Both the position numbers and the translations under genes were made by a program. The notes below the pieces were generated by a model. That model was not told where the DNA came from. It saw nothing but the letters and a program-made list of their open reading frames with translations, and made no database searches. From Salinibacterium sp. (GTDB taxonomy: Bacteria > Actinomycetota > Actinomycetes > Actinomycetales > Microbacteriaceae), in the NCBI GenBank assembly GCA_019638845.1, contig JAHBSZ010000001.1, positions 735,400-799,399 of the forward strand: DNA of 64,000 nucleotides. Reading direction: 5' to 3'. Shown piece by piece: positions 1 through 64,000 of the stretch (within the stretch, counting starts at the first letter, position 1; every line of letters begins with the position of its first letter).

Positions 1-809
1 TGTTCCGGCCCCGGCGCAGCATCCTCGGCATGGATGTCGCTGGTGTGGTTGAGGCCGTGGGCGCAGATGTCACGACGTTTGCTCCCGGAGACGAAATAGT
101 GGCAATGCTCGGCGCCAGATTTGGCGGCCACGCACAGTACGTGTGCATCCCTGCGAGCGGCGCCATCACGGCGAAACCTGACAACATGACCTTCGCCGAG
201 GCGGTGGCTCTCGTGTTCGGTGGGGTCACCGCGCAAGCGTTCCTCGACCGCGCATCGGTCGGGCCGGGCGCGAGAGTTCTCGTGAACGGTGCCTCGGGTG
301 CAGTAGGCACCGCAGCGATTCAACTCGCCACAGTGCGGGGCGCCCATGTCACTGCTGTGTGCAGCAGCGCCAATCATGACCTCGTTACCACGCTCGGGGC
401 GGATGAGGTCATCGACTACGCAGTTGCTGATTTCACCCAAGAGGCACGTTGTGACGTCATCATGGATTGCGTCGGGAACGCGCCTTTCCGGCGGGTGGAG
501 GGCGCGCTCAACGACGGTGGTGCACTCCTTCTCGTGGTCGCCGACCTCAAGGCGATCCTTGGAGCATCGCGGGCGTCGCGCACGAGCGGGAAAGTCGTCA
601 CCGCACAGGAAGTCGTCTATACGGCTGAAGCGCTGAGCCGTCTCGTCCTCCTCGCCGAGGCCGGCAAATTCAGACCCGTCATCGATCGCCGGTACGACTT
701 CGCCGACATCGTCGACGCACACCGCTACGTCGACACCGGCCGCAAAAAGGGCAGCGTCGTGCTCGATATCCCCTCCCCCACTTCATCTTCCCAAGAAGGA
801 CCGCAATGA
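1..809 (+). CDS. Zinc-binding-type alcohol dehydrogenase / quinone oxidoreductase (MDR superfamily), 5' truncated
   Basis: Medium-chain dehydrogenase/reductase that would reduce quinones or enones with NADPH in the cytoplasm. The frame is open to the left edge: codons from base 3 read FRPRRSILGMDVAGVVEAVG, the usual MDR substrate-domain segment, so the N-terminus lies outside the window. The Rossmann motif VNGASGAVGTAAIQLA lies about 85-100 residues after the Met at base 30. No structural-zinc cysteine cluster is visible, which favours the quinone oxidoreductase branch. The stop overlaps the next start as ATGA, so the DUF4389 gene is translationally coupled. The exact substrate is unknown. 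Confidence 0.85.
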   Translation, partial: FRPRRSILGMDVAGVVEAVGADVTTFAPGDEIVAMLGARFGGHAQYVCIPASGAITAKPDNMTFAEAVALVFGGVTAQAFLDRASVGPGARVLVNGASGAVGTAAIQLATVRGAHVTAVCSSANHDLVTTLGADEVIDYAVADFTQEARCDVIMDCVGNAPFRRVEGALNDGGALLLVVADLKAILGASRASRTSGKVVTAQEVVYTAEALSRLVLLAEAGKFRPVIDRRYDFADIVDAHRYVDTGRKKGSVVLDIPSPTSSSQEGPQ

Positions 810-1480
810 CAAGCTCGAGCACGCCCACCCTGTCCCCGCTGCACCTGACCGGTGAGCTCGACGCTCACCTCTCGCGATGGCTCTGGCTGGTGAAGATGTT
901 CCTCGCCATTCCGCACTTCATCGTTCTTGCCATCCTGTGGACAGCCTTCGTGTTCACCACGATCGGCGCGGGGGTCGCGATCCTCGTCACCGGTCGCTAC
1001 CCGCGGGCACTGTTCGACTTCAACGTCGGCGTGGTGCGGTGGAATTGGCGAGTCGGCTTCTATGTCTGGGCGGCTCTGGCCACGGATCAGTATCCGCCGT
1101 TCACACTGGCCCGCACCGGGCATCCGGCCGAAATCGACGTCGACTACCCGGACAGGCTCTCGCGAGGTCTCGTGCTCGTGAAATGGCTGCTCGCCATTCC
1201 CCATCTGGTCATCGTCGCACTCACCCTCGCCGACCTCGTGATCTACCCGTGGGCAACCGGCGCCTATTCGATTCTCAACCTGCTCGTCGTGATCGCCGGA
1301 GTGTTCCTGCTCATCACGGGTCGCTACCCGACAACGCTCTTCGACTTCCTTATGGGGATCAACCGATGGCTTTATCGAGTGCTCATCTATGTCGCGCTTA
1401 TGCGGGACGAGTACCCGCCGTTCCGTCTGGACGAGGGATCAGAGGTCGGTGAGATTCACCCGGCGACCCTCGGTGAGTGA
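806..1480 (+). CDS. DUF4389 domain membrane protein
   Basis: A 224-residue integral membrane protein with two copies of a DUF4389-type unit. Each contains a helix followed by TGRYPRALFDFNVGVVRW or TGRYPTTLFDFLMGINRW and ends near a YPPF motif (DQYPPF and DEYPPF). The internal duplication is visible directly. The function of DUF4389 is not established. It is coupled to the upstream MDR oxidoreductase by an ATGA overlap. Its last 42 bases overlap the 3' end of the convergent Gfo/Idh gene in another frame. Confidence 0.8.
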   Translation: MTSSSTPTLSPLHLTGELDAHLSRWLWLVKMFLAIPHFIVLAILWTAFVFTTIGAGVAILVTGRYPRALFDFNVGVVRWNWRVGFYVWAALATDQYPPFTLARTGHPAEIDVDYPDRLSRGLVLVKWLLAIPHLVIVALTLADLVIYPWATGAYSILNLLVVIAGVFLLITGRYPTTLFDFLMGINRWLYRVLIYVALMRDEYPPFRLDEGSEVGEIHPATLGE

Positions 1481-2434
1481 GCGCTTGATCCCGGCTTCGA
1501 ACTGCAGCTCGCGCAGGCCATCGGCGCCCGGGATCGGCGGGGCCTCACCGGTGCGCACCGTGTGGAGGTAGGCGTCGATCGATGCTCGGAAGGTGGCGCG
1601 GTAGCGATCCCACCTCGTCCCCTCGCTTGCGGGTGGGCTGAGAACCGGCTCGGGGCTGTCGTCGTCGAACACCTCGAGGTGACCACCAATATCGCTAAGC
1701 CTGACCCGCCCCCGTTCGAAGTCGATGGACAGGTCGAAAAGGGGATGCTGCCACGCCCGCCCTGCGGTCCCGAGAAGAGTGCCGACCGCGCCGGACTCGA
1801 GAGTAAACGCTGCGGCGATGTCAGGGGCGGTCATGCCCGCGCCGGTGAACTCCGTTTCGCCGGATGTCGCCGTCACCGCCCGGAACCCTCCGGTGAACCA
1901 TGCAATGAGGTCTATGCAATGACTCCAACAGGCGTAATGAGTGGTGGCACCGACTCTTGTCACAGCCCCAAAGGTCGCCGCGAGCTCACGCGCCCGCTGC
2001 ACGTGCTCGAAGTAGCGGTAGTTGAATATCATCGCCGTCTCGCATCCGGCGCTGTCCGCAGCAGCGAGCAAGGAACGCCCGTCGACGTAGTCCTGTTCCG
2101 TGACCCTCTCTTGACCGTTCGCCGCAACGAGCGGCTTCTCAAGAAAGAGCCGGGGCACCCCGAGGGCGATCAGGGATGACGCGACCGAATATCGCGCTTG
2201 CTCCGGGGTGAGCACGAAGGCGATGTCCGGATGCCACGCTGCGAGTGCGGCGTCCGTCGCAAGTGCGACGCCGCCGAAGGCTGCAGCGAGCTGCTCGGCA
2301 CGCTCCTCCGAGCGGCTGCTGAACCCGAGGTGGATGCTGGGATCGGCCGCAAGATGCGGGAGGTAAGCATCCCGGGCAACCCGACCGGCGCCGACTATCG
2401 CAATCTTCAGGTCACCGATAGTCATGTGACTCAT
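1439..2434 (-). CDS. Gfo/Idh/MocA family oxidoreductase
   Basis: NAD(P)-dependent sugar or cyclitol dehydrogenase-like protein of 331 residues. The N-terminal Rossmann motif IAIVGAGRVARDAYLPHL and the family motif EKPLVA (around residue 105) are both present, followed by the alpha/beta C-terminal domain. Starts at 2434 and 2425 are both possible, and neither has a strong ribosome binding site. It diverges from the GMC oxidoreductase, which could act on a related polyol or sugar, but the substrate cannot be read from sequence. Confidence 0.85.
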   Translation of the reverse strand: MSHMTIGDLKIAIVGAGRVARDAYLPHLAADPSIHLGFSSRSEERAEQLAAAFGGVALATDAALAAWHPDIAFVLTPEQARYSVASSLIALGVPRLFLEKPLVAANGQERVTEQDYVDGRSLLAAADSAGCETAMIFNYRYFEHVQRARELAATFGAVTRVGATTHYACWSHCIDLIAWFTGGFRAVTATSGETEFTGAGMTAPDIAAAFTLESGAVGTLLGTAGRAWQHPLFDLSIDFERGRVRLSDIGGHLEVFDDDSPEPVLSPPASEGTRWDRYRATFRASIDAYLHTVRTGEAPPIPGADGLRELQFEAGIKRSLTEGRRVNLTDL

Positions 2435-2465
2435 CGTGCCGCACCGCTGCGGCGTCTGCCACCGT

Positions 2466-2471
2466 TATAGT
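2466..2471 (+). promoter_or_regulatory. Candidate -10 element upstream of the GMC oxidoreductase
   Basis: TATAGT lies 25 bases before the preferred TTG start and 10 bases before an in-frame GTG at 2481. There is no convincing -35 box. If transcription starts near 2479, GTG 2481 would give a leaderless message, but an AAGGAG six bases before TTG 2496 argues for the later start. Confidence 0.4.
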
Positions 2472-2495
2472 CGGCACGACGTGAAGGAGCGGATA

Positions 2496-4562
2496 TTGTC
2501 AGGCGAGGCTTTTCCCGGTGGACAACTCGATGCCCATGACCTGGCCCGCATCGCAGCGCTGTTCGAGACGATCATTCCGGAAGACAGCTCGCCGGGAGGC
2601 TGGTCGGGCGGGGGCGAGCGCCTTCTCGAGGAACACCTCGACGGTTTTCTCGTCCACCAGGTGCCGCACCTTCTCGAGGCCCTGACTGCGGTCGACGAAC
2701 TCGCCCACGCAGCCGAAGGCGTGGGATTCCTTGAGTTGCCACCCTCCGGTCGCACTCGTGCCGTCGAGGCTGCCCGCGAGCGATCCGACCACCCCGAATG
2801 GCTCGTCGCGATCGACGCGTGCATCGAACTCGCTCACCTAGCGTTCTATGCCGGCACCTCTCGCCCGGCAGGCTGGGCCGATGTCGGATTCGAACCGGTT
2901 CCAGCGGGGACAACTGTTGTCGATCCCGAACCGCTCACGGGCATCCCGCTCTCCCAGTTGAGCGCAGAGTATGACGTCATCGTTGTCGGTGCCGGAGGCG
3001 GCGGCGGGGTTGCGGCGTCGGAGCTCGCGGCTCGGGGCAAGAAAGTTCTGCTTGTCGAGCGATCGCGTCCGTTCCGCAATTCGGAGTTGCGCGGCAACCA
3101 CCTTCAAGGCAAACGGTTGGCGCTGTTCGATGTGACCGCCGGGCCCGGGCAGGGAAGCCCCCGAGTTCTGGAGCGCGCCGACGGAAGCACCGAACTGCTT
3201 CGGGGGGATGGTGCCGGAAACGACTACGGGTTGGTGGCGATGGCGCTCGGCGGCGGCACGCGTGTGTGGCAGGGAATGTCGTGGCGATTCGTCGCTGAAG
3301 ACTTCGCTATGGCATCGACCTACGGAGCCCCCGACGGAAGCACTCTCGTCGATTGGCCGTTCGGCTACGACGAACTTGAGCCGTATTACGAGCGCGTCGA
3401 ATGGGAGCTCGGGGTCTCCGGCGACTCGACAGCTTCTGCCGGCACGCGAGCGCCACGGAAGCGAGACCTGCCGATGCCCGCGCTGCGAGACAACGGACTA
3501 CGCAACCACTACCGAGCCGCCGCCGAGACTCTGGGATGGGAGACGTCGCCGGTTCCGTCCGCGATCAACAGCGTGCCCCGCGACGGGCGTGCCGCGTGCG
3601 TCGGATGCGCGCAATGCCTGGGCCACGCCTGCCCGGTGGACGCGAAGAACGGCACTCACAACACCTTCATCCCGCGGGCGATCGCGAGCGGAAACTGCGA
3701 CCTGCTCATGAGCGCGCAGGTTGTCTCGATCCTGCACGATGGCGGCACGGCATCCGGGGTACGCCTCGTCGTCGTGGGTGACGACGATGCGGTGACGGAG
3801 CGCACGGTGCGAGCCGGAACCGTTGTCGTCTCGGCGGGAGCCATGGAGACTCCGCGCCTTCTGCTGGCCTCCGGGTTGGGCAACGAGTGGGTAGGTCGCA
3901 ATCACCACACCCACGCGGGAGCAACCGCAACGACGTTGGCGGCGCCGATCCGAAAGGCGCACATCGGGCCCAACCACTCCATCTCGACACTCGAATTCGT
4001 TCACCGCCGGGGAGCCCCGTGGGGCGGGGGCATCATCTTCGACCTACCGGCCATCCTGCCCGGGGCGAAGGCAGCCCTCGGTCGGCACGTTGCGCCCTTC
4101 GGTTCAGCCCACAAACAGTGGATGCGGGACTCGCCCAATCCGCTGGGCGCCATGTCCACCCTTCAAGAGATCCCCCACGAACGTTCCCGAGTGTCGATCG
4201 ATGGGAGCGTGAAAGATAGGTTCGGGATGCCCGTCGCGCGACTTCGTGGCGAATCACACCCGGCGACGGCCGAAGCGGCCGAGTTCATGCGCGCGAGATG
4301 CGTCGAATGGGTAGCTGCGCTCGGCGGCGAGGACATCGAGTCGAGTTCCTTTCCTGCCGGGACGAGGGGCGGCGAGCACTCGGCGGGAACTGCCCGGATG
4401 GGCAACGATCCGGCGACATCAGCGTGCGACTCTCGCGGCCTGTTGCACGGCACTTCGAACGTCTACATCGCTGACGCCTCCCTGCACCCGACCAACGGCG
4501 GGTTCAACCCGGCGCTCACGGTGATGGCCTGCGCGCTGCGCGTCGCCGCCCTCCTGAACTGA
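2496..4562 (+). CDS. GMC family FAD oxidoreductase with N-terminal gluconate-2-dehydrogenase-subunit-3-like region
   Basis: About 688 residues. The first ~130 residues resemble the gluconate 2-dehydrogenase subunit 3 family. The FAD domain then begins with DVIVVGAGGGGGVAASELAA, and the GMC C-terminus has EHSAGTARMGND and GGFNPALTVMA. The middle carries a cysteine motif, CVGCAQCLGHACPVDAK (C-x2-C-x2-C-x4-C), as in a subset of GMC alcohol/sugar dehydrogenases. It probably oxidises a polyol, sugar or alcohol. TTG 2496 is preferred because AAGGAG lies six bases upstream; GTG 2481 is an alternative. The ATG at 2436 would almost abut the divergent gene start and leave no room for a promoter. Confidence 0.85.
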   Translation: MSGEAFPGGQLDAHDLARIAALFETIIPEDSSPGGWSGGGERLLEEHLDGFLVHQVPHLLEALTAVDELAHAAEGVGFLELPPSGRTRAVEAARERSDHPEWLVAIDACIELAHLAFYAGTSRPAGWADVGFEPVPAGTTVVDPEPLTGIPLSQLSAEYDVIVVGAGGGGGVAASELAARGKKVLLVERSRPFRNSELRGNHLQGKRLALFDVTAGPGQGSPRVLERADGSTELLRGDGAGNDYGLVAMALGGGTRVWQGMSWRFVAEDFAMASTYGAPDGSTLVDWPFGYDELEPYYERVEWELGVSGDSTASAGTRAPRKRDLPMPALRDNGLRNHYRAAAETLGWETSPVPSAINSVPRDGRAACVGCAQCLGHACPVDAKNGTHNTFIPRAIASGNCDLLMSAQVVSILHDGGTASGVRLVVVGDDDAVTERTVRAGTVVVSAGAMETPRLLLASGLGNEWVGRNHHTHAGATATTLAAPIRKAHIGPNHSISTLEFVHRRGAPWGGGIIFDLPAILPGAKAALGRHVAPFGSAHKQWMRDSPNPLGAMSTLQEIPHERSRVSIDGSVKDRFGMPVARLRGESHPATAEAAEFMRARCVEWVAALGGEDIESSSFPAGTRGGEHSAGTARMGNDPATSACDSRGLLHGTSNVYIADASLHPTNGGFNPALTVMACALRVAALLN

Positions 4563-4586
4563 ACCCGCCCGGCTCAACCCGGTCGG

Positions 4587-5093
4587 CTAGCTCCGGTGCG
4601 GGAGCGTCCAACCCGGCCGCACGAAGTGGCAGGTGTATCCATTCGGACGCTTCTGGAGGTAGTCCTGATGCTCCTCCTCTGCCTCCCAGAACGGACCGGC
4701 GGCCGTCACCTCGGTGACGACCTTGCCCGGCCATAGCCCGGACGCGTCGACATCGGCGATGGTGTCGAGGGCGACGCTCTTCTGCTCGTCGTTCTCGTAG
4801 AAGATCGCCGACCGGTAACTCGATCCAACATCGTTGCCTTGGCGATCCTTGGTCGATGGGTCGTGGATCTGGAAGAAGAACTCGAGGATGTCCCGGTACG
4901 AGATCACGGACGGATCGAACACGACCTCGACCGCCTCAGCGTGCCCAGCGTGGTTGTAGTAAGTGGCGTTGGCCACGTCGCCGCCCGAATAGCCGACGCG
5001 CGTGGAGACGATACCCGGGCGCTTGCGCAGTAGCTCCTGCGCTCCCCAAAAACATCCGCCGGCGAGAATCGCGGTCTCCGTTGTGGTGGTCAT
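4587..5093 (-). CDS. msrA: Peptide-methionine (S)-S-oxide reductase MsrA
   Basis: Repairs oxidised methionine in proteins by reducing the S-epimer of methionine sulfoxide, using thioredoxin. The catalytic motif GGCFWG is present with the nucleophile at Cys14. Family segments [27 protein letters not shown] and [23 protein letters not shown] are intact in order. Length 168 residues is normal. It stands alone, convergent with the GMC gene. Confidence 0.96.
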
Positions 5094-5218
5094 GGTGATC
5101 TTCCTTCCCTCAGCGCCGCTGGCTGCGGCGCGGGCTAACGGCCCACCCTAAGCAACACGGATGCCCGCCGATACGTTCCCGCTTGACGGCCACAATCTCG
5201 AACCGCACCCGCGGAACG

Positions 5219-6139
5219 CTACGGGGTTGCGGAAGGGGTCGGCGTCGGGGTTGGGGTCGACTTCTCGTTGAAGGTGGAGCCGGCGGCCTGGATGACGAAG
5301 GCCTGGAACGATGCGAGATCACTCACCGAACCCTCGTACTTGACGCCGTTGACGATGATCGTCGGCGTGCCCGTGACCTTGTCCACGTTTGAGTTCGGGA
5401 TCGGGCCGTTGAGAGCGCGAGCCGTCGAATCCGCAACCCACTTCTTGAACTCCTGGTTCTTGATGCAGCTGGCCACCTTGTCGGGACTATCGACTCCGGC
5501 CTGACTGGTCAGAGCCACGAGCTCGTCGTCAGTGAGACCAGGAGTGTTCTCCCCCGGCTGGTTCGCGAAGAGCAAGTTGTGGAAGTCGAAGAAATGATTG
5601 GGCGAGTAGTTCGCTACACACGCCGCGGCATTCGTCGCGCGCGTTGAGTATTTGGTGCCCTGAGCCAAGCGATCGAGAATCGCAATGGGGTGGATCTCGA
5701 CAGTGGTCTTGCCGTTCTCGAGCAGGCTCGTGATGTATTCGCCGTTGGTCGCCTCGAACTGTCCGCAAATCGGGCACAGGTAGTCGACGTACATCTGGAT
5801 GTCGAGGGTCCCAGCGGCCTCGTCGCGAATGTTAGCGACCGGCTCGTCGCCAGACTTGAGCGCGGGAGTCTCGGTGGCGATTGCCCCCTGGTTGAGCTGG
5901 ATACCGTCACTGGCCATGTTCTTGGGCCCGGGGCCGGTGGGCCCGACGGAATTCATCAGGACGACGGCGACGATAGCCACGATAGCCACGAGGGTGAGGA
6001 CGATGCTGCCCTGCAAGATGAAGCGCGTGCGGCGATCCTTCTTCCTCTGTTCTTCACGCAGAAGTCGGGCTTTTTCTCGTGCGGCTTCACGCCTCTCGTT
6101 CTTCGAGAGACGGCCGTCGCCGGGGATCCCGTTGCTCAC
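5219..6139 (-). CDS. Membrane-anchored DsbA-like thiol-disulfide oxidoreductase
   Basis: A 306-residue protein with a highly charged cytoplasmic N-terminus (residues 1-40), one transmembrane helix (about 41-63) and an extracytoplasmic thioredoxin fold. The redox centre is C122-P-I-C125 in VDYLCPICGQFEATNG. A second cysteine pair (AAACVANYS and VASCIKNQ) occurs later, as is usual for actinobacterial DsbA-like proteins. The tail is a PTPTPTP repeat. It probably forms or isomerises disulfides in secreted proteins. It is divergent from the MsiK-like ATPase and has no obvious operon partner. Confidence 0.9.
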   Translation of the reverse strand: MSNGIPGDGRLSKNERREAAREKARLLREEQRKKDRRTRFILQGSIVLTLVAIVAIVAVVLMNSVGPTGPGPKNMASDGIQLNQGAIATETPALKSGDEPVANIRDEAAGTLDIQMYVDYLCPICGQFEATNGEYITSLLENGKTTVEIHPIAILDRLAQGTKYSTRATNAAACVANYSPNHFFDFHNLLFANQPGENTPGLTDDELVALTSQAGVDSPDKVASCIKNQEFKKWVADSTARALNGPIPNSNVDKVTGTPTIIVNGVKYEGSVSDLASFQAFVIQAAGSTFNEKSTPTPTPTPSATP

Positions 6140-6321
6140 TCAGTCCTCATTACTGTTCGATTACAGGGTGCGGGCGCCGAGAGGGCGCCTGTCGAATTGT
6201 ACGAGCGATGTCTGGGAATTGCCCAACCCTGACATAATCAATGTCGGTGGTCTTCGATCACCACATCCATTCACTACGGATCGTCCGGCACGTACCTGCC
6301 GGTGAAGGAGCATTAATAGTC

Positions 6322-7422
<1,101 letters not shown>

Positions 7423-7436
7423 CCGCCAAGTCTGGT

Positions 7437-7477
7437 CGAGCCTGTCGAGATCTCCCCGCGAGGTCTCGACAGGCTCG
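7437..7477. terminator. Intergenic hairpin built from the dispersed 19-bp repeat
   Basis: Arms 7437-7454 and 7460-7477 pair at 17 of 18 positions around a 5-base loop. Each arm is a copy of the GTCTCGACAGGCTCG element seen elsewhere in the window. It lies 15 bases after the msiK-like stop, so it is likely a terminator or mRNA 3'-end structure. Confidence 0.7.
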
Positions 7478-7501
7478 CCCTACTTAACCGAGGGACATTC
7501 C

Positions 7502-8779
7502 ATGAGCGGATCACTCAACATCACGGCTGCCACCGTCGACCCGGCACTCCTCGACCTTCCGTGGAGCCTCCCGCTCGAGACCTGGCCGGAGGAGACGATC
7601 GCGGCGCTCCCCAAGGGCATTTCGCGACACCTCGTGCGCTTCGTCAACCTCAGCGAATACGTCGTTGCCATCAAGGAAACCTCGGCAGAGCTAGCTCGCC
7701 GCGAATACGACATGCTGCGCAGGCTCCAGCGTCTCGACATCCCTTGCGTCGATCCGGTCGCCGTCATCACCAACCGCACAACGGATGCGGGCGAACCGCT
7801 GGAGTCCGTGCTCGTCACCAGGCACCTCCGCTTCTCCTTGCCCTACCGAGCGATCTACTCGCAGAGCCTGCGACCCGAAACAGCGACCAGACTTGTCGAT
7901 GCGCTCGCCGTCCTGCTCGTCCGACTCCACATTGTCGGCTTCTTCTGGGGGGATGTCTCGCTCTCGAACACGCTCTTCCGACGAGATGCCGGGGCCTTCG
8001 CGGCGTATCTCGTGGACGCGGAAACCGGGCAGCTCTACGACGGGCTATCGAATGGCCAGCGGGAGAACGATCTCGAGATCGCCCGTATCAATATCGCCGG
8101 GGAACTGCTCGACTTGCAGGCCGGTGGCCGCCTCGCCGATGACATCGACCCGGTCGATATCAGTAACGGCATCGTCGCCCAATACCGAACGCTCTGGAAA
8201 GAACTCACCGGTTCCGAAGAGTTCGACCAGTCAGAGCGCTGGCGCATCAACCAACGCGTGGAGCGCCTCAATGACCTCGGATTCGACATCGAGGAACTGG
8301 CAATCAAGACCGACGATGCCGGAACGACCGTGCGCATCCAACCGAAGGTGGTTGACGCCGGCCACCACTCACGCCGGTTGCTGCGGTTGACGGGACTCGA
8401 CGCGCAGGAGAACCAAGCGAGGCGTCTCCTCAACGATTTGGACTCCTATCGCGCCGCCTTCGATAAGCAAGACATGGATGAAGAGGTCGTAGCCCACGAG
8501 TGGGCCGCGCGAGTGTTCGAGCCGGTCATCCGTGCAATCCCGAAAGACCTCAAGGGCAAGCTCGAGCCTGCGGAGATCTTCCACCAATTGCTCGACCACC
8601 GCTGGTACCTGTCGCAGAACGAGGCACGAGACATTCCCCTCGCGGAGGCGGTGTCGAGCTATATCGACACCGTGTTGCGCCACCGCCGCGACGAGGCCAC
8701 GATCATCGACCCACCCACGGGCACCTTCACGCAACCGGTGCCCGTCACCGACGAAGACGATTGGCGCAGTAAAGTCTGA
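7502..8779 (+). CDS. DUF4032 domain protein, kinase-fold-like N-terminus
   Basis: A 425-residue cytoplasmic protein typical of actinobacteria. The N-terminal half resembles lipopolysaccharide-kinase/RIO-like folds: VVAIKETSAELARREYDML looks like an ATP-lysine region and FFWGDVSLSNTLFR like a catalytic loop (D-x3-S-N), with VDAETGQLY as a possible DFG equivalent. The C-terminal DUF4032 region follows. Its role is unknown. The start ATG 7502 follows AGGGAC. The Dabb gene begins three bases after the stop, so the two are probably co-transcribed. Confidence 0.85.
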   Translation: MSGSLNITAATVDPALLDLPWSLPLETWPEETIAALPKGISRHLVRFVNLSEYVVAIKETSAELARREYDMLRRLQRLDIPCVDPVAVITNRTTDAGEPLESVLVTRHLRFSLPYRAIYSQSLRPETATRLVDALAVLLVRLHIVGFFWGDVSLSNTLFRRDAGAFAAYLVDAETGQLYDGLSNGQRENDLEIARINIAGELLDLQAGGRLADDIDPVDISNGIVAQYRTLWKELTGSEEFDQSERWRINQRVERLNDLGFDIEELAIKTDDAGTTVRIQPKVVDAGHHSRRLLRLTGLDAQENQARRLLNDLDSYRAAFDKQDMDEEVVAHEWAARVFEPVIRAIPKDLKGKLEPAEIFHQLLDHRWYLSQNEARDIPLAEAVSSYIDTVLRHRRDEATIIDPPTGTFTQPVPVTDEDDWRSKV

Positions 8780-8781
8780 GC

Positions 8782-9081
8782 ATGATCCGTCACATCGTGC
8801 TCTTCACTCTCACCGCGACCTCCGATACTGAGCGCGCCGCCGACATCTCCGGCATGCAGGAACGTCTCGGCGCTCTGGTTGGTGTGATCCCCGGCCTGAA
8901 GGCGGTCACGCTCAAGCCCGATCTCGGGCTCATCGAGGGGCACTGGGATGTCGCACTCGTCTCGGAGCACGACGACAACGCCGCGCTTGAGGCCTATCAG
9001 GCACACCCCGCCCACCTCGAGGCCGGTGCCTTCATCCGCTCGGTGACCGCCGACCGGGCCACCGTCGACTACGAGCTGTAG
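8782..9081 (+). CDS. Dabb family stress-responsive alpha/beta-barrel protein
   Basis: A 99-residue protein with the Dabb signature: N-terminal MIRHIVLFTLTA, central VGVIPGLKAVTLKPDLG and the YQAHPAHLEAG segment. Members form ferredoxin-like dimers. Some are enzymes and many are uncharacterised stress-linked proteins. It follows the DUF4032 gene by two bases and is convergent with the Lrp-type regulator, whose stop is the next base. Confidence 0.88.
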   Translation: MIRHIVLFTLTATSDTERAADISGMQERLGALVGVIPGLKAVTLKPDLGLIEGHWDVALVSEHDDNAALEAYQAHPAHLEAGAFIRSVTADRATVDYEL

Positions 9082-9561
9082 TCAGGAGAGCAGCTGCTCC
9101 AGCCCCCGACCTTCGACGTGTTCGAAGATCAGGTTCGTCTCCGTGTGAGCGACGGCCGGATGCCCGGCAAGATACCCCAGCACGAAATCTCTCAGGTCAG
9201 CCGCACTGTGTGCCGCCACGTGCAAGAGGTAGTCGTCCGCTCCGCCCATGTGGAAGAGGGCGAGGACCCCGGGCCACGTGGGGGCAGCCTTGCGGAAAGC
9301 GTCAACCTCCGAGCGAACGTGCTTGAGCAGCTTGATCGAGATGAGCGCCTGCACGGTGATCCCGAGAGCCGCCACGTCGATGTCGGCGTGATAGCCGCGC
9401 AGGTAGCCGTCGTTCTGTAGCCGTCGCAGGCGCAGGGCCACGGTGGACTCGGCGATTCCCGTTGCGGCCGCAAGGGCGGTCCCTGAGACGCGCGCGTTGT
9501 GCGCGAGCGCGCGCAGTAGCGCGCGGTCGGTGGCATCCATTGACCGCTTGGATTCCGTCAT
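9082..9561 (-). CDS. Lrp/AsnC family transcriptional regulator
   Basis: A 159-residue regulator with an N-terminal winged HTH (DRALLRALAHNARVSGTALA through STVALRLRRLQNDGYLRGY) and a C-terminal RAM ligand-binding domain. It probably senses an amino acid. ATG 9561 is preferred because AAGAAAGAG lies just upstream; GTG 9567 is two codons earlier. It is divergent from a cystathionine/methionine gamma-lyase gene with 88 bases between them, so that enzyme is the likely target and a sulfur amino acid the likely ligand. Confidence 0.9.
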   Translation of the reverse strand: MTESKRSMDATDRALLRALAHNARVSGTALAAATGIAESTVALRLRRLQNDGYLRGYHADIDVAALGITVQALISIKLLKHVRSEVDAFRKAAPTWPGVLALFHMGGADDYLLHVAAHSAADLRDFVLGYLAGHPAVAHTETNLIFEHVEGRGLEQLLS

Positions 9562-9649
9562 GTGCACTCTTTCTTTGATAGACCGGGCGGAGATCGTAGA
9601 TTCTTCAGACGTGATTGCTAAGTTTCGCAGTTTCTGGTGATATCAGCAC

Positions 9650-10852
9650 ATGATCCGCGCCGATGCCCACCTCGAGACCAGAGCCGTTCATTCCGGGATG
9701 GAGGGGTTGCGTGAGAGTGGCCAGCACACGCCGCCCATCGACCTGTCCACGACCTACCCATTGCCCGACGTTGAGCACGGCGGCGACGCATACGAGAACC
9801 TCGCGACCGGTGGCGACCTTTTGCCCGGCCACTCCGCCGTGTACCAGCGTCTGTGGCAGCCGGGTGTCGCCCGGTTCGAAGACGGTCTCGCCGCGCTTGA
9901 GGGCGCAGATGGCGCGGTAGCGTTCGCCACGGGCATGGCGGCACTCAGCGCGTGCCTGCTCGCGACTGTCACCGCAGGCAAACCCCATATCGTTGCGCTA
10001 CGACCGCTGTATGGCGGCACCGACCACGTACTCGAGACCGGATTGCTCGGCACAACCGTCACGTGGGTGACCGCCGATGAGGTTGCTGGCGCACTCCGCC
10101 CCGACACCGGCTTGGTCATTCTCGAGACCCCAGCGAACCCGACCCTCGAGCTCACCGACATCCGACGGGTGGTCAAGGATGCGGGCGACGTACCCGTACT
10201 CGTCGACAACACGTTCGCGACCCCAGTACTGCAGCGGCCGATCGAGCTCGGAGCGACGATCGTGCTGCACAGTGCGACGAAGTACCTCGGTGGCCACGGC
10301 GACGTGATGGGGGGCGTCGTCGCGACGAACAGGGAGTGGGTGACCCGGCTTCGGCAGGTGCGCGCGCTCACCGGCGCGCTCCTGCACCCCCTCGCCGCGT
10401 ACCTGCTGCACCGCGGACTGCGCACCCTGCCCGTGCGCGTACGCGCCCAGCAACTCACCGCGGGGTTGCTCGCGGCTCGGCTCGTCGAGCATCCGGCCGC
10501 TGTCCGGGTGCTCTACCCGGGCCTGCCCGGCCAAGACCCGGCCGGTCTTCTCGGCGTTCAGGCCGAAGGGGCCGGGTCGCTCATCGCTCTCGACCTCGGA
10601 TCGTTCGAAGCGGCCGTGCGGTTCACGGAAAGCTGCGAACTCATCACCCATGCGGTATCGCTGGGCGGCATCGACTCCCTCGTGCAGCACCCGGCATCAC
10701 TCACCCATCGACCGGTCGCCGCTGAAGCGAGGCCCGGAGCGGGCATTGTCCGGATCTCGGTCGGCCTCGAGCACGTCGACGATCTCACCGCCGACCTGTT
10801 CACCGCGCTGGATGCTGCTCTGACTGTGCAGCGGCAGGAGGCACACGCCTGA
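9650..10852 (+). CDS. PLP-dependent Cys/Met metabolism enzyme (cystathionine/methionine gamma-lyase type)
   Basis: A 400-residue fold-type I PLP enzyme of the Cys/Met family. The PLP lysine is K211 in HSATKYLGGHGD, and NTFATPVLQRPIELGA and SLGGIDSLVQHPASLTH are family segments. It probably cleaves methionine, cystathionine or homocysteine to ammonia, a 2-oxo acid and a thiol. The divergent Lrp-type gene suggests substrate-dependent control. Sequence alone does not separate gamma-lyase from gamma-synthase, though the regulator context favours a catabolic lyase. Confidence 0.88.
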   Translation: MIRADAHLETRAVHSGMEGLRESGQHTPPIDLSTTYPLPDVEHGGDAYENLATGGDLLPGHSAVYQRLWQPGVARFEDGLAALEGADGAVAFATGMAALSACLLATVTAGKPHIVALRPLYGGTDHVLETGLLGTTVTWVTADEVAGALRPDTGLVILETPANPTLELTDIRRVVKDAGDVPVLVDNTFATPVLQRPIELGATIVLHSATKYLGGHGDVMGGVVATNREWVTRLRQVRALTGALLHPLAAYLLHRGLRTLPVRVRAQQLTAGLLAARLVEHPAAVRVLYPGLPGQDPAGLLGVQAEGAGSLIALDLGSFEAAVRFTESCELITHAVSLGGIDSLVQHPASLTHRPVAAEARPGAGIVRISVGLEHVDDLTADLFTALDAALTVQRQEAHA

Positions 10853-10858
10853 CGTCGA

Positions 10859-12079
10859 TCAGACGAGCATGCTCACGGGGTTCTCGATTCGCTTCACGAA
10901 TGCTGCGAGCCACTGGGCTGCGAGCGCCCCGTCGAGCACGCGGTGGTCGGCCGAGAGCGTGACGGTCATGACCGTGCCCACGGCAAGAACACCGTCGTCC
11001 ACTACCGGCTGCTGTTGCGCGAGACCGACCGCAAGGATCGCGGACTGTGGTGGATTGATGATGGCCGAGAACTCGGTGACCCCGTACATGCCGAGGTTCG
11101 AGACGGCGAAGCTGCCGCCCTCCAGTTCGTGCTGCTTGAGCCGCCCGGCCCTCGCGCGCTCCGCAAGATCGGCGACATTCCGGGCGATCTCGGTGAGGGT
11201 CTGCTTCTCGACCGAGCGCAGCACGGGGGTCACGAGTCCGCCGTCGATGGCGACGGCGACAGACATGTCGACTGTCGAGTAGCGACGAACCGCCGTGTCA
11301 CCCCATGTCGCGTTTGCTTCGGGAACGTCGAGAAACGCCGCCGCTGCTGCCTTGAGCACGAAGTCGTTGAGCGACAGCTTGACGCTCGCTGTCTCGTTCG
11401 CCGACTTCCGTAGCGCAACGAGGGCATCAACCCGGCAATCCGCAACGAGGTAGAAGTGCGGAACCGTGGACTTGCTCTCGGTGAGGCGACGCGCAATGGC
11501 GCGGCGCATTCCCGTGTGCGGGATGTCCGTGTACTCAGAGGTGCCGGTGGCAACCGTGGCGGGCGCTGAGGCCGCAGCCGGTGCTCGATCGAGATCGGCC
11601 CGCACCACGCGGCCGCCGGGGCCGGTACCGGTGAGGCTCGACAGATCGACACCGCGCTCCTTGGCCAGCCTGCGCACGAGGGGGCTCGTGAATTGCCGGG
11701 TGGACGTGTTGGGGGTCTCGACAGGCTCGACCCGCTCGATCGCGACCGGCTCAGTCTCCTCAGCCTTGGCTGGCTCGGCTGGCTCGGCTGGCTTGGCTGG
11801 CTCGGCCGGCTCGGCTGAAGGCTCATCGTCGACGGCCTCCCCCTGGGCGCCGATCACAGCAATGGGGTCACCCACCTTCACGGAGACGCCCTCTTTCACC
11901 AGAAACTTGAGCAGCGTGCCTTCGTTCTCGGCGGCGTACTCGACTGTTGCCTTCTCGGTTTCCACCTCTGCAAGCGGAACCCCCACGGTGATCTGCTGAC
12001 CCTCGGTCACCAGCCAGGTCTGGATAGCGGCCTCTTCGCTGCCCGCGAGCACTTCGGGCATCCGGATGATGGTTGCCAT
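10859..12079 (-). CDS. 2-oxo acid dehydrogenase E2, dihydrolipoamide acyltransferase
   Basis: A 406-residue E2 subunit with one N-terminal lipoyl domain (lipoylated K43 in EVETEKATVEY), a Pro/Ala/Glu-rich linker (about 85-125), an E1/E3-binding domain (TSPLVRRLAKERGVDLSSL) and the catalytic domain ending in DHRVLDGALAAQWL with His379. It transfers an acyl group to CoA. It follows the fused E1 gene with a 1-base TAATG overlap, so the subunits are made together. No E3 is nearby, so a general lipoamide dehydrogenase is presumably shared. The linker contains a copy of the dispersed 19-bp repeat, read as VEPVET. Confidence 0.93.
   Translation of the reverse strand: MATIIRMPEVLAGSEEAAIQTWLVTEGQQITVGVPLAEVETEKATVEYAAENEGTLLKFLVKEGVSVKVGDPIAVIGAQGEAVDDEPSAEPAEPAKPAEPAEPAKAEETEPVAIERVEPVETPNTSTRQFTSPLVRRLAKERGVDLSSLTGTGPGGRVVRADLDRAPAAASAPATVATGTSEYTDIPHTGMRRAIARRLTESKSTVPHFYLVADCRVDALVALRKSANETASVKLSLNDFVLKAAAAAFLDVPEANATWGDTAVRRYSTVDMSVAVAIDGGLVTPVLRSVEKQTLTEIARNVADLAERARAGRLKQHELEGGSFAVSNLGMYGVTEFSAIINPPQSAILAVGLAQQQPVVDDGVLAVGTVMTVTLSADHRVLDGALAAQWLAAFVKRIENPVSMLV
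11714..11732. repeat. Dispersed 19-bp repeat inside the E2 coding region
   Basis: GGTCTCGACAGGCTCGACC lies within the E2 linker, where the minus strand reads as RVEPVET. The same 19-mer, or one or two changes from it, recurs at 7437-7477, 28465-28506, 29291-29309 and 32242-32260. Confidence 0.75.
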
Positions 12080-14265
12080 TAGCGCTGCCCCAGCCCTGCT
12101 CGAATGCGCTCCAGTCCCGCGACGACCTCTTCGGTGCGCGCAATGGCAGCACGTTCGAGAACCTTCGAGATGCTCGGGGATGCCTCGCTACCCGTGACCC
12201 GCTCGATCGGCTGATCGAGCCAGTCGAAGAACCGGCGCTGGATCTCGTCGGCGAGCCAGCCGCCGTACGACGTTCCTCGCGCGCCCTGCTCGACGATGAG
12301 CACGCTGTTGGTCTTGCGGATGCTCTCCCCGATGGTGTCCCAGTCGAGGGAGGCCCGGTCGAGCCAACGCAGGTCGACGACCTCCGCGTCGAGGCCGGTC
12401 TGCTCGACAGCCTCCAGGCAGTGCCGCACCATCGACAGGTAGCTGATGACGGTTACGTCATTGCCCACGCGCCGGATGCCCGCCTTGCCGAACGGCAGCT
12501 GGTAGTCGAGGTCCCCGGCCGGGATCTCCTCGGGCTGGCCGTACAGATCCACATGCTCGATCACGAGCACGGGATCCTCAAGCGTGAGCGCGGTGTTCAT
12601 GAGCCCGATGTAGTCGGCAGCCGTCGAGGGCGCGATGATGCGCCATCCGGGGCTCGTCGCGAAGATGCCGGCCGGGTCCATGAGGTGCTGGGACCCGTAG
12701 CCGGAGCCCATGGCGACCTTCGTGCGAAGCACGAGGGGAACGGGGTTCACGCCACCGAACATGTGGCGAGCCTTGCCGATTTGGTTGAAGACCTGATCGG
12801 CGGCCACCCACATGAAGTCCGGGTACATGAACTCGATGACCGGGCGATACCGGCCGTCGAGCGCCATGCCGCCCGCGAGTCCCGCGAACGCGTTCTCGCT
12901 GATCGGGGTGCCGAGCACGCGGTCAGGGTACTGCTTCGAGAGGCCTTTGGTCGCACCGTTCGTGCCACCGCTCAGGCGGTGCACGTCTTCGCCCATGATG
13001 ACGATGCGGTCGTCCTCATCCATGCGCCGTCCCATCACCGCGGCGACAGCATCGACGAACTTCGTCTTCTCGAGTTCGCCGGTGTAGTCGAGCGGGTCGA
13101 GGGTACGGGCGCCCTCGAGTTCGGAGAGATCCCCCCGCAGCCCGACGTCCACGAAGCTCGGGTCTGGCCAGAGCTCGGTACGGATACGACGCTTACCCGA
13201 CGACTCCGGATCAGCTTCGGTGAGCTCGCCGACCGCGAGGGTCATGGCGGACTGGGCTTGCTCGCGTACGGAATCGACTCCGGCCTGATCGATGAGCCCG
13301 AGGGCGATCATTTCCTTGGCGATGCGCAGCAGCGGGTCGCGCGCGCGCCACTCGGCTTCCTCTTCCTTCGTGCGATAGCCGAAGGCACTTCCCGGGTACG
13401 GTCCGTTCTGGTGGAAGAAGCGGTAAACCTCGGCTTCGATGATGGCTGGGCCGCCACCCGAGCGCATGACCTCTTCCGCCTGCTGCATCGCAAGATGAAC
13501 GGCGAGCGGATCCATTCCGTCGACCCGCCACGACGGGATCGAGAAGCCCTGCCCGCGCACCGAGAGTCGAGTGTCGGCGACGCTTTCCTCGATTTTCGTC
13601 GCGACGGCGTAGATGTTGTTCTCGATAAAGAAGCAGACCGGCAGCTTCCAGGCGGCCGCGAGGTTCATCGACTCGAGCACTGACCCGATTTGGCTCGCGC
13701 CATCGCCAAAGTAGTTGACGGTGATGTCACTGGTGCCGGAACGTTTCTGTGCCCAGGCGTTTCCCGCTGCGAGCGGTGCCCCTCCCCCGACGATCGCGTT
13801 GGTGCCGAGTGCACCGGCTTCGAACCACTGGAGATGCATCGAGCCACCACGACCCGCGCAATACCCCTGAGCGAGCCCGAGAATCTCGGCGAGCGTGCGC
13901 TGGAGCACGGTCTGGATCGGTGCGGTGACGAGTGCACCCAAGTCGAGGTTGCCCTGAGAAACGTGCGTGATCGCCTTGGCGAGAAACTGGTGGTGCCCGC
14001 GGTGTGAGCCGTTGACCGCGTCGCTCGATCGCATGCCCACGATCGAACCCACCGCGCCGCCCTCTTGGCCGATGCTGGAGTGTGCGGGGCCGTGCACCAA
14101 CGACTCGGATGCGAGTTCGAGCACCGTCTCCTCGAAGGCCCGGATGAGGTGCAACTCGCCCAGCATCGTGGCGAGCAGGGCGGGATCTGCGGCTTTCCAG
14201 TCGGCGGCGGTGGTCGTCAGCTCGACCCAAGGCTGAAGGGTTTCCAAACGACGTTGTTTCGACAT
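12079..14265 (-). CDS. Fused alpha-beta E1 component of a 2-oxo acid dehydrogenase
   Basis: A 728-residue thiamine diphosphate enzyme that decarboxylates a 2-oxo acid and hands the acyl group to E2. Residues ~1-330 form the E1-alpha part: GPAHSSIGQEGGAVG, and the TPP motif beginning GDGASQIGSVLESMN and ending ENN. Residues ~370-728 form the E1-beta part: FVDAVAAVMGRRM, IMGEDVHRLSGG, TPISENAFAGLAGGMAL. Separate subunits are the usual arrangement in the branched-chain and acetoin enzymes. ATG 14265 is chosen because the family N-terminus starts there; it lacks a ribosome binding site but sits 7 bases after a good -10, so the message may be leaderless. The substrate is unproved (branched-chain oxo acid, acetoin or similar). 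Confidence 0.9.
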   Translation of the reverse strand: MSKQRRLETLQPWVELTTTAADWKAADPALLATMLGELHLIRAFEETVLELASESLVHGPAHSSIGQEGGAVGSIVGMRSSDAVNGSHRGHHQFLAKAITHVSQGNLDLGALVTAPIQTVLQRTLAEILGLAQGYCAGRGGSMHLQWFEAGALGTNAIVGGGAPLAAGNAWAQKRSGTSDITVNYFGDGASQIGSVLESMNLAAAWKLPVCFFIENNIYAVATKIEESVADTRLSVRGQGFSIPSWRVDGMDPLAVHLAMQQAEEVMRSGGGPAIIEAEVYRFFHQNGPYPGSAFGYRTKEEEAEWRARDPLLRIAKEMIALGLIDQAGVDSVREQAQSAMTLAVGELTEADPESSGKRRIRTELWPDPSFVDVGLRGDLSELEGARTLDPLDYTGELEKTKFVDAVAAVMGRRMDEDDRIVIMGEDVHRLSGGTNGATKGLSKQYPDRVLGTPISENAFAGLAGGMALDGRYRPVIEFMYPDFMWVAADQVFNQIGKARHMFGGVNPVPLVLRTKVAMGSGYGSQHLMDPAGIFATSPGWRIIAPSTAADYIGLMNTALTLEDPVLVIEHVDLYGQPEEIPAGDLDYQLPFGKAGIRRVGNDVTVISYLSMVRHCLEAVEQTGLDAEVVDLRWLDRASLDWDTIGESIRKTNSVLIVEQGARGTSYGGWLADEIQRRFFDWLDQPIERVTGSEASPSISKVLERAAIARTEEVVAGLERIRAGLGQR

Positions 14266-14272
14266 GTTCGCC

Positions 14273-14301
14273 AATCTAGCGCAAGATTGAATCCAATCCA
14301 A
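14273..14301 (-). promoter_or_regulatory. Promoter of the E1-E2 operon
   Basis: On the minus strand, TTGGAT (14301-14296), a 17-base spacer and TAGATT (14278-14273) form a -35/-10 pair. The ATG begins 7 bases after the -10, which predicts a leaderless transcript. The 14-bp operator-like repeat at 14287-14300 overlaps the -35 box and spacer. Confidence 0.55.
14287..14300 (+). promoter_or_regulatory. Operator-like 14-bp repeat, copy 1
   Basis: TTGAATCCAATCCA matches copy 2 at 12 of 14 positions in the same orientation. It overlaps the predicted E1-E2 promoter, so a bound protein would repress. The GntR-family gene at 14914 is the nearest candidate regulator. Confidence 0.5.
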
Positions 14302-14349
14302 GGGGCTTTCTTCCCATCTGGCTGTTGTTTTGGCGGAATTCGGGCATAC

Positions 14350-14363
14350 TTGTATCCAATCAA
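14350..14363 (+). promoter_or_regulatory. Operator-like 14-bp repeat, copy 2
   Basis: TTGTATCCAATCAA lies 24 bases before the VOC gene start and just after a -10-like CATACT (14345-14350). With copy 1 it brackets the divergent control region. Confidence 0.5.
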
Positions 14364-14386
14364 GCACTTGCCGAAGGGGTCGAGAC

Positions 14387-14917
14387 ATGAGTGGTGGACT
14401 ACCGGGGATGCGGGGCATCGATCACATCGGTGTGACCGTTCCCGACCTCGATGAGGCTGAACGATTCTTCGTCGATGTCCTAGGTGCTCAATACATCTAC
14501 ACACTCGGCGCCAAGCAAGCCGACGACGACTGGATGGCCACGACACTCGGCGTTCACCCGCGCACCGTCATCCGAGAGATTCGATTTCTGCGACTGGGCA
14601 ATGGCAGCAACCTCGAGTTGTTCAAGTACGACGCGGCCGACGGGCAGGCACCCGAACCCCGCAACAGCGACATCGGCGGACACCACTTGGCCATTTACGT
14701 CGACGACCTCGACGCGGCAGCCGAATACCTCCGCACACACAATGTCGAGATCATGGGTGAGGCCGTGGCCAGCAAGGGTGCGTCCGAAGGACAGCGGTGG
14801 CTCTACTTCCGCAGCCCTTGGGGCATGCAGTTCGAGCTCGTCAGCTTTCCCCACGGCAAGGCGTACGAGCGTGATGCGACCGTGCGGCTGTGGCATCCGG
14901 GGAATCCTGCAGAATGA
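14387..14917 (+). CDS. VOC family metalloenzyme (glyoxalase/dioxygenase fold)
   Basis: A 176-residue vicinal-oxygen-chelate protein with two beta-alpha-beta3 modules. All four expected metal ligands are visible: His in DHIGVTVPDLDEAE, Glu in SNLELFKY, His in GGHHLAIYVDDLD and Glu in GMQFELVSF. The family includes glyoxalase I, methylmalonyl-CoA epimerase and ring-cleavage dioxygenases, and the reaction here is not determined. Its stop overlaps the GntR start (ATGA), and it shares a divergent control region with the E1-E2 genes. Confidence 0.85.
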   Translation: MSGGLPGMRGIDHIGVTVPDLDEAERFFVDVLGAQYIYTLGAKQADDDWMATTLGVHPRTVIREIRFLRLGNGSNLELFKYDAADGQAPEPRNSDIGGHHLAIYVDDLDAAAEYLRTHNVEIMGEAVASKGASEGQRWLYFRSPWGMQFELVSFPHGKAYERDATVRLWHPGNPAE

Positions 14918-15585
14918 GTGTCGTGTCTCCGGTCATCCCTCTAGCGCACGGTAGCGCGGGTCTGCGTATTGCTGACGATCTGCGCCGCGCAATACTCGAG
15001 GGGCAATATGCGCCCGGCGCTCGGATCCGGCAGGAAGATCTCGCGGAACGCTACGCAGCAAGTCGCCTCCCGGTGCGCGAGGCACTACGGATGCTCGAAA
15101 GCGAAGGCCTCGTGACGCTCGTGGCCAACACCGGTGCTTGGGTGACGAGCCTGAGTCTCGCTGACTGTGACGAGATGTACCAGATTCGAGAACGGATCGA
15201 GCCCCTGCTCTTGCGCTACAACGTTCCGCTCCTGAGCGAAGCCCAAATCGATCACCTCGACGCGCTCGCGTCGCAAATGGAGAGCGGCGACGACATCGAA
15301 CACTTCCTCGCACTCGATCGAGAGTTCCATCTGGGCGCCTACGACGCTGCCTCCACCACTCTGTTAGGCGGAACCGTGCACCAGCTCTGGAATCGAACGC
15401 AGCACTACCGGCGTGCGTTCATGCAGGTGTTCCGCCCGAGCGACGGTAGCGTGCATCACGAGCACCATCTGCTCGTCGCTGCGATCCGTCGTCGTGATGT
15501 CGATGAGGCAGAACGCGTTTTGGCCGCCCACATCCGCCGCACAAGGTTTGAGCTCGCGCGGCATCCCGAAATCTTCATCGATTGA
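14914..15585 (+). CDS. GntR family transcriptional regulator, FCD subfamily
   Basis: A 223-residue regulator with an N-terminal winged HTH (LRIADDLRRAILEGQYAPGARIRQEDLAERYAASRLPVREALRML, read in parts) and an all-helical FCD ligand domain with the conserved DREFHLGAYDA segment and downstream His residues that usually bind a metal. ATG 14914 overlaps the VOC stop; an upstream ATG at 14890 would run into that gene. It probably controls the divergent genes through the two 14-bp repeats at 14287 and 14350. Confidence 0.9.
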   Translation: MSVVSPVIPLAHGSAGLRIADDLRRAILEGQYAPGARIRQEDLAERYAASRLPVREALRMLESEGLVTLVANTGAWVTSLSLADCDEMYQIRERIEPLLLRYNVPLLSEAQIDHLDALASQMESGDDIEHFLALDREFHLGAYDAASTTLLGGTVHQLWNRTQHYRRAFMQVFRPSDGSVHHEHHLLVAAIRRRDVDEAERVLAAHIRRTRFELARHPEIFID

Positions 15586-15611
15586 CCCCCACGATTTAGA
15601 GGAGTACAACC

Positions 15612-16988
15612 ATGGCCATTGCTACCGTCAACCCCGCCACCGGCGTCACGGAACAGACCTTCGAGGCGCACGATGCCGCCGAGATCGAACGACGAATTGC
15701 ACTCGCCCAGAGCGCATTCGTCGCGCTCAAGGCGACGACCTACGCGCAGCGGGGCGACTGGATGAGAGCGTCGGCCGATCTCCTCGAAGCCGATGTCGCG
15801 GATGCCGCACGCATGCTCACTGTCGAGATGGGAAAGCCCATCGCCCAGTCCGAGGCAGAAGTGCTGAAGTGCGCCAAGAACATGCGCTTCTATGCTGACA
15901 ATGCCGAGTCGTTCCTCGCCGACGACCGTCTCGACAACCCCGGTTCGGTCAATGCCTCGTCGGCATGGACTCGCTACGATCCGCTGGGTGTCGTGCTCGC
16001 GGTGATGCCCTGGAATTACCCGCTCTGGCAGGTGGTCCGGTTCGCCGCTCCCGCACTCATGGCCGGAAACACGGGGCTACTCAAGCACGCCTCGAACGTG
16101 CCGCAATCGGCCCTCTACCTCGACACCCTCTTCGAGCGTGGCGGCTTCCCCGCGGGATCGTTCATGACCCTCCTCATCGGTTCGGGCGCAGTTGCCGCCG
16201 TGCTCGAGGACCGCCGGGTCAAAGCCGTCACCCTGACCGGGTCAGAACCGGCAGGGCGTTCGGTCGCCTCCACCGCCGGCGCCCAGATCAAGAAGGCCGT
16301 GCTCGAGCTCGGTGGGTCCGACCCGTTCATCGTCATGCCGTCCGCCGATCTCGACGCGGCCTCGACGACAGCAGTCAAGGCGCGCATCTCCAACAACGGT
16401 CAGTCGTGCATCGCAGCGAAACGCTTCATCGTGCATACGGACGTCTACGACGAATTCGCCCGCCTGTTCACGGCGAAGGTGAGCGCGCTCGTAGTCGGCG
16501 ACCCCCTTGATCGCTCGACAGAGGTCGGTCCGATCGCCACCGTCGGCGGTCGCGACGAACTCGTCGAACTTGTCGACGACGCCATCGCCAAGGGTGCAGA
16601 AGTGCTCACCGGTGGGCGGGCGATCGACGGAGCGGGATACTTCTACGCCCCGACGGTGCTCGCGGGCCTCACCGACGATATGCGCATCGTCATGGAGGAG
16701 ACGTTTGGCCCCGTCGCGTCCCTCTATCGCGCCACCGATCGCGACGATGCCCTCCGCATCGCCAACCAGACGACCTTTGGGCTGTCGAGCGCAGTGTGGA
16801 CCACCGACCAGGAAGAAGAGGACTGGTTCATCCGCAGTATCGACGCCGGGGCGGTGTTCATCAACGGAATGACCGTCTCCTACCCGGAGCTTCCGTTCGG
16901 TGGCATCAAAGACTCCGGCTATGGTCGCGAGCTCGCTGCAGCGGGCATCCGGGAGTTCTGCAATCTCAAGACGGTGTGGAAGGCGTGA
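15612..16988 (+). CDS. NAD(P)-dependent aldehyde dehydrogenase (succinate-semialdehyde dehydrogenase-like)
   Basis: A 458-residue ALDH-superfamily enzyme. Visible motifs are the cofactor region VVLAVMPWNYPLWQVVRFAA, the general-base Glu in VLELGGSDPFIV, the catalytic Cys in NNGQSCIAAKRFI and the C-terminal PFGGIKDSGYGRE. The length (~455-460) and motifs match the GabD-like short succinate-semialdehyde dehydrogenases. An AGAGGAG ribosome binding site precedes the ATG. It lies 26 bases after the GntR gene and one base before the next dehydrogenase, so it is part of one catabolic operon. Confidence 0.9.
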   Translation: MAIATVNPATGVTEQTFEAHDAAEIERRIALAQSAFVALKATTYAQRGDWMRASADLLEADVADAARMLTVEMGKPIAQSEAEVLKCAKNMRFYADNAESFLADDRLDNPGSVNASSAWTRYDPLGVVLAVMPWNYPLWQVVRFAAPALMAGNTGLLKHASNVPQSALYLDTLFERGGFPAGSFMTLLIGSGAVAAVLEDRRVKAVTLTGSEPAGRSVASTAGAQIKKAVLELGGSDPFIVMPSADLDAASTTAVKARISNNGQSCIAAKRFIVHTDVYDEFARLFTAKVSALVVGDPLDRSTEVGPIATVGGRDELVELVDDAIAKGAEVLTGGRAIDGAGYFYAPTVLAGLTDDMRIVMEETFGPVASLYRATDRDDALRIANQTTFGLSSAVWTTDQEEEDWFIRSIDAGAVFINGMTVSYPELPFGGIKDSGYGRELAAAGIREFCNLKTVWKA

Positions 16989-16989
16989 C

Positions 16990-17853
16990 ATGACAAAGGT
17001 CGGATTCCTCGGACTCGGCAATATGGGCAGTGCCATCGCCGGACGGCTCGTGGCCGCCGGCCACGAGGTGATGGTGTGGAATCGCTCCGCCGAGGCAGCA
17101 GACGCTCTGGTCGCTGCAGGCGCGACGAGGGCCGGGTCAGCGGCCGAGGCACTGTCCGCACCGATCTCCTTCTCGATGCTCGCCAATGACGACGCCGCGG
17201 AATCGGTGCTGACCTCGAACGCGCTCGCCGGAGCATCCGGGCGCATCCACGTGAACATGGCGTCCATCTCCGCGGCTGCAGCCGATCGACTCGATGCGGT
17301 CCACCGCGAGGCCGGCGTCCAATACATCGCGTGCCCGGTGCTCGGCCGCCCTTCCGTTGCCGCGGCGGGTGGGCTCAACCTCATCGCTGCCGGTCCGGAT
17401 GTCGCGATCGCTCAGGTCACCGCGCTTCTGGAGATTCTCGGCGCCCGGATCTGGCGTTTCGGCGAGCAGCCTCGACGTGCGAACGCGGTCAAGATCGCCA
17501 TGAACTTCACGATCCTGCATGCGCTTCAAGCCATGGCCGAGAGCATCACGCTCGTCGAATCGCAAGGCATCGAGTCCACTGACTTTGCAGAGCTGCTCGC
17601 GAACACCCTCTTCGCCGGCCCTGTCTATGCCGGTTACGGCTCGATGATCGCCGAAAAGCGATACAGCCCTGCCGGCTTCGCCATGGCGCTGGGCCTCAAG
17701 GATCTAGGTCTCGCCGAAGAACTCGCGGGCGAGACCGGGTTTACCCTGCCGACCGCTCCTGTGCTTCGTGATCGTTTCGAGCGGGCGCTGGCGGATGCAG
17801 AACTCGTGGATCTCGATTGGTCCGCGGTTGCAGAGGTCACTCGGCGCCGCTAG
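16990..17853 (+). CDS. NAD(P)-dependent beta-hydroxyacid dehydrogenase (3-hydroxyisobutyrate dehydrogenase family)
   Basis: A 287-residue enzyme with an N-terminal Rossmann motif, VGFLGLGNMGSAIAGRL, and a helical C-terminal domain. The catalytic Lys and Asn are in NAVKIAMNF. The substrate-loop glycines are replaced by NMASISAAAADRL, which is seen in divergent members. It oxidises or reduces a beta-hydroxy acid or a glyoxylate/succinic-semialdehyde-type substrate. ATG 16990 begins two bases after the ALDH stop. The pairing with an aldehyde dehydrogenase suggests that both handle one small aldehyde/hydroxyacid intermediate. Confidence 0.88.
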   Translation: MTKVGFLGLGNMGSAIAGRLVAAGHEVMVWNRSAEAADALVAAGATRAGSAAEALSAPISFSMLANDDAAESVLTSNALAGASGRIHVNMASISAAAADRLDAVHREAGVQYIACPVLGRPSVAAAGGLNLIAAGPDVAIAQVTALLEILGARIWRFGEQPRRANAVKIAMNFTILHALQAMAESITLVESQGIESTDFAELLANTLFAGPVYAGYGSMIAEKRYSPAGFAMALGLKDLGLAEELAGETGFTLPTAPVLRDRFERALADAELVDLDWSAVAEVTRRR

Positions 17854-17861
17854 CCGGCCCG

Positions 17862-19244
17862 TCAGGCCCCGCCCCGGCCGTCCGTCGTGTTGAGGTGCGA
17901 CTGGGAGTCGCGGGACTGATCCAGCACTCCTCCGACCGTGTAGTAACGCTGCCCGGCGACCAGCAGTTCCTCAGCAGGGAACTTGGTAATGACCTCGCAG
18001 CCGTCCGCGGTCACGACGACTTCCTCTTCGATGCGCGCTGCGCCCCAGCCGTCCTTGGACGGCCAATAGGTCTCGAGAGCGAAGACCATTCCTTCGTGAA
18101 GCACCTCGGGGTGATCGATCGAGACGAGACGCGAGAAGATCGGCTTCTCCCAGATGGACAGCCCGACACCGTGGCCGTACTGCAGGGCGAAAGCAGCTTC
18201 CTCGTCTTCGAAGCCGAACTCTTGAGCCGTCGGCCAGACCTTGACGATGTCAGCTGTGGTCGCTCCGGGCTTCACGAGAGCGATCGCGCGGTCCATGTAC
18301 TCGCGGGCACGGGTGTACGCGTCACGCTGTGCAGAACTCGCCGAACCAACCGCGAAGGTGCGGTAGTAGCAGGTGCGGTAGCCGTTGAAGCTGTGCAGAA
18401 TGTCGAAGAATGCGGGGTCTCCCGGGCGGATGAGCCGGTCGGAGAAAACATGCGGATGCGGCGAGCACCGCTCCCCCGAGATCGCGTTGACGCCCTCGAC
18501 GTACTCAGACCCGAGGTCGTACAGGGTCTTTGCCACGAGCCCGACGGCCTCGTTCTCGCGGACGCCCGGCCGGAGGAAGCGGTAAAGCTCCTCGTACGCG
18601 GCATCCACCATCGATGCGGCCTGGGTGAGCAGGCGGATCTCATCGTGAGTCTTGATGCGGCGGGCCTCCATGAAGACCTGTTGGCCGTCGACGACCTGAA
18701 TTCCTTCGTTCTGCAGAGCGAACAGGATCGGAAGCTCAATGACATCGACGCCGAGCGGCTGGTTGGCGACGCCGAACTTCTCGAGTTCACGCTTGATCTT
18801 CGCGGCGACCTTGTCGGCGATCTCAGCGTCGGGGGTGAAAGCGCCACGCAACGTCGAGATGCCCGCGCGCGCACCGCTCTCGAGCCGGGGCCGGGTGGCA
18901 CCTTCGTGCGGCGCGCTGGGGTCGGCGTCCATCTCAGCCGTCGTCCGATCGAGCCACGGGTTGTACAGCTTGTGGTGTTTAGCGGCGGAGCCGAAGTCCC
19001 ATGAGATGGGGTCGGTGTTTCGGGTGAGAAGACTGAACCGAATCAGTTTGTCGACCGCCCATGTGCCGATGTGGGTCGAGGTCATGTAGCGGATGTTCGA
19101 AAAATCGAACGCCAGCAGCGCCCCGAGGTTCGAGATCTCGAGTTCGGCCTTGAGACGAGCGAGCCGTTCTGAGCGCAGGCGCTCGAAGTCGATTCTGGCC
19201 TCCCAGTCCACCGCGTTGGTGCCGGTCGTTCCGGTGCTCTTCAT
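17862..19244 (-). CDS. M24 (pita-bread fold) hydrolase, aminopeptidase P/creatinase/DddP-like, with an altered metal site
   Basis: A 460-residue protein with the two-domain layout of aminopeptidase P, creatinase, ectoine hydrolase and DMSP lyase DddP. The N-terminal domain has FDFSNIRYMTSTHIG, and the catalytic domain starts around residue 195. By motif alignment the five metal positions are D281, C292, H358 (YGHGVGLS), E391 (FALETYW) and E406 (ARIEEEV). The second aspartate of the canonical set is thus a cysteine. ATG 19244 has AGGAGG four to five bases upstream; the in-frame ATG at 19295 does not. The substrate is unknown; a small amide, amino acid derivative or DMSP-like compound fits the surrounding catabolic genes. 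Confidence 0.85.
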   Translation of the reverse strand: MKSTGTTGTNAVDWEARIDFERLRSERLARLKAELEISNLGALLAFDFSNIRYMTSTHIGTWAVDKLIRFSLLTRNTDPISWDFGSAAKHHKLYNPWLDRTTAEMDADPSAPHEGATRPRLESGARAGISTLRGAFTPDAEIADKVAAKIKRELEKFGVANQPLGVDVIELPILFALQNEGIQVVDGQQVFMEARRIKTHDEIRLLTQAASMVDAAYEELYRFLRPGVRENEAVGLVAKTLYDLGSEYVEGVNAISGERCSPHPHVFSDRLIRPGDPAFFDILHSFNGYRTCYYRTFAVGSASSAQRDAYTRAREYMDRAIALVKPGATTADIVKVWPTAQEFGFEDEEAAFALQYGHGVGLSIWEKPIFSRLVSIDHPEVLHEGMVFALETYWPSKDGWGAARIEEEVVVTADGCEVITKFPAEELLVAGQRYYTVGGVLDQSRDSQSHLNTTDGRGGA

Positions 19245-19460
19245 CGAGTCCTCCTCGTTCCGCCGTTCAGTGACACAAAATGCCATGTTTAGCATAGATT
19301 AACACTTGACCTCGCGCCAGACCGCACGAGGACTCTCCCGCCGAGCTGGCGGCGCAGCCGGGCAGGTAAGTCGCGTAATGATATCCTCGCCAACAAGTGG
19401 GGCACTCGCCCGCAATGGATCCGGGCCGGAGACAGCTCCGGCAGGACATCTGGAGGACCG

Positions 19461-20153
19461 ATGACGGCGGATATCGGCACTCGCCTCCGTGAAGCTCGGC
19501 TGAAACAAGGCCTCAGTCTTCGCAGTGTCGCGCAAGCCCTCGGCGTCTCGGCGAGCCTCATCTCGCAGGTGGAGACCGGAAAAACTCAACCCTCCGTCTC
19601 GACCCTCTACGCCCTCGTTACGCATCTTGGCATCTCGATCGACGATGTCATGGGAACGCCAGCACGAGCCGTGCCCGACGAGGCGGAAGCCGTTGCCATG
19701 CCGAACTACTCGAGCGCGCCTGCCGTGCAACGGGCGGCCGATAACCCGGTTCTTGAGATGGAGAATGGCGTGCGCTGGGAGCGACTGGCTGGCGAAAGTG
19801 GCCCCGCCGACGGCCTGCTCGTGAGCTACGACCCGGGCGCCTCGAGCTCGATAGAGGGAAAACTCATGCGTCACGCGGGCATCGAGTATGCCTACCTGAT
19901 CGAGGGCCAGCTCACCCTCCAGCTTGATTTCGACACGTACGTCCTGGAACCCGGCGACTCGATGCACTTCGACTCCGTGCGTCCACACCTGTATTCAAAC
20001 CGGGGCGACGTCGTCGCGCGAGGCGTGTGGTTCGTGTTCGGCCGCCGCCAGCAGAACCTCGAGATGCGGCCGGCCGCCGGCAATGATTCATCCCGCTCGA
20101 ATGCGCCACTCGCGTCGGCGGTCGACGTACTCCGGGCCATCGACGGACTCTAA
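19461..20153 (+). CDS. XRE family regulator with C-terminal cupin domain
   Basis: A 230-residue regulator with an HTH_3 DNA-binding domain at residues ~5-60 (GTRLREARLKQGLSLRSVAQ, GVSASLISQVETGKTQPS) and a cupin sensor at ~110-200 (GIEYAYLIEGQLTLQLDF and PGDSMHFDSVRPH). Regulators of this type usually sense a small catabolic substrate. It is divergent from the M24 gene and just upstream of the ABC transporter, so it probably controls one or both. Confidence 0.9.
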   Translation: MTADIGTRLREARLKQGLSLRSVAQALGVSASLISQVETGKTQPSVSTLYALVTHLGISIDDVMGTPARAVPDEAEAVAMPNYSSAPAVQRAADNPVLEMENGVRWERLAGESGPADGLLVSYDPGASSSIEGKLMRHAGIEYAYLIEGQLTLQLDFDTYVLEPGDSMHFDSVRPHLYSNRGDVVARGVWFVFGRRQQNLEMRPAAGNDSSRSNAPLASAVDVLRAIDGL

Positions 20154-20263
20154 GTCTCATCACGCGCCACGCGCGACGTGGTGTTGGGATGAACGCCTGC
20201 CGACCCCAGCGAGGCACTCCCGCGGGGATTTCTGCCGTTCCTGAACAAATATTTCACCTAGAG

Positions 20264-20279
20264 CACACGGTGTGTATAG
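20264..20279 (+). promoter_or_regulatory. Operator-like palindrome and -10 box of the ABC transporter operon
   Basis: CACACGGTGTG (20264-20274) is a perfect 11-bp palindrome that runs into the -10 hexamer TATAGT (20274-20279). A repressor bound here would block the promoter. The XRE-cupin regulator encoded immediately upstream is the likely candidate. Confidence 0.5.
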
Positions 20280-20352
20280 TGACACTGAAAGGCACCACCC
20301 GGTGATCGAAGTCGATCCCTGGTCCGTCAGCGGTTTCAAAGGAGAAATCACC

Positions 20353-21387
20353 ATGAGGCAATCACGGCCGGCGAATTTCCGTCGCCCCTTCGCGATCGGG
20401 GCGGCTGCGCTTGCAGCACTCACGCTCGCAGCATGCTCCACCCCGGCACCCAGCGACAGCGCCGCTCCGGCAGACGCTCCGCTGGAAGTCGCCTACATTT
20501 CGTTCGCGGTGGCCAACACCTACGACGAGCCGATGCTCGCCGCGGCCCAGAAGGTGGCAGACGATAACAACGTCAACCTCACCGTTTTCGACGGCAACCT
20601 CGACCCCGCTACACAGGCATCGCTCATCCAAGACGCGGTGGCGTCGGGCCAGTACGACGGCATCATCACCCAGCCGATCTACGGCCCCTCCATCCTCGAT
20701 GTCGTCAACCAGGCGATCGGCGCCGGTATCACGGTCGTCAACATCGACCAGATTCTCGGTTCAGACTTCACGACCGGCAAGTCACAGGTTGATGGGCTGT
20801 CGGCGAACGTCGTGTTCGTTCCCTCGGAGCTCGGTACGAAGTTCGGCGAGCAGACCGTTGCGGCCTGCGCATCGAAGAACCTCGACCCCTGCAACGTGGC
20901 CTACCTCCACGACGTCAAGGCCTCCGCAATCGGCGTAGCACTCTGGGACGGCTTCACGGCTGCCACCAAGGGATCCCCGGTTAAGGTCGTCGCCGAAGGC
21001 GAGACGTTCTACAACCCGGCTGCAGCCCAAACCGCTGTGTCGGACATCCTCACGGCGCACCCCGAGGTCAACCTCATCGCGACGTCCGACCAGGGCTTGC
21101 AAGGCGCCATCCTCGCCATCGACGCTGCCGGTACGCCGGTGAGCAACTTCCTCCTCGTCGGTTACGGTGGCTCGGAGTGGGGCCAGGGCAAGGTTGCTGA
21201 TGGCACGGTGTTCGCCGATGTCCTGCAGGCGCCCGCCACCGAAGGCAAGCTCGGTATGGAAGCCATGGTCGACGCTCTGCGTAACGGCAAGAACCACGGC
21301 GACGTCGACCCGTTCAAGGACTTCCCGAACAACGGCGTCATGACCAAGGAAACCGCTGGCCAGTTCACCGGCGAGTGGGCCGGATAA
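20353..21387 (+). CDS. Sugar-type ABC transporter substrate-binding lipoprotein (RbsB/periplasmic-binding-protein-like)
   Basis: A 344-residue secreted lipoprotein. The signal peptide ends with the lipobox LTLAAC, making Cys28 the acylated residue, followed by a flexible Ser/Pro/Ala stretch. The mature part is a type I periplasmic binding fold (VAYISFAVANTYDEPMLAA, ITQPIYGPSILDVVNQAI, LIATSDQGLQGAILAID). ATG 20353 has AAAGGAGAAATCACC upstream. It is the first gene of a binding protein-ATPase-permease operon. Members import sugars, nucleosides, autoinducer or other small polar molecules, and the ligand here is not evident. Confidence 0.92.
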   Translation: MRQSRPANFRRPFAIGAAALAALTLAACSTPAPSDSAAPADAPLEVAYISFAVANTYDEPMLAAAQKVADDNNVNLTVFDGNLDPATQASLIQDAVASGQYDGIITQPIYGPSILDVVNQAIGAGITVVNIDQILGSDFTTGKSQVDGLSANVVFVPSELGTKFGEQTVAACASKNLDPCNVAYLHDVKASAIGVALWDGFTAATKGSPVKVVAEGETFYNPAAAQTAVSDILTAHPEVNLIATSDQGLQGAILAIDAAGTPVSNFLLVGYGGSEWGQGKVADGTVFADVLQAPATEGKLGMEAMVDALRNGKNHGDVDPFKDFPNNGVMTKETAGQFTGEWAG

Positions 21388-21390
21388 TCA

Positions 21391-22917
21391 GTGCCAAACA
21401 CCGCATCATCCGACGCCCCGCAGCTCCTCGTTGAGCTGCGGGGCGTCGGCAAGACCTTTGGCGGGACATCGGTTCTTGACGACATCAATCTCGTATTCCA
21501 ACCCGGCGCTGTGCACGCTCTGGTCGGCGAAAACGGCGCAGGCAAATCGACACTGAGCAAGATCATCTCGGGCGTTTATAGCGCCGACTCCGGCACCCTC
21601 GTCGTCAACGGTGAGGAAGTGGATTTCGGCTCGCCCCGCGAAGCGCTCGACCGCGGCATCGCTACCATCGCGCAGGACCTTGCCCTCGTGCCTGCGCTCA
21701 CGGTCGCCGAGAACGTGTTCCTCGGGCGCGAGCCTCGCACCGGCGGGTTCCTCGATCGCAGAACGCTACGACGACAATTCGTCGATCTCGCTGAGGGCAC
21801 GGGCTTCGAGCTGAATCCCGACGCGAAGGTCGGTTCCCTCCGTACCGCCGACCAACAGAAGGTCGAGATCCTGCGAGCGTTGGCCCGCGGCGCGTCGTTC
21901 ATCATCATGGATGAGCCCACAGCCGCGCTCTCCGGCCACGACATGGAGCTGCTGCACGGGGTGGTGCGACGGCTCGCGGCATCCGGCCACACTGTTCTTC
22001 TGATCTCGCACTACCTCTCTGAAGTGCTCGAACTCAGCGACAACATCACCATCCTCCGCGACGGGCACCACATCCGCACTGGGCCCGCAGCAGCTGAGAC
22101 AGAGGCGACACTCATCGAAGGGATGCTCGGCCGCACCCTCGGATCAGTGTTCCCAGAGAATTCTCCCGCTGCGGCAGACGCTGCGGACGTGCTCGTCGTC
22201 ACCGACCTCATGGCGCCCGGAGTAAACGGAGTCTCACTGACGGTGCGCGCCGGCGAAATTGTCGGACTTGCTGGCCTCGTCGGCGCCGGGCGAAGTGAAA
22301 TCGCGCACGCCATCTACGGGGCCGTGCGCCGCGCGGGCGGAACGGTCGAGGTCGATGGCGTCGACAGTTCGTCGTCGATCCCCGCAGCTCTGCACAACGG
22401 CATTTTCCTCATTCCGGAGTCCCGCAAGGAGCAGGGCCTCGTGCTGAGCCGACCGATCCGCCAGAATGTGACGCTCTCGAACCTCCTCCAGGTGGCCACG
22501 GGGGGCTGGGTGCGGCCGACACGGGAGAAACTCGCGGCCCGCGACATGCTTGAACGCGTCACGGTCGCAGGCGACGATCGCAGGAATGTGTCCGCACTCT
22601 CCGGTGGCAACCAACAGAAGGTGTTGTTTGCCCGAGCGCTTCAGCGCTCACGCTCAGTGCTCATTGCCGATGAACCCACACGCGGTGTGGACGTCGGCTC
22701 CCGCCGAGCGATCTACGACCTGATCGTGGATCAGGCCGCAGCGGGAATTGGCGTGCTCGTGATTTCCTCCGATGTCGAGGAGATACTCGGGCTCGCTCAC
22801 CGGATCCTCGTGATCCGTAACGGACGCATCGTTGCCGAATTCGCCGGCGAAGACATGACCGAAGAGAACGTCCTTACCGCGGCCTTCGCGGATCCCATCA
22901 CGAAGGAGACCTCATGA
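21391..22917 (+). CDS. ABC transporter ATP-binding protein (RbsA type, two ATPase domains)
   Basis: A 508-residue tandem ATPase. The first domain has Walker A GENGAGKST and Walker B FIIMDEPTAALSG. Its signature is degenerate (LRTADQQKVEIL). The second domain has the usual altered Walker A GLVGAGRSE with an intact signature, LSGGNQQKV. This is the standard ribose-type pattern. The GTG start lies three bases after the binding-protein stop, and the 3' end overlaps the permease start by 4 bases. Confidence 0.94.
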   Translation: MPNTASSDAPQLLVELRGVGKTFGGTSVLDDINLVFQPGAVHALVGENGAGKSTLSKIISGVYSADSGTLVVNGEEVDFGSPREALDRGIATIAQDLALVPALTVAENVFLGREPRTGGFLDRRTLRRQFVDLAEGTGFELNPDAKVGSLRTADQQKVEILRALARGASFIIMDEPTAALSGHDMELLHGVVRRLAASGHTVLLISHYLSEVLELSDNITILRDGHHIRTGPAAAETEATLIEGMLGRTLGSVFPENSPAAADAADVLVVTDLMAPGVNGVSLTVRAGEIVGLAGLVGAGRSEIAHAIYGAVRRAGGTVEVDGVDSSSSIPAALHNGIFLIPESRKEQGLVLSRPIRQNVTLSNLLQVATGGWVRPTREKLAARDMLERVTVAGDDRRNVSALSGGNQQKVLFARALQRSRSVLIADEPTRGVDVGSRRAIYDLIVDQAAAGIGVLVISSDVEEILGLAHRILVIRNGRIVAEFAGEDMTEENVLTAAFADPITKETS

Positions 22918-23933
22918 CGAACACCACCCAAGTCGAGCCCTCGAGCGGGGTCACGTCGAGGCCGAACTTCCTTCGCCACATCCCATGGCGATCAATCGCC
23001 ATCGTGGTGCCCTTCCTCGCGGTCTTCATCGCTCTCTCCATTGGCAGCCCGGCATTCCTTTCGCCGCTCAACATTGGCAACGTCCTCGACCGGCAGAGCG
23101 GGATGCTCATCGTCGCCGCCGCGAGCACACTCGTGCTCATCGCCGGTGGGCTCGATCTCTCGGTCGGTGCGACGTACATGTTCACCGCGGTCATCTGCGG
23201 CACCATGATCGTCAAAGTCGGCGGCGTCGGGGGCGTTGCGCTTGGCATCATCGCCGGTGTCCTCGCGGGTCTCATCGTGGGCATCATCAACGGCGTGATC
23301 AGCACCTATCTCAAGATCAATCCGCTGATCGCGACACTGGCCATGAGTTTCATCATTCTCGGTGCAACCAAGCTGGTGTCTCAGTTCGGCAAGACGGGCG
23401 TCGGCCAGATCCGAGTGGACGTCGAAGAGTTCACGTGGCTCGCTAAAACCAAACCTCTCGGGGTCTCCCTGCCCATCTGGATTGCCTTTGTAGTGGTCGT
23501 CATTCTAGGAATCGTGCTCTGGCGAACCACATTCGGACGGTACGTATACGCAACGGGCGGTAACGCGGAGGCGGCTCGGCTCGCGGGCATCCGGGTCAAC
23601 CTCGTTCGCATCTCGACCTTCGCGCTCGCCGGGCTCGCCGCAGGGCTTGCCGGCGTGATCGACCTCGCGCGCACACCCTCGGTTCCGGAGAACGACTCGA
23701 TCGCCACCACCCTCACCTTCACGGTCCTCGCGGGAATCGTCGTCGGCGGAACATCGATTCTCGGCGGTGAGGGCGCTGTCTGGCGCACGGTCCTCGGCAT
23801 CCTCTTTATCGCAATGCTCTACAACGGCTTCACTTTGCTGAGAATCGACCCACTCTTCCAGGGCATCGCGCTCGGCGTGATCATCCTTCTGGCGGTTGGT
23901 TTTGACGCCTGGTCGAAGCTCCGCTCGCGGTAG
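22914..23933 (+). CDS. ABC transporter permease (RbsC type)
   Basis: A 339-residue membrane permease with about eight to ten hydrophobic segments and the BPD_transp_2 signatures LIAGGLDLSVGATYMF and LAGLAAGLAGVIDLART. A single permease gene implies a homodimer. It completes the binding protein-ATPase-permease operon (20353-23933), coupled by ATGA. It is followed one base later by an MFS gene that probably belongs to the same transcript. Confidence 0.94.
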   Translation: MTNTTQVEPSSGVTSRPNFLRHIPWRSIAIVVPFLAVFIALSIGSPAFLSPLNIGNVLDRQSGMLIVAAASTLVLIAGGLDLSVGATYMFTAVICGTMIVKVGGVGGVALGIIAGVLAGLIVGIINGVISTYLKINPLIATLAMSFIILGATKLVSQFGKTGVGQIRVDVEEFTWLAKTKPLGVSLPIWIAFVVVVILGIVLWRTTFGRYVYATGGNAEAARLAGIRVNLVRISTFALAGLAAGLAGVIDLARTPSVPENDSIATTLTFTVLAGIVVGGTSILGGEGAVWRTVLGILFIAMLYNGFTLLRIDPLFQGIALGVIILLAVGFDAWSKLRSR

Positions 23934-23934
23934 C

Positions 23935-25119
23935 GTGCACACCGATCCCGAGACGTCTACCGGATGGGCCGGGCGCGTCGCCGCGATGGCGATTATCGCC
24001 GCGGTCGGCGTCTCGATAATCTACGTTCCGCAACCCATCCAGACTCTGGCCGCCGACGAACTCGGGGTGCCCCTCGCTCAGTCGTCGGCTGCGACGGTCG
24101 CAGTCCAAGCCGGATACGCGATCGGGGTCGTGTTCCTGGTCTCCCTCGGGGATCGGCTGATCCCACGGCGGCAGGTGTCAATCCAGCTCACCGCGACGGC
24201 AGCCGCGATCCTCATCGCGGCAGTGGCGCAGGATTTCACCATCTTCACCGTCATGATGTTTGTCGCCGGGGCTGCAGCGACCGTCGGACAAATACTGGTG
24301 TCGGCGGCACTGCGCCTCGCCCCACCGGAAGTGCGCGCCCACACGGCCGCCGTGCTGCTCGGCTCATTCCTGATCGGACTTTTCACCGTGCGCACCGTGC
24401 TCGGAACGTTCGCGGAGGTACTTGGCTGGCGCACTGTGCTCGTGGGTGCGGCGGGTCTCGTCGTCGCCTGCATCCCGCTGACCCTGCGTTTCGCGCCGAG
24501 ATCGAGGCCGCCCGGCGCGGCCAGCTACCTCGCCATCATCGCTTCGATTCCGGGAATTATCGCCGCGTCACGCGCGGTCAGGCTGCTGACGATCACGCAC
24601 GCACTGGGGTTCTCGGCGTTCATTTCCGTCTGGTCGATGGTCACTCTGTACGGCGTCACCGAGCTGGGGCTCACGGTGACACAAACGGCAGCCGTCGGCA
24701 TCGCGGGCCTTCTCGGCGGTGCTGCGACGATCGCCTCCGCTCGACTGCAGGGAGTACTCGGCACTAGGCGGGCGCTGCCGATCTCGCTCGGTGCACTTAT
24801 CGTCGGATGCGTCGGAATCGCAGCATTCACGCACAGCGTGCCAGTCGTACTCGTCGGCCTCTTTCTCGTCTCCTTCGGTATGAGCAGCTCGCAGGTCTCC
24901 AGCCAAGCGAACGCACTCGCGTCCGTCGAACCGGCCGAGTCGGGGCGCGCCAACACCGTGTTCATGGCCACGACCTTTTTCGCCGGTGCGGGCGCGACAG
25001 CGATCGCAGACATGGTGATGCGGTGGGCGGGCTACGCCGGGGTCGGAGTGTTCGCGCTCATCCTGGCGCTCGGGTCGATGACGATGGCCCTAATCGCCGC
25101 CGGACGCAAGACCGTCTGA
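23935..25119 (+). CDS. MFS transporter
   Basis: A 394-residue major facilitator with about twelve predicted membrane helices. The loop SLGDRLIPRRQ after helix 2 fits the MFS motif A pattern (G-x3-D-R). GTG 23935 is two bases after the permease stop; an upstream in-frame ATG lies inside the permease gene. Lying at the end of an import operon, it may export a product or toxic intermediate of the pathway. This is inference from position only. Confidence 0.85.
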   Translation: MHTDPETSTGWAGRVAAMAIIAAVGVSIIYVPQPIQTLAADELGVPLAQSSAATVAVQAGYAIGVVFLVSLGDRLIPRRQVSIQLTATAAAILIAAVAQDFTIFTVMMFVAGAAATVGQILVSAALRLAPPEVRAHTAAVLLGSFLIGLFTVRTVLGTFAEVLGWRTVLVGAAGLVVACIPLTLRFAPRSRPPGAASYLAIIASIPGIIAASRAVRLLTITHALGFSAFISVWSMVTLYGVTELGLTVTQTAAVGIAGLLGGAATIASARLQGVLGTRRALPISLGALIVGCVGIAAFTHSVPVVLVGLFLVSFGMSSSQVSSQANALASVEPAESGRANTVFMATTFFAGAGATAIADMVMRWAGYAGVGVFALILALGSMTMALIAAGRKTV

Positions 25120-25136
25120 CCCCTCGATCGATCAGA

Positions 25137-25841
25137 TCAGGTGGTGCGCCAACCGCGATCGACATTGAGGCTCATCGCTGAAACGCCACGGTTGTCGAGG
25201 AGGAAACGAGTCGCCCCGACGACATCGACCATCGTCGCCAGAGCGCCACCGGGCGTTCTCGACGTATAGCCGTCGAGCACGCCTGCGGGCTTGTTCGCCC
25301 AGAACGGGCTATCGCCGATAATCCCGGGGTGAATCCCATTGACGCGGATCGGAGCGAGTTCCAGCGCGAGAGTCTGGATGAGGCCTTCGACTCCCCCATT
25401 GATCGTCGATACCGTCGTCGATCCCGGGTATGGGGCATCCTTGGCACGACCGCCAAAGAGCACGATGCCCGAGTCGACTGTCGCTTCCATCCGATCGATG
25501 AGGGTATGCACCACTTCCGTATATCCGACGAGCTTCAGGGTGACCAGCCGGATCGCCCGAGCAATGTTGTAGTCACGCACCGTGTTCGCGTCGCGCTCGA
25601 TCGCCGCGAGTACTAGCCCGTTGATCTGGCCAACACTCGCGAGGCTCTCCTTGATCGATTCCGGCTCCGAAAGATCGACTGCCAAACCGGAGGCGCCATC
25701 ACCGAGCGTTGCTGCGATTGCCTTCGCATTCTCAAGATCCCGGCCGGTGAGCACGACATTCTCTCCCCTGGCGATCGCATCCTTGGCGATCTCGAGGCCT
25801 ATTCCACTAGTCCCCCCGATGACAACGATGGTGCGGGTCAT
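25137..25841 (-). CDS. SDR family protein lacking the catalytic Tyr-x3-Lys
   Basis: A 234-residue short-chain dehydrogenase/reductase-like protein. The cofactor motif is clear (VVIGGTSGIGLEIA, followed by TGRDLENAKAI), and the helix VEGLIQTLALELAPIRVNGI aligns with the usual post-active-site helix. At the catalytic position the sequence is VSTINGGVEGL, so the Tyr and Lys of Y-x3-K are Val and Asn. It may bind NAD(P) without normal SDR chemistry. ATG 25841 overlaps the bicupin stop (ATGA), so the two are coupled. Confidence 0.85.
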   Translation of the reverse strand: MTRTIVVIGGTSGIGLEIAKDAIARGENVVLTGRDLENAKAIAATLGDGASGLAVDLSEPESIKESLASVGQINGLVLAAIERDANTVRDYNIARAIRLVTLKLVGYTEVVHTLIDRMEATVDSGIVLFGGRAKDAPYPGSTTVSTINGGVEGLIQTLALELAPIRVNGIHPGIIGDSPFWANKPAGVLDGYTSRTPGGALATMVDVVGATRFLLDNRGVSAMSLNVDRGWRTT

Positions 25842-26734
25842 GTGGTTTCCTCCAACTTGTCGGTGAGATAGGTCCAGTCGCGTGCGAATCGGTAAGCGTG
25901 GCGCGCGGGCATCTGGGGCGACTGTGTCTCCAGCCAGCGCACCGGAGCACCGGTCGCCGCGAACGAATGAATGCAGCCCACCCCGGCCCAGGCGATGTCG
26001 CCCGGCTTCAACCTGAACTGTTGGCCGTCAAAGGTGGCGTCGACTTCCCCTTCGGTGATGAGGTACGCCTCTTCGAGGGGATGATCGTGGGGACCGGCGA
26101 CGCCGTCCGGCTCGTATTGCACCATGAACATGGTCGACAGCACTGATCCGAGATCGGAGTCGACCATCATCTTGAGGGAGATGCCACTGTACACCAGCAG
26201 AGCGGTGCGCATACTCGCCGACTGCGCGAGGTTCTTCTGGGACTGTTGCGACGGATCCATCTGCTGAGCCGTGATCGCGCCGAATGAGCGCGTGCGCGGG
26301 TCTCGGGCATCCACTCGAATGGGCGCACCTGCGGGAATCTCGGGCACCCGATAGGTGTCATAGCCGTGAGCCGCACGGGGAACCGGGCTGAAGATGTCGG
26401 ACCACACTGCATCCGCGTCGCCGACGCCGTGCCAGGAGTGCGGCACCCCGACCGGGATCACTCCGTAGTCGCCCGCGACCAAGTGCACTGTCGCCTCGGG
26501 TGTGACCAAGATGACTGACCCCTCGAGCATGTGAAAGCTCTCCTCGAAGGAGTGCACGTGGGTCGGCACCGACCCGGTTGGCGCGAGCTTCGAGATACCG
26601 AATCCGGTGTGCACCGAGCCGTCATCCTCGGTCACCGCGGCCCAGCGCCGGAGTCCGTCGGATCCCGGGGCAAGCTCACCGGGCTGGTCATAGTGCGCTT
26701 CGTCACCCTTGCGCACGACAAATCGGGCATTCAT
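25838..26734 (-). CDS. Two-domain cupin (bicupin) protein
   Basis: A 298-residue protein with two cupin barrels. In domain 1 the ligand-like segment is PTHVHSFEESFHMLEGSV with a later GVPHSWHG. In domain 2 it is GPHDHPLEEAYLITEGEV with GCIHSF. Both modules keep the His/His/Glu/His set expected for a metal. Bicupins include ureidoglycine aminohydrolases, oxalate decarboxylases and gentisate-type dioxygenases, and the activity here is unresolved. ATG 26734 is preferred because GAGGA lies just upstream. It is the first gene of a two-gene operon with the SDR. Confidence 0.85.
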   Translation of the reverse strand: MNARFVVRKGDEAHYDQPGELAPGSDGLRRWAAVTEDDGSVHTGFGISKLAPTGSVPTHVHSFEESFHMLEGSVILVTPEATVHLVAGDYGVIPVGVPHSWHGVGDADAVWSDIFSPVPRAAHGYDTYRVPEIPAGAPIRVDARDPRTRSFGAITAQQMDPSQQSQKNLAQSASMRTALLVYSGISLKMMVDSDLGSVLSTMFMVQYEPDGVAGPHDHPLEEAYLITEGEVDATFDGQQFRLKPGDIAWAGVGCIHSFAATGAPVRWLETQSPQMPARHAYRFARDWTYLTDKLEETT

Positions 26735-27029
26735 GTGGATCCTCAACTAGGTTCGCGGGCCGCGATGGACATCACCGTTCATTCGCACTTAACGCAGGCT
26801 AGAGGGGAACAAGTCCGCAGTCAAGCTGGTCTGTGCGGTCCATTGACAGCCCGCTGATCGCCGCAAACGTGAGCTTCGAGCGAAGTGGTACTGGACAGAC
26901 GTGTGCAGCAGTGCTTAACCTATCTGGGAGACGCCGATTCGACCTGTAGCGCCCGCAAAGCGCGGATCAATCGGTGGCGAGCTCATTACGAGCGCGACTG
27001 ACCGCATATCAAGGAGGATGAGCGTCACA
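26735..27029. other. Divergent intergenic region between bicupin and amidohydrolase
   Basis: 295 bases without a convincing gene. It contains a TTGACA hexamer at 26842-26847 without a clear -10 box at the right spacing, and the strong AAGGAGG at 27011-27017 that serves the amidohydrolase. I see no palindrome strong enough to name as an operator. Confidence 0.5.
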
Positions 27030-28457
27030 ATGCCCGGTACCCCCACCCCCAAGCCAGGCCAACCCATCGTGTTCCGGAACGGAATCGTCCTGACTATGGA
27101 TGACTCACACACCGTGATCCCCAATGGCGATGTTCTCGTGGTCGACGGAAAGATCGCCGAAGTCGGCGTCGGCCTCACCGCGCCAGACGGCGCGTTCGAG
27201 ATCGACGCCAAGGGCGGCATCCTGATGCCCGGAATGGTCGACACGCACCGCCACATGTGGCAAACCGCCATGCGCGGCTACGGCGCCGACTGGACCCTTA
27301 CCCAGTACTTCGTCTGGTACTACCTCCAACACGGAATGAAGTTCCGCCCGGAGGACTACGCCGCCGGAAACCTCATCTCCGCCCTCGACGCCATCGAGTC
27401 GGGCGTGACAACAAGCGTCGACTGGTCGCACGGCTTGCGCACCATCGAGCACGGCGAGGCCGCATTCGATGCGCTGGTCTCCTCGCCGGGACGATTCGTC
27501 TTCGCCTACGGCAACATTCACCTGTCGCCATGGGAATGGACGGCAGATCCCGCAATTCAGGCACTGTTGACGAAGTCGCGCGACGATTCCCGCATGTTTG
27601 GCACCCAGATCGCATTCGACGTGCCAAACCAAGACGAGAACTTCCCGGAGCTGGCGGCGTACAAGGTTGCCAAAGACCTGGGCTTGCGGGTCACGACCCA
27701 CTCGGGAGTGTGGGGCGCGACCAACGATTGGGGCATCAAGAACGCCTACGATGCCGGCGTGATGGAGGAGGGATTCACCTACGTGCACGCGGCGTCACTC
27801 TCCGAGGACTCGTATCTGAAGATTGCCGCCACCGGAGGAAACGTCTCGCTCGCGACCGAATCCGAAGACACCTGCGGTCAGGGATACCCGCCCATTCACC
27901 AATTGCGCAAGTACGGAATTCCGGCCTCGCTCTCTGTCGACACCAGCGTCTGGTTCAGCGCTGACTTGTTCTCCGCGATGCGGGCAACGGTCAATGCCGA
28001 CCGCGCGCTTGAGCACTACCACGCGCACCTCTTGGAGCCGGCGGAGACCGTCACCCACGTCAAGCTTCGCGCCGAGGATGTCGTGCACATGGCGACCCGC
28101 GGCGGTGCGCAGGCGATCGGCAAAGACGATCAGATCGGCTCCCTCGAGAAGGGCAAGCTCGCCGATGTCGTTCTCCTCAAGAATGAAGACTCACCGACGT
28201 GGGCGCCGCTCATTAACCCGTGGGGCCAAATCGTTTACCAAGCCCAGCGTGGCGATGTGCACACCGTGCTCGTCGGCGGCGAGGTGGTCAAGTCGAACGG
28301 CAAGGTGATTGCAGGGGACTTGGCCGGAGTCAAGAAGAAGCTCGACGCCACCGTCTCCTACCTCGAAAGTGAGGTCGGCGACGACTGGATCGCAGGGCAG
28401 CACCCTGACATTCCAGAGTCCGAGGTCCTGTTCAACCCGTACCAGTACAAGAACTAG
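27030..28457 (+). CDS. Amidohydrolase superfamily protein (SAH/MTA deaminase / chlorohydrolase-like)
   Basis: A 475-residue metal-dependent hydrolase with a flanking beta-sandwich and a TIM barrel. Metal-site motifs are MVDTHRHMWQT (H-x-H), VTTHSGVWG, YVHAASLSED and SVDTSVW. The C-terminus has DQIGSLEKGKLADVVLL, typical of this subgroup. It may deaminate a purine-like, triazine-like or other cyclic amidine substrate. ATG 27018 directly touches the AAGGAGG, so ATG 27030, four codons later, is the more likely start. It is the last gene of the catabolic island and is followed by a terminator hairpin. Confidence 0.85.
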   Translation: MPGTPTPKPGQPIVFRNGIVLTMDDSHTVIPNGDVLVVDGKIAEVGVGLTAPDGAFEIDAKGGILMPGMVDTHRHMWQTAMRGYGADWTLTQYFVWYYLQHGMKFRPEDYAAGNLISALDAIESGVTTSVDWSHGLRTIEHGEAAFDALVSSPGRFVFAYGNIHLSPWEWTADPAIQALLTKSRDDSRMFGTQIAFDVPNQDENFPELAAYKVAKDLGLRVTTHSGVWGATNDWGIKNAYDAGVMEEGFTYVHAASLSEDSYLKIAATGGNVSLATESEDTCGQGYPPIHQLRKYGIPASLSVDTSVWFSADLFSAMRATVNADRALEHYHAHLLEPAETVTHVKLRAEDVVHMATRGGAQAIGKDDQIGSLEKGKLADVVLLKNEDSPTWAPLINPWGQIVYQAQRGDVHTVLVGGEVVKSNGKVIAGDLAGVKKKLDATVSYLESEVGDDWIAGQHPDIPESEVLFNPYQYKN

Positions 28458-28464
28458 CAACTAG

Positions 28465-28506
28465 AGCGGATCGAGCCTGTCGAGATCTCGGCAGGCTCGA
28501 TTCGCT
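28465..28506. terminator. Bidirectional terminator hairpin between convergent genes
   Basis: Arms around 28465-28479 and 28492-28506 form a ~15-bp stem (one G-U) with a short loop. The core is again the CGAGCCTGTCGAGA element of the dispersed repeat. It lies between the convergent amidohydrolase and rlmB stops. Confidence 0.7.
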
Positions 28507-28512
28507 TGTCCA

Positions 28513-29534
28513 CTACTTCTTCTTCGCCGCAGCCCGCAGCTTCGAGATCTCGTAGAGGGTCACACTTGCCGCGATTCCCGCGTTGAGGGACTCGGTGCTG
28601 GCCGAGATCGGGATCGACACGACAGCGTCGCAGTTCTCGGTGACGAGACGCGACAGGCCCTTGCCCTCACTACCCACCACAACGAGCACGGGCTCCTTCG
28701 CCAGTTGCAGGTCGGGCAGCAAGGTGTCGCCACCGCCGTCGAGGCCGAGCACGAACACCCCGCGCTCCTTGAATGACTTGATCGTCTGCGTGAGGTTGCC
28801 CGCCATCGCTACCGGTGTGCGGGCCGCGGCGCCCGCCGAGGTCTTCCACGCTGAAGCCGTGAGGCCGACCGAGCGACGCTGCGGCACGATGACGCCATGG
28901 CCACCGAACGCGGCAACCGATCGGATGATCGCCCCCAGGTTGCGCGGATCGGTAATGCCGTCGAGCGCGACGAGCAGGGGTACCTGCCCACGCGAGACGA
29001 CTTTGTCGAGCAATTCCATCGGGTGCGCGTACTCGTACGGCGGAACCTTGAGCGCCACGCCCTGATGCACGGAGTCGAATCCGGCGAGGCGGTCGAGCTC
29101 GGGGCGCATGACCTCGAGGATCGGAACGCCGCGGGAGTTCGCGAGCTGCAGGATCTCCTTGACTCGATCATCGAACTCGATGCGCGCCGCCATGTACAGC
29201 GTGGTCACGGGGATCTTCGCGCGCAGGGCCTCGAGCACCGAGTTGCGGCCAGTGACCATCTCCGACTCATCACCCGACTTCGGCCCAGCGGGTCGCGCCT
29301 GTCGAGACCTCCCGTCAGAAGTCTCCGGCTTCTTACCGGTGCGCTTGCCACCCGCCGCCTCGAAGCGCTCGGATGCCGCCTTGCGCTTGCCTGCTGGATG
29401 ATACGGGCGATCCTCGGCCTTGGGCGTGGGCTTCTTGCCCTCGAGCGCCTGGCGGCCCTGGCCACCCGAACCAACCTGCGGTCCCTTGCGCGTCTTCCGA
29501 ACGGCACCTGCTCGTGGCTTGTTGCCTGAGCTTT

Positions 29535-29538
<4 letters not shown>
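28513..29538 (-). CDS. rlmB: 23S rRNA (guanosine-2'-O-)-methyltransferase RlmB
   Basis: SpoU-family enzyme that methylates the 2'-OH of a guanosine in the 23S rRNA peptidyl-transferase region (G2251 in E. coli). Residues ~1-90 are Lys/Arg/Gly-rich and probably disordered. Then come the substrate-binding domain (VTGRNSVLEALRAKIPV) and SPOUT motifs DPRNLGAIIRSVAAFGG, VVVGSEGKGLSRLV and SASTESLNAGIAAS. ATG 29538 overlaps the cysS stop (ATGA) and has GGAG upstream. The disordered part contains a one-mismatch copy of the 19-bp repeat at 29291-29309. Confidence 0.95.
29291..29309. repeat. Dispersed 19-bp repeat inside rlmB
   Basis: GGTCGCGCCTGTCGAGACC differs by one base from the reverse complement of the 19-mer at 11714 and 32242. 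It lies in the disordered N-terminal extension of rlmB, a tolerant site much like the E2 linker. Confidence 0.6.
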
Positions 29539-30950
<1,412 letters not shown>

Positions 30951-31006
30951 CGGGCAAGTTTAGCGGGGCCGCCCGCGCGGGACCGCCGGTGTTGCGCCCT
31001 CGGCGA

Positions 31007-31066
31007 CGCGGGGGTTTCGACCCCGTGCGGTCACCACAGCCGCAGCGCGGCGTCGAAACCCCCGCG
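31007..31066. terminator. Long-loop inverted repeat between cysS and ispDF
   Basis: Arms 31007-31021 (CGCGGGGGTTTCGAC) and 31052-31066 are perfect 15-bp reverse complements separated by 30 bases. It lies directly after the ispDF stop and before cysS on the minus strand, so it is a likely terminator or attenuating structure. Confidence 0.5.
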
Positions 31067-31074
31067 CGGGGGGC

Positions 31075-32235
31075 TCAGGCGCGCTGCACCAGAGCGGTCG
31101 CGATGACCGCGACGCCTTCGGCACGGCCGGTGAACCCGAGACCGTCACTCGTGGTCGCCGACACACTCACAGGCGCGTCGACGAGCGAGCTGAGGTGGTG
31201 TTCGAGTTCGGTGCGGCGAGCACCGAGGCGCGGATGCTTGGCGATGAGCTGCACGGAGACGTTGCCGACCGTCCACCCAGACCCAGTCACGAGCGCAAGC
31301 GTCTCGGCGAGGAAGACTTCCCCGTGCGCGCCGGCAAATCGGGGGTCATCCGTGCCGAACCGGCCACCGATGTCGCCGAGGCCCGCGGCCGAGAGCAGTG
31401 CGTCGCAGATTGCGTGACACATCGCGTCGCCATCGGAATGGCCGGCGAGGCCGACCTCGTCGGGCCAGTACAGGCCGCCGAGCCACAGCGGCTCCCCCGG
31501 GTCGTACGCGTGCACATCGATGCCGACGCCTGTGCGGATGCTCGCGACGGGGCGGAGCTCGGCGAGCACGTTCTCGGCCCGGGCCAAGTCCCACGGTGTG
31601 GTGATCTTGAACGCGAGTGGCTCACCGTCGACAATGTCGACGACATCGCCTGCGTTTGAGTAGAGCGCCGCATCGTCCGTGAATTCTTGGTTCGCCTCGG
31701 CATAGGCCGCGACCAGGCTCTCCCGCGGAAAACCCTGCGGAGTCTGCACATGGACGAGGGAACTGCGGTCGACGGTCTCGACCACCGATCGTTCGGCCAC
31801 GCGCTTGATGGTGTCGCTCACCGGGAGGCTCGGGATGATCCCGTGCCCGGATGCTGCGACAGCACCCACCACGCGATCGAACAGTGCGCTCGGGGTCAGC
31901 GCACGCGCTGCGTCGTGGACGAGCACGATCTCGACGGAATCGTCGAGCGCCTGAAGGCCCAACGCCACGGAGTCTTGTCGCGTCACCCCGCCGGCAACCA
32001 CCGACACTGCGCCGGATGCCACACCCGCAACGCGATCGCAGATCGAACGGGCGACGTCCAGATGCGATGCCGGCGCCACCACCACGACCTGTGCGGGCTC
32101 GACCGAACCGAAGACTCCGCGGAGGGCGCGCTCAAGCATCGGCACGCCGTCTACGTCCGCGAACGCTTTGGGCTGGCCCGCGCCGAGGCGCGCGCCACTG
32201 CCCGCAGCGACGACGATGATGCCGACTATAGGCAT
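31075..32235 (-). CDS. ispDF: Bifunctional IspD/IspF of the non-mevalonate isoprenoid pathway
   Basis: A 386-residue fusion. IspD (about 1-225) makes CDP-methylerythritol from MEP and CTP, with the nucleotide loop VAAGSGARLGAGQPKAF and VLVHDAARAL. IspF (about 228-386) forms the cyclodiphosphate, with the metal site GIGIDVHAYDPG and LAGHSDGDAMCHAICDALL. The two steps are separated by IspE, which is not fused. It lies just downstream of carD. Confidence 0.95.
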   Translation of the reverse strand: MPIVGIIVVAAGSGARLGAGQPKAFADVDGVPMLERALRGVFGSVEPAQVVVVAPASHLDVARSICDRVAGVASGAVSVVAGGVTRQDSVALGLQALDDSVEIVLVHDAARALTPSALFDRVVGAVAASGHGIIPSLPVSDTIKRVAERSVVETVDRSSLVHVQTPQGFPRESLVAAYAEANQEFTDDAALYSNAGDVVDIVDGEPLAFKITTPWDLARAENVLAELRPVASIRTGVGIDVHAYDPGEPLWLGGLYWPDEVGLAGHSDGDAMCHAICDALLSAAGLGDIGGRFGTDDPRFAGAHGEVFLAETLALVTGSGWTVGNVSVQLIAKHPRLGARRTELEHHLSSLVDAPVSVSATTSDGLGFTGRAEGVAVIATALVQRA

Positions 32236-32241
32236 GTGTGA

Positions 32242-32260
32242 GGTCTCGACAGGCTCGACC
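32242..32260. repeat. Dispersed 19-bp repeat between carD and ispDF
   Basis: GGTCTCGACAGGCTCGACC, an exact copy of the 19-mer found in the E2 linker at 11714. It lies in the 33-base gap between the carD stop and the ispDF start. Confidence 0.7.
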
Positions 32261-32268
32261 CGGGGTGC

Positions 32269-32751
32269 CTAGGAGGCCAGAACCTCGTCGAGCACAGTGG
32301 AGGCCTTCTCTTCGTCAGTCTTCTCGGCGAGCGCGAGCTCGGAGATCAGAATCTGGCGGGCCTTCGCGAGCATGCGCTTCTCGCCAGCGGACAGGCCGCG
32401 GTCTTGGTCACGGCGCCACAGGTCGCGCACGACCTCGGAGACCTTGATGACATCACCCGATGCGAGCTTCTCGAGGTTGGCCTTGTAGCGACGCGACCAG
32501 TTGGTGGGCTCTTCGGTGAACGGAGCACGGAGTACTTCGAAGACCTTGTCGAGGCCCTCCTTGCCGATGACGTCGCGCACGCCGACCAGGTCGACATTCT
32601 CAGCCGGAACTTCGATGGTCAGGTCGCCCTGAGTCACGTTCAGTTTGAGGTAAAGCTTTTCCTCACCTTTGATGGTCCGCTTCTTCACCTCGGTGATGGT
32701 TGCGGCACCGTGGTGCGGGTATACGACTGTCTCGCCGACCTCAAACAACAT
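32269..32751 (-). CDS. carD: CarD family RNA-polymerase-binding regulator
   Basis: A 160-residue global regulator that binds the RNA polymerase beta subunit and stabilises the open complex, notably at rRNA promoters. The N-terminal Tudor-like RNAP-interaction domain ([18 protein letters not shown]) and the helical DNA-binding C-terminal domain ([35 protein letters not shown]) are intact. AAAGGACCCCC precedes the ATG. It heads the carD-ispDF group. Confidence 0.95.
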
Positions 32752-32795
32752 GAATGGGGGTCCTTTCGAAGAGACCTAGTTTATCACAGGGAGTT

Positions 32796-32814
32796 CAAGG
32801 TTAGGCTTACCTAA
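32796..32814. promoter_or_regulatory. Probable DtxR/IdeR-type iron box
   Basis: The 19-mer CAAGGTTAGGCTTACCTAA matches the consensus IdeR/DtxR box (TTAGGTTAGGCTAACCTAA) at 16 of 19 positions, and its core GTTAGG-CTTA-CCTAAC is a perfect palindrome. It lies 45 bases upstream of carD and 58 bases upstream of the lipoprotein at 32873, so either gene could be iron-regulated. The lipoprotein is the more likely target. Confidence 0.65.
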
Positions 32815-32872
32815 CTTGATCCCCTCCGCTGGTCGAGCGCAGCCGGGTCTTCACGCGCGGTAAGCTCGCTAC

Positions 32873-33379
32873 GTGATAGCTCGTACAGTCGCCGCCCGAG
32901 CCGCGGCATCCGTTGTCCTGGCCGGTGCCCTCGTCGTGGGAACCACCGGTTGCGCGTTCGTTTCCACTCAGGCGACGTTGATCCAATACGACCCGAGCGA
33001 TGGCGTCGGGGTCGACGTTGGCAACGTGCACGTGCGCAACGTGATCGCCCTCATCAATGAGGACGCCAGCGCGGTGAGCCTCATGATCACGCTCGTGAAC
33101 TCGAGCCAGCGCAGCGTCAACATGAACATTCAGTACGAGTCGGATGGCGTGAAGACCACGGTCACCAAGCCGATCAACGCAGGGGCCGTCGCCCGGTACG
33201 GCACGACCGTCGACGACACTCAGATCATTGTCGTCAACCCGAGCGTGAAGGCCGGTGGCTTGCTTCCGGTGTACCTGCAGTATGGGGACAACGAGGGAAA
33301 GCAAATCTTGGTTCCCGTGCTCAATGCAGATCACAACCCGGAGTACGACGGGCTTTTCCCCGCCTCACTGAACGGCTAA
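32873..33379 (+). CDS. Conserved actinobacterial lipoprotein, function unknown
   Basis: A 168-residue exported lipoprotein. A hydrophobic signal ends with the lipobox VGTTGC, making Cys27 the acylated residue. The mature part (QATLIQYDPSDGVGVDVGNV, NVIALINEDASAVSLM, LVNSSQRSVNMNIQY) looks like an immunoglobulin-like or FixG-type beta-sandwich. Homologues in this family are sometimes mislabelled as DNA modification methylases, and there is no methyltransferase motif here. GTG 32873 is the start. An upstream iron box suggests iron-dependent expression. It is convergent with regX3, whose stop is the next base. Confidence 0.85.
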   Translation: MIARTVAARAAASVVLAGALVVGTTGCAFVSTQATLIQYDPSDGVGVDVGNVHVRNVIALINEDASAVSLMITLVNSSQRSVNMNIQYESDGVKTTVTKPINAGAVARYGTTVDDTQIIVVNPSVKAGGLLPVYLQYGDNEGKQILVPVLNADHNPEYDGLFPASLNG

Positions 33380-34060
33380 CTAGGCTTCGAAGCGGTAGCC
33401 GAGACCTCGCACCGTCACGAGCATGACGGGCTCTGAGGGGCTCTTCTCGATCTTCGAGCGGATCCGCTTGATGTGCACGTCGAGAGTCTTCGTGTCACCG
33501 AAGTAGTCGACTCCCCACACGCGGTCGATGAGTTGGCCACGGGTGAGAACGCGACCAGCGTTGCGCAGCAGCAGCTCGAGCAGTTCGAACTCCTTGAGCG
33601 GCATCGCCACCGGCGTGCCGTCGACGCTCACCGAGTGGCGCTCGATATCCATTCGCACCGACCCCGCCTCCAACACTGCTTCGTCATCGTCGTCGGTTTC
33701 CACGCGGCGGCGGAGCACAGCACGGATGCGCGCGAGCAACTCGCGCGTCGAGTACGGCTTCGTCACATAGTCGTCAGCCCCGAGTTCGAGCCCCACGACG
33801 ATATCGACCTCGCTGTCTTTCGCCGTCAGCATGATGATCGGCACCGACGAGCGGGTGCGAAGTTCTCGGCACACCTCGGTGCCGGGGAGGCCGGGCAGCA
33901 TGAGGTCGAGAAGCACGAGATCGGCTCCATTGCGGTCGAACTCAGCGATCGCGGCTAGCCCGTCTGCCGCGATCGTTGTCTCGTAGCCCTCGCGGCCCAA
34001 CAGGAAGGCCAGCGGGTCGCTCAGCGACGGCTCGTCTTCGACGATCAGAATTCGGGTCAT
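33380..34060 (-). CDS. regX3: Response regulator RegX3 (phosphate/OmpR family)
   Basis: A 226-residue OmpR-type response regulator. The receiver domain has the phosphoacceptor Asp in DLVLLDLMLPGLPG, with acidic residues at ILIVEDEPS and Lys in LTAKDSEVD. The C-terminal winged helix has LLLRNAGRVLTRGQLIDRVW and TLDVHIKRIRSKIE. ATG 34060 gives the canonical MTRILIVEDEP start; the in-frame ATG at 34150 lies inside the kinase gene. It is paired with senX3 and lies next to phoU, so phosphate control is the expected role. Confidence 0.92.
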   Translation of the reverse strand: MTRILIVEDEPSLSDPLAFLLGREGYETTIAADGLAAIAEFDRNGADLVLLDLMLPGLPGTEVCRELRTRSSVPIIMLTAKDSEVDIVVGLELGADDYVTKPYSTRELLARIRAVLRRRVETDDDDEAVLEAGSVRMDIERHSVSVDGTPVAMPLKEFELLELLLRNAGRVLTRGQLIDRVWGVDYFGDTKTLDVHIKRIRSKIEKSPSEPVMLVTVRGLGYRFEA

Positions 34061-34065
34061 GGTGG

Positions 34066-35214
34066 CTATGCTCCCAGCGATGCGGCGGCCGCGTGTGACG
34101 CTTGCGGCAGTCTGATGGTGAAGGTGGACCCGTGACCGGACTGCGACCACACCCGCACGTCGCCGCCATGGTTCTGGACGACGTGCTTGACGATGCTCAG
34201 TCCGAGGCCCGAGCCTCCGGTATTTCTACTGCGTGCGGGATCGGTGCGGAAGAACCGCTCGAACACTCGATCCTGGTCATCATCGGGGATGCCGACGCCC
34301 TGATCGGTGACGGCGATCTCGACGATACCCTCGTGGCAGTTCACGCCGATGCCCACGCGCGTGCCCTTGGGTGAGTACTGGATCGCGTTCGACACGAGGT
34401 TGTGCAACGCCACGACAAGGAGAGTCTCGTCGCCATACACTTCGGCGCCGGCGTCGCCTCCGCTGACGAGCTGCACCTTGTGCGAGTCGGCGAGAACGCG
34501 ATTCTGGTCGATCGCGACCGCCACCACGTTGTCGATCTCGACGAGTTCGGCCTTGGCGAGGGCATCCGTCGCCTGCAGTCGGGAGAGCTCGATGATCTCT
34601 TGGGTGATGCGTGCGAGTCGTTCGGACTCCTTGGTGAGGCGTTTCGCGAACCGCTTGACCTGCTCGGGCTCGTCGCTGGCTGAAGCGAGCGCTTCGGCGA
34701 GCAATCCCACCGCGCCGATGGGCGTCTTCAATTCGTGGCTGATGTTGGCGACGAAGTCGCGACGCACATCGTCGAGGCGATATGACTCGGTGCGGTCTTC
34801 GGCGAGAAGAAGGATGTAGCGTGCTCCGAGACGCGCGACTCGCACGAACAGGTGGATGCTCGCCTCGCCGAAGGGTCCGCGCGTGAGGTGCAGCTCCTCG
34901 GTAATGGGTACCCCGTTGCGACGTACCCTGTCGACGAGTTTCACGAGTTCCGGATGCACGAGGCCGTGGTTCCACACCATGCCGAGCGACACGGCCCCCG
35001 GGGATGCCTTGACCACGTTGTTCGACGGATCGATAACGACCCCCGCCGACTCGAGCGCATCGAGCACCTGGTCGACACCATCCGGTACCGCAGTGTTCAC
35101 GACTTCGACAGCTCGCTGGCCCCGCCGGGCGGCCGCAAGGACGATCGCGAAGACGCCAGCGCCGACGACGACGCCGAACGCGAGAGCGGCTGCTACCAGC
35201 CACGCGGTGTCCAT
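34066..35214 (-). CDS. senX3: Sensor histidine kinase SenX3
   Basis: A 382-residue membrane kinase with one N-terminal transmembrane helix (about 5-27), a PAS-like region (residues ~45-140), HisKA with the phosphorylated His in FVANISHELKTPIGA, and an HATPase domain (LHNLVSNAIQYSPKGT, DQGVGIPDDDQDRVFERF, GGSGLGLSIVKHVV). It phosphorylates RegX3 under phosphate limitation in mycobacteria and probably here. It precedes regX3 by five bases and is divergent from phoU across a Pho-box-like array. Confidence 0.92.
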   Translation of the reverse strand: MDTAWLVAAALAFGVVVGAGVFAIVLAAARRGQRAVEVVNTAVPDGVDQVLDALESAGVVIDPSNNVVKASPGAVSLGMVWNHGLVHPELVKLVDRVRRNGVPITEELHLTRGPFGEASIHLFVRVARLGARYILLLAEDRTESYRLDDVRRDFVANISHELKTPIGAVGLLAEALASASDEPEQVKRFAKRLTKESERLARITQEIIELSRLQATDALAKAELVEIDNVVAVAIDQNRVLADSHKVQLVSGGDAGAEVYGDETLLVVALHNLVSNAIQYSPKGTRVGIGVNCHEGIVEIAVTDQGVGIPDDDQDRVFERFFRTDPARSRNTGGSGLGLSIVKHVVQNHGGDVRVWSQSGHGSTFTIRLPQASHAAAASLGA

Positions 35215-35286
35215 GGGACTAGATTAGTTTCAATCTGCCGGAGGGACTGGTCGACGTTAAGTCGCCGGCGCAGTACTTCAGGCGAT

Positions 35287-35339
35287 GTTCACGCCATGAG
35301 CACCAAGCGTTAACCTGACGCAGGCAGTGTGGCGTGAAC
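35287..35339. promoter_or_regulatory. Candidate RegX3/Pho-box array between senX3 and phoU
   Basis: Three 11-bp units in register (GTTCACGCCAT, GAGCACCAAGC, GTTAACCTGAC; 35287-35319) fit the direct-repeat style of actinobacterial Pho boxes. A perfect 10-bp inverted copy of the first (TGGCGTGAAC, 35330-35339) faces it. It lies between senX3 (minus) and phoU (plus), so autoregulation by RegX3 is likely. Confidence 0.6.
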
Positions 35340-35380
35340 CGTGTGGGTGTCACTATGCCCACCACGAAGGGACCCCCAGC

Positions 35381-36034
35381 GTGCGCGAAGTATTTCAGCA
35401 GGAACTGCGAGAGGTGCAGGACCGCCTCGTCGAAATCTCGACCCTCGTGGCCGAATCGATCGAGAATGCAACGCGGGCGTTCAACGAATCAAACGTGTCG
35501 TTGGCCGAGACCGTCATCGCCGACGACGACAAGATCGACACTGCCGCGCGCGAGCTCGACGAGCTCGCGATCAACATTTTGGCTCGCCAGCAGCCCGTCG
35601 CGCGCGACCTTCGAATCGTCGTGTCAGCCCTGCGCATCAGCTCCTCGCTCGAGCGCATGGGTGACATGGCCGAGCACATCGCACAGCTTGCTCGCTACCG
35701 GTTCCCCGACAAAGTCGTCCCCAAGTCGCTGCGACCGACCTTCGCGTCCCTCGGCGAACTCGATGTCGCCATCGCCCGCAAGCTCGTCGAACTCCTGAAG
35801 ACCGAAGACGTGAAGCTTGCCGAGGAGATCCGCAACGACGACGACAAGATCGACGCCTTGCACCTCTCGGTCTTCGACAAGGTGCTCGGGGAGACCTGGA
35901 AGGGCGCGGCCGTCGACACCGTCGATGCAACCCTGGCCTCCCGGTACCACGAGCGCTTCGCTGACCACGCAGTCTCGATCGCCAAGAAGGTCCAGTACCT
36001 CGCGACGGGCGACTGGGTAACGCCCCTGTCCTAG
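35381..36034 (+). CDS. phoU: Phosphate signalling protein PhoU
   Basis: A 217-residue cytoplasmic regulator that links the Pst transporter to the SenX3-RegX3 system. It has two three-helix PhoU repeats, with the metal-binding acidic clusters in VIADDDKIDTAARELDELA and IRNDDDKIDALHLSVFDKV. GTG 35381 matches the family N-terminus (VREVFQQELREVQ) and has GAAGGGA upstream; the in-frame ATG at 35327 would lie in the regulatory array. No pst genes are in the window. Confidence 0.94.
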   Translation: MREVFQQELREVQDRLVEISTLVAESIENATRAFNESNVSLAETVIADDDKIDTAARELDELAINILARQQPVARDLRIVVSALRISSSLERMGDMAEHIAQLARYRFPDKVVPKSLRPTFASLGELDVAIARKLVELLKTEDVKLAEEIRNDDDKIDALHLSVFDKVLGETWKGAAVDTVDATLASRYHERFADHAVSIAKKVQYLATGDWVTPLS

Positions 36035-36089
36035 GGCTCGGCGCGCCCCGGCGTGCCGCGGTCGGCGAGTCAGCTAGTTTCGTTGCACC

Positions 36090-36557
36090 ATGAAGCGACT
36101 TCTCCTCCTGTGCGTCGTGGCAATGCTGACGCTGTCGGGCTGCGCGAGCGGTGAAGCCGCTCCATCCGACGCACACGGTGAAGCCGCGTCCGGCGAGGCC
36201 GCAGGGCCGGTGGTCCTGCCGGAGGACTTCCCAAGCAGTGCCGAGGTTCCGCTCTTCGACGGCACGCTTCTGAATGTCGCCCACTCCGGCAACATCTGGG
36301 CTGTGTGGGTGGAATCGACCGACCTGGCCGCCGATCTGGCGACCGCGACGGCGCTCCTGGTCGACGCCGGCTACGAGGTGACGACGTCTGCAGACGCTTA
36401 CGCCGACCTTTCGAACGCGACCCGCAAGGTGCGCATTATCGCGAGCGTCGACGAAACCTGGGGCAGTTCTCTCGCGTACACCTTCACCGACGGGGCGGCC
36501 GGCCCCACGGATGCCCCTGCCGAGACAGCCACGCCCGAAGCGCCCGCCGAACACTAG
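36090..36557 (+). CDS. Small lipoprotein, function unknown
   Basis: A 155-residue exported lipoprotein. The signal MKRLLLLCVVAMLTLSGC gives a lipobox at LSGC (Cys18). The low-complexity Gly/Glu/Ala linker is followed by a compact domain (LPEDFPSSAEVPLFDGTLL, WVESTDLAADLATATALLVD) and an Ala/Pro/Glu-rich tail. I do not recognise a named family. Its last 4 bases overlap the convergent TM0106-like gene. Confidence 0.75.
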   Translation: MKRLLLLCVVAMLTLSGCASGEAAPSDAHGEAASGEAAGPVVLPEDFPSSAEVPLFDGTLLNVAHSGNIWAVWVESTDLAADLATATALLVDAGYEVTTSADAYADLSNATRKVRIIASVDETWGSSLAYTFTDGAAGPTDAPAETATPEAPAEH

Positions 36558-39500
36558 CCAGCAGACACCAACCGGATGAACCGGCTCAGGTCTGCCACGC
36601 CCGCGGGTGTGTGCGGCAGCGTGTCCACGAGCGCGGGCGAGTAGAGCAGGTAGGCCGCCCACTGCGCGCGGCTGATCGCGACGTTGAGGCGGTTGCGCGA
36701 CAGCAGAAAGTCGAGGCCGCGCGGAACGTCCTCCGGGCTCGAAGCGGCCATGCTCACGATCGAGACCGCGGCCTCTTGCCCCTGAAACTTGTCGACGGTG
36801 CCCACTCGGATGCCCGGATGCCCGCCGAGCGCCTCCCGAATGCACTCGACCTGGGCGTTGTACGGGGTGACGACGATGATGTCGTCCTCAGTGAGCGGTG
36901 AGCCGTTCCAGTCGCGGCCGAGGTGATCCCGGATGAGGTCGACGACCACGGCCGCCTCCTCCACCGAGTGCGTTGCGTTGCCTTCGTGCAGAACGGGTAT
37001 GGGGTGGAGTCCGGGGGCGATGCCAGCGAGCATCCGGGCGTCGGCACTGGGGGCGGACCGCAGGGCGCCGTCGTAGGCGAGGTCGGAGACCGGGGCGGTG
37101 AGGGCGGAGTGCATCCGCCAGCTCTCGGGGAGGAAGTACCCGTACTCGGTCGGCAGCACGGCGTGGCCGTCGGCGATGTAGCCGAGCGCCGATTGGTCGA
37201 CGGGCGCCGGGTGCGTGCCCTGGCTGACCTGGGGCAGTTGTTGCGGGTCGCCGAGCAACAGGAGATTGCTGGCTGCGACGCTCACCGCCATGGTCGCGGC
37301 GAGCGAGAACTGGCCGGCCTCGTCGATGACGAGCAGGTCGAGCTGGCGGCGGCCGATGCGTTTGGTGTTGGTCAGGTCCCACGCGGTGCCGCCGATGACG
37401 TAACCGTCGGTGTTGCGGGCGGCAAAGTTGTGGTGTCCGTCGTCGGGCAGCATCGTGAAGGGTGCATCGTCGACCTTGGATTTGCCGACTTTCGCGGGAT
37501 CGAGCCCAGCTTTGATCACGGCGTGCAGCACGTTCTCGACGACCTTGTGCGACTGCGCGACGACACCGATACGCCAGCCATGGTCGCGCACGAGAGTCGT
37601 GATGACCTTCGCTGCGAGGGTCGTCTTGCCGGTGCCGGGCGGGCCCTGCACGGCGAGGTAGGAGTCGTCGAGGTCGAGGATGCTGTCGATGATCTCGGGC
37701 GCCAGGGTTCCGGACCTGGTGCGGGCGGGGGTGCGGCGCAGGATGTCCCCGATGGCGGACTTCGGCCACGGGGTCTCGCAGAGCCGAGCGCCTACCGTTT
37801 CGATGGCCCGCTCGATCGATTGGGTGCGCAACGGTCGCCCCGGGGCGATGGCAAGGGGCATCCGGGCCCACGGGTCTGCGTAGCCCGGACACTTCTCGGT
37901 GACGTAGACGATGTCGGGGTCGTTCTCGTCGACTCGGATTTCGTCCACGCCCACGGGCAGCCGCATCCCCCGAGCGATGTGGGGGTCGCGGTAAGGTCCG
38001 GGCGGGTCGTAGAGCGTGAAGGCGTCGCGCGGGACCGAGCTGCCGGGCGCCCACTCGCCGCGCAGACGCACGGTGCGGTAGCTCACGGTGCTCTTGAGGT
38101 GCCAGTCGCTTACGATCTCGCCGGAGGTGACCATGAAGATGCCGCGCTGGTCTTGCCACTCCTCCACCGGATACTCGAGCCGCGCGTAGTGCTCCCACCA
38201 GAAGCTCTTGTTCTCGCGGCGGTGGTAGTCGACGGCGGCCGACGCGAGCGCGAACGCGCCGCTGCCGTCGTCCAGCCCGAGCAACTGCCCGGCGAGGATA
38301 CTCGGCTCGAACGGTGCCCGCTCCTCGAGTTGTTCGGTGTCCATTCCTGGCTGTACGCCGTGCTCGCTCGCGCGGGCGAGCAACCACTCGTGCAGTCGCA
38401 GGGTGGAGACGCAGTCGTACCGGTTGTAGTCCGCGATCGTCTCGAGCAGGCGCTCCTGCTCGGCGGCCTCGGCCCGCATGGCTTGGTCGTACTGTTCGAT
38501 GCTGGCCGCGGCATCCTCGACTTCGCTTTCGCGCAGTTCGGTGCCCATGTAAAGCGGTTCGAGCTTCTTGATCGAGTATGAGCGCCCGCCGACGCGCACG
38601 GTTTTCTTGACGAGCGGATACAGGTCGACGAGCACGGTGTCGCGCAGCAGGTTGTCGACCTCGTGTTCGCCGATTCCGTGGCGCGCGGAGATGGTGAGCA
38701 GGTGGGTGCGCTCGTAGGAGGCGTAGTGGTAGATGTGCATGCCGGGATACCGGGCACGGCGCTCCCCCACCCACGCCAGGAACTCTTCGAGCGCGACCTT
38801 CTCGGCCTCGAAGTCGTGGGCCCAGAACGCGGTGAACTGCTCGTTGCGGTCGACGAGCCCCCACAGGTAGTCGAGGCCCCAGGTTGCCTCTTCCCGATAC
38901 AGCGGGTCGCCCTCGAAGTCGAAGAAGATGTCGCCGGGGTCGGGCACGGGCAGGTCGCCGATGAGCTCGGGGGCGAACATGACGAACGGCGGCGGCTCGT
39001 CCGGCGTCGCGGTCACCTGCAGCGCGGCTTGTTGCTTGAGGCTTTCGAAGGCTCCGGTCATCCCTTCGGGCTTGGTCGCTGTTGCGAGCTCGTCGATGGT
39101 CCGGATTCCCGCCGCCAACAACTTCGTCCGCTGCGTCGGTCGCATCCCGGCGACGAGCAGCAGGTCGCGGCTCGCCTCGACTTCGGGCTCGCAGAACTCG
39201 CAGCGCCCGTCGATCGCGTACCGGTGGTCGCCCCACTGGGCCGCTTCTGTCGCCGCTGCTCGCTCCCGCACGATCGCGTGCAGCCGCTCCCGCCGCTTGC
39301 GATACACGGGCAGGATGTCGTGCACGTTCTGCGGCACGATCTCGTCGGTGCCGAGGATGAGCTCGACGGTGTCATCCGCCGGTATTCCGAGGCGAACTAG
39401 CTGGTCGTAGTACGCGGCGAGCTGCAGCAGGGCGGGTACCTTCACGGATCGCGCGAGCTTCGTATCCTGCACCCGATACCGCCCGTCGGGCTGCCGCACG

Positions 39501-39871
39501 ATGAAGTCGGCGAACCCGATCATGGGGGCCGCTGGGTCGGACTCGTCGAAGAACGTGGCCTGGAAGACGACCTCGGCGTTGTCGCGGAACGCCTGCTCGG
39601 TGAGTCTCGCCGCTTCCCGTAGCTCCTCAGCTCGGATGCCCGTCCGCGCGATCTCCACAACTTTGTGGTTCGCCCGATAGTGCTCAAGCCAGCGGTTCTC
39701 GTGCTCGTCCCCGAGCTCCGCGGCCCGCGCCTCGAGCGGATCCCGCGGCGCCCGCTCGATCTCGATCAGCCCGAGCTTCGCGTCGAGCTGCCGCACGAAC
39801 GCGAACTCGCACTTCGCGGCGGTCGTGAGGTCGCTCGGGCTCGTGACCACGGTGGAGTCGAGCAGGAACAT
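36554..39871 (-). CDS. TM0106-like RecB nuclease / RNase H-like / SF1 helicase fusion
   Basis: A 1105-residue multidomain nucleic-acid enzyme. The N-terminal RecB-like nuclease (about 1-250) has VQDTKLARSV and the Q-x3-Y motif QLAAYYDQL. The middle RNase H-like (YprB/RNase_H_2) region contains DIFFDFEGDP and GMHIYHYASYERTH. The C-terminal SF1 helicase has Walker A GPPGTGKTTLAAKV, Walker B LLVIDEAGQFS, GDPQQLPQV, VDKFQGQEAAVSIVSMA and SRNRLNVAISRAQW. It probably processes DNA ends or branched intermediates in repair or defence. A ~190-bp relic of the same region lies at 42713-42907. Confidence 0.92.
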   Translation of the reverse strand: MFLLDSTVVTSPSDLTTAAKCEFAFVRQLDAKLGLIEIERAPRDPLEARAAELGDEHENRWLEHYRANHKVVEIARTGIRAEELREAARLTEQAFRDNAEVVFQATFFDESDPAAPMIGFADFIVRQPDGRYRVQDTKLARSVKVPALLQLAAYYDQLVRLGIPADDTVELILGTDEIVPQNVHDILPVYRKRRERLHAIVRERAAATEAAQWGDHRYAIDGRCEFCEPEVEASRDLLLVAGMRPTQRTKLLAAGIRTIDELATATKPEGMTGAFESLKQQAALQVTATPDEPPPFVMFAPELIGDLPVPDPGDIFFDFEGDPLYREEATWGLDYLWGLVDRNEQFTAFWAHDFEAEKVALEEFLAWVGERRARYPGMHIYHYASYERTHLLTISARHGIGEHEVDNLLRDTVLVDLYPLVKKTVRVGGRSYSIKKLEPLYMGTELRESEVEDAAASIEQYDQAMRAEAAEQERLLETIADYNRYDCVSTLRLHEWLLARASEHGVQPGMDTEQLEERAPFEPSILAGQLLGLDDGSGAFALASAAVDYHRRENKSFWWEHYARLEYPVEEWQDQRGIFMVTSGEIVSDWHLKSTVSYRTVRLRGEWAPGSSVPRDAFTLYDPPGPYRDPHIARGMRLPVGVDEIRVDENDPDIVYVTEKCPGYADPWARMPLAIAPGRPLRTQSIERAIETVGARLCETPWPKSAIGDILRRTPARTRSGTLAPEIIDSILDLDDSYLAVQGPPGTGKTTLAAKVITTLVRDHGWRIGVVAQSHKVVENVLHAVIKAGLDPAKVGKSKVDDAPFTMLPDDGHHNFAARNTDGYVIGGTAWDLTNTKRIGRRQLDLLVIDEAGQFSLAATMAVSVAASNLLLLGDPQQLPQVSQGTHPAPVDQSALGYIADGHAVLPTEYGYFLPESWRMHSALTAPVSDLAYDGALRSAPSADARMLAGIAPGLHPIPVLHEGNATHSVEEAAVVVDLIRDHLGRDWNGSPLTEDDIIVVTPYNAQVECIREALGGHPGIRVGTVDKFQGQEAAVSIVSMAASSPEDVPRGLDFLLSRNRLNVAISRAQWAAYLLYSPALVDTLPHTPAGVADLSRFIRLVSAG

Positions 39872-40160
39872 GGGTGAAGGTTAGCGGTCAGTGGTGACAA
39901 CGATCCGGCCGGCTGCCGCTACTTCAATGGAGCTCGTTGAGGAAGAGTCGCGCGCCGACCGCAGCATCAGAGCGGAGCTGCTCGACGGTAGCGTGATCAC
40001 CGGCCCAGTGAGCGCCAGGGGCGGACCGGCAATCTTGCTAGCGACCGCCTTGTGTGAGCCGGGCAGGCTCACGGTCATACTTGGAGATAACTGAGTTATC
40101 TCGGGAAAACTGCCAAATTGTCGGATGAGGAGAAAACAAGGACCCTGTGCCGACATGCCC
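39872..40160. other. Intergenic region, no confident gene
   Basis: 289 bases between two minus-strand genes. A 67-codon plus-strand frame from GTG 39891 to 40094 and a longer minus-strand frame cover it, but neither has a ribosome binding site or recognisable domain. I see no named RNA or clear terminator. Confidence 0.4.
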
Positions 40161-40805
40161 CTAGGCTGCGCGAAACACCGCGGCCAGAGCTGTCGCTGTC
40201 GCTATCGGGTCGACGTCGAGGGCTTTCGAGTGTTTGATCATCGACGCGAGCTTTCTCGGCCAAGTAATCGTGACGTCGTCTATGAGGAACGATGCGTCGA
40301 GCAACCCCCACTCGGCGTCCACGAAACAGAGAAATCCGACGACAGGCACGTTCGGCAGTGCCTCGCGAACCTTAGAGACTTGCCACTTCACACCCTCGGC
40401 CAACGAAGTCTTATCTCGGCCTCTTATGAAGAGTTTCTGCACTCGGGGTCGAAACAAGCCACCCTCAACTCGTCTCTCGGGCTTGCCCGCATACCTTTTG
40501 GCATCGATGACCCAAACCCCACTCGCATTCACGACCAGGTGATCGATGTTGGCCTTGGACCCGGGAATACGACGATCGTGAAGAACATGACATGAGTCAG
40601 ACGCGAGACGATCGAGAACCGCTCCGACTCGCTCCTCGCCGACCGCACCCGTGGACCACGCCTTGGTACTCTGCTTCTCTGCCGATAGGGCTACGGCGAC
40701 GCCGCCGAGACGGCCCCATTCTCTGCGCAGTCGAGCCTCGTCGTTGGCTCGCCGACGCTCGTACTCGCGTCGTGCCGACGCCCCCGCACGGTCTTGTTCT
40801 GCCAT
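40161..40805 (-). CDS. NERD domain (nuclease-related) protein
   Basis: A 214-residue protein with a long charged helical N-terminus (residues ~5-35, Arg/Glu-rich) followed by a NERD domain. The domain has the core HDRRIPGSKANIDHLVV, the likely nuclease residues in GVWVIDAKRYAGKPE and a C-terminal part (IRGRDKTSLAEGVKWQVSKV). NERD is distantly related to PD-(D/E)XK nucleases, and activity is usually unproven. ATG 40805 has GGAGG seven bases upstream. It is divergent from the VWA gene and lies in the nuclease/helicase region. Confidence 0.88.
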   Translation of the reverse strand: MAEQDRAGASARREYERRRANDEARLRREWGRLGGVAVALSAEKQSTKAWSTGAVGEERVGAVLDRLASDSCHVLHDRRIPGSKANIDHLVVNASGVWVIDAKRYAGKPERRVEGGLFRPRVQKLFIRGRDKTSLAEGVKWQVSKVREALPNVPVVGFLCFVDAEWGLLDASFLIDDVTITWPRKLASMIKHSKALDVDPIATATALAAVFRAA

Positions 40806-40998
40806 GAGGCACCTCCAAAAGCCGAGGGTAGCTCGCGAACGAACGCAGGAGGCAGCCCCTCTACATGGGGCGAGCGTTCTTGCCTCAGACCCGCCTCGGG
40901 TTCTCGCGGCACTGAGCCGAAACTGAAGGAATGTCGGTAGCCCCCGACAAACTGCTCGACTGCCTGCACCGCGGGCACCGAGCCTGTGGAGGCACTTC

Positions 40999-41622
40999 AT
41001 GACCGACCCGAACTACACCGCACTTCTCCTCATCATCGACCGTTCAGGTTCGATGTACACGATCCGCAACGAAATGGTTGCCGGCTTGCGCGCCATGCTC
41101 GATGAGCAGATGGCCGAGCCCGGGATGCTCACCGTCGACATCGTCCAGTTCGACAGCATCATCGAGCACACCCACGCGATGGCCGATCCCGCAACAGTGA
41201 CCATCGAACTCGACCCGCGCGGGGCGACCGCCTTGCTCGACGCGATTGGCATGGCCGTGCAGCAATTCGGTGGCGCGCTTGCTGCTCTACCCAAGCACGC
41301 CCGCCCCGAGACGGTACAGGTCGTGATCGTGACCGACGGTCAGGAGAACTCGAGCCAGGAATATACGGATGACGTCATCCGCGACCTCATCACCCACCAA
41401 ACCGAGAAGTACGGTTGGGACTTCGTCTTCCTCGGCGCAAACCAAGACGCCGTGCTCACTGCCCGGCACCTCGGCATCGACGCGGAATCCTCCATGACCT
41501 ACGCGGCTGAGCCCGACAAGGTGACGGCAGCCAACAAGTCGATGAGCCGGTATGTCACCGACGTGCGGCGCAAGCGAAAGATGGGGTTCACGGAGACCGA
41601 GCGGGGTGAGGCGGCTGAGTAA
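40999..41622 (+). CDS. VWA domain protein
   Basis: A 207-residue von Willebrand factor A domain protein, cytoplasmic since no signal is visible. The MIDAS metal site is D14-x-S-x-S in LLLIIDRSGSMYT, with supporting residues in DPRGATALLDAIG and VIVTDGQENSS. It probably mediates protein-protein contact with a metal-dependent partner. GTGGAGGCACTTC precedes ATG 40999. It diverges from the NERD gene by 193 bases. VWA proteins occur in several defence and stress systems, but no partner is identifiable here. Confidence 0.88.
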   Translation: MTDPNYTALLLIIDRSGSMYTIRNEMVAGLRAMLDEQMAEPGMLTVDIVQFDSIIEHTHAMADPATVTIELDPRGATALLDAIGMAVQQFGGALAALPKHARPETVQVVIVTDGQENSSQEYTDDVIRDLITHQTEKYGWDFVFLGANQDAVLTARHLGIDAESSMTYAAEPDKVTAANKSMSRYVTDVRRKRKMGFTETERGEAAE

Positions 41623-41725
41623 GCATGTTCCTGCGGCTCGATCACGTGTGTGTCTACCTGCGGGGTGATGGCTGGCCTCAGCGAAACACTGAGAGGATGT
41701 CACTCGTCGACGCTAGGTTCATCCC

Positions 41726-42439
41726 ATGGGACTACGACCGGAGATCGACGTCAAGTTCGACCTGAGATCTGATACCCCCGCGGGCAAAGATCCCGATCAA
41801 CACAGTCCAACCCTGCGTCGCTATCACCAGCTCCTCTGGAGCAAGCCCCTCCCGAGCGGGGTCCATTTCCACCTAGACACAAGTGATCCTCGTCGATATC
41901 TCCATCACGTGTCCGACCTTGGTGAATTTGTCTTGTCCAGCGACGCATCCATCCGAACTTTTCGTAATCTGGGTGCGGCGCGAGCCGTGCTTGCCCAAGT
42001 CCCCACGAAGGACCAGGAGTCCTTCAGCCGCCAGGGCTACACAATCGGCGGGATGATGATCTTCCCCGCTCAGCGCGTTGATGGCAAGCCAACGATCAAT
42101 GGAGCTAGGGGGATGCACCCGCGGATTGCAGATCGCTTCGACCTGACGCTCGAGGCGATCCGACGCCACTACGCTGGCGGCGATAGCCCAATTGCTGGTG
42201 CGCTCGCGAGGTACTCGGGGTTCTTCAATCTCTTCGGGGACTTCCGTGGTTACGTGGAATTCTTCCTGCTTCAAGACCTCGTCTCCTCCGACTACAGCAA
42301 TGTGCAGTTCTGGTCCCCGTTCGCGGATTTCACGACTCCGCCAGTACCTGCCACGCTCGAGGAGTACACGTCGTATCGGACACACGCGCTTCAGTTCGTA
42401 AAGGCGCGAAACTCGCGGATCGCTGCGGGACGCCGATGA
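41726..42439 (+). CDS. Uncharacterised protein, DUF6994-like
   Basis: A 237-residue soluble protein. The N-terminus (DTPAGKDPDQHSPTLRRYH, LWSKPLPSGVHFHLDT) matches my memory of the DUF6994 family, which appears in actinobacterial accessory regions with unknown function. No catalytic motif or membrane segment is visible. Conserved-looking aromatic patches include YTIGGMMIFPAQRVDG and FNLFGDFRGYVEFFLLQDLV. It lies between the VWA gene and the TM0106 relic. Confidence 0.7.
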   Translation: MGLRPEIDVKFDLRSDTPAGKDPDQHSPTLRRYHQLLWSKPLPSGVHFHLDTSDPRRYLHHVSDLGEFVLSSDASIRTFRNLGAARAVLAQVPTKDQESFSRQGYTIGGMMIFPAQRVDGKPTINGARGMHPRIADRFDLTLEAIRRHYAGGDSPIAGALARYSGFFNLFGDFRGYVEFFLLQDLVSSDYSNVQFWSPFADFTTPPVPATLEEYTSYRTHALQFVKARNSRIAAGRR

Positions 42440-42472
42440 AATGATGGTTCGACAGGGTAGGACTACCTGTGC

Positions 42473-42709
42473 TCACGCGACAACCGCGTCGCCTTCCTGC
42501 CAGCCCTCATCCTCGTCTTCATACTCCGCCGCCAGCTCTGCTGCGGCACCAATAACGTCCTCACGCTGCACTCGCTTGCCCATTGCGTTCTCGATCAGCG
42601 TCAAGATGAATTCCTTACGCGCCCCGAAGTGGGCCTGGAAGTCATCCGCCCGGAGCGATTCCGAGCTGATACCGTGACGAAGGATCGCATCGACGGCGTC
42701 TGACGGCAG
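42473..42709 (-). pseudogene. Orphan C-terminal fragment of an unrecognised protein
   Basis: A 78-residue frame (LPSDAVDAILRHGISSESLR ... ending with an acidic tail and TGA at 42473) that has no start codon and is entered directly from a TAG at 42710-42712. The regular pattern of hydrophobic and charged residues suggests it once was coding. It vaguely recalls the C-termini of DUF262/GmrSD-type proteins, but that is a weak memory and not a call. It lies in the same frame as the TM0106 relic immediately upstream, separated by one stop. Confidence 0.5.
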
Positions 42710-42712
42710 CTA

Positions 42713-42907
42713 CGATCGCCCGCCGACGCCAGTTTTCTTGACACGCGGATACAGATCGACGAGCACATTGTCGCGCAGCAGATCGTCAAACTCGTGTTCG
42801 CCGATTCCGTGGTGCGCGGAAATGGTGAGCAGGTGCGTGCGCTCGTCGGAGGCGTAGTGGTAAATGTGCATTCCGAGGTGCTGCGCGCGGCGCTCGGCGA
42901 ACCACGA
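42713..42907 (-). pseudogene. Partial second copy of the TM0106-like gene (RNase H-like part)
   Basis: About 195 bases encode WFAERRAQHLGMHIYHYASD, then RTHLLTISAHHGIGEHEFDD and LLRDNVLVDLYPRVKKTGVG, matching residues of the intact gene around 38575-38780 almost one for one. DNA identity by eye is roughly 85-88%, with one 3-base deletion. It starts a few bases after the helicase stop and ends at TAG 42710. There is no N-terminus and no helicase part, so it is a relic of recombination or a truncated second homologue. Confidence 0.85.
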
Positions 42908-42917
42908 GGAGCTGCCA

Positions 42918-45824
42918 CTATCCGGTGAGGTTCGGGTGGAAGTAGTCAAACAGAGCCACGTCAATCGGGTCGTCGAACTGAAGGTGCATCCGCACAACAG
43001 GAAGCTCATTGCCGTTGTCTCCCAGCATCGTCGTCTGCTCCGCGGAGTGCGAGGTAGCCTGCCCGAGATAGTAGAAGTCGGCCCCCTCGGCGTCGTTCTT
43101 CTTGGCGAATACGTGGAGGGCTACGTCGTTGTCGACAATCGCCCGCACTTCCTGGCTGGCAAGCGTCCGCCGGCTGCGGGTGTACCAGAGCAGGGTTCGC
43201 GGATCCAGCAACTCGTCCTCGTATGCCGTGCTGGCCGAGACTTGCCCTGACTTGTGAAGCGTGACGAAAATCGCACAAGTCGATGTGTTGCGATCCACGC
43301 GGTAGCCGTAAATTGTGCTGTACATGTTTGTGGCCCAGCCCAACAAGCGACTCGAGTCCTTTCTCGAGTATTGCCGGCCAGGCGTAAATTGCAAGTCGAA
43401 ACGGTAGCGATTCTCGATGGCACTGAGGCCGGTAGCAATGAGGTCGTCGATGGCACGTCTGAATGGAGGCGACTCCGCGTAGGAACGAACGAACTGGTCA
43501 GATAATGCCAGCCCACCATGGGCCGAAGTGGTGGCGGGCGCATCCACACCATAGTTTGATCGTTCAGTAGCGGTATTGAACTCGAGTGTCAGAGCGCGAA
43601 TCGCACTTGTGACCTCAACCGCAGATGGGACAACACCCGATCCCAGGAGCACCGACTCAATGTCCACCGAGCTTAAGTCGCCTGACAGAAGCTTTCGCAA
43701 GAGGAGCAACTCATGGGGGCGTTTGGCAGTGAGCCACTCCTTGGATGCGACGGTAAGCACAGCCGTTTCGTATGCGGAAAGACCGGTCTTCTCGTGGAAG
43801 AGCTTCTCTAGAAGCCTTGGATAGTTGCCCAGCTTGGTCGCAACGACGATCGGATCGGCAGACTCGAAGCGCAAGAAGTCCGCCAGCGCAGGAAGGCGCC
43901 CCACCCTGTTCCGAGTTGATTCGATGGCTCGCTTTAGGCTATGAAGGTTGTCGAGTTTGGCTTCTGCCAAGGACCGAAGAACGCGCTGTTGTGCGATTCG
44001 ATCGAAACGAACACTCGACAATCCGGCGAGGACTCCCGATTCCTCGGCAGCGATGAGGTTCTTGCGAAGTGACTCCTTGTTCAGCGACTCGTCTCCGAAC
44101 AGCGCGATCGGGATCAAGTAGTTGTTTGTGTAGTTTCCGATGAAGTCAATTACAACCAAGTAGTCCTTGCCCGGAGCTTTCCGGAGACCTCGCCCGAGCT
44201 GCTGAACGAACACTATGCTCGACTGCGTTTGACGAAGCATGACGACTTGATTAATGGATGGGATGTCGACACCCTCATTGAAGATATCGACGCTGAGAAT
44301 GTAGTCGACCTCTCCGGCTTCAAGCTGCTCGACTGTGCGTTCACGATATTCAATGCTGTCTTCGCCGGTAAGGGCCACGGTGCGCAAACGCTGGCCCCGA
44401 TAAGTGCGGCGATTCAGCTCGTAAGCGAGTTCTCGAGCCTCATCTTTTCGACTGCAGAAAATTAGCCCGCGCGGTGCCACGCCTGCGTGACCGTACATGT
44501 CTATTGCTCTCAAGATATGGTCCACCCGCTCGGGAGCCACGAGCCGCACGAGCGAACTAGTATCGTCCGTCGTGACTCCGTCATCAAAGGTGAAATCGGT
44601 CACGCCGTAGTAGTGAAACGGCGCCAACATGTCGAGTTCAAGCGCGCTGTTGAGACGAATCTCATAGGGCACGTTGTACTCGAACAACTCAAAGATGTTG
44701 AGGCCATCAGTCCGCTCCGGAGTGGCGGTCATACCCAACAAGAACCTAGGTCGGAAGTGGTTGATCACATGCGCGTAGCTGACCGCGCCTGCTCGGTGAA
44801 CCTCATCAATCAGGATGTAGTCGAATTCATTCGGATCGATTTCCTCCAACACGTGTGCCTGCGACAGTGTTTGCACCGTAGCGAAAACGTATCGACGATC
44901 GCGTTGGCGTGTTGCACCGGCAAGCTTGCCGAAATCCTCAGGTGGTGCATCCAGCACCCTTTGATACTCGCGCATCGCTCGGTCCAAGATCTGCTCTCGA
45001 TGGGCAATGAAAAGGACTCGTGCGGGGTCAACGGCTCGCACATCGAGCGCGGAAAGGATCGTCTTCCCTGTCCCTGTTGCCGAAACTACTAGGGCACGGG
45101 TATTGCCGGCAGCTCGCACTTCCTCGATCGCGGCTAGCGCCTCAACCTGCATCGAATTTGGCGAGATCCTTTCGTTCGAGAAGACGGGTTCGGGTCCGGG
45201 TGGGTTGACTGGTGGCCGTCTGCGGGCGGCCGGAGGCCGATAGTCGATCGCGTACGAGTCAATCCAATCTTGAGTAAGCGGCGCCGATCTTGCGAGCTCG
45301 GTGTCGATGAGATTGCTGAACTGGTCACTCAAGTCGCTGTCACGCTTGACCGAAACGCGCAGGTTCCATTCGTGATTTCGAACCAGCGCATTCTCCGTCA
45401 GGTTGGAGCTTCCGAGAATCGCCGTAACTCCCTCTGGTCTCTGGAAGACGTAGCCCTTGGGATGAAACGCAGTCTCCTCATACAAACGCACGTCGATATC
45501 AAGATGTTTCAGATTGAGCAGTTCAGCGAAGGCCTGCGGCGAGTTAAAGCCCAGATAGTCCGAGGTAATAATGCGGCCAACGCCCTCAAACTCGATGAAC
45601 TCCTGTTTGAGAAGGGCGATAGCGCGCGGCGAGACGAATGCTACGGAAAAGGTAAACGATGTGCATCGTCGGAGTTCTTCGCGCAATGCACGCAGCATTG
45701 AGTTTGATCCCCCGTTCAGTACGAGTTGAGGTTGAAACCGCCGAGGAGATCGAATCGCTCGATCGAGGAAGCCGAACCCGACATCTTGACCGAATGGTTC
45801 AAGGTCATTCAGATCGATAGTCAC
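42918..45824 (-). CDS. PLD nuclease-like / SF2 DEAD-box-family helicase with DUF3427 C-terminus
   Basis: A 968-residue fusion. An N-terminal phospholipase-D-like domain carries one HKD-type motif (H121-x-K123, then ILGSSNLT with S140-N141). The SF2 helicase core has Walker A SATGTGKT (248-255), DEVH at 340-343, GMTATPERTDG, and motif VI QQLGRGLRKAPGKDY. The remaining ~350 residues look like DUF3427. The helicase probably translocates on nucleic acid and the PLD part may cut it. GTG 45824 overlaps the upstream Nudix stop, so the pair is translationally coupled. The region looks less GC-rich than its neighbours by eye, which suggests transfer. A defence role is inferred. Confidence 0.9.
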   Translation of the reverse strand: MTIDLNDLEPFGQDVGFGFLDRAIRSPRRFQPQLVLNGGSNSMLRALREELRRCTSFTFSVAFVSPRAIALLKQEFIEFEGVGRIITSDYLGFNSPQAFAELLNLKHLDIDVRLYEETAFHPKGYVFQRPEGVTAILGSSNLTENALVRNHEWNLRVSVKRDSDLSDQFSNLIDTELARSAPLTQDWIDSYAIDYRPPAARRRPPVNPPGPEPVFSNERISPNSMQVEALAAIEEVRAAGNTRALVVSATGTGKTILSALDVRAVDPARVLFIAHREQILDRAMREYQRVLDAPPEDFGKLAGATRQRDRRYVFATVQTLSQAHVLEEIDPNEFDYILIDEVHRAGAVSYAHVINHFRPRFLLGMTATPERTDGLNIFELFEYNVPYEIRLNSALELDMLAPFHYYGVTDFTFDDGVTTDDTSSLVRLVAPERVDHILRAIDMYGHAGVAPRGLIFCSRKDEARELAYELNRRTYRGQRLRTVALTGEDSIEYRERTVEQLEAGEVDYILSVDIFNEGVDIPSINQVVMLRQTQSSIVFVQQLGRGLRKAPGKDYLVVIDFIGNYTNNYLIPIALFGDESLNKESLRKNLIAAEESGVLAGLSSVRFDRIAQQRVLRSLAEAKLDNLHSLKRAIESTRNRVGRLPALADFLRFESADPIVVATKLGNYPRLLEKLFHEKTGLSAYETAVLTVASKEWLTAKRPHELLLLRKLLSGDLSSVDIESVLLGSGVVPSAVEVTSAIRALTLEFNTATERSNYGVDAPATTSAHGGLALSDQFVRSYAESPPFRRAIDDLIATGLSAIENRYRFDLQFTPGRQYSRKDSSRLLGWATNMYSTIYGYRVDRNTSTCAIFVTLHKSGQVSASTAYEDELLDPRTLLWYTRSRRTLASQEVRAIVDNDVALHVFAKKNDAEGADFYYLGQATSHSAEQTTMLGDNGNELPVVRMHLQFDDPIDVALFDYFHPNLTG

Positions 45825-46222
45825 TGCGTGGCGAACTCTCGCTGAATGGAATCTACGGCAGGGATATCAGCGGGCGCCCACTCAATGGTGTGGAGTTCCG
45901 AAGGCTTGAGCCAGAGAACTGCCTGGTGCTCAGTAAGCACCGGCGCCCCTTCCACCAGCTCGCAATAGAAGGTCGTGAGAGTAACCACTCCAAAGTCATA
46001 CTCGTAGGCCGTCGAAGCCACCTGCCCCCCGACAACCACCCGGCACTGCAGTTCTTCGACGATCTCTCGCTCGAGCGCCTCACGGGGCGTCTCGCCGATC
46101 TCGATCTTGCCGCCCGGAAACTCCCACAGCCCGGGGACAGCACCGTTCAATCCTCGCTGCGCACAGAGCACGACCCCGTCCCGAATTATGACCGCCCCGA
46201 CCACATCGATCCGCTTGACCAC
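45821..46222 (-). CDS. Nudix hydrolase, (deoxy)nucleoside triphosphate pyrophosphohydrolase (MutT-like)
   Basis: About 133 residues. The complete Nudix box GX5EX7REUXEEXGU-type signature is present in GGKIEIGETPREALEREIVE followed by EL. MutT-like features include the N-terminal VVGAVIIRDGVVLCAQR and PGLWEFPGGK. It probably hydrolyses an oxidised or modified nucleotide. GTG 46222 is preferred since GGAGGGA lies seven bases upstream; an ATG eight codons earlier is possible. It is the first gene of a coupled pair with the PLD-helicase-DUF3427 gene, so its substrate may be tied to that helicase's signal or damage. Confidence 0.88.
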   Translation of the reverse strand: MVKRIDVVGAVIIRDGVVLCAQRGLNGAVPGLWEFPGGKIEIGETPREALEREIVEELQCRVVVGGQVASTAYEYDFGVVTLTTFYCELVEGAPVLTEHQAVLWLKPSELHTIEWAPADIPAVDSIQREFATQ

Positions 46223-46363
46223 CGAGACTCCCTCCGCCCATGACAAACATAAGGCCCGGACTCCTCAACCCCCGAAGGCTGGGGCCGGCGCCAGAATCGG
46301 CACACTGCCGGTCGTGAACTGAGCTGCGAGTAGTACGGTCGGTCACGGGTGCGCAGGTGTCGC

Positions 46364-46483
46364 TCAATCATCCCGACGACCGTTCACCACGACGACCGTG
46401 ATCGGTGCAGCATCGCTGGCCGCTGTGAAGGTGGGGAAGCCGCTCGCGCTTGCGGAAGGGTCGATGTGTAGCGTGGTGCGCAT
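46364..46483 (-). CDS. Possible 39-residue protein
   Basis: ATG 46483 opens a 39-codon frame beginning MRTTLHIDPSASASGFPTF. The start resembles small VapB-like antitoxins only superficially. There is no good ribosome binding site, so it may be noise or the stump of a lost antitoxin gene. Confidence 0.2.
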   Translation of the reverse strand: MRTTLHIDPSASASGFPTFTAASDAAPITVVVVNGRRDD

Positions 46484-46515
46484 CACCGCATGATAGTGCG
46501 CAGCGCGAAACGAAA

Positions 46516-46545
46516 GGGGCCCGACCGCCGAAGCGGCCGGACCCC
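46516..46545 (-). terminator. Terminator of the permease/transcarbamoylase operon
   Basis: Arms 46516-46528 and 46533-46545 pair at 11 of 13 positions around a CGAA/TTCG loop. On the minus strand it follows the permease stop by about 12 bases and is followed by a short T-rich run. Confidence 0.65.
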
Positions 46546-46557
46546 CGGTTCACAGCC

Positions 46558-48492
46558 CTACTTCTTGGCAGCCGTGTGGTTGCGCCAGTTACCGTCGGCA
46601 ATCACGGGGTGCTTCTTCGCCATGTCCTCCTGGTAGAGCACACCCGGCACCACGCGCCCGTCCTCGAGTTCGACGGGGCCGCGGTACAGGCCAGCCGGCT
46701 CGCTCTCGATGACATGCAGCAGCACATCGAGCGGCAGGGTGTACAGCTCGCCAGATACCGCGACGCCGTCCTTCTCTACCTCGTACATGCCGGGGTGAGC
46801 GCCGCCGATGTCGTGCATCCGGTACTTCGGTGCCGTCTTCATCTCGGCGAGGAACTCGGCGCCCAACAGGTTGCCGTGCAGTCCCAGGCCGCGCATGAGG
46901 GTTCCGTTGACGAAGAGCAGGTCATCCTGAAGCACGACCTCCTTGTCCTTGCGATTCGCCCAACCGAAGCCGAGCAGCAGCACCGCGAGGAACACGTAGC
47001 CGAGCGTGACACCGAACGATGCGTTGATCCCCACCTGAACGGCGTTGATCAGACCGAAGAACGACAGCACAGCACAGATGCCGGTGGTGATCGCGGCCGC
47101 GTACAGGCGCCGGTCGATCACGAACACCGTGATTGCACCGAGCAGCACGCCCGCGAGAACAGCACCCGAACCGAACAGGCGCAGCCCCTCGTAGATCACT
47201 CCGTTGCCCGCGAGTTTGTCGAAGCCGACCGCCGCCGCGTTGGTGCCAGCGGCACCGAGCGCATTGTCGATGAGGCCGGATGCCCACTGCGCAAGGCTTG
47301 GCAACATGGCGATCACGATCGCGGGTGCGTAGCGCAGCGCGCTCACGTTGGTCGCCTGCGATCCGATCACCAAACCGATGTACAGCAGAATCGGCACCAG
47401 CGCCTGGATCGGGAACACCGCGAGGAACACACCCACGAGTCCGCTGAAGCAGACCACCGCGACCACGATCCCAGTGACGAGCGAGTAGCCGATACGGCCA
47501 CCGACCTTCTTCCAGCCCGGGTGGCCGATGTAGACGGCCGGCGGGAACGGCGAACCGAGGAACGCACCGATGATGGCGCCGAGGCCGTCAGCGGTCAGGA
47601 TCGCGCGAGCCGAGTAGCGGTCACCGGCCGCGGCAGCCGACTCCACGTTGGTCATGGCCTCCGTGAAGTTGTAGATGCCGAGCGGGATGGCCGTCGCGAG
47701 CAGCGGCGCAATGTCTTGCAGACCGGCCAGCACCTCACCACCCGGAATCGGCAGGTACAACCCGATCGTCGAGACGGACTCGGCGACGGCGCTGGGCTTG
47801 AGGATGTTCGACCAGCCGGCCAGCACCGCGATCCACGCGATCACGGTGCCCGCGACGACGGCGACAAGCCCGACGGGGGCGTTGAACGGCATCTTCCTGA
47901 AGCCGAGCCAGCCGACGAGGATGACCCCGAAGGTCACGAACGCGATCCACGGTGCCTCCCACATCTGGGCGGCAGGGCTCATCGAGATGAACGTGATCGA
48001 GATACCGGCTAGGGCACCGAGCATCGCGGCTCGCGGCGTCCATTTGCGAATCCACGGCCCGAAGACCGCGCCGAGCAGAATGATGAGCCCGACGATCAGA
48101 GCCCACGCGAGCCCGGCATGCCACGCCTTGAGCGGGTCGCCGGACTGCAGGTACACCGGCAGCATGACGACGAGCACGACGATGAACATGTGGGGAACGC
48201 TCGGCCCATACGGCAGGGCGGCGACGTCCGTGCGGTTCTCCCGGCGGGCCAGCCGCCTCGCGAGAATCGCGTACCAGATGTTGCCGAGCGGCAGCGCGAT
48301 ACCCAGCGCGGGCAGGATGCGCCCGAAGACAACATCGTTCGGCAACTGGATCACCGCCAGACACAAGCCGGACAGAACGATGACATTAAGCAGAACGTTG
48401 GTGCCGAGCCCGAACAGCCCGTTCCAGTCGCCCTTGACCCACCACTTGATCTGCACCGGTGCAGAAGTGGTGGTCGCGGTAGTGCTACTCAT
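46558..48492 (-). CDS. NCS2-type nucleobase permease fused to an allophanate-hydrolase-C-like (GGCT-fold) domain
   Basis: A 644-residue fusion. Residues ~25-510 form a NCS2 permease (xanthine/uracil family) with about 14 hydrophobic segments and the conserved TEAMTNVESAAAAGDRYSAR and FLGSPFPPAVYIGHPGW. Residues ~525-640 (LLFVNGTLMRGLGLHGNLLG, FLAEMKTAPKYRMHDIGGAH, VSGELYTLPLDVLLHVIESE, VELEDGRVVPGVLY) resemble the C-terminal domain of allophanate hydrolase. ATG 48492 has GGAG upstream. It ends a six-gene operon with carbamate kinase and AllFGH genes. The tethered domain may process the imported compound or sense it. Confidence 0.88.
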   Translation of the reverse strand: MSSTTATTTSAPVQIKWWVKGDWNGLFGLGTNVLLNVIVLSGLCLAVIQLPNDVVFGRILPALGIALPLGNIWYAILARRLARRENRTDVAALPYGPSVPHMFIVVLVVMLPVYLQSGDPLKAWHAGLAWALIVGLIILLGAVFGPWIRKWTPRAAMLGALAGISITFISMSPAAQMWEAPWIAFVTFGVILVGWLGFRKMPFNAPVGLVAVVAGTVIAWIAVLAGWSNILKPSAVAESVSTIGLYLPIPGGEVLAGLQDIAPLLATAIPLGIYNFTEAMTNVESAAAAGDRYSARAILTADGLGAIIGAFLGSPFPPAVYIGHPGWKKVGGRIGYSLVTGIVVAVVCFSGLVGVFLAVFPIQALVPILLYIGLVIGSQATNVSALRYAPAIVIAMLPSLAQWASGLIDNALGAAGTNAAAVGFDKLAGNGVIYEGLRLFGSGAVLAGVLLGAITVFVIDRRLYAAAITTGICAVLSFFGLINAVQVGINASFGVTLGYVFLAVLLLGFGWANRKDKEVVLQDDLLFVNGTLMRGLGLHGNLLGAEFLAEMKTAPKYRMHDIGGAHPGMYEVEKDGVAVSGELYTLPLDVLLHVIESEPAGLYRGPVELEDGRVVPGVLYQEDMAKKHPVIADGNWRNHTAAKK

Positions 48493-48524
48493 TTCTTTGC
48501 TCCAATCGGGGGTTTGTCGCGTTA

Positions 48525-49214
48525 TCAGGTTGCCGAATCGACCGCAGCCAGCAGGCTCGTCGACGTACCGACCCAGCCGACGATTCCGCCCTGGGCCTTG
48601 AACATGTTGAGCGCCGCGTCGTAGAACTCCTGAAAGTACGACCCGGTGCAGTCGGAAAGGATGAGGCATTCGAAACCGCGGTCGTTCGCCTCGCGGGCGG
48701 TCGACTGCACGCACACCTCGGTGGTGACGCCGGTGATGATGAGCTGGGTGATCGACTTCGCCCGCAGGATCGTCTCGAGGTCGGTTCCGTAGAACGCACC
48801 CTTGCCGGGCTTGTCGAGAATCACTTCCCCCTCGATGGGCGCGAGCTCCGGGATGATTTCGTGGCCCGCCGAGCCGCGGGTGAGCAGGCGACCCATCGGG
48901 CCCTCATCCCCGATACGCAGGCTCGGGTTGCCGCGGTCGCGCTTGGCGGGGAAGAGGTCGGTGAGGTCTTCGCGATGACCCTCGCGGGTATGGATGACCG
49001 TCCACCCCTTCTCGCGGAACAGGTCGAGAACGGCCCGGGTCGGCTTGATCGAGCCGCGCAGGGTCGAGACATCGTTGCCGAGCGATTCGCCGAACCCGCC
49101 GGCCTCCATGAAGTCCCGCTGGAAGTCGATACAGACCAGCGCGACGTGCTCAGGGTCGAAGGTGAACTCGTAGGGTTCCGCCGGCACCGAGATGGAGCCT
49201 TTTGTCTTGTTCAT
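48525..49214 (-). CDS. Isochorismatase-fold cysteine hydrolase (amidohydrolase of N-carbamoyl-type substrates)
   Basis: A 229-residue cysteine hydrolase. The catalytic triad is Asp in LVCIDFQRDFMEAGGFG, Lys in LDKPGKGAFYGTDL and Cys in TGVTTEVCVQSTAREAND. Relatives hydrolyse N-carbamoylsarcosine, biuret, ureidoacrylate or nicotinamide. In this operon a biuret-, oxalurate- or ureido-type substrate is most likely. ATG 49214 overlaps the carbamate kinase stop (ATGA). Confidence 0.88.
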   Translation of the reverse strand: MNKTKGSISVPAEPYEFTFDPEHVALVCIDFQRDFMEAGGFGESLGNDVSTLRGSIKPTRAVLDLFREKGWTVIHTREGHREDLTDLFPAKRDRGNPSLRIGDEGPMGRLLTRGSAGHEIIPELAPIEGEVILDKPGKGAFYGTDLETILRAKSITQLIITGVTTEVCVQSTAREANDRGFECLILSDCTGSYFQEFYDAALNMFKAQGGIVGWVGTSTSLLAAVDSAT

Positions 49215-50188
49215 GGGTGACCTTTCGTGACGATGGTTCCCGCAACGCCGGCCAGGGCATCCGGGAGTTTGGGGATAGACGTGATGATGGCGCGCGAGCC
49301 GCCAGCCTCGATGAAGTCGATTGCCGAGGCAACCTTGGGCCCCATCGACCCCGCCGGAAACTGCCCAGCGGCGAGGTGCTCCCGCATCTCGGCAACACCC
49401 ACCACGTGCAGGGCCCGCTGGGTTGGGGCGTTGAAGTCGACGTACACCTCGTCGACGCCGGTGACGAGCACGAGCGTCTCGACCCCGATCTGACCGGCCA
49501 GCAGGGCTGAGGCGCGATCCTTGTCGATGACCGCATCGACCGGATGCCATCCCGTAGAGTCACGCACGACCGGGATGCCGCCACCCCCGGCGGCGATCAC
49601 GACCGCTCCGCTATCCACGAGCACGCGAATCTGGCGCGCCTCGATGATCGTCTTCGGGATCGGGCTGGCAACGACCCGGCGAAATGTGTCTTCGCCCATC
49701 TCTGTGACCGCCCAACCCTCCTCGGCCACACGCAGGCGAGCAACCTCGGCGGTGAGCTGCCCACCGATCGGCTTGGTCGGCTTCTCGAAGGCCGGGTCGT
49801 CGCGGTCGACTTCGGCATGGGTGAGCACCGCGACGGCGCGGGTCTCGAGGCCCCGGGCATCCAGTGCGGAATCGATCGCGACCGCGAGCATGTGGCCGAT
49901 TCCGCCCTGCGAGTCGGCGACGGCAAGCCACAACGGCAAGGCTGGCAGCCCTTCGACCATGGCATCGGGTGCCACGAGTTCGCCGCGGCGCAGAATGTAG
50001 CCGACTTGGGGTCCATTGCCGTGGGTGACGACCGTGGTCCAGCCGTCATTCACGAGTCCCGCTACCGACTCGGCGAAGCGGCCCGCCCGTTCGAGTTGAC
50101 GGTCGACCGACCCCGGCTCACCGTCGAGCACCAGGGCGTTGCCGCCGATCGCGATGAGGACTGTCCCCGTACCGGATGCGGCGTTCAT
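49211..50188 (-). CDS. arcC: Carbamate kinase
   Basis: A 325-residue amino-acid-kinase-fold enzyme that makes ATP from carbamoyl phosphate and ADP. Signature segments are LIAIGGNALV, VVTHGNGPQVGYILRRGE, VIAAGGGGIPVV, VIDKDRASALLA and FPAGSMGPKVASAI. It is coupled on both sides by ATGA overlaps, to the DUF1116 gene upstream and the isochorismatase gene downstream. In an AllFGH operon it matches the role of the E. coli ybcF product, phosphorylating ADP with carbamoyl phosphate from oxamate transcarbamoylase. Confidence 0.94.
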   Translation of the reverse strand: MNAASGTGTVLIAIGGNALVLDGEPGSVDRQLERAGRFAESVAGLVNDGWTTVVTHGNGPQVGYILRRGELVAPDAMVEGLPALPLWLAVADSQGGIGHMLAVAIDSALDARGLETRAVAVLTHAEVDRDDPAFEKPTKPIGGQLTAEVARLRVAEEGWAVTEMGEDTFRRVVASPIPKTIIEARQIRVLVDSGAVVIAAGGGGIPVVRDSTGWHPVDAVIDKDRASALLAGQIGVETLVLVTGVDEVYVDFNAPTQRALHVVGVAEMREHLAAGQFPAGSMGPKVASAIDFIEAGGSRAIITSIPKLPDALAGVAGTIVTKGHP

Positions 50189-51582
50189 TGTCCCGACCTT
50201 TGGTCGGCCAAGAACCGCGTCGCCTTGAGGAAGACCTCGCTCGGTGCCGTGACGATCCCGGCGCCGATCTGGCCCACGCCGGCCTTCTTGTGGGCGATGC
50301 CGGTGTTGATGAGCGGCAGCACGCCGGTGTCGAGCACCTTGAGCACGTCGATACCGGAGGGCGTACCCGCGAAGTTCAGCGGCGGCAACGGATACGCCGG
50401 GTGGGGCCCGAGCGTGATCCGTCGCATCGAGCGCGTCGCGTCGAGCGCGTCGTTCGGAGTGCCCCCGACAAACTGGGTGATCGCCGGGGATGCCGCCATA
50501 GCGAAGCCGCCGAGCCCGAGGGTCTCGGTGATCGCGGAGTCCCCGAGGTCGGGGTTGGCGTCTTCGGGTCCGTAGCCGGGAAAGAACAGTCCGTCTGCCG
50601 GGCCGACCGGAGTCGTGAACCATTCGTCGCCGCTGCCCGCCACCCGCAGCCCGAACTCCACGCCGTTGCGCGCCATCGCGGTCACGAGGGTGGAGTTCTC
50701 GACGCCGATTGCGGCATCCAGCGCGAGCTTCGCGGCCGCCATCGACATGTTCAGCGCGAAGTGGTCGTTGCCCGCAAGGAAGGCGAGCACGGCGACGCTC
50801 TCGTCATTCGGCTCGAGCGCCGCGATCACCGGAGCGAGCCGCCTGGCCAGCAGCGACGTCGCGGCAACATTCCGGTTGTGGCCCTCGTCACCCATCGACA
50901 GGGCCTGACCGATGAGAGAGGTGACGTCGATCGGTCCGTACTCGACGAGCGCCCGATCGAGAACCGGGCCGAGCACGTCGCGCATCCAGGTGAGTCGGTC
51001 GATCACCTCCGAGTCGTAGGCGCCGAACCGCAGTACTTTGCCGAGACCCTCGTTGAGGCTGGCGAACGCCTGCCGCCCGTCGTCGAGGTCGGTTGCGACC
51101 AGCACGGGCATGGACGGCGCAATCACGCCCGCCATCGGGCCGACAGCACCGTGGTGGTGGCACGGGGCGACGGCGATCTCGCCGGCATCGAGCATCCGGA
51201 TCGCCTCGTCGGCCGTGCTGGCCCAGCCCTCGAACAGCGTCGCTCCGATGAGCGCGCCGCGCATGGGGCCGCACATGCGTTCCACCTCGATCGGTGGGCC
51301 GGCGTGCAACAGCGTGCGATCCTTCGCGATGCCGGGCATTACCTCGCGGGCTGGGCGCACCCGGGTGAGCTGCGGTTTGACCGCGTGCACTCGCGCGATC
51401 GCGACCGCGTTCGCAGCATCCGTCGTCTCGTTGTCGAGGGTCAGGGCGAGCCGGGCGACGTCTGCGTCGCCGAAAGCCGGGGGGCGCCAGTCGAGCTGGG
51501 TGACCTGTGAGGCGGGTACCCCCTCGACGATGAGCGGGAGTCCGGCGTTGATGACGCTAAGTGCGTCGGTGAGGATGCTCAT
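50185..51582 (-). CDS. allG: DUF1116 protein, oxamate transcarbamoylase subunit AllG-like
   Basis: A 465-residue soluble protein of the YlbE/DUF1116 family. Family segments are ERMCGPMRGALIGATLFEGW, VAPCHHHGAVGPMAGVIAPS and GDEGHNRNVAATSLLARRL. In E. coli, AllF, AllG and AllH together were reported to form oxamate transcarbamoylase, which converts oxalurate and phosphate to oxamate and carbamoyl phosphate. ATG 51582 and the 3' end both overlap neighbours by four bases, so this is the third gene of a tightly coupled set. Confidence 0.9.
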   Translation of the reverse strand: MSILTDALSVINAGLPLIVEGVPASQVTQLDWRPPAFGDADVARLALTLDNETTDAANAVAIARVHAVKPQLTRVRPAREVMPGIAKDRTLLHAGPPIEVERMCGPMRGALIGATLFEGWASTADEAIRMLDAGEIAVAPCHHHGAVGPMAGVIAPSMPVLVATDLDDGRQAFASLNEGLGKVLRFGAYDSEVIDRLTWMRDVLGPVLDRALVEYGPIDVTSLIGQALSMGDEGHNRNVAATSLLARRLAPVIAALEPNDESVAVLAFLAGNDHFALNMSMAAAKLALDAAIGVENSTLVTAMARNGVEFGLRVAGSGDEWFTTPVGPADGLFFPGYGPEDANPDLGDSAITETLGLGGFAMAASPAITQFVGGTPNDALDATRSMRRITLGPHPAYPLPPLNFAGTPSGIDVLKVLDTGVLPLINTGIAHKKAGVGQIGAGIVTAPSEVFLKATRFLADQRSGQ

Positions 51583-53057
51583 GCCGCGTCGCCCTTCGCT
51601 GCGTGCGCGGCCGCGACCAAGCGGGCCGCCGACGCGTTGGTCTCGGCCAGAATCACGCCTGCCCCCGTCAGGATGTCGCGCTGCCGCGCCAACCCTTGCG
51701 GATCCGAGGCCGTGCCACACACCGAACCGACCACCACGAGCTCCCTTCCTTGCGTCTTCGCGGCATCGCGAGCCGACGCCACCGCTACCGCTACCGGAGT
51801 GGCGGGGTCGGCGTGGGCGCCGTGGCCCAGCACCAGGTCGAGCAGGATGGTGCCGACCGTCTCATCGGAACCGGCCGCCGCTATCTTCTCGGCGCGCGAC
51901 TCGGGGTCGATCATCGGATGCGGCTTGCCCGCCGTGTACTCGTCGTCACCGAGGTCGATGACCTCCGCCTCGACACCGGCTCGCTTAAGAATGATTTTCG
52001 ATTCGGATGCCAGCGTGCCGCCGGTGTACAGACCGAGAATGCGGCCGCTCGGCACCGTGATCGGCTCGAGATCGGTGACCGTAAACGGATGCCCGGCCAG
52101 CTCCGCTGCCGCCAGCGCGCCACCCTCCAGCGTTCCGCGCACCATGACGCCGTCACTGTCACTGTCTTCTTGCCCGAGGAAACAGGCCACGACCGGGATG
52201 CCGCCTGCGGCGATCGTCGTGAGTCGAGCGAGCAGTTCGGTCGCGACCGCGGCCGCAGGAGGTTTGGAGACAACCATGATCACAGTGGTCGCGGCATCCT
52301 CGACCAAGAAGTCGAGGGCGAGGTTCGACATCAGCCCTCCGATGTCGACCGACAGGTCGCGCCCTCCGACACCGATCAGTTGCGACACCCCGGCACCCGC
52401 CGTGTCGAGCAGGCGTGACACCTCTTGTGCGCCGGTGCCCGACGCCGCGACGATGCCGACCGACCCTGGGGCGACCACGTTCGCGAACCCGAGCGGCACT
52501 CCGTCGATGATCGCCGTTCCGCAGTCCGGGCCCATCATGAGAAGCCGCTTCTCGACCGCCAACTGTTTGAGGCGCAGTTCGTCGGCGATGTCGACGTTGT
52601 CGGAGAAGCAGAGCACGTGCATCCCGTCGCGCAGCGCCTGCTCGGCAACCATCGGGGCGTAAGTGCCGGCGATCGAGACCGCAACGAGGTTCGCGGGATG
52701 CTCGGCCTGGCGTGCCGCGGCGATGCCTTCGCGAATCGTGCCCGGCCGCTGCTCCTCAGAACTCGAACCCCCGTCGACCGCAGTGAGAGCTGCCTGTGCG
52801 GCGTCGAGTGCCTCCGTCACCGTCTCGGCGTCGGAACCGCGCACGACAAACACGAGGTCGTCAGGGGCGGCCGCCAGACCGTCGGGCAGCATGCCGGACT
52901 CCGCGAGAATGCCGAGGTTCGATGGCGTCGCCATCACCGCGCCCACCCGCACAATGCCGTCACGCTTCTCGGTGGTCGAGGCGATCGCCATGAGTGCGAC
53001 CGAGTCGCGGTAGAAGTGCGGCAAAACCCGCGACAAGAGAATGTTGGAGTCGGTCAC
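51579..53057 (-). CDS. allF: FdrA-family acyl-CoA-ligase-like protein, AllF-like
   Basis: A 492-residue protein of the FdrA family, similar in fold to the succinyl-CoA synthetase alpha subunit: AVMATPSNLGILAESGML, VLCFSDNVDIADELRLKQLA, LLMMGPDCGTAIIDGVPLGF, GIVAASGTGAQEVSRLLD. The GTG start at 53057 overlaps the AllH stop (GTGA). The known partners AllG and AllH flank it, so an oxamate-transcarbamoylase-type role is the simplest reading. Confidence 0.9.
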   Translation of the reverse strand: MTDSNILLSRVLPHFYRDSVALMAIASTTEKRDGIVRVGAVMATPSNLGILAESGMLPDGLAAAPDDLVFVVRGSDAETVTEALDAAQAALTAVDGGSSSEEQRPGTIREGIAAARQAEHPANLVAVSIAGTYAPMVAEQALRDGMHVLCFSDNVDIADELRLKQLAVEKRLLMMGPDCGTAIIDGVPLGFANVVAPGSVGIVAASGTGAQEVSRLLDTAGAGVSQLIGVGGRDLSVDIGGLMSNLALDFLVEDAATTVIMVVSKPPAAAVATELLARLTTIAAGGIPVVACFLGQEDSDSDGVMVRGTLEGGALAAAELAGHPFTVTDLEPITVPSGRILGLYTGGTLASESKIILKRAGVEAEVIDLGDDEYTAGKPHPMIDPESRAEKIAAAGSDETVGTILLDLVLGHGAHADPATPVAVAVASARDAAKTQGRELVVVGSVCGTASDPQGLARQRDILTGAGVILAETNASAARLVAAAHAAKGDAA

Positions 53058-53914
53058 GCGACGCCTTCCTCGGTTCGAGCGGCGAGGTCGGCTCGCAGCG
53101 TTTCGGTCAGTCCGATCAGGAGATCGACACCGGAGGTCGCACCCCAGCGGGTCGCGTGCTCCACAATGAGGTCGGCCGGGCGGCCAGCCGAAAATCCGTC
53201 GACGAGTTCGTGCACATGCTCCGAGAAGCGACCGGATGCCGCGGCCACGAGGTAGTGCCGTGACGCAGTCGTGGTTGCCTCAAGCAGCGGGGCGGTCGCC
53301 CCCGAGAGAACAGACGCAGCATCCCCTCGCCCGAGAACCGCGAGCGCCGCGAGGCAGCCGACCAGAAGGTCGTCACCGGTCGGAGTGGTGCCGGGGCCCG
53401 CGCCGATCACCTCGGCGACGACGCGCCGCGGCTCACGTGCGAGGGCCGCGGAAGCGAGGTCGGCGGCCCGCGAGCGCACCCGCGCGAGCCCTCCGTCGAA
53501 CGACGAGGAAGCGCTTGGGCGTGCGTCTGCGAGTGCGCGGGCCACCGCGAGGATCGTTGCCCCGCTGAGTGTGGTCGGCTTCAACACGAGGTCCACGGGT
53601 TGCATCGCCGCCGCTGTCCACGACGACAGATCGACGGTCGCGCCAACCCCGGCGGTCGCGAGATCGCCACGAACTCGAGCGAAGTGGGCGCGGTTCGGGA
53701 TGCTCAGTCCGCCCGGTGTCACGCCGGCCGCGGCATCTGTAATGGTCAGCAGAGTGGACCGATCGGCAGGTTGCAGCACGATGGCGGATTGTCCTAGATG
53801 GACTACTCGGGCCGGGCGTGTCGCGACGATCCCGTGCAGGCTCGCATCGATTCGCCCCGAACCGGGTGCTGCAATCGTTGCCGCCATCGCCATACTCATG
53901 AATAGTAGGGTCAT
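53054..53914 (-). CDS. allH: DUF2877 protein, AllH-like
   Basis: A 286-residue protein of the YlbF/DUF2877 family, with LHGIVATRPARVVHLGQSAI, GPGTTPTGDDLLVGCLAALA and HYLVAAASGRFSEHVHELVD. It is the first gene of the AllHFG-arcC-hydrolase-permease operon. The start could be ATG 53914 or ATG 53899; neither has a ribosome binding site. A TACTAT hexamer lies just before 53899 and could be a -10 box for a short-leader message. Divergent from the PucR gene. Confidence 0.88.
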   Translation of the reverse strand: MTLLFMSMAMAATIAAPGSGRIDASLHGIVATRPARVVHLGQSAIVLQPADRSTLLTITDAAAGVTPGGLSIPNRAHFARVRGDLATAGVGATVDLSSWTAAAMQPVDLVLKPTTLSGATILAVARALADARPSASSSFDGGLARVRSRAADLASAALAREPRRVVAEVIGAGPGTTPTGDDLLVGCLAALAVLGRGDAASVLSGATAPLLEATTTASRHYLVAAASGRFSEHVHELVDGFSAGRPADLIVEHATRWGATSGVDLLIGLTETLRADLAARTEEGVA

Positions 53915-53989
53915 CGTTCACTGTCTGGCCCGGTCCGGAATGGACGACAAACGTGGCCCCGAATGTCCGAAAGAGACAAAGGAGACGGT

Positions 53990-55489
53990 ATGAGCACCAT
54001 TACCGTTCGGGAGGTGCTCACCCTGCCCGTGCTTCAGGGAACCTTCGTTGTCGCCGGCCACGGCGGCCTAGGGCGCGCGGTCACCGGCGTGAATGTGATG
54101 GAAGTGCCCGACATCGAGTCGTTCGTCAAGGGAGGCGAACTGCTTCTCACCACCGCATACCCGCTGCGCGAGCATCCGGAGGATCTCGGCGCACTCGTGC
54201 GCACCCTGGCGCGGCTGGGTTTGGCCGGTCTCGCGGTGAAGACCGGGCGATACCTCGAGAGGCTTCCCGGCGAGGCACTGGCGATCGCCGACGAACTCGA
54301 CTTTCCCGTGATGCTCGTGGCCGAGCACACTTCGTTCAACGAGGTCATCGGCGCGGTGCTGGCGGTCGTGCTCACCGAATACGGTGCGGAGCCGGCCAGC
54401 GCCGAGGCGATCCGGGAACGGCTGACCGGGGTCGCGCTGGCGGGTGGTGGGCTCGTCGAGATCGCCAGAACCCTCGCCGGCGCGCTGGGGCGACACGTCG
54501 CCATCCTCGATCCGGACGGTGCTCTGCTCGGCGCCGGAGGCGCTGGCGAGGTGCCGGATGCTGCACCCCCGAGTGATGCGGCTACCTGGTCATTCCCGAT
54601 CACTGTGGGCGGCATCGAACGCGGTCGCATCGTCGTGCGCGGCGACCACGAACCGACGCTTGGCCAGCGTCGGCTCATCCGGCAAGCGTGTTTCGCGGGG
54701 GGAATGCACATCGCCCAAGCCGCCGCCAGCCTCGAACTCGACCGGCAGATGAGAGTGCTGTTCCTGGAGGAACTCCTCACCGGTCAGGTGATCGACGAGT
54801 CGCTCGTCCGCGAGCGATCCCGACTATTCGGCTGGGACTTCGGGCCGGATCACGTCGTTGTGCTCGCACGCACCAGCAACGAGTTATCCGACGCCGCGGT
54901 CGGGCGGGCTGCAGCCTCGGAGTTGGAACGAGGGTCGGTCGCCTGGGCGCGCGGCCACGAAGCCGTTGCGATCGTGTCGGCGGCGTCGATTCCGGCAGGC
55001 ACGTCCGACTGGCCGCTTGCGGAGCACTGGGGTGAGGCTCTGAAACGCCGGGGGGCCGGGCAGGTCACCGTTGCCACCGGAAGCGTTGCCGCGTCAGTGT
55101 CGCAACTCGCGGTGTCGCACACCGCAGCCCGGTCGGCTCTCGCCATCGCGCACGCCACCGGACGCACCAACGTGCGCTACGACCAACTCGTGCTCGAGCG
55201 CGTAATCCTCGCTGTGCCGGATGCACTCCTCGCCGAACTCGTCGACCACGAGCTTGGTCCGCTCATCGCGGTCGACGCCACCACGGGGTCAGAACTCTGC
55301 GCGACACTGGAGATGTTCCTCGGGACCGGGAACGCCGCGGACGCTGCTCGGCGGTTGTTCATCCACTACAACACCATGAAGCATCGGATGGCACGGATCT
55401 CCGACCTCATCGCCGTCGACCTGCACGATCCGCGCGCCCGACTGACCCTCGCGTTCGCGCTTCAGGTACGCAAGCTGATCGCGGGTTGA
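53990..55489 (+). CDS. PucR family transcriptional regulator
   Basis: A 499-residue regulator with an N-terminal PucR/purine-catabolism domain (VREVLTLPVLQGTFVVAGHG, IESFVKGGELLLTTAYPL) and a C-terminal PucR-type HTH (NAADAARRLFIHYNTMKHRM). PucR-like regulators control purine, allantoin or related nitrogen catabolism. ATG 53990 has GGAG upstream; an in-frame ATG at 53963 is less likely. It is divergent from allH and probably activates the operon in response to its substrate. Confidence 0.9.
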   Translation: MSTITVREVLTLPVLQGTFVVAGHGGLGRAVTGVNVMEVPDIESFVKGGELLLTTAYPLREHPEDLGALVRTLARLGLAGLAVKTGRYLERLPGEALAIADELDFPVMLVAEHTSFNEVIGAVLAVVLTEYGAEPASAEAIRERLTGVALAGGGLVEIARTLAGALGRHVAILDPDGALLGAGGAGEVPDAAPPSDAATWSFPITVGGIERGRIVVRGDHEPTLGQRRLIRQACFAGGMHIAQAAASLELDRQMRVLFLEELLTGQVIDESLVRERSRLFGWDFGPDHVVVLARTSNELSDAAVGRAAASELERGSVAWARGHEAVAIVSAASIPAGTSDWPLAEHWGEALKRRGAGQVTVATGSVAASVSQLAVSHTAARSALAIAHATGRTNVRYDQLVLERVILAVPDALLAELVDHELGPLIAVDATTGSELCATLEMFLGTGNAADAARRLFIHYNTMKHRMARISDLIAVDLHDPRARLTLAFALQVRKLIAG

Positions 55490-55507
55490 GGGTCGCCCGC
55501 TCCCGGC

Positions 55508-55903
55508 TTAGGCCGTCACCCGGTCCACCGCGAGGCCGCTCGAGGCTGCTGTCAGTCGCGAGTCGTTGGTCCACAGAGCCTCACAGCCGTTGAGTTGCGC
55601 CGCCGCCAGGTGGAGCGCGTCAGCGGTGCGCAGAGAGTGACGTGCGCGTAGCTCGGCGGCGCGAGCGAACTCGGGAAGTCCGAGCGACAGCATGTCACAA
55701 CGCGCAAAGACATTTGTGAATTGGTCACGCAACGCGAGGTTGTCACGCTTGAGCGGCCCGACCAAGCACTCCATCACGACCAGCGGGGAGATTGCCAAGC
55801 GGCTATGCGGGTCATGAAGGTGGCGCCGAACCGCATCGCCACGGGGACTGTGATCCTCAACCGCATAGATGAGCATGCAGCTGTCGAGGTAGATCAATCC
55901 CAC
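55508..55903 (-). CDS. vapC: VapC-like PIN domain toxin
   Basis: A 131-residue PIN ribonuclease. The four acidic active-site positions are visible: Asp in IYLDSCMLIYAVED, Glu in LVVMECLVG, Asp in LRTADALHLAAA and Asp in WTNDSRLTA. It follows the antitoxin gene with a 10-base overlap. The toxin probably cleaves tRNA or rRNA under stress. Confidence 0.92.
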   Translation of the reverse strand: MGLIYLDSCMLIYAVEDHSPRGDAVRRHLHDPHSRLAISPLVVMECLVGPLKRDNLALRDQFTNVFARCDMLSLGLPEFARAAELRARHSLRTADALHLAAAQLNGCEALWTNDSRLTAASSGLAVDRVTA

Positions 55904-56148
55904 GATTCGCGTTCACGTGCGATTTGCTCGTCCAGCTCTTCGGGCGTTCTTGACGCGCCTGCGGGTAGCGGGTGGGCGTGGAGCCAGTTGATCAGCTCGG
56001 CCCCGGAATGCTCGGCTTTGTCGTCGATGGGGACTATCCGCACGAGCGGCTTTCCGCGTTTCGCGATCACGACATCCTCACCGCTGGTTGCGGCGGCGAT
56101 CAGTTGAGAGAGACGATTGCGGGCGTCGAGGATGTTGACCGGTTCCAT
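55894..56148 (-). CDS. Phd/YefM-family antitoxin
   Basis: An 84-residue antitoxin with an N-terminal DNA-binding Phd fold (VNILDARNRLSQLIAAATSG, EDVVIAKRGKPLVRIVPIDD) and a C-terminal toxin-binding tail rich in Glu/Asp. ATG 56148 has GAGGAG upstream. It pairs with the VapC-like toxin downstream; Phd with PIN is a known mixed pairing. Confidence 0.9.
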   Translation of the reverse strand: MEPVNILDARNRLSQLIAAATSGEDVVIAKRGKPLVRIVPIDDKAEHSGAELINWLHAHPLPAGASRTPEELDEQIARERESWD

Positions 56149-56324
56149 CCCGCGCTCCTCAATCTGGCGTTGTTTATGGCTAGGTTGAGTATACATCCGA
56201 CAGTATGCGGAGTTCTGGGCGTGCGGTGCAGCGCGTTTCTACAGGCAATGCGCGTGCAACCGCGGTCCGTATCTGCCTCCGATTAGCGACTTCACCCGCC
56301 CAATAAAGGCCCGCTCGGCCCGGT

Positions 56325-56352
56325 TTGGTACCCTTGACACTTGCGGTACCAA
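56325..56352. promoter_or_regulatory. Operator-like inverted repeat upstream of the RHH gene
   Basis: TTGGTACC (56325-56332) and GGTACCAA (56345-56352) are perfect 8-bp arms around 12 bases that contain TTGACA. Such paired GGTACC sites suit a ribbon-helix-helix dimer pair, so autoregulation by the 56372 gene is likely. Confidence 0.5.
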
Positions 56353-56371
56353 CCACAAGGAGTGATTTCCC

Positions 56372-56557
56372 ATGGCTGCCACAGCCAGCAAGACCCACGT
56401 CAGCGGCGATACCGACCAGGCACTTGCGGAGGCTTCACGGCTCCTGCAGCGTCCTAAGACGGAGATCGTCGACGAAGCCGTTCTCGCCTACATCGAGGCG
56501 CAACGATCCGATATCAACGCGAAAATTCGTGAAGGATTGGCGCGTTACGCGTCGTAA
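56372..56557 (+). CDS. Small ribbon-helix-helix (CopG-like) protein, possible orphan antitoxin
   Basis: A 61-residue protein with an RHH-like pattern: a short strand (KTHVSGDTDQALAEASRLLQ) followed by the helix-turn-helix-like part (RPKTEIVDEAVLAYIEAQRS). AAGGAG precedes ATG 56372. No toxin follows it; a terminator lies 14 bases after the stop. It may be a regulator or a leftover antitoxin. Confidence 0.7.
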   Translation: MAATASKTHVSGDTDQALAEASRLLQRPKTEIVDEAVLAYIEAQRSDINAKIREGLARYAS

Positions 56558-56571
56558 CCGCTAGCAAGGAT

Positions 56572-56598
56572 GAGGGCCCGACGAGTGGTCGGGCCCTC
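56572..56598. terminator. Terminator between the RHH gene and gpmA
   Basis: GAGGGCCCGAC (56572-56582) and its reverse complement (56588-56598) form a perfect 11-bp stem with a 5-base loop, followed by CCTTT. It can end both convergent transcripts. Confidence 0.75.
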
Positions 56599-56626
56599 CC
56601 TTTGGTGCTGGGGTGCTGTCCTGCCC

Positions 56627-57373
56627 CTACTTCTTCGCGCCCTGCGCAGCTACCGCCGCCGCACCTGCGGCCGCGGCCTCCGGGTCGAGGTACTTTCCCG
56701 GTCCGGTCGGCGTGAAGTCGTCATTCAGCTCGTACACGAGTGGGATGCCCGTCGGGATGTTGAGCTCGGAGATGTCCTCATCCGAGATGCCGTCGAGGTG
56801 CTTCACGAGCGCGCGGAGGGAGTTGCCGTGCGCGGTCACGAGCACGGTCTGGCCGGATGCGAGGGAGGGGACGATGTCGGACTCCCAGTACGGCAGCATC
56901 CGGTCGATCACGATCTTGAGCGACTCGGTGCGTGGAATCTCGCCGTCGATGCCGATGTAGCGCTCGTCGTGCACCTGCGAGTACTCAGCGTCATCATCGA
57001 GCGGGGGCGGCGGAACGTCGAAGCTGCGGCGCCACTCCATGAACTTCTCTTGGCCGAACTTCTCGAGGGTCTCGGCCTTGTCCAGACCCTGGAGCGAACC
57101 GTAGTGGCGCTCGTTGAGACGCCACGAGCGCTTGACGGGGAGCCACGCGCGGTCGGCGGCATCCAGAGCCAAGTTCGCGGTCTGGATCGCACGGGTCAGC
57201 AGACTCGTGTAGAGGATGTCGGGCTTGAGTCCCGACTCGGCGAGGAGCTCACCCGCGCGCTTCGCCTCGCCCTCGCCCTGCTCGCTGAGTCGCACGTCGA
57301 CCCATCCGGTGAACAGATTCTTCTGGTTCCAGTCGGACTGGCCATGGCGGAGCAGGATGAGCGTGTGAGTCAT
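56627..57373 (-). CDS. gpmA: 2,3-bisphosphoglycerate-dependent phosphoglycerate mutase
   Basis: Glycolytic enzyme interconverting 3- and 2-phosphoglycerate. The phosphohistidine is in [19 protein letters not shown], the second catalytic His in [17 protein letters not shown], and [16 protein letters not shown] is intact. The 248-residue length is normal, with a short Ala-rich C-terminal tail. ATG 57373 is chosen; an in-frame ATG at 57397 adds eight unrelated residues. Confidence 0.95.
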
Positions 57374-57400
57374 GGGACCAGCGTACCGATGCGCCAAGAC

Positions 57401-57649
57401 TCAATCTGCGTAGCGGTCGGCTGCGGCATCCGTGCACGCAGCATCCATCTCCTCAAGCGTGATCGCCCGACCCTGCGGCGCGAATATGCCCCGGATGTCT
57501 CCCACCGACCCCGTCGACGCCACAAAGTCGTACCCGCCGTCCATTCTGGGCACGAACTGCACCCGAGTGCCAGCGTGAATCCCCAACTTCTCGCGCACGC
57601 CAATCGGGATCGTGACCCGCCCCTTGCTCGTGACCCTCGCTGTCGTCAT
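57401..57649 (-). CDS. AbrB/MazE-family DNA-binding protein, possible orphan antitoxin
   Basis: An 82-residue protein with the AbrB swapped-hairpin domain (ARVTSKGRVTIPIGVREKLG) and a C-terminal tail (AITLEEMDAACTDAAADRYA) like VapB/MazE antitoxins that bind a toxin. No toxin gene follows, since gpmA comes next 28 bases later. It is divergent from the Phd-MNT fusion gene. Confidence 0.85.
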   Translation of the reverse strand: MTTARVTSKGRVTIPIGVREKLGIHAGTRVQFVPRMDGGYDFVASTGSVGDIRGIFAPQGRAITLEEMDAACTDAAADRYAD

Positions 57650-57695
57650 GGCCCCATTATTTGGGAAGTTACTCGCGAACTGTAAGCACTAATTC

Positions 57696-57713
57696 TGTAC
57701 ATAAATATGTACA
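57696..57713. promoter_or_regulatory. Operator palindrome upstream of the Phd-MNT/HepT operon
   Basis: TGTACAT-AAAT-ATGTACA, a perfect palindrome with 7-bp arms in an AT-rich stretch. It lies 20 bases before the ATG and just upstream of TACACT (57721-57726), a possible -10 box. The Phd-like N-terminus of the encoded fusion is the obvious candidate to bind it. Confidence 0.6.
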
Positions 57714-57732
57714 TATTAGATACACTTTCTCC

Positions 57733-58209
57733 ATGGATACTCACGTGCTCGGCATTGCGGAGGCTCGCAGTGGTCTCTCCACGCTTATCGACGGCATGAC
57801 GACTAATCCATCCGACATTGCGATCATCGGCTCGCACCGAAAGCCCGAGGTGGCGCTCATCCCTTATGCGACATTCCTCGATTTGAAAAACCGCGCGGAG
57901 GGCGCCGCCGTCTCTGTGGGTCTCAAAGCCGTGCGGGCGCACGCCGACCTTATCCGCCGAATTGGGTCGACGTGGGGCATCCATGACATCGCTGTATTCG
58001 GATCCGTGGCGCGAGGGGAAGAGGGAGCGGACAGTGACATCGACTTTCTCGTCGATGCCGAGCCGGGTCGATCGTATTTCGACATCGCCGGTTTCGAGAT
58101 CGACCTTGAACAGCTACTCGGACGCCCGGTTGACGTTCTCACGCGCGACGCGCTCGACCCGGCTCGCACACGGGACAAGACCATGCTGGACGAGGCAATC
58201 CTGCTGTGA
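57733..58209 (+). CDS. Phd/YefM-like antitoxin domain fused to a minimal nucleotidyltransferase (MntA-like)
   Basis: A 158-residue fusion. Residues ~1-55 look like a Phd/YefM domain (HVLGIAEARSGLSTLIDGMT, EVALIPYATFLDLKNRAEG). Residues ~70-158 form a minimal nucleotidyltransferase with the full G90-S91-x10-D102-x-D104 motif and a third acidic residue in GRPVDVLTR. MntA-type proteins add AMP to the HepT toxin. The Phd half would supply DNA binding. It overlaps the HepT gene by four bases (GTGA). Confidence 0.9.
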   Translation: MDTHVLGIAEARSGLSTLIDGMTTNPSDIAIIGSHRKPEVALIPYATFLDLKNRAEGAAVSVGLKAVRAHADLIRRIGSTWGIHDIAVFGSVARGEEGADSDIDFLVDAEPGRSYFDIAGFEIDLEQLLGRPVDVLTRDALDPARTRDKTMLDEAILL

Positions 58210-58544
58210 GAGCCTCAGACCGGATCGACGGGCTCCTCGATGACCTTGAACAAACGTTGCACTCCGCAGATCAGTTGGTCGCACGTGGTCGGGAAGCGTT
58301 CGACGCTGATTTCACCGTGCGCCTCGCATTCGAGGCCTTGAGCAATCGCGTCGGCGAAGCCACGAAGCGTCTCGTCCAACTCGACCCCGACCTGTTTACA
58401 GAGACGGAGTGGACGTTCGCGTCGCGGCACCGTGACAAGGTCGTACACCACTACAACTCGATAGATGTCGAAGTACTGTGGTCGACCGTCGCCACCCATT
58501 TCCCCCGGTTGCGCGAGTTGGCACACTCGAAGCGGCCCCGCTAA
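58206..58544 (+). CDS. HepT-like toxin (HEPN ribonuclease)
   Basis: A 112-residue all-helical HEPN protein. The RX4HXY motif is present as R76-x4-H81-x-Y83 in RHRDKVVHHYNSID. The Tyr is the known AMP-acceptor in the HepT/MntA system. GTG 58206 overlaps the fusion gene; the stop TAA overlaps the methyltransferase start by one base. The pair forms a probable type VII toxin-antitoxin module. Confidence 0.9.
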   Translation: MRASDRIDGLLDDLEQTLHSADQLVARGREAFDADFTVRLAFEALSNRVGEATKRLVQLDPDLFTETEWTFASRHRDKVVHHYNSIDVEVLWSTVATHFPRLRELAHSKRPR

Positions 58545-59320
58545 TGCCCATCGGCCAGGTCACCCGCGGAACCACCGGCACCAACCGGCTCCGCCGCGTG
58601 GACCGGTGGATCGCGCAGCTCCCCGCCCTGCGCCGGGCGACGACGCCGCTCGTCGTAGACCTCGGGTACGGGGCATCCGCGACGACGACTCTCGAGCTGT
58701 ACCAGCGGCTGTCGCGCGGCCGGCCGGATGTGCAGGTCGTCGGCATCGAGATCGAGCCGGCGCGGGTCGCGTTGGCGGCGAAATCCGCGCGGCCCGGGGT
58801 GAGCTTTCGGTTGGGCGGGTTCGAGGTTCCGGGCGACTCCCCCACGGTCATCCGGGCGCTCAATGTGCTGCGGCAGTACGACGAGCATGAGGTGCTCGAG
58901 CACTGGCATCGCATGGTCGGTCGACTTCAGCCGGGCGGGGTGCTGGTGGAGGGCACGTGCAACGAGGTCGGCCGCGTCGCGAGCTGGGTAGATGTGACGG
59001 ATGCCGGCCCCCAGACTTTCACCGTCTCACTCAGGCTCGCGGAGCTCGAGCGGCCGTCGATCGTCGCTGAGCGGCTGCCGAAGGTTCTCATCCACCGGAA
59101 CGTGCCCGGCGAGCCCATCCACCAATACCTGCTCGACCTCGACCGGTGGTGGGCGGTTCATGCTCCCCTGAGCGTGTACGGGCCGTCTCAGCGGTGGTCT
59201 GCGGTCGCGGCATCCATGAAGGAGACCTGGCCAGTGCTCGGCACGAAAGCGCGTTGGCGCCTCGGGGAGCTGACCGTCGCGTGGGGTGCGGTACAGCCGA
59301 ACGGCTTCACCTGGGCGTAG
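58544..59320 (+). CDS. Class I SAM-dependent methyltransferase-like protein
   Basis: A 258-residue protein with a Rossmann methyltransferase fold: motif I LVVDLGYGASATTTLELYQR, an acidic motif II around VVGIEIEPARVALAAKSA, and ALNVLRQYDEHEVLEHWHRM. The second half is unusual, with RVASWVDVTDAGPQTFTVSL and several Trp residues. The substrate is unknown. It overlaps the HepT stop by one base, but that is probably accidental. Confidence 0.75.
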   Translation: MPIGQVTRGTTGTNRLRRVDRWIAQLPALRRATTPLVVDLGYGASATTTLELYQRLSRGRPDVQVVGIEIEPARVALAAKSARPGVSFRLGGFEVPGDSPTVIRALNVLRQYDEHEVLEHWHRMVGRLQPGGVLVEGTCNEVGRVASWVDVTDAGPQTFTVSLRLAELERPSIVAERLPKVLIHRNVPGEPIHQYLLDLDRWWAVHAPLSVYGPSQRWSAVAASMKETWPVLGTKARWRLGELTVAWGAVQPNGFTWA

Positions 59321-60427
59321 CTACACCTTCGGCAGCAACGCCCGAGCGTCATCGACGGGCATGCCCGTGGCCACGAGCAGATCGACCACGAGCGGACGCA
59401 GCAGCACGACGATCAGGGTCTCACGCAGCTCGCCCTCCGGCGTGAGGGTCGCGGGGTCGAGGCGTTCGGCGAGATCCACGAGGGCGGTCCGCGACGAGCC
59501 CGCGAGAGTGCGATCGTCCAACTCGCGACCGAGAAGATCGATGGCGTTGGCGAGTTCTCCGAACACCCCGGCAAGGTTGGGGCGGGGCATGCCCTTCTCG
59601 ACGATGACACCGACTCGGCGGGTTACCGTCCGCAGGTGGCGGGATGCAAGGTCGGCTCCGGTCAGTACGCGCGCCTGCACCGTGAGCTCGGGAAGATAGC
59701 GCCGGAGCCACGGCGAGATTCGCGCGACGGCCACTGCGGTATCGAGGGATGAACGCCAATTGTCGACCAGCGACTGAGTGCGGCGCAGGCGCTCCAACGC
59801 GAGTTCGGCGGCCGGTGCTGTTCCGATCGCGAGCGCCTCAACCACCCCGCCGAGTGCTTCGTGGAACGCGGAAAACAGCAGCCGGGCATCCCGAGCAGCC
59901 ACTCGCCGTGGGTCACGCGGAATCAGCGCCGTCGCGATCAGTGCGACCACACCCGCGATCACCGCGTCGATGCTGCGAGTGAACACCGCGCCGACCTGGG
60001 CCGGCACAATCACCACGATCGCCGACTGCACGGCTGCCGCAATCGCGAACGCGGGGTTGGGCGAGAACGCCCGGGCGATAACGAGTGTCACGAACAGCAC
60101 GATCGCGACCTGCCACACGCCTTTACCGATCACGAGGACCATCAGTTCGCTCAGGACGATGCCAATCGAGACGCCGAGCGCCGCGTCAAGCACCTTGCGG
60201 GGACGGGCGTCGCGCGTGAGCCCAAGCGAGGTGATCGTCACCGCGACAGCAACGAAGGGCGACGGATGCCCGAACAGGTAGTGCGCGATCGAGTATGCGG
60301 CCACAGCAGCAACCGTGATCTGCAGTGCCGGGGGCAGCGCATCGGTCGCTCGGCGCGCAGCGGCCCTCAGCTGAGCGCGGAACCGAACACTCCGACCCAG
60401 TCGGCGGAGCCGCGCGCTGTCACTCAC
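59321..60427 (-). CDS. FUSC family membrane protein
   Basis: A 368-residue inner-membrane protein. The N-terminal ~170 residues hold about five or six hydrophobic segments (LQITVAAVAAYSIAHYLFG, VAVTITSLGLTRDARPRKVL), the mark of the aromatic-acid exporter/fusaric-acid-resistance-like FUSC group. A long cytoplasmic C-terminal region follows. It probably exports small organic acids. Its stop is next to that of the methyltransferase. Confidence 0.88.
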   Translation of the reverse strand: MSDSARLRRLGRSVRFRAQLRAAARRATDALPPALQITVAAVAAYSIAHYLFGHPSPFVAVAVTITSLGLTRDARPRKVLDAALGVSIGIVLSELMVLVIGKGVWQVAIVLFVTLVIARAFSPNPAFAIAAAVQSAIVVIVPAQVGAVFTRSIDAVIAGVVALIATALIPRDPRRVAARDARLLFSAFHEALGGVVEALAIGTAPAAELALERLRRTQSLVDNWRSSLDTAVAVARISPWLRRYLPELTVQARVLTGADLASRHLRTVTRRVGVIVEKGMPRPNLAGVFGELANAIDLLGRELDDRTLAGSSRTALVDLAERLDPATLTPEGELRETLIVVLLRPLVVDLLVATGMPVDDARALLPKV

Positions 60428-60430
60428 GGA

Positions 60431-61438
60431 TCAGCGGGTCACAGCGCCGAGTCGCGGAATGCGCGGAATGTTCGCCGAGGCCCCCGCATCCGTCGGCACG
60501 ATGACCTCCTGTGCCGCGGCAACGACACCATCATCGGTGGTTACCACGAGATCGAGGGTGGGATCGACGTTCCGCTTGATCACGGCGAGCGCGATCGGCC
60601 CCAGATCCCAGTGCAGTGCGGCGGAGGTGACGCGGCCGACGACATCCTCACCGCGAAGCACCTCGGCACCGACCGCAGGTACGGTGCCATCGAGATGCAG
60701 AAGCACGAGTCGGCGCGGCGGGTGTCCGAGGTTGTGAACCTTGGCGACGGTTTCTTGCCCGCGGTAGCAGCCCTTGTTGAGGTGCACTGCCGATCGCAGC
60801 CAGTCGAGCTCGTGCGGAATCGTCTTCTCGTCGGCATCCGTCATGCGGGGTCGCCACGCCGCGATACGCAAGGCGTCAAGCGCGAGGGTGCCAGCCACCG
60901 GGCCGTCGTAGGCGAACGTGCGCGGCACGATCAGTTCGCGATAGTCCCACGGCGCATCGGGCCGGGATGCCGCGTAGGTGTGGCCGGGTCCGGCTACCCA
61001 CGGGTCGACCCAGGTGGCAACAGCCTCAAAGGAAGCGGCGCCGAGAACACCGAGCGTCGCAAACTCTGCGGAGACGTCGGCGACCTCGACTCGCAGCATG
61101 AACCGCATCCGGTCGAGCCACGCGGCCAGCGCAGCGCCTTCGGTGCCGTCAACCAGGAGCCATGCGGTCGCACCGTCGTCGACGAGCCGGATGGCGTGCT
61201 CGATCCGTCCGGTCGGGTCAAGCAGCAGCGTCTCGGCGGACTCCCCCGGCGCCATGTTCGACACCGCCTGCGACGTCAGCGAGTCGAGCCAGGTGAGGCG
61301 ATCCGGTCCCGTGATGGTGATGATGGCACGATCCGAAAGATCGACGACCGCACCTGTGAGCAACGCCTTCTGCTCACCGAGCGGGTTTCCGAAGTGTTGC
61401 GGCGGCGAACCGACAGCCCCCGGGCGCGACTCAAACAC
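60431..61438 (-). CDS. ygfZ: Folate-binding YgfZ-like protein
   Basis: A 335-residue GcvT-fold protein that binds tetrahydrofolate and supports Fe-S cluster enzymes. The defining motif KGCYRGQETVAKVHNLG is present. GTG 61438 is preferred since the family N-terminus begins near there; it overlaps the FABP stop by eight bases. The frame is open further upstream, but that part translates the FABP gene out of frame and is not coding. Confidence 0.9.
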   Translation of the reverse strand: MFESRPGAVGSPPQHFGNPLGEQKALLTGAVVDLSDRAIITITGPDRLTWLDSLTSQAVSNMAPGESAETLLLDPTGRIEHAIRLVDDGATAWLLVDGTEGAALAAWLDRMRFMLRVEVADVSAEFATLGVLGAASFEAVATWVDPWVAGPGHTYAASRPDAPWDYRELIVPRTFAYDGPVAGTLALDALRIAAWRPRMTDADEKTIPHELDWLRSAVHLNKGCYRGQETVAKVHNLGHPPRRLVLLHLDGTVPAVGAEVLRGEDVVGRVTSAALHWDLGPIALAVIKRNVDPTLDLVVTTDDGVVAAAQEVIVPTDAGASANIPRIPRLGAVTR

Positions 61439-62024
61439 GAGCGAGCCGCCCCGACGCGTGCGTGCGCAAGTCTTGTCCGAGTGCGGCGATGTCCCACGCC
61501 CACAGCAGGTGGTTGTCGACGAGCCCATAGAGCCGCGTGGCGGCGGAATACTCCTTCGCCGAGGCGGTTCGCATGACGGCATCCGTCGACAGGTCGATTC
61601 GCGCGCCCATCGCGCGCCCCAGATAGAACTCATTGACACCGCCCGGATGCACGATCGACACCTCAATCTCGAAGGCGCCTTCCGACGTGCGCAGCGCTTC
61701 GACCGACTCGGCGGTCGTATAGGGGCGCGGACCGATCCCGGGCAGCAGGCCCGGACCAGGGTCGCCCTCGAGCGCGGGCCGCGTCAGCTTCCAGTACCCC
61801 GTCTCCGTCACGTGCGGAGTGTTCTCGCCATCGAGCAACCAGGTGTACGAGCTGTAGTTGAGGTGCGGAAGGCCGTCGTGCGAGAACGAGATGCGCTGCC
61901 CGAACTCCAGCGAACGGGAGTCGTCACCGATCCGATAGTCGACGATGCCGGTGCCCTCCCACAGGCCGATGAGCCAGGAGAGAGGTGCGAGTTCGGCCGG
62001 GATGGTCGGATCGAGTTCGATCAC
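61431..62024 (-). CDS. FABP-like nitrobindin-family heme protein
   Basis: A 197-residue beta-barrel protein of the FABP/DUF1794 family, related to nitrobindin. The signature G-x-W-x-G-x-G is present in WLIGLWEGTGIVDY. Members bind heme and can isomerise peroxynitrite in mycobacteria. It overlaps ygfZ at its 3' end and follows a 36-residue membrane protein by 15 bases, all on one transcript. Confidence 0.9.
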   Translation of the reverse strand: MIELDPTIPAELAPLSWLIGLWEGTGIVDYRIGDDSRSLEFGQRISFSHDGLPHLNYSSYTWLLDGENTPHVTETGYWKLTRPALEGDPGPGLLPGIGPRPYTTAESVEALRTSEGAFEIEVSIVHPGGVNEFYLGRAMGARIDLSTDAVMRTASAKEYSAATRLYGLVDNHLLWAWDIAALGQDLRTHASGRLARV

Positions 62025-62039
62025 GAAAGCACCGAGCGC

Positions 62040-62150
62040 TTAGCGCTGGCCGCGAAAGAGGTTGAACAGTACGACGACCGAGACGAAACCGATCGAGAGC
62101 GTAGCCAGCACGAGGAGGCCGACGAAGAAGAGCTCGAGCGCGAGAAGCAT
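62040..62150 (-). CDS. 36-residue single-span membrane protein
   Basis: A small ORF from ATG 62150 to TAA 62040: MLLALELFFVGLLVLATLSI then a further hydrophobic stretch ending NLFRGQR. It is almost all hydrophobic with a basic end, so it is probably one transmembrane helix. AGGA lies upstream of the ATG. It sits in the 135-base gap between two co-directional genes, nine bases after one stop and 15 before the FABP start. I do not know its function. Confidence 0.6.
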   Translation of the reverse strand: MLLALELFFVGLLVLATLSIGFVSVVVLFNLFRGQR

Positions 62151-62159
62151 GTTCCTATC

Positions 62160-62417
62160 CTAACCGAGCAGCACAACAACACCTGAGGCGACCGCGAGGA
62201 TCAGCGCGGAGCCTCCGATGCTCGCCATCGCGCGGACCACGAACCCCTCGGTGCGCTTGAGCCCGAGCTGGATCAGGAACGTGAGGATGACCGCCCCCGC
62301 GAGCACGATTGCCACCCAGGTCAGATACTGCTCACGCGGGAGCACCACTGCGAAAACGATGGCGCCAGCCAGCGATAGCACCCAGACCGGGAGAACACTG
62401 GAAATTTGCCACGTCAT
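62160..62417 (-). CDS. Small membrane protein, three predicted helices
   Basis: An 85-residue hydrophobic protein with about three transmembrane segments (VLPVWVLSLAGAIVFAVVLP, WVAIVLAGAVILTFLIQLGL, AMASIGGSALILAVASGVVV). It is found in this position in related actinobacteria as far as I recall, but its role is unknown. It leads the four-gene operon down to ygfZ and is divergent from glnR. Confidence 0.75.
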   Translation of the reverse strand: MTWQISSVLPVWVLSLAGAIVFAVVLPREQYLTWVAIVLAGAVILTFLIQLGLKRTEGFVVRAMASIGGSALILAVASGVVVLLG

Positions 62418-62467
62418 ACAGTGATCTTAAGGCGCCCTAGACTTACCAAACGCACTTTGGAGGCACG

Positions 62468-63154
62468 TTGGCGCAGCTGTTGATCCTGACCTCTGCGGTC
62501 GACACTGAGGTCTTACCCGCATTGGGGCTCCTAAGCCACACCACGAAGCAGATCCCTGCGTCGCCGGCATCCCTTGTTTCTGCGCCCACCTGCGACCTCA
62601 TATTCGTTGACGCTCGCCAGGATCTGGCCAGCTCGAAGTCGCTGTGCAAGATCCTCACCTCAACGGGTGTGACGGTTCCGATCATCCTCATTCTTACCGA
62701 GGGCGGCCTCACTGCGGTCTCGGCCGACTGGGGAATCGACGATGTCATCCTCGAGACCGTCGGTCCCGCCGAGGCCGACGCTCGCATCCGGTTGGCCTTG
62801 GGCCGCCAAGCCGTGAACTCCTCGAGCTCGAAGATCCACGCATCCGGAGTTGTCATCGACGAGGCGTCCTATTCGGCGAAGGTGCACGGCCGACCCCTCG
62901 ATCTCACCTTCAAGGAGTTCGAGCTTCTGCGGTTCCTCGCCACTCACCAATCCCGCGTGTTCACCCGCGAGCAACTTCTCAGCGAGGTGTGGGGATACGA
63001 CTACTTTGGCGGAACCCGCACCGTCGACGTGCACGTGCGCCGCCTCCGCGCCAAACTCGGCGATCTCGAATCCTTGATCGGGACCGTGCGAAACGTCGGC
63101 TACCGCTTCAACGTCTATGACGATGATGACAACACTGAGCAACCCGCGCCCTGA
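62468..63154 (+). CDS. glnR: GlnR, nitrogen-response regulator (OmpR family)
   Basis: A 228-residue orphan OmpR-family regulator. The receiver has the characteristic GlnR segments [38 protein letters not shown] and [18 protein letters not shown]; the winged helix has [19 protein letters not shown] and [13 protein letters not shown]. It controls nitrogen assimilation genes in actinobacteria. The start is TTG 62468, with TTGGAGGCACG upstream. The mshD start lies inside its 3' end (38-base overlap). Confidence 0.92.
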
Positions 63155-63959
63155 GGCCCTCGACGAGTTGATCCGGCGCGCGACGGCGGTCGACGGCTCA
63201 CCCCCGTTCTCTGACGGCGCCCTCGTCGAACTCGCCAACGACGCCCGCTCACTCGTGTGGTTGGGCGCCGCCGTGGCGCTCCTGAACGCCAACGAGGCCG
63301 AATTCGTCGTCGATCCGGATGCCCGCGCTCAAGGCCACGGAACCCGCATGCTCGAGCACCTCACGCACGGGAGCGACCTGCTGTTCTGGGCGCACGGCGA
63401 CCACCCGGCAGCGCGGGCTCTCGCCGCGAGCCATGGACTGGAGCCCGTCCGTTCCCTCCTGCACTTGGAAGCGTCGGTGCCATCCCCGCTCGTCGAGCAC
63501 AGCCGGGGCCGTGGCGACGGGAGCCGGGCAGGCTCGATCCGCGCCTACACCCCTGCAGATGCCGCTACCTGGCTCACCCTCAACTCGCGCGCCTTCGCGG
63601 ACCATCCTGAGCAGGGCCGTGTCACTCGGGCCGAGCTCGACACCCTCATCGCGGAGTCGTGGTTCGACGCGGACGACTTCCTGCTGCTGTGGGATGGTCC
63701 GGCTCTGATCGGCTACTGCTGGCTCAAAGTCGACAACGGCGAAGGCGAGTTCTACGTGGTGGGGGTCTCACCGGACCGACAGGGTGAGGGGCTGGGCCGC
63801 CTGCTGGTGGGCCACGGTTTGGCGCGATTGGCGAGCCGTGGCATCCGGACCGCGCATTTGTATGTTGAGGGGGAGAACGCCGCAGCCCTCGCCCTGTACC
63901 GCTCGTTCGGATTCGCGGACCGCTCGGTCGACGTGCAATACCTCTGGCGCGCGCCCTAG
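63117..63959 (+). CDS. mshD: Mycothiol synthase MshD
   Basis: A 280-residue tandem GNAT acetyltransferase making mycothiol from Cys-GlcN-Ins and acetyl-CoA. The second GNAT domain has the acetyl-CoA loop [20 protein letters not shown] and the C-terminal [18 protein letters not shown]; the first is partial ([20 protein letters not shown]). It overlaps glnR. Nearby ATGs at 63123 and 63126 are alternative starts. Mycothiol is the actinobacterial thiol, supporting the taxonomic call. Confidence 0.92.
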
Positions 63960-64000
63960 GGGCCAAGCTTCGCGTCGCCCTCGTCGAGTCGGGGCAAATG
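63956..64000 (-). CDS. Possible C-terminus of a convergent gene at the window edge
   Basis: The minus-strand frame reads [14 protein letters not shown] and a TAG at 63956-63958, open to the right edge. The stop pair with mshD (CTAG) resembles the tight convergent ends elsewhere in the window. Fifteen codons are too few to identify. Confidence 0.3.
   Translation of the reverse strand, partial: HLPRLDEGDAKLGP

Follow-up and report, generated by a model that had tools for sequence, protein, structure and literature searches.

A seven-gene locus of Salinibacterium sp. is best explained as a catabolic operon for triuret, a reading that we consider probable from sequence comparison. Triuret arises as waste from uric acid and from urea fertiliser. 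It has also been reported in human urine (PMC7948467; this and the other papers cited here are drawn on in excerpt). The sequence analyzed, herein referred to as the window, spans 64,000 nt (assembly GCA_019638845.1, contig JAHBSZ010000001.1, positions 735,400-799,399 of the forward strand), and all coordinates are window-based:

53990..55489, plus strand, pucR, PucR-family regulator (PF07905 at 117.9 bits, HTH_30, GGDEF_2)
53965..53977, no strand, candidate operator palindrome 1, GTCC-N5-GGAC with one mismatch (palindrome-pair search)
53933..53945, no strand, candidate operator palindrome 2, perfect GTCC-N5-GGAC (palindrome search)
53054..53914, minus strand, allH (DUF2877; PF11392 at 75.1 bits)
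51579..53057, minus strand, allF (FdrA; NF004760 at 425.7 bits, PF00549)
50185..51582, minus strand, allG (DUF1116; PF06545 at 303 bits, solved relative 3CLQ)
49211..50188, minus strand, arcC/allK, carbamate kinase (NF009007 at 313.7 bits)
48525..49214, minus strand, isochorismatase-like cysteine hydrolase, predicted TrtA type (PF00857, PDB 6xix, residues, tree)
46558..48492, minus strand, distant NCS2-like permease fused to an AH_C domain (PF21986 at 90.3 bits, profile comparison)
46515..46546, minus strand, terminator-like stem-loop of 14 pairs, 3' of the permease gene (stem-loop search)

All seven reading frames are open, and the gene calls and gaps bear out the layout given in a preliminary description of this DNA: allH-allF-allG-arcC-hydrolase-permease on the minus strand with pucR divergent, 4-base overlaps at each of the allH/allF, allF/allG, allG/arcC and arcC/hydrolase junctions. 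A gap of 32 bases separates hydrolase and permease. Conserved starts in the intergenic alignment suggest that pucR begins at 53990, and a conserved ATG in the alignment places the allH start probably at 53893; an upstream ATG at 53963 is likewise open for pucR. Five of the eight other Microbacteriaceae allG loci that were fetched wide carry all seven genes in the same order, which argues for more than a chance arrangement and goes against the outcome, a non-conserved order, that the preliminary description had named as fatal to its proposal; the remaining three comprise one AtzD variant and two different allFGH loci. Terrimesophilobacter mesophilus DSM 19267 (L076) likewise has this operon. 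The palindromes recur as a pair exactly 32 bp apart (at most one mismatch each) in 9 of the 11 pucR-allH stretches tested, with a pattern picked after viewing the pucR-allH alignment, and L014, a locus with AtzD in TrtA's place, retains the pair; single copies of GTCC-N5-GGAC are unremarkable, the window having 2 against an expected 2.65. Another operator candidate, TTGTCC-N6-GGACAA, was discarded: its one window match, with two mismatches, is located elsewhere, and 1.87 were expected. Terminator-like sites number four in the window (3.4 expected), that at the operon end having the longest stem.

The subunits AllF, AllG and AllH are all encoded together, AllF scoring just below the cut-off of its FdrA subfamily model (433 bits), and the kinase lies over the cut-off of NF009007 (266 bits) and under that of TIGR00746 (314 bits, cut-off 358). 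The earlier gene identities for AllFGH and carbamate kinase stand on these matches. Identity to E. coli K-12 is 38% for AllF and 49% for AllG, and ranges from 34 to 49% across the subunits and the kinase.

The hydrolase, likewise correctly assigned to the isochorismatase fold by its PF00857 match, can be specified further. Its best PDB match (266 bits) is 6xix, the structure of TrtA (PMC7948467). It has the catalytic residues D24, K129 and C162, and at the five positions that discriminate TrtA from BiuH (taken from PMC7948467) it carries the TrtA consensus throughout (F35, N41, E160, Y187, I205) and none of the BiuH consensus residues (Y, Y, D, T, V). In a phylogeny whose TrtA references are long branches, it groups with the solved Herbaspirillum TrtA and a Rhizobium 3841 gene that we assigned to TrtA by its residues (support 99/89), and the BiuH side is separated at 100/98. 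Residues and tree position led us to reject BiuH as its identity and point to a hydrolase of the triuret-hydrolase type, which would convert triuret to carboxybiuret. Most allG-locus hydrolases of at least 180 aa resemble it: 37 of 41 are TrtA-type, of which 36 agree at five sites and one at four; L157, with three such sites, is intermediate, and the three BiuH-type ones all belong to Nitrospira-type loci. This survey dropped 9 fragments of 69 matches, and some of its loci come from the same or near-identical genomes.

The AH_C domain is a second biuret-type clue. Residues 1 to about 520 of the fusion protein form the permease and residues 526-640 match the AH_C domain of allophanate hydrolase, a partner that the preliminary description, which spoke of an NCS2 fusion, had not named. 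Its plain NCS2 label has to be softened: a Pfam search of the permease part returned no match up to E 10, PF00860 (NCS2) included, and what remains is a possible distant NCS2 likeness in profile comparison (88% when both sets were enlarged, with 44 members; 2.8% with 13 and 3 sequences). A profile search finds AH_C once in this genome, alone on the permease and not joined to an amidase domain as in the allophanate hydrolase AtzF; among the loci checked, the fusion is restricted to the window's clade. Nor is AH_C likely to be the known decarboxylase TrtB. In Rhizobium 3841 a small cupin-type gene, with weak ChrR-type NCBIfam matches only, instead follows the TrtA-type gene and is probably TrtB; AH_C would be its analogue, since the cupin-type gene has that place in the 3841 locus.

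Genome neighborhoods, a search that the preliminary description had proposed, extend these observations to four phyla: a TrtA-type hydrolase and AllFGH are accompanied by carbamate kinase and AH_C in Actinomycetota, Pseudomonadota, Chloroflexota and Nitrospirota. Of the 37 loci where allG and a TrtA-type hydrolase gene are both present, 35 have carbamate kinase and 33 have AH_C, including L125, where AH_C sits within an AtzF-like frame. AH_C is absent at L081, L105, L122, L134, L157, L090 and L098, of which L098 and L105 are short contigs. At L014, L098 and L090 the place of TrtA is occupied by AtzD, the cyanuric acid hydrolase (523-580 bits, cut-off 360), and both enzymes yield carboxybiuret (PMC7948467). 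A 46-row AllG tree, whose one allantoin-linked reference (E. coli K-12) is a long branch, requires at least three TrtA/AtzD changes and rejects a single AtzD clade (p-AU 5e-5). L014 and L098 are nested inside TrtA clades, and AtzD takes the place of TrtA on two branches and probably on a third. This test excluded L112, L113, L119, L123, L145 and L149, which also pass the NCBIfam AtzD model (433-473 bits) with a different motif, so that the model may not separate AtzD from barbiturase. Over-cut-off matches across the 21 module genomes or records include BiuH in one and full allophanate hydrolase in two. Conversely, 28 of the 80 fetched allG loci (13 of the 45 with full flanks) lack TrtA, BiuH, AtzD, AH_C and carbamate kinase altogether, indicating that AllFGH also has substrates of other kinds.

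Gene content, TrtA-type residues, conservation and the TrtA/AtzD exchange are computed results, and from here we infer each reaction as it may run in this organism. Triuret would enter via the permease, and the TrtA-type hydrolase, to judge by residues and phylogeny, would strip one terminal ammonia to leave carboxybiuret. The AH_C domain would probably decarboxylate carboxybiuret to biuret. In allophanate hydrolase, this domain acts on a similar N-carboxy group. Carboxybiuret also decays spontaneously, with a half-life of about 20 min, and such decarboxylation would account for the relatives without the domain. AllFGH would then move the terminal carbamoyl group to phosphate, in the version that we favor by converting biuret and phosphate to carbamoyl phosphate and urea, or alternatively carboxybiuret and phosphate to carbamoyl phosphate and allophanate. 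With biuret as substrate, urea would be left over; urease is encoded in 7 of the 21 module genomes or records, this genome not among them. That leftover urea speaks against the reading, as do an AtzH-amidase fusion, allantoinase and urate oxidase, all encoded on another contig of this genome. Carbamate kinase would use carbamoyl phosphate and ADP to form ATP and carbamate, the latter giving rise to ammonia and CO2, and PucR may sense a pathway compound at the paired candidate palindromes. The earlier suggestion of a non-oxalurate ureido substrate of the biuret or cyanurate kind, whose carbamoyl group is used for ATP, fits the TrtA residues, the recurrence of the set and the AtzD exchange.

Oxalurate salvage, with AllFGH and carbamate kinase in the same role as in E. 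coli, seems unlikely to us, despite AllFGH family membership, the biochemistry of E. coli AllFGH (PMC11326118) and the reading of co-located allFGHK in nitrifiers in this way (PMC12625717). Urate oxidase and also allantoinase are indeed encoded elsewhere in this genome, which speaks for oxalurate and confines the earlier statement that no allantoin-pathway gene is present to the locus itself. However, AllD, which makes oxalurate, has no match in this genome by profile search and exceeds its cut-off in 1 of the 21 module genomes or records, where allantoinase occurs in 3, this genome included; the hydrolase gene overlaps arcC by its 4 bases, and across phyla AllFGHK is accompanied by TrtA or AtzD and AH_C. 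A shade less probable is a biuret pathway, in which the hydrolase would convert biuret to allophanate and AllFGH, in the role of allophanate hydrolase, would phosphorolyse this to carbamoyl phosphate plus carbamate. The best NCBIfam model for the hydrolase is indeed BiuH (NF050097, 271 bits, below the equivalog cut-off of 370), AH_C is an allophanate-hydrolase domain, an AtzF-like amidase adjoins the hydrolase-permease pair at five other Actinomycete loci, and this genome has no full allophanate hydrolase over cut-off. Against it stand the five discriminating positions, all TrtA-type, the activity of TrtA on biuret, four orders of magnitude weaker (PMC7948467), and the three AtzD genomes, in which a profile search finds no BiuH-family match above 73 bits for the biuret-to-allophanate step.

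We give the lowest probability to another ureide, in which the hydrolase would act on a carbamoyl amide, such as a pyrimidine product as proposed for E. coli GR29, and AllFGH on what it releases. The hydrolase family resembles RutB, relatives' loci carry nucleobase-type permeases and a Rut-like nitrogen route has been suggested for GR29 (PMC12928451), but the RutB score of 99.5 bits is far below the cut-off of 378, the TrtA-type residues are retained and exchange with a cyanuric acid hydrolase misfits a pyrimidine, unless those enzymes are barbiturases. Barbiturate, one of the substrates listed in the preliminary description, we reject for this locus, which contains no ring-opening enzyme; the Rokubacteria loci L112, L123, L145 and L149 might represent a barbiturate route.

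Beyond the triuret operon proposed here, we hypothesize, at even odds, a widespread phosphorolytic, ATP-yielding route for triuret and cyanuric acid (TrtA/AtzD, AH_C, AllFGH as a (carboxy)biuret carbamoyltransferase, and carbamate kinase) that would replace the hydrolytic BiuH-AtzF route and explain the closely similar set in 1,543 of 5,426 complete E. coli genomes, more than one in four. One carrier is the probiotic strain E. coli M-17 (L161), where the set is chromosomal. If true, triuret and cyanuric acid would give bacteria energy as well as nitrogen, the seven-gene operon of those E. coli genomes and the structure 5C5Z would gain a testable function, nitrifier allFGHK would be reread from oxalurate to triuret/biuret, and AllFGH would be a family of ureide carbamoyltransferases with several specificities. 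The link from TrtA/AtzD through AllFGH to ATP was not found in the excerpted literature on AllFGH, triuret/biuret hydrolases, DUF1116/DUF2877 and triuret or biuret in E. coli.

The published triuret and cyanuric acid routes described in PMC7948467 are hydrolytic. The Herbaspirillum/Rhizobium 3841 pathway (TrtA, TrtB, BiuH, AtzF; PMC7948467) shares, by residues and tree, a TrtA-type hydrolase giving carboxybiuret, whereas here AllFGH and carbamate kinase stand in for BiuH and full AtzF, neither of which scores over cut-off in this genome, and AH_C for the small cupin. The cyanuric acid pathway has carboxybiuret in common, with AtzD in TrtA's place in relatives; this operon itself has no AtzD and no AtzE/G/F genes. 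E. coli K-12 allFGHK (oxamic transcarbamylase, PMC11326118) encodes the same three subunits and carbamate kinase, whereas here there is no allD/allC/allE context and AllFGHK lies within a triuret/cyanurate-type set. In comammox Nitrospira trtA/biuH lie next to allFGHK, and ammonia-oxidising archaea have biuH with allFGHK (PMC12625717); the same families thus adjoin, but they were assigned to separate triuret/biuret and oxalurate pathways, with BiuH present, and in the two Nitrospira loci that we fetched AH_C is not fused to a permease. A similar arrangement is that of E. coli GR29 (hydrolase-allH-fdrA-allG-arcC-AH_C-permease; PMC12928451), whose hydrolase is 61% identical; there AH_C is a separate gene, its protein being PDB 5C5Z, labelled only glutamyl-tRNA amidotransferase, the permease is annotated as a cytosine permease and the regulator is LysR-type. 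The individual components have been published, as has the placement of trtA/biuH next to allFGHK in nitrifiers; their union in a single pathway seems to be new.

We propose that the operon under study serves triuret breakdown.

46558..53914, minus strand: allH, allF, allG, arcC, hydrolase and permease genes, with pucR divergent

All seven reading frames are open and follow the order that the preliminary description gives, and the overlaps that it reported for the first five operon genes are present, with 4 bases at each junction; the permease starts 32 bases past the preceding gene and the operon ends in a long stem-loop. Domain models uphold the families assigned to AllH, AllG, carbamate kinase, the isochorismatase-fold hydrolase and PucR, and place AllF in the FdrA family but with a score slightly below its cut-off. 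Elsewhere in the window, other genes are found:

42918-46246: large helicase that has PLD and DUF3427 domains and reaches 729 bits as a type IV methyl-directed restriction enzyme; beside it lies a NUDIX protein with a match to PDC-S07, a candidate defence family
55508-56196, directly after pucR: PIN-domain protein paired with a Phd/YefM-type antitoxin, resembling a toxin-antitoxin system
57661-58544: MNT-like nucleotidyltransferase and HepT-like partner

The closest solved structure to the hydrolase is 6XIX, named as the triuret hydrolase TrtA in the available text of PMC7948467, which also gives the residue positions distinguishing TrtA from biuret hydrolase (BiuH). The window hydrolase has the TrtA letters at all of F35, N41, E160, Y187 and I205, together with catalytic D24, K129 and C162. 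In a 62-row tree, where the TrtA references form long branches, its clade groups with Herbaspirillum TrtA and a Rhizobium 3841 gene that we called TrtA from its residues (99/89), and BiuH is separate (100/98); the nearest NCBIfam model is BiuH, below cut-off.

Within the genus, 2 genomes out of 27 carry AllG, and within the family 8 out of 398, the own genome being counted in both. Eight other loci were compared with wide flanks (one from the genus search, seven from the family search): five have the complete seven-gene set in the same order, L014 keeps pucR-allHFG-arcC together with a ring-opening enzyme, an NCS1 permease and a separate gene for the allophanate-hydrolase C-terminal domain (AH_C), and two (L017, L018) are allFGH loci of another kind. 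Searching genome contigs with an alignment of seven AllG sequences confirmed at least 581 places, and profiles built here were applied to the best (closest) 80 and to other loci. Among these best 80, a TrtA-type hydrolase (intact or fragmented) accompanies AH_C and carbamate kinase at 25 loci and, with BiuH added, at 2 more; TrtA lacks AH_C at 5, a gene of the cyanuric acid hydrolase (AtzD) family is found at 8, BiuH only at 1, AH_C and kinase only at 4, kinase only at 7, and no module partner at 28, some being short contigs. AllFGH is common there without TrtA or AtzD, which counts against the triuret reading. The 93 allG loci, which include same or near-identical genomes such as L012 and L076, gave 41 hydrolases long enough (180 aa or more) for five-site scoring; nine of the 69 hits were excluded as fragments. 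Of these hydrolases, 36 are TrtA-type at 5/5 sites, one at 4/5, three are BiuH-type, and one, L157, is intermediate (three sites). This Peptoclostridium acidaminophilum plasmid locus (L157:4544-15147) encodes PucR, two permeases, the hydrolase, DUF2877, fdrA, DUF1116 and arcC. Its hydrolase may differ in substrate, because H replaces E160 and F replaces Y187 of TrtA and the tree places it on the BiuH side.

AtzD appears to stand in TrtA's place at L014, L098 (Huaxiibacter) and L090 (Rubneribacter), where an enzyme matches cyanuric acid hydrolase at 523-580 bits (cut-off 360) and carries the motif GCVNDFTR of the 3841 AtzD. According to the available text of PMC7948467, carboxybiuret is the reported product of both TrtA and AtzD. 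In a 46-row AllG tree (these three together with the TrtA loci, drawn from 95 rows), the AtzD loci require at least 3 changes, and a single AtzD clade, defined by gene content though the larger tree had already been seen, is rejected (p-AU 5e-5). L014 and L098 are nested within TrtA clades; L090 is the weaker case for a third exchange, since its close neighbour L157 has a hydrolase departing from TrtA at two sites. Excluded from this test were six further AtzD-family loci with GGVNDFTR or GGVNDYTR (433-473 bits) and no detected carbamate kinase. At four of them, from Rokubacteria (L123, L145, L112, L149), allF-allG adjoin the AtzD-family enzyme, and at L123 a molybdopterin hydroxylase is present too, as is a cytidine-deaminase-type protein; these loci perhaps encode a pyrimidine-barbiturate-ureidomalonate route with AllFG.

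Between pucR and allH, paired GTCC-N5-GGAC palindromes (at most 1 mismatch each) spaced exactly 32 bp apart occur at 9 of 11 loci, the AtzD variant L014 included, compared with ~0.1 hits per shuffled stretch; the pattern was picked post hoc from the intergenic alignment, and L015 and L016 are near-identical. By this rule L012 has one copy and L080 none, and the single palindrome is not rare in the window. As this candidate operator is the same while the entry enzyme differs, it suggests a common inducer for both variants.

The permease, labelled NCS2 in the preliminary description, matched zero Pfam models up to E 10. We call it NCS2-like because a profile of 44 relatives matched NCS2 with 88% probability (against 0.2% for the reversed control and 0.3% for NCS1) but one of 13 relatives matched three NCS2 proteins with only 2.8%. 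Its C-terminus is an AH_C domain, a fusion confined to the window's clade among the relatives checked, most of which have AH_C as its own gene; at L125, L088, L100 and L127 it lies inside an AtzF-like frame. Profiles found no AH_C at L090, L098 or L157, nor in the rest of the L090 and L098 genomes (for L157, the plasmid alone was searched). Because carboxybiuret loses CO2 spontaneously (half-life ~20 min; available text of PMC7948467), this patchiness fits, without proving, an enzyme speeding a step that also proceeds unaided.

The permease part was matched in 32 of 394 genomes of the class. Of the 30 besides the own genome and G690, 16 were examined with wide flanks; a TrtA-type hydrolase adjoins the permease without AllFGH in 14, five of which (L058, L063, L065, L066, L067) also have an AtzF-like amidase. 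In the two put to an NCBIfam scan (L058, L065), this is the amidase part of allophanate hydrolase, with the AH_C part missing.

Across 21 hand-picked module genomes or records (20 genomes and one plasmid), 1 has BiuH over cut-off, 2 have full allophanate hydrolase, 7 urease, 1 AllD and 3 allantoinase (own genome included); in the three AtzD genomes, the BiuH family scored at most 20, 73 and 50 bits. On these results, carboxybiuret's next enzyme in these organisms would most simply be AllFGH itself, with biuret, carboxybiuret or allophanate as candidate substrates. An allantoin-derived ureide is a possible substrate too, because contig C6 of the own genome (13 contigs, 2.96 Mb) carries urate oxidase, allantoinase, 8-oxoguanine deaminase and, near these three, an AtzH-like domain joined to an amidase (L192:16868-18376). 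That genome has three amidases, and searches of it found no second AH_C, no urease alpha and no AllD.

In E. coli, a 7.2-kb set is present in 1,547 of 5,426 complete genomes (1,543 with at least 80% cover), at 1,488 chromosomal and 127 plasmid-borne places; several genes are split in the L072 plasmid copy. Its AH_C protein differs by one residue, over the compared stretch, from PDB 5C5Z, which we take to be c4763 from strain CFT073. The set corresponds to region GR29 of PMC12928451, the available text of which proposes a Rut-like nitrogen route. From similarly partial texts, AllFGH is oxamic transcarbamylase (PMC11326118), TrtA is already published (PMC7948467), and so is trtA/biuH beside allFGHK in nitrifiers (PMC12625717). 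Because we found no paper in the available literature on AllFGH, triuret/biuret hydrolase and carboxybiuret that joins these parts, uniting AllFGH, TrtA and their co-occurrence as one phosphorolytic pathway would be new, its parts being known.
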